Assembly (NCBI GenBank): GCA_017475805.1
Contig: JAFVEW010000237.1
Coordinates: 1 to 9,070 of the forward strand
Source: Synergistaceae bacterium
GTDB lineage: Bacteria; Synergistota; Synergistia; Synergistales; Aminobacteriaceae
DNA length: 9,070 bases
Reading direction: 5' to 3'
Each line of letters begins with the position of its first letter. Within the stretch, counting starts at the first letter, position 1. Shown piece after piece: positions 1 to 9,070 of the stretch. The notes below the pieces were generated by a model. The model saw nothing but the letters and a program-made list of their open reading frames with translations, was not told the DNA's origin and ran no database searches. A program made the translations under genes and the position numbers.

Positions 1-2436
1 AAAAATGTAACAATAGCTGCTACAGCGGGTACAGCTGGATTAGGCGTTGCTGGTTTAGTCACGTGGACTGTAAAAAAAAACGACGAAGACCTAATCGTTA
101 ACCAGCAAAGTTTGGCTGATACCTACATAGCTTATGACATTAGTGCGCTTTCAAGCATGAGTGCCGGAATGTACCCCGTTATAATCGAGGCTACTTCCGG
201 TGATTTTACTCAGAAGGCTACTGTTAACGTTACTGTAAAGGACAGTAGCGGCGGTGGTGATCAACCTGACGATCCAACACCTACCCCACCGACGACTTAT
301 GATTTTAGTATCTCGCCAAATACCAACAGCCTTGTCGTAAATAAGGGCGGCGATGCCAGAACGGTAACAATTACGGTCAGCGGTACACCCAGCGGCGATT
401 TGACTTGGGACAATCATCAAATTTCGGGTTTATCGATTGAGTTCACAAACAAAAGCAACTCAGGAGCAACCGTGAGTGTAAAAGCCGACAGCTCGTCTTC
501 TGTTGAAAACGCAACAGTAACCATCGAAGCGACTGACGCGGCCGGAACAACCGAGCCGACAACGTTCAAGGTCAGAGTTTCAGGAGGTTCTGGCGGCTCG
601 AGCGAGCCTGACCCTATAGATACGGACGATTATGAAAGCCGTATCTCTTCAATCTCGTCAACAATTAAAAGTTACTTTGAAAATTCCGCCGGATATGGCG
701 TCGGCGTACTTGCTGACTCAGAAGAGAATTTCTCATCAGATGGAGTGAGTATTGCTAAAGACTCTGACGTTGATTTTGAAGCTTTTGAAGAACTTGATCC
801 TCCTGAAACGCCGGTAGCAGCTTTGCCGGAAATTTTAGAGGACGCGTTGACTGAGTCTAAAATCTACGTTTTCAAGAGCATGAATGGAGTTTCAATCTCT
901 GACACTATTACAGACCTTATCAACGAAAAACAGTTACTCGAAGGCGAAGAGATTTTCGTTCACATGATCCCTGATGGAGAATTAGCGTCAAGCGCAGATT
1001 ACGGAATTTTCCTCGACGACGACGGCAACGAAATCACGACAGCTTTGACAAGTTATCCTTCAGGATTTAACATCGCAGCGTATCTCGAAGAAGAAACGAG
1101 CTATTTGCCCGTAATTTCAAAGTATAAACTTTCGTTTGACGTCGTTGAAGGTACGAATCTGACCCTCCCTGCCGGTGCAACAAGAACTTTGCACTTCGTC
1201 GCTAATAAAGACGTGCACGGCTGGAGTGCCTCAATAGACGAGGAAGAAGCTATCGAGTTCCCGTCGGCTATGGTTACTCAAGGCAACACCGCGAGCATTC
1301 CTATTCAAGCTGACGCTGACGCCGAGCTTGGTGATTATGGCGTTACGATAATCGCTGAAGACGTTGACGGAACTGAAGCCGAATTAAATATCACCGTAAC
1401 GGTTACTGCTCCTGTTCATACGTTAACGCTCTCGGCTGACGCTTCATACATAAGTCTCACTCGCGGCGGTGTTTCTAAGAACGTAACGATAACGGCGAGC
1501 GGTGATATTGACACAAGTAAGTTGAGCTGGTCGGTTAAAAATAACGGAGGCTTAATCGTCAGAGATTCTGGAATCTCGAGCAGCACGAGACACACGTATT
1601 CAATCGGTGCATCTTCGGACGCGACTATAGGCTCTCATACAGTCGTTATCGAAGTTTCTGACGATGTCAACGTCAAGACCGTAAGCATTACTGCTAACGT
1701 CACTTCTTCCGGCGGCGGAACAAGTGATGATCGTAAACAAGATTTTATAGATAACCGCTCTGATATACCCGTAGGACTTTTAGAACCGGTTAATGAAAGC
1801 GTCATAAGTTCCAGCAGTTTCTTGAATGCGATAAAGAGCATTTTAGCGTCTGCCTATGACGTCGCTTCTCTTGACATCAGTGCTTTCTCTTCTACGAGGC
1901 GCACTGCCGCTCAAGTTACAGAGAGCTTTGAGGATGAAGGCGAAGAAATTGTTTTAGCCTTGCCGCTCTTAGAGAAAGGTACGATTGAAGAAGCAAAAGT
2001 TTACGTTTTTGTCGTCGATATACGAGATAAACTCGCAGAAGCTATGAATGCTAACGTCATTAATTACAATTCGCCGTTATACGTTCGCGCTACGAAGTTG
2101 AACGTCAAGAGTGGAGATGTTGATAGTGATGACGTATCCGAGGTCGTTTCACTAGCTGATGCAGAAGATAGAGGAGTTTTCCTTGACGATGATGGTAATG
2201 AACTCACTACTGCACAAGAAATAACCAGGGCTAAAGACAATGGCAAGAATGTCAATGTCGCGGTATATCTTGAACCTGACACTGATTATTCAATCGTCAT
2301 AACAACAGACGCGGACAATGGCGGCGTTATAGGTCCGTCTGGAGCAGGCTGTATCGCAGGCTCGACGCTTGGCTTGATAGCTATGTCGCTTTCTTCAGGT
2401 ATTTTCCATATTCGCAAAAAAACTAAAAGAAAATAG
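1..2436 (+). CDS. Large repetitive secreted protein with Ig-like repeats and Synerg-CTERM tail, 5' end missing
   Basis: This is the C-terminal 811 residues of a surface or secreted protein. The frame is open back to base 1. The first visible residues already lie inside an Ig-like repeat (NVTI, then WTVKKNDEDLIV) matching a later one (NVTI, then WSVKNNGGLIV), so the true start is upstream and the TTG at 112 is internal. Visible order: partial Ig-like repeat (1-243), Pro/Gly/Asp linker (244-294), Ig-like repeat (about 301-580), Gly/Ser linker, module B1 (about 616-1125), two Ig-like repeats (1126-1419 and 1420-1704), SSGGG linker, module B2 (about 1732-2310) and a Synerg-CTERM tail (2311-2433). 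B1 and B2 share FLDDDGNE followed by a VAxYLE-like strand. The Ig-like repeats suggest adhesion or a structural role outside the cell, but the ligand is unknown. No catalytic motif is visible. The gene converges on the ABC operon. Confidence 0.88.
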   Translation, partial: KNVTIAATAGTAGLGVAGLVTWTVKKNDEDLIVNQQSLADTYIAYDISALSSMSAGMYPVIIEATSGDFTQKATVNVTVKDSSGGGDQPDDPTPTPPTTYDFSISPNTNSLVVNKGGDARTVTITVSGTPSGDLTWDNHQISGLSIEFTNKSNSGATVSVKADSSSSVENATVTIEATDAAGTTEPTTFKVRVSGGSGGSSEPDPIDTDDYESRISSISSTIKSYFENSAGYGVGVLADSEENFSSDGVSIAKDSDVDFEAFEELDPPETPVAALPEILEDALTESKIYVFKSMNGVSISDTITDLINEKQLLEGEEIFVHMIPDGELASSADYGIFLDDDGNEITTALTSYPSGFNIAAYLEEETSYLPVISKYKLSFDVVEGTNLTLPAGATRTLHFVANKDVHGWSASIDEEEAIEFPSAMVTQGNTASIPIQADADAELGDYGVTIIAEDVDGTEAELNITVTVTAPVHTLTLSADASYISLTRGGVSKNVTITASGDIDTSKLSWSVKNNGGLIVRDSGISSSTRHTYSIGASSDATIGSHTVVIEVSDDVNVKTVSITANVTSSGGGTSDDRKQDFIDNRSDIPVGLLEPVNESVISSSSFLNAIKSILASAYDVASLDISAFSSTRRTAAQVTESFEDEGEEIVLALPLLEKGTIEEAKVYVFVVDIRDKLAEAMNANVINYNSPLYVRATKLNVKSGDVDSDDVSEVVSLADAEDRGVFLDDDGNELTTAQEITRAKDNGKNVNVAVYLEPDTDYSIVITTDADNGGVIGPSGAGCIAGSTLGLIAMSLSSGIFHIRKKTKRK
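2311..2433 (+). other. Synerg-CTERM-type sorting tail (encoded), variant form
   Basis: This part of the reading frame encodes a Gly-rich turn with one Cys (GPSGAGCIAG, Cys codon at 2350-2352), a hydrophobic helix of about 17 residues and the basic end RKKTKRK. The order Gly-rich plus Cys, transmembrane helix, basic tail is that of the Synerg-CTERM signal, thought to direct cleavage and surface anchoring. The residue after the Cys is Ile, where the other protein in this window has Asn, so this copy deviates from the GGGCNAG form. No candidate processing protease lies in the window. Confidence 0.7.
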
Positions 2437-2458
2437 CCTTTAACTTTCAATAAAAATT

Positions 2459-2494
2459 AAATCCCGGTAGGAGATTTCCAAGCCGGGATTTTTT
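2459..2494. terminator. Bidirectional rho-independent terminator between convergent genes
   Basis: A perfect 9-bp stem, AAATCCCGG (2459-2467) with CCGGGATTT (2483-2491), closes a 15-nt loop. On the + strand the stem runs into six T (2489-2494). On the - strand it is followed by TTAATTTTTAT. It lies 22 bp after the stop of the + strand surface protein and 21 bp after the stop of the - strand ATPase gene, so it can end both transcripts. Confidence 0.88.
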
Positions 2495-2515
2495 ATATGC
2501 AAAAAATTTTTTATT

Positions 2516-3265
2516 TTAACGATGTAAAACTTTGGAAAGAAATTCTTTTGTTCGAGGCTGCTTAGGATTGTCAAAAACTTCGTCAGGTGTGCCTTCTTCG
2601 CTGATAACTCCGCCGTCAATGAATAAAACTCTGTCGGCAATTTTATGAGCAAATCCCATTTCGTGAGTAACGAGATACATCGTCATTCCTGAGTCAGCTA
2701 ATTCTTTCATGACGTCAAGAACTTCACCGATCATTTCAGGGTCTAATGCGCTCGTAGGCTCGTCGAACAATAAAACTTCAGGATTCATTGCCATAGCACG
2801 GGCGATCGCTACTCTTTGCTTCTGACCGCCTGAAAGTCTGTCCGGCCATTCGTCAATTTTGTCAGCAAGTCCGACACGGGCTAAAAGTTCTTGAGCTTTT
2901 GCTTCGGCTTCTTCCTGTGTCATGATTTTTAACTGAACGGGCGAGAGCGTCAGATTTTTTCTTACTGTTAGATGCGGGAACAAATAAAAATGTTGAAAGA
3001 CCATTCCCATTTTTCGCCGGACGAGATTAATATCGCAGGTCGGTGATGTGGTATTTTCGCCATTGAAAATTATCTCGCCGCTCGTAGGCTCTTCCATGCG
3101 GTTTAAGCAGCGCAGGAACGTGCTTTTTCCTGAACCTGACGGGCCGATGACAGCGATTTTTTCGCCTTTATTAATTGATGTTGAAATGCCGTTAAGAACG
3201 TTTAATTTCGTACCGTCTTGACGTATAAAAGTTTTATGAAGGTCTTTAACTTCGATAACTGCCAT
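2516..3265 (-). CDS. glnQ: Polar amino acid ABC transporter, ATP-binding protein (GlnQ/HisP family)
   Basis: This 249-residue cytoplasmic ATPase powers amino-acid import with the permease encoded just upstream. All nucleotide-binding motifs are intact: Walker [10 protein letters not shown] (41-49), Q-loop Gln91 in [14 protein letters not shown], signature LSGGQKQR (144-151), Walker B VLLFDE with catalytic Glu169, D-loop SALD (172-175) and switch His201 in THEMGFA. The LFPHLTV context and the length are typical of the polar amino-acid (PAAT) subfamily. The start is an ATG preceded by a strong GGGAGG about 9 bases upstream. The gap to the permease stop is 15 bp, so the two genes are cotranscribed. 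It is the last gene of the operon, ending before the terminator at 2459-2494. The symbol denotes the family; the actual substrate cannot be read from this subunit. Confidence 0.95.
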
Positions 3266-3280
3266 TTTTGAATCCCTCCC

Positions 3281-4093
3281 TTAACGGCGGCCGCGACTCA
3301 GCCATTCTTCTAACTTGCGGACGACATACGTCAAGAACAGCACGATAATCAAGTAAATAATCGCGACCATTACTAACGGCTGTGAATGTTCGAGCGTCAA
3401 AGCCTGAATATTTTGTCCGGCTCTCGTCAAGTCATCAATGCCGATATAGCCAGCGACTGAAGTTTCTTTTAACATTGCTATAAACTCATTGAAAAGCATC
3501 GGAATAACGTTTCTCAAAGCCTGAGGCAAAACTACAAACCTCATCGACTCACCGTAAGACAAGCCAAGAGAGCGAGCTGCTTCCATTTGTCCGGGATCGA
3601 TTGATTCAATGCCGCCTCTAAAAATTTCAGCGACATAGGCTCCTGAATTTAAGCCGAACGCAAGAATCGCTATATATTGAGTGTTCAGATTTCGAGCCGA
3701 AGCAAAAATCGTGAAGTTCCAGATTAAAAGCTGTACCATCGCGGGCGTGCCTCTAAGAACAGTTATATAAGTGTTCGCTAATTTATTAAGAAGAGGAATT
3801 TTAGCTCCGCCTTTGTAAGCCACTCGAATGACGCTGAGAATTAATCCCATTGCAAGGCCTATTAAAGTCGCTCCCGAAGTCATAAAGAGAGTAGCTTTGA
3901 GACCGTCAACGAGCATCATATATCTTTTATCTTTTATGAAATTCTGATAAAAACGCCTGTTGAAATCCTGCCACGCTGCCGCCGTGAAAAATCCTGAACT
4001 ATACAATAAATAAAGCAGGAAGAGGGCGAACACTCCTAAAACTATATCGCCTCTGCCTGCTCCGTCGCGCTTATTAAAAATATTATTTCTCAT
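3281..4093 (-). CDS. Polar amino acid ABC transporter, permease (HisM/GlnP family)
   Basis: This 270-residue inner-membrane subunit forms the translocation channel, probably as a homodimer because only one permease gene is present. The cytoplasmic EAA coupling motif that docks on the ATPase is clear: EAARSLGLSYGESMRFVVLP begins at residue 171 and continues QALRNVIP. The family-typical TVLRGTP (111-117) is also present. Hydrophobic segments lie at about 17-34, 62-90, 109-131, 138-157, 199-218 and 239-259. That is the five-helix core plus an extra N-terminal helix and a charged loop of about 25 residues. The ATG lies inside the last codons of the binding-protein gene (11-bp overlap) and has no strong ribosome binding site of its own, so translation is probably coupled to that gene. 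The protein ends in a basic stretch, LSRGRR. Confidence 0.93.
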   Translation of the reverse strand: MRNNIFNKRDGAGRGDIVLGVFALFLLYLLYSSGFFTAAAWQDFNRRFYQNFIKDKRYMMLVDGLKATLFMTSGATLIGLAMGLILSVIRVAYKGGAKIPLLNKLANTYITVLRGTPAMVQLLIWNFTIFASARNLNTQYIAILAFGLNSGAYVAEIFRGGIESIDPGQMEAARSLGLSYGESMRFVVLPQALRNVIPMLFNEFIAMLKETSVAGYIGIDDLTRAGQNIQALTLEHSQPLVMVAIIYLIIVLFLTYVVRKLEEWLSRGRR

Positions 4094-4898
4094 AGTCGTC
4101 TGCTCTGACTAAAGCAATTTGTTTTGCGCTCACGTAATTATCAGAAAAATCCATGTTCTCTTTTCGTTCTTCGGTTACGGTCATGCCGGCGCAAATCATG
4201 TCGACTTTATTCGTGGAAACGGCCATAGGAAGAGCGTCAAAATTCATGTTCTCGATGACTAATTCTCTATCTAATTTCTTGGCGATTAAAGCGCACATTT
4301 CGATATCAATTCCGATATAGCCTGAGCCGACTTTTAATTCATAAGGAGCAAAGCCTGCTTCAGTTCCTACAACGAGAGTGCCGCCTTTCGCGCCTTTATT
4401 AAAGTCTATATCTTCGGGTTTGATTGAAGACGAGTCGCCGTCTAAAAATGCCGTGTAATATTTATCAATAATTTTATCAAGAGTTCCGTCTGCTTTGAGT
4501 TCTTCGAGGGCTTTATTAACGGCCTCAACAAGTTCCGTATTGCCCTTTCTAAAACCAATCGCGTAACTTTCTTCCGAAAGGACTTCGTCCATGATCGCAA
4601 GACCTTCGACTTCACTAAGGAATCTACGCGCAGGCATTTCGTCCATGACAATAGCCCTGATTTTGCCCTGACGGAGTGCCGCGACCGCGTCGACGTATTT
4701 TTCGTAAGTCGTGAGTAAAAGACTTTTATTCTCGCCTAATAAATCTTCAGCGATATACTGGCCTGTCGTACCGCGCTGTGCTGCAAGTTTCTGAGTTTTG
4801 AGGTCGTCAACTGTCTTGAGCTTAGGCTCATCCGCAAAAGAACTCACGCAAAACGCAAAAATAAATAGAACTGTAATAGCTGCTAAAAATTTTTTCAT
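4083..4898 (-). CDS. Amino acid ABC transporter substrate-binding protein with circularly permuted SBP_bac_3 fold
   Basis: This 271-residue periplasmic protein should bind a polar amino acid and deliver it to the permease encoded next. Residues 1-22 form a signal peptide (MKKF start, hydrophobic core, likely cut after SFA). The rest resembles GlnH/HisJ proteins with the halves exchanged. Residues about 27-148 correspond to the usual second half (TVDDLK, RGTTGQ at 42-47, MDEMPA at 85-90, ADGTLDKIIDKYY). Residues 150-173 are a polar linker. Residues 174-271 correspond to the usual first half (LVVGTEAGFAPYE, FDALPMAV, GMTVTEER, MDFSDNY). Arg245 and Asp86 match the family residues that hold the ligand carboxylate and amine. 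The frame is continuous and no second copy lies nearby. Ribosome binding site AGGAGG (4913-4918) lies 14 bases before the ATG, which is long; an in-frame TAA just upstream rules out a nearby earlier start. Confidence 0.93.
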   Translation of the reverse strand: MKKFLAAITVLFIFAFCVSSFADEPKLKTVDDLKTQKLAAQRGTTGQYIAEDLLGENKSLLLTTYEKYVDAVAALRQGKIRAIVMDEMPARRFLSEVEGLAIMDEVLSEESYAIGFRKGNTELVEAVNKALEELKADGTLDKIIDKYYTAFLDGDSSSIKPEDIDFNKGAKGGTLVVGTEAGFAPYELKVGSGYIGIDIEMCALIAKKLDRELVIENMNFDALPMAVSTNKVDMICAGMTVTEERKENMDFSDNYVSAKQIALVRADDYEK

Positions 4899-4957
4899 GA
4901 TAAAAGATTAAACCTCCTGAAAAAAAATTAATTTCTCTCGAAATTTGTGAACAATTA

Positions 4958-4963
4958 ATTATA
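4958..4963 (-). promoter_or_regulatory. Probable -10 element of the ABC transporter operon
   Basis: Read on the - strand this is a perfect TATAAT in an AT-rich stretch, placing the transcript start about 50 bases before the binding-protein ATG. I see no good -35 hexamer at 16-18 bp. Two copies of AATTGTT (- strand; 4965-4971 and 4950-4956) flank the -10 exactly 15 bp apart and could be a repressor or activator site. The remainder of 4899-5084 has no gene. Confidence 0.4.
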
Positions 4964-5038
4964 TAACAATTACCCTTAAAAATGGCCATAAAAAACGATG
5001 AACAAAACATTTTTTAATCAAACCCAAAACACGAATAA

Positions 5039-5061
5039 CCCCGCACCTCAATGGTACGGGG
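5039..5061 (-). terminator. Probable terminator of the hsp20 gene
   Basis: Read on the - strand, CCCCG then ACC pairs with GGT then CGGGG, with one mismatch and a 5-nt loop, about 24 bases after the hsp20 stop codon. The sequence after it (TTATTCGTGTTTT) is T-rich but not a clean T-run, so termination may be incomplete and allow some read-through towards the ABC operon. Confidence 0.5.
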
Positions 5062-5084
5062 ACTAAATGCTTTTTCATTTATCC

Positions 5085-5540
5085 TTATGCTTCTGAAGTG
5101 ATGCTGACTTTTTTGTGAGCTTTATCCTGAGATTTTTCTGCAACTTCGACGGTTAAAACGCCGTTCTTGAAATTAGCCTTTGCGCTCTCGGGGTCAGCTT
5201 CTGCAGGGAACGAAATAACTCTTTCGACCTTGCCCCAGCTTCGCTCGCTCCTGAAGTAGTTTTTATCTTCGCCGCCCTCTTTAGTTTCAGATTTCTTTTC
5301 TGCTGAAAGCGTGAGCCTGTCAGAATAGACATGAAGGTCAACATCGTTGGGAGCGATTCCTGGAAGTTCGGCTTCAACGAAAATTTTTCCGTCTTTTCGG
5401 TATAAATCAACTTTTGCTCCGAAACTTGCGAATCCTTTTTCAAAAAACGGTTCTGTGATTCCCCAGCCTATTCTGTCAAACATGTCCATAGGGTCTTCCA
5501 TCATTCTTCTCATCATCGGATAAAAATTATCTCTTGCCAT
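5085..5540 (-). CDS. hsp20: Small heat shock protein, Hsp20/alpha-crystallin family
   Basis: This 151-residue ATP-independent cytoplasmic chaperone holds unfolding proteins and forms oligomers. A Met/Phe/Arg-rich N-terminal arm (about 1-40) precedes the alpha-crystallin domain (about 42-134), which begins VDLYRKDGKIFVEAELPG and contains the family signature ANFKNGVLTVEV (122-133). The C-terminal tail holds the VSI (145-147) form of the I-x-I motif that docks on a neighbouring subunit. Length and order are normal for the family. I chose the ATG at 5540-5538 because GGAGA lies 9 bases upstream. The TTG nine bases earlier would sit directly against this ribosome binding site. The gene appears monocistronic, with its own promoter at 5609-5635 and a terminator at 5039-5061. 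Confidence 0.95.
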   Translation of the reverse strand: MARDNFYPMMRRMMEDPMDMFDRIGWGITEPFFEKGFASFGAKVDLYRKDGKIFVEAELPGIAPNDVDLHVYSDRLTLSAEKKSETKEGGEDKNYFRSERSWGKVERVISFPAEADPESAKANFKNGVLTVEVAEKSQDKAHKKVSITSEA

Positions 5541-5581
5541 TTTTAACAATCTCCTTTTAACTTTTAACTTTCAATTTCTGC

Positions 5582-5600
5582 TTGTGATTTTCTCTCACAA
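5582..5600. promoter_or_regulatory. Operator-like dyad at the hsp20 transcript start
   Basis: TTGTGA (5582-5587) and TCACAA (5595-5600) form a perfect 6-bp inverted repeat with a 7-bp spacer. It lies immediately after the predicted -10 box, across the expected transcript start of hsp20, a usual place for a repressor to bind. It is not the CIRCE element bound by HrcA. The binding protein is unknown. Confidence 0.4.
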
Positions 5601-5608
5601 CGGTGCAA

Positions 5609-5635
5609 ATTATAACTCTGACCTTTATAAATCAA
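5609..5635 (-). promoter_or_regulatory. Probable sigma-70-type promoter of hsp20
   Basis: On the - strand a perfect TATAAT (5614-5609) lies 15 bp after TTGATT (5635-5630). Shifting the -35 by one base gives TTTGAT with 16 bp. The predicted start near 5602 gives a leader of about 60 bases that includes AAAGTTAAAAGTTAAAAGGAG just before the ATG. The short spacer makes this a moderate-strength call. Confidence 0.45.
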
Positions 5636-5691
5636 ATCCGAAAATTTGACTAACATTTACTAATAACTTTTACTGACGTTATAAAAAATTA

Positions 5692-5892
5692 GGAATTAGG
5701 AGTGAGGAATGTAGTTTTCTTCTCAAAATCTAATCTTAACGGAGATAAATTAGTCGCCCGAAACAAGAAAACTTTTCACTTCCTACTTGCAAAAAGAAAA
5801 CTTAATTAAATGCCATTCAGGCATTTAATCCTACATGCCGCATTTTGATTGTTGTGAAACCTTCGCCGTTTTTTCACTCCTAACTCCTCACT
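5692..5892. repeat. Intergenic cluster of degenerate purine-rich repeats in both orientations
   Basis: GGAATTAGGAGTGA (5692-5705) recurs inverted as TCACTCCTAACTCC (5874-5887), with 13 of 14 bases matching. A shorter relative, TTCACTTCCTACTT, lies at 5775-5788. AAGAAAACT occurs at 5765-5773 and within 5791-5802 and 5893-5904, and inverted at 5713-5721. The unit resembles the short AG-rich heptamer-like intergenic repeats (GAGTTAG/GAGTGAG) known from other bacteria. I see no coding sequence in 5541-6002. No clear target-site duplication is visible, so a mobile origin is only possible. Confidence 0.5.
5791..5829 (-). terminator. Second terminator-like hairpin with T-rich tail
   Basis: ATTAAATGCC (5805-5814) and GGCATTTAAT (5820-5829) make a perfect 10-bp stem with a 5-nt loop. 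On the - strand it is followed by TAAGTTTTCTTTTT (5804-5791), nearly the same tail as that after the hairpin at 5904-5930. It may be a back-up terminator for the long surface-protein transcript. The stem is AT-rich and therefore weaker than the upstream one. Confidence 0.5.
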
Positions 5893-5930
5893 AAAAAGAA
5901 AACTCCCTGCCTCATGCCGCGAGACAGGGA
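5890..5930 (-). terminator. Rho-independent terminator of the 938-residue surface protein gene
   Basis: On the - strand, TCCCTG then CTC pairs with GAG then CAGGGA, with one internal mismatch (arms 5921-5930 and 5904-5913) and a 7-nt loop. It is followed by AGTTTTCTTTTT. It lies about 72 bases after the stop codon of the surface-protein gene, and no other - strand gene could use it. Confidence 0.8.
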
Positions 5931-6002
5931 ATTTCTTCATTAGGTTGGTTTTGTTTTATAGATAACGCCGTTACTTAACGTAGCGTCGTTCGCTGAATTT
6001 AA

Positions 6003-8819
6003 TTACTTGCTCTTTTTGATTAAAGCAAGTACTGCTAAAGCTGCGATACCTGCAAAGCCTGCGTTGCATCCGCCGCCTGAGCCGCCTGTGCTGCCAGGAT
6101 TGTCAGGATCGGGCTGTACGTTGTTCGTAGCTTCGACAACTGCGTATGTTGAGCCTGCTGTAAGCTCTGCTTCGGCGTACGTTGACTTTCCTGAAGTGAT
6201 CGCGTTGTGGTTGACGTCAGTAAGAGTTGCTGCGGTGAATTCACCAGCTGCTGCTACAGAGGCTTCTGCTGTTGTCGGTGTAACTTCAACGAAGAAGACC
6301 TTTGAAGAATATGCGAACGTTCCGGGATAGGCAACATCGACTTTTTCGCCAGCTGTTCCTGCAGGAACGAAGACTTTGTCGCCAACTGTGAAGTTATCGA
6401 AATCCTGTTCTTCAAGAGCTTTCAATGCCTCAGTCTTCTGGGCGTCTGTTGCTGCAGATTCTGTAACTTCTGCGTACTCTTTTGTCGGTTCATCAGGCTG
6501 TGTCGGCTCGTCAGGCTCGCTGCCGTCGAATGATGCTGTCGTGTTCAATCTTGCGACTGCCACTACGTCGTTCTTGCTGCCAACGAACTTAAGGCCTTCG
6601 CCCGCTGTGTTAAAAGCATAAAGAGCTGTGCTGTCTACAATCGTTAAGGCATCGCCATTCGCATTCATTTCGATTGCTCTGCCGAGAGTGGTGAAACTTG
6701 GGAGATCATCGCTGGTAATATCAGCTGATTTCGTGCCGTTCCATGAATAGACTTTCTTAAGATCGCTGGTTAATGCATAGAGCTTGCCGTTGACGTTGTC
6801 GCCCGCGATTGCGCTAACACTAATTCCGGGAAGAACGCTCTTTGTCTGTGAGGCCATGTCGGTTAAAGCGTCTTTAAGATTCTCAAGGGCATCCGCGACT
6901 GCTGCTGCCGATGAATGGCTTCTTGCCTGCGCTTCGGCCGTTGCCGCTGCACTTGCTGCAGACGTTGCAACTGCTGAAATATCGTCGTAGCCGATTGCAG
7001 TATCCTGGGCTTTTATCAAAGCCGTTGTGAGCGTTTCGTCTGCTGTATTACCAAGATTGTTCAAGAGAGCCAAAGCACATTCCGCTTTGTACTGGGCTAA
7101 TTCAACAGCAGCACCAGTCGCAGCAGTCGCCATAGCATCCAAAGCTTCCAAAGAGGCTTCTAAGGCTAACTGTGCTCCTAAGGCCACTTTCACTGTCGTC
7201 TCGAGATCTTCCACTGTCGCATCTGCTGCTGTAACCGCATCCTTCATTAAAGCCTCTTTGCCTTCGGTCGTTTTTGCCTTGACTGCCGTAGCGATAGCTT
7301 CAGCAACTGCAGCTGTCAAAACACCCGTGCCATCTTCCGCAGTATTCCGTAAAGTAACTAATGCAGGGAAACCTGCAAGTGCAAATAGCGGACCTTCTTG
7401 ATTACCAGTAGTATTTGGGTCAGTATCCTCAGCCATTAGACCTTCTAACGCATCTGTAAGGGCTTGCTGCCTAGCCACTATACCCGCTAAAGCAACTTTT
7501 TTGGCATCTGTGCCAGTTGCGGTAAGATAAGCGCTTACAGCCGTGTCCATAGCTGTCGCTGCAGTCACAAGAGCTTGAAGATCATTAGCTACCACAAGGT
7601 TTGACAAACCTTCACCATTATTAGCATCATCCAACTCCACTGTACCACCAGCTAAAGCTGTCCCGGTTACTGTTGTACCTGTCGCCTCTGAGGCTTCATC
7701 GGCCTCCGCTGCAACTGTTGCTGCTGTCAACGTGCCTAACGCACTCGCGTCGGCTATCGCGCCCTTAATGGTCAAAGCCGCTATTGCAAGTTTTGCCAAG
7801 TTTGAAGTTGTTGTTGTGGGGGTGCCATTTCGAGCGGACATCTTTATCAATGCATTCACAAAATCCCTCAGGTCGCCAGCCAAGCTGACAGCGTCCGCGG
7901 CGTCTTTCAAACCTGCATAGTAAGCTGCAAGGGTTGTAACTGCACCAAGAGTCCTAACTCCCGTCTCACCAGCTACATAAAACTTTTCGCCGATAGATCC
8001 AAGGCTCTTAAACTTCTTAATAGGAGAATAGGTTACAACGTCATCCGCCATAGGTGATGTTGTCGCTCCATCATAGAACGAAATTGAGCCGTTTGAATTT
8101 ATTGTCATTGCAGGTGCATAGCCGCCCTTATCTGTCATGGCCACGCTGTTAAGCAACGTTTTCAATGCTTTTGAGTTGGCACCTAATTTCGTACTTGCAG
8201 TTACGCCAGTGAAGGTTGAAAGGACGTTGCCAAGCGCATTCTGTGCCGATTGGCTAAGTTCAACACCGCTTGCACTAAGTGCGTCTAAAGCGTCGCTTAA
8301 TGCTGTAGCTGCGTCTGAGGCATCTGTAGCGGCTGCTACGGGAGCGGCTTGCGGAACAGCAGCAAGAAATCCTGTGCCCTGAGCCGTGAAACCACTTTTA
8401 GCCGTAGCATCATACGCATAAAGTCCTGCTCTTCCTACGACAGCTATAGAAGAATCGCCAGACTGCGTAAATGAAGTAACCTGTCCAACTTTGGCAGCTG
8501 TCTTTTCAGCATTACGAGGGTTGGTATAAACAACATCGCCGCTCGCTTTAACTTTGACATATCCGCCATTGCCGGCAGCTACTGCTGTATCGTAATCTTG
8601 GCTATTCGTGAATAATCTAACGTCAGTGCCTAAACCAGCGGTAGCAATTCCAATATTATCGGTAGAAAGTGTAACGAGTTTACTTTCGTCAACTTTAAGA
8701 ACACCAACTTTGCCATACAAATCTGAATAAACATACGTCTCACCAGCCGCAAAAGCCGCCGACGCAAAAACCATAGTCACTAAGGTTATAGCGACTAATA
8801 AAGCGCTAAATTTTTTCAA
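6003..8819 (-). CDS. Ala-rich secreted surface protein with Synerg-CTERM tail, 938 residues
   Basis: I do not recognise a characterised homologue. Residues 1-24 form a signal peptide ending AFA. Residues about 27-157 (TYVYSDLYGKVGVLKV, AVVGRAGLYAYDA), about 232-292 and about 663-760 (NGKLYALTSDLKKVYSWNG, STALYAFNTAGEGLKFVG) look like beta-propeller-type strands. Ala-rich helical stretches separate them (about 158-229 and 295-660). A Glu/Pro/Asp linker (766-780) leads to a domain at about 788-898 related to the modules of the other surface protein. A Pro/Gly linker then leads to GGGCNAG (915-921), a hydrophobic helix and KKSK. The start is TTG: AAAGGGG (8835-8829) lies 9 bases upstream and a typical MKKF signal peptide begins there. 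A structural or adhesive role at the cell surface is inferred; no enzymatic motif is visible. Confidence 0.87.
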   Translation of the reverse strand: MKKFSALLVAITLVTMVFASAAFAAGETYVYSDLYGKVGVLKVDESKLVTLSTDNIGIATAGLGTDVRLFTNSQDYDTAVAAGNGGYVKVKASGDVVYTNPRNAEKTAAKVGQVTSFTQSGDSSIAVVGRAGLYAYDATAKSGFTAQGTGFLAAVPQAAPVAAATDASDAATALSDALDALSASGVELSQSAQNALGNVLSTFTGVTASTKLGANSKALKTLLNSVAMTDKGGYAPAMTINSNGSISFYDGATTSPMADDVVTYSPIKKFKSLGSIGEKFYVAGETGVRTLGAVTTLAAYYAGLKDAADAVSLAGDLRDFVNALIKMSARNGTPTTTTSNLAKLAIAALTIKGAIADASALGTLTAATVAAEADEASEATGTTVTGTALAGGTVELDDANNGEGLSNLVVANDLQALVTAATAMDTAVSAYLTATGTDAKKVALAGIVARQQALTDALEGLMAEDTDPNTTGNQEGPLFALAGFPALVTLRNTAEDGTGVLTAAVAEAIATAVKAKTTEGKEALMKDAVTAADATVEDLETTVKVALGAQLALEASLEALDAMATAATGAAVELAQYKAECALALLNNLGNTADETLTTALIKAQDTAIGYDDISAVATSAASAAATAEAQARSHSSAAAVADALENLKDALTDMASQTKSVLPGISVSAIAGDNVNGKLYALTSDLKKVYSWNGTKSADITSDDLPSFTTLGRAIEMNANGDALTIVDSTALYAFNTAGEGLKFVGSKNDVVAVARLNTTASFDGSEPDEPTQPDEPTKEYAEVTESAATDAQKTEALKALEEQDFDNFTVGDKVFVPAGTAGEKVDVAYPGTFAYSSKVFFVEVTPTTAEASVAAAGEFTAATLTDVNHNAITSGKSTYAEAELTAGSTYAVVEATNNVQPDPDNPGSTGGSGGGCNAGFAGIAALAVLALIKKSK
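6006..6077 (-). other. Synerg-CTERM sorting tail (encoded), canonical form
   Basis: The last 24 codons encode GGGCNAGFAGIAALAVLALI followed by KKSK. Gly-rich run, Cys (codon 6068-6066), Asn-Ala-Gly, a short Ala/Leu/Ile helix and a basic end are the features of the Synerg-CTERM family of sorting signals described for Synergistetes. This is the strongest taxonomic clue in the window. Processing near the Cys followed by surface anchoring is inferred from related tripartite C-terminal signals. Confidence 0.85.
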
Positions 8820-8835
8820 AATTAAAAACCCCTTT

Positions 8836-8854
8836 CAAGAAATTTTTTTTCTTG
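8836..8854 (-). promoter_or_regulatory. Leader hairpin directly upstream of the surface-protein ribosome binding site
   Basis: CAAGAAA and TTTCTTG form a perfect 7-bp stem with a 5-nt A loop at the predicted very 5' end of the mRNA. It ends one base before the ribosome binding site AAAGGGG. A hairpin here could protect the messenger from 5' decay. It does not cover the ribosome binding site as drawn. Confidence 0.4.
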
Positions 8855-8882
8855 TTTATATATAAAGAAATCCCTCTGTCCA
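8855..8882 (-). promoter_or_regulatory. Probable promoter of the 938-residue surface protein gene
   Basis: On the - strand TGGACA (8882-8877), one base from consensus, lies 16 bp before TATAAA (8860-8855). The predicted transcript starts about 30 bases before the TTG start codon and begins with the hairpin at 8836-8854. Confidence 0.55.
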
Positions 8883-8917
8883 TGTTATTGCAGGGGCGGC
8901 ATCCCCATGACGAACAG

Positions 8918-8940
8918 AAGGATTGATTTATATCATCCTT
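8918..8940. repeat. Inverted repeat between divergent promoters
   Basis: AAGGATTGAT (8918-8927) and ATCATCCTT (8932-8940) pair along their whole length apart from one extra T, around a 4-bp centre. It sits midway between the - strand promoter at 8855-8882 and the + strand promoter candidate at 8951-8978. That position suits an operator acting on one or both. Confidence 0.35.
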
Positions 8941-8950
8941 TGAAAAGTCT

Positions 8951-8978
8951 TTTACTGGAAAAATATTTGTGATATACT
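8951..8978 (+). promoter_or_regulatory. Candidate divergent promoter reading out of the window
   Basis: An extended -10, TGATATACT (8970-8978), lies 16 bp after TTTACT (8951-8956, four of six consensus bases). A transcript starting near 8985 would run through 8985-9070, where I see no start codon with a ribosome binding site. That stretch contains a tandem repeat of GCTGTAA (two copies plus GCTG, 9028-9045) and a TATAAT at the very edge (9065-9070). It may be a leader, a small RNA or simply an upstream region of the next gene. Confidence 0.35.
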
Positions 8979-9070
8979 TGCGGGTTAGGCTCTGATAATA
9001 AGGGCTTGCGAATAGCGCATAAGTGTGGCTGTAAGCTGTAAGCTGATTATACCGAGTTTCATCTTATAAT

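Follow-up and report, generated by a model that had tools for sequence, protein, structure and literature searches.

The substrate-binding protein (SBP) encoded in the window, that is, in the whole analysed stretch of 9,070 nucleotides from a Synergistaceae bacterium, belongs to a permuted branch homologous to PF00497 (cluster F-IV), in which the canonical block order B-A is absent. Overall, it is best explained, and very probably so, as a functional periplasmic polar amino-acid SBP whose chain ends have moved from lobe 1 to the crossover between the lobes. At all window-type loci examined, we show that the order A-linker-B is conserved and under purifying selection, with a permease gene next to it.

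The permuted gene and its operon

The features of the window are collected in Table 1. PF00497 (SBP_bac_3) matches the protein at 8.8e-35 (119.8 bits, cut-off 26.4) in two stretches, the best of which places residues 175-268 on profile positions 1-94. The amino-acid binding proteins of the PDB also give two stretches each in reversed order by phmmer; for 4zv1, residues 172-265 fall on 9-103 and residues 26-148 on 108-231, with 71 bits each. This reversed two-stretch matching is far beyond chance. Among the best 60 of 92 PDB matches, the only chain whose best stretch is continuous (over 23-268) is 6h30, the SBD1-SBD2 of GlnPQ, and this match spans the SBD1/SBD2 junction. The NCBIfam models for GlnH, LAO and cystine all score under their cut-offs on the SBP; for the permease and the ATPase the top-scoring models are GlnP and GlnQ, both under the equivalog cut-offs. 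SBP and permease are separate genes, and the window holds no one-chain fusion of the GlnPQ type. The signal peptide region is without a clear lipobox and is modelled by AlphaFold2 (AF2) as a helix over residues 2-21 at lower pLDDT. The linker contains the conserved residues ...SIKPEDIDFNKGAKGG.

Table 1. Features of the window and the evidence or remarks for each
Feature	Position	Strand	Evidence or remark
Circularly permuted polar amino-acid SBP, 271 aa	4083-4898	-	ORF, Pfam, PDB matches, AF2
Putative signal peptide, residues about 1-23	4830-4898	-	Cleavage near SSFA/DE, read by eye
Block A, residues 29-148	4455-4814	-	Comprises lobe 2 and the part found at the C-terminus of canonical proteins
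Linker, residues 149-174 (26 residues)	4377-4454	-	Joins old C-terminus to old N-terminus
Block B, residues 175-271	4086-4376	-	N-terminal part of lobe 1; ends in the crossover strand
Arg245 codon, TxxER motif	4164-4166	-	Invariant in 55 permuted sequences
Asp86 codon	4641-4643	-	Retained in 90% or more of the 55 sequences
BPD_transp_1 permease, GlnP-like, intact	3281-4093	-	Shares 11 bp with the SBP gene
ABC ATPase, GlnQ-like, intact	2516-3265	-	304 bits, equivalog cut-off 379
Surface protein, 938 aa, Synerg-CTERM sorting signal	6003-8819	-	TIGR04564, 26.4 bits against 22.5
Secreted-looking repeat protein, 774 aa, hydrophobic Cys-containing tail	112-2436	+	Open reading frame
Small heat-shock protein, Hsp20 type	5085-5549	-	Upstream of the SBP operon

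An earlier note on this DNA had proposed that the two halves of the protein are swapped, and the Pfam and PDB two-stretch matches, together with the homologues described below, bear this out. Its placing of the new termini at the crossover agrees with the site found here, which is where the strand crossing between the lobes, and with it block B, comes to an end. The block coordinates it gave hold within a few bases, although its linker of about 24 residues is too short (Table 1). The frame is intact as it stated, with an ATG start and no internal stops, and the operon is complete, with intact permease and ATPase genes. Both ligand residues are retained as claimed: Arg245, which we take to be the alpha-carboxylate ligand in the polar amino-acid SBP family, and Asp86, presumably the alpha-amino ligand. 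Since these two residues are kept, the window operon most likely serves to take up a polar amino acid. The usual Arg and Asp would bind an alpha-amino acid in the space between the two lobes; the SBP would then close and dock on a homodimeric GlnP-like permease, and docking would drive ATP-dependent uptake of the GlnQ type.

Conservation, selection and predicted structure

The search with the window SBP gave 6267 protein matches, and in all of the best 120, which were listed and examined, the block order is A-B. Two block-B motifs, scanned against the species genomes, gave 270 relatives; the 80 best loci among these were retained. The main SBP is A-B in all 40 of the loci L001-L040, which come from separate genome records. 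All two-block ORFs of L001-L041 are A-B (48 of 48) and all those of L042-L080 are B-A (39 of 39), with 3 further ORFs having block A only; the two orders part cleanly under one test. A permease gene lies directly downstream on the SBP strand in 40 of 40 window-type loci (gap -74 to +84, with 34 overlapping), and 38 of the 40 have an ATPase gene: in 35 it overlaps or lies no more than 12 bp away, one has it at a distance of 115 bp, and two have it in another place. Against six relatives, the whole-gene dN/dS of the window SBP is 0.066-0.150 over 265-271 codons, which shows that the permuted gene is under purifying selection; for the linker only, the six comparisons give 0.04-0.25 over 23-26 codons. 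The crossover strand of the window protein (4128-4136, minus strand) is one residue short, with NYVSAK as against NYVVGAK; the loss is common to the 5 nearest of the 120 best-listed homologues (P0001-P0005) and absent from the other 115.

AF2 models the single chain with confidence in block A and block B alike (pLDDT 93.3, pTM 0.84), and both of its lobes align to periplasmic binding proteins (PBPs) by VIA, with residues 170-258 lying on domain 1 of TmArgBP at 1.6 Å and 40% identity. The top chain-order match by both VIA and Foldseek is OpuAC (2b4l), the glycine-betaine SBP of B. subtilis, a two-lobed PBP with a chain-order fold like that of the window SBP. Its ligand family is unlike that of the window SBP, its identity is 11-12% (VIA), and it does not appear among the 60 PDB sequence matches listed, the best 60 of 92. 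The fit is 4.4 Å by VIA, and the Foldseek TM is only 0.42-0.48 over the whole chain. Because a linker of about 25 residues connects the former C-terminus with the former N-terminus, the two blocks of a single chain are predicted to close as one two-lobed Venus-flytrap; the failure of the halves to close, which the earlier note had named as fatal to its reading, is not seen in the model.

That the permuted order comes from an assembly artefact, or from a recent rearrangement fusing parts of two SBP genes, is next to incredible. The join has been judged from other genome records and not from the window's own assembly, which is what speaks for such an origin, but the A-B order of the 120 best-listed homologues and of the main SBP at all 40 loci excludes the misjoin of two loci that had been considered earlier. 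A further 56 proteins from relatives of L040 are 53 A-B and 3 A-B-A-B, and with the order shared by independent records misassembly is ruled out. Hardly less improbable is a pseudogene, a decaying remnant without function, to which the missing crossover-strand residue would be suited, as would the divergent permuted paralogues in genome G001 described below; the low dN/dS over nearly the whole gene and the permease synteny at 40 of 40 loci count against this, and we reject it. We give somewhat more room, though it is still quite unlikely, to an SBP that works only as a domain-swapped dimer, with A of one chain paired to B of another. With about 25 residues, the linker could permit exchange as well, and TmArgBP, of the same family, shows domain swapping. 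Against this stand the confident single-chain model and the linkers from A to B, which vary little in the fused arrays and have a length of 26.2 (sd 1.8, n=109) in the homologues; when divergent paralogues are counted they vary more (25.4, sd 3.6, range 21-41, n=81).

Distribution of the stand-alone permuted SBPs

The earlier note had suggested looking for homologues of the same order in other Synergistetes. In Synergistota, the phylum around the genome of L001, 71 of 185 genomes give a match at E<=1e-15, and at least 50 of the 185 match over both blocks at E<=1e-40 (a hand count over the places listed). Among the other Synergistota genomes in the places listed, G124 has both blocks, in a fusion, and G166, G147, G043 and G039 have one block; we presume that genome G041 may be Fretibacterium fastidiosum. 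The spread was in fact underestimated, since the permuted order is found not only across Synergistota but in Firmicutes and in permease fusions too. The stand-alone proteins form three subfamilies with about 70-89%, 51-56% and 40-49% identity to the window SBP, and the four loci read for the latter two subfamilies (L085, L138, L134 and L136) showed no permease.

In the stretches of genome G001 that were read, the proteins are a mixed set: 22 single A-B, one A-only, one cut-off A-B-A, one array, 4 B-A and 3 B-only. Its loci L170-L182 carry about 20 permuted paralogues that are divergent, and several of these lie in gene clusters. The TxxER arginine is absent from all ten of the divergent A-B (or A-only) copies that were aligned, so these copies probably no longer bind the amino-acid carboxylate in the usual way, and they are possibly a repurposed secreted family. 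Firmicutes too have window-type permuted SBPs: the relatives of L040 count among them one protein from Fastidiosipilaceae and several sequences whose signal peptides are lipoprotein-like. A mis-binning of L040, which carries a Clostridiaceae label, seems less likely because these relatives include P0242 from a Fastidiosipilaceae MAG with a longest contig of 2.36 Mb, and because of the lipoprotein-like signals. In P0260, P0262 and P0264 a divergent permuted unit is fused to a window-type unit; these proteins look secreted and are without a permease.

Permuted units fused to permeases

Synergistota also have ORFs of 1054-2260 aa that consist of a signal, (A-B)n and a permease, with n from 3 to 8 in complete arrays. 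In all 11 complete arrays (L120, L121, L123-L130 and L189) A comes first and B last before the permease, whose domain is supported by Pfam in both of the two arrays tested. An ATPase gene is present in the stretch read for 9 of the 11 loci L120-L130, and also beside L189 and L133. L132, again of Synergistota, is also among the giant tandem permuted SBP-permease ORFs. The single-unit fusion L133 (513 aa), used as a query, gave 3111 matches, and the best 120, which were listed, comprise 108 A-B-A-B, 11 A-B and one B-A-B-A-B; the few that are named belong to Synergistaceae, Clostridiales, Clostridia, Lachnospiraceae, Ruminiclostridium and Erysipelotrichaceae MAGs. Of 392 genomes sampled from the Firmicutes order to which Anaerocolumna sedimenticola belongs, 53 match such a fusion at E<=1e-50. 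All 30 loci fetched from this order are permuted; with A and B for the SBP blocks, T for the permease and N for the ATPase, they are 13 ABT, 7 ABABT, 6 ABTN, 2 ABABABT and 2 ABABTN. A. sedimenticola itself has one permuted SBP-permease fusion on a complete chromosome. In L161 (G124), L216, L219, L221, L222, L224, L226, L227 and L229, the permuted unit or units, the permease and the ATPase (whole or cut short) are one ORF.

The gaps within these fusions, which come from related and hence not independent sequences, are nearly constant from A to B (23.9, sd 0.8, n=78; 23.5, sd 0.9, n=228) and more variable from B to A (20.3, sd 6.5, range 10-51, n=66; 15.7, sd 3.5, n=110), which points to A-B as the folding unit of the arrays; the canonical control from B to A is 12.6 (sd 1.8, range 10-17, n=56). 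It might be supposed instead that the arrays fold as canonical units B(i)-A(i+1), with an A and a B left over at the ends. B followed by A does match canonical profiles unbroken (P0240 161-387 on TIGR01096), and the B-to-A gaps of the Firmicutes fusions (8-21) overlap the canonical range. Yet single A-B fusions occur (the 11 noted above among the best 120 of 3111), and the AF2 model of the two-unit fusion P0240 (pLDDT 82, pTM 0.44, the latter making the domain placement loose) is fitted by OpuAC over A1+B1 (17-260) at 4.6 Å in VIA, as compared with 14.8-16.8 Å for the 18 of 50 VIA rows that are canonical PBPs over B1+A2 (about 157-347). Among these 50 rows no OpuAC-type row covers A2+B2. We judge the canonical pairing within arrays to be improbable on the gap lengths and the predicted structure, and these same data indicate that A-B, not B-A, would be the folding unit.

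Evolutionary origin

For the first SBP tree 80 of 123 units were used, and the 69-row tree and the identity comparison left out 11 of these 80, which were long branches together with some neighbouring rows; two further trees were made of 64 chosen units and, after 6 were dropped, of 58 rows. In the 64-unit tree the permuted SBPs that stand alone form a single clade (100/100) beside the canonical Lachnospiraceae-type SBPs (90/94), and the fused permuted SBPs fall apart from it; the grouping of stand-alone and Lachnospiraceae-type proteins has a support of 76 in the 58-row tree. The 18 Lachnospiraceae-type canonical proteins have a median identity to the window SBP of 50% in block B and 32% in block A, and the 36 fused permuted units have 26% and 24%, respectively. 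The fused units form a single group in the 58-row tree, with an unstarred support of 91. In the 80-unit tree one long-branch row falls outside their group, and in the 64-unit tree they do not group together (18% of bootstrap trees). With all permuted SBPs constrained to one group, the AU test rejects that grouping for the 69 rows (p-AU 0.031), in which 18 of the 24 canonical rows come from the block-B motif scan, but not for the 58 rows with a wider canonical sample (p-AU 0.41). Clade placement and identity medians favour two permutations, but a single origin is rejected in one sample and not in the wider one.

In the permease tree, from which 7 of 67 rows were dropped, the window family (10 rows, 100/100) and the fused permeases (31 rows, 100/100) form separate clades. 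The idea that an A-B-permease fusion was split to give the window family is unsupported, the two clades being separate, though the AU test does not reject their joining (p 0.24). On a model of the fused linkers, the 127 window-type linkers score 2.75 bits, as compared with -2.0 when shuffled, and the 63 canonical N-terminal stretches score 1.1 bits with a maximum of 9.1. The permuted gene probably arose from an in-frame tandem of two SBP copies whose outer halves were lost; no direct intermediate was found. We propose tentatively, as something rather short of an even chance, that the polar amino-acid fold was permuted at the same hinge at least twice, in the stand-alone proteins and in (A-B)n-permease, and that this opened a new architecture, in which up to eight domains are strung by their hinges on each permease chain with both lobes free to dock, and up to 16 per importer if it is a dimer as GlnPQ.

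Relation to known binding proteins

Natural circular permutants of SBPs are already known from a few families, such as OpuAC and TpMglB-2. Section 11 of PMC2395249 describes a circular-permutation family made up of molybdate binders, CysB and the binders of glycine betaine, 2b4l among them. TpMglB-2 of Treponema pallidum, according to PMC4990184, is a natural circular permutant that still binds its ligand, and Type Ic / Cluster Bc is the name suggested for it in that paper; it is a permuted binding protein like the window SBP, but with a Type I fold and a sugar ligand. With GlnH, HisJ and ArgBP (PF00497) the window SBP has in common two homologous blocks, the ligand Arg and Asp, and GlnP/GlnQ-like partners, and it differs in the reversed blocks, the extra linker of about 25 residues and the chain ends at the crossover. 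GlnPQ, in which SBD1-SBD2 is fused to the permease (PMC8025302), shares tandem binding domains on a permease with the fused relatives described here, but has two domains in canonical order where the latter have one to eight permuted units. Among the papers listed in searches of the open-access literature, none describes a permuted member of PF00497 or arrays of permuted units.

The permutation marks a conserved branch of a heavily studied protein family, present in many gut bacteria. Where its proteins are named they carry ordinary transport-protein names, and order-dependent profiles see them as two partial matches. They offer natural controls for the role of the chain ends in Venus-flytrap closing and docking, as well as ready-made permuted scaffolds for amino-acid sensors, and the importers with 3-8 tandem binding domains suit tests of domain competition at one permease.

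Other genes of the window

The 774-aa repeat protein has no NCBIfam match at E<=1e-3, and its tail resembles that of the Synerg-CTERM protein.
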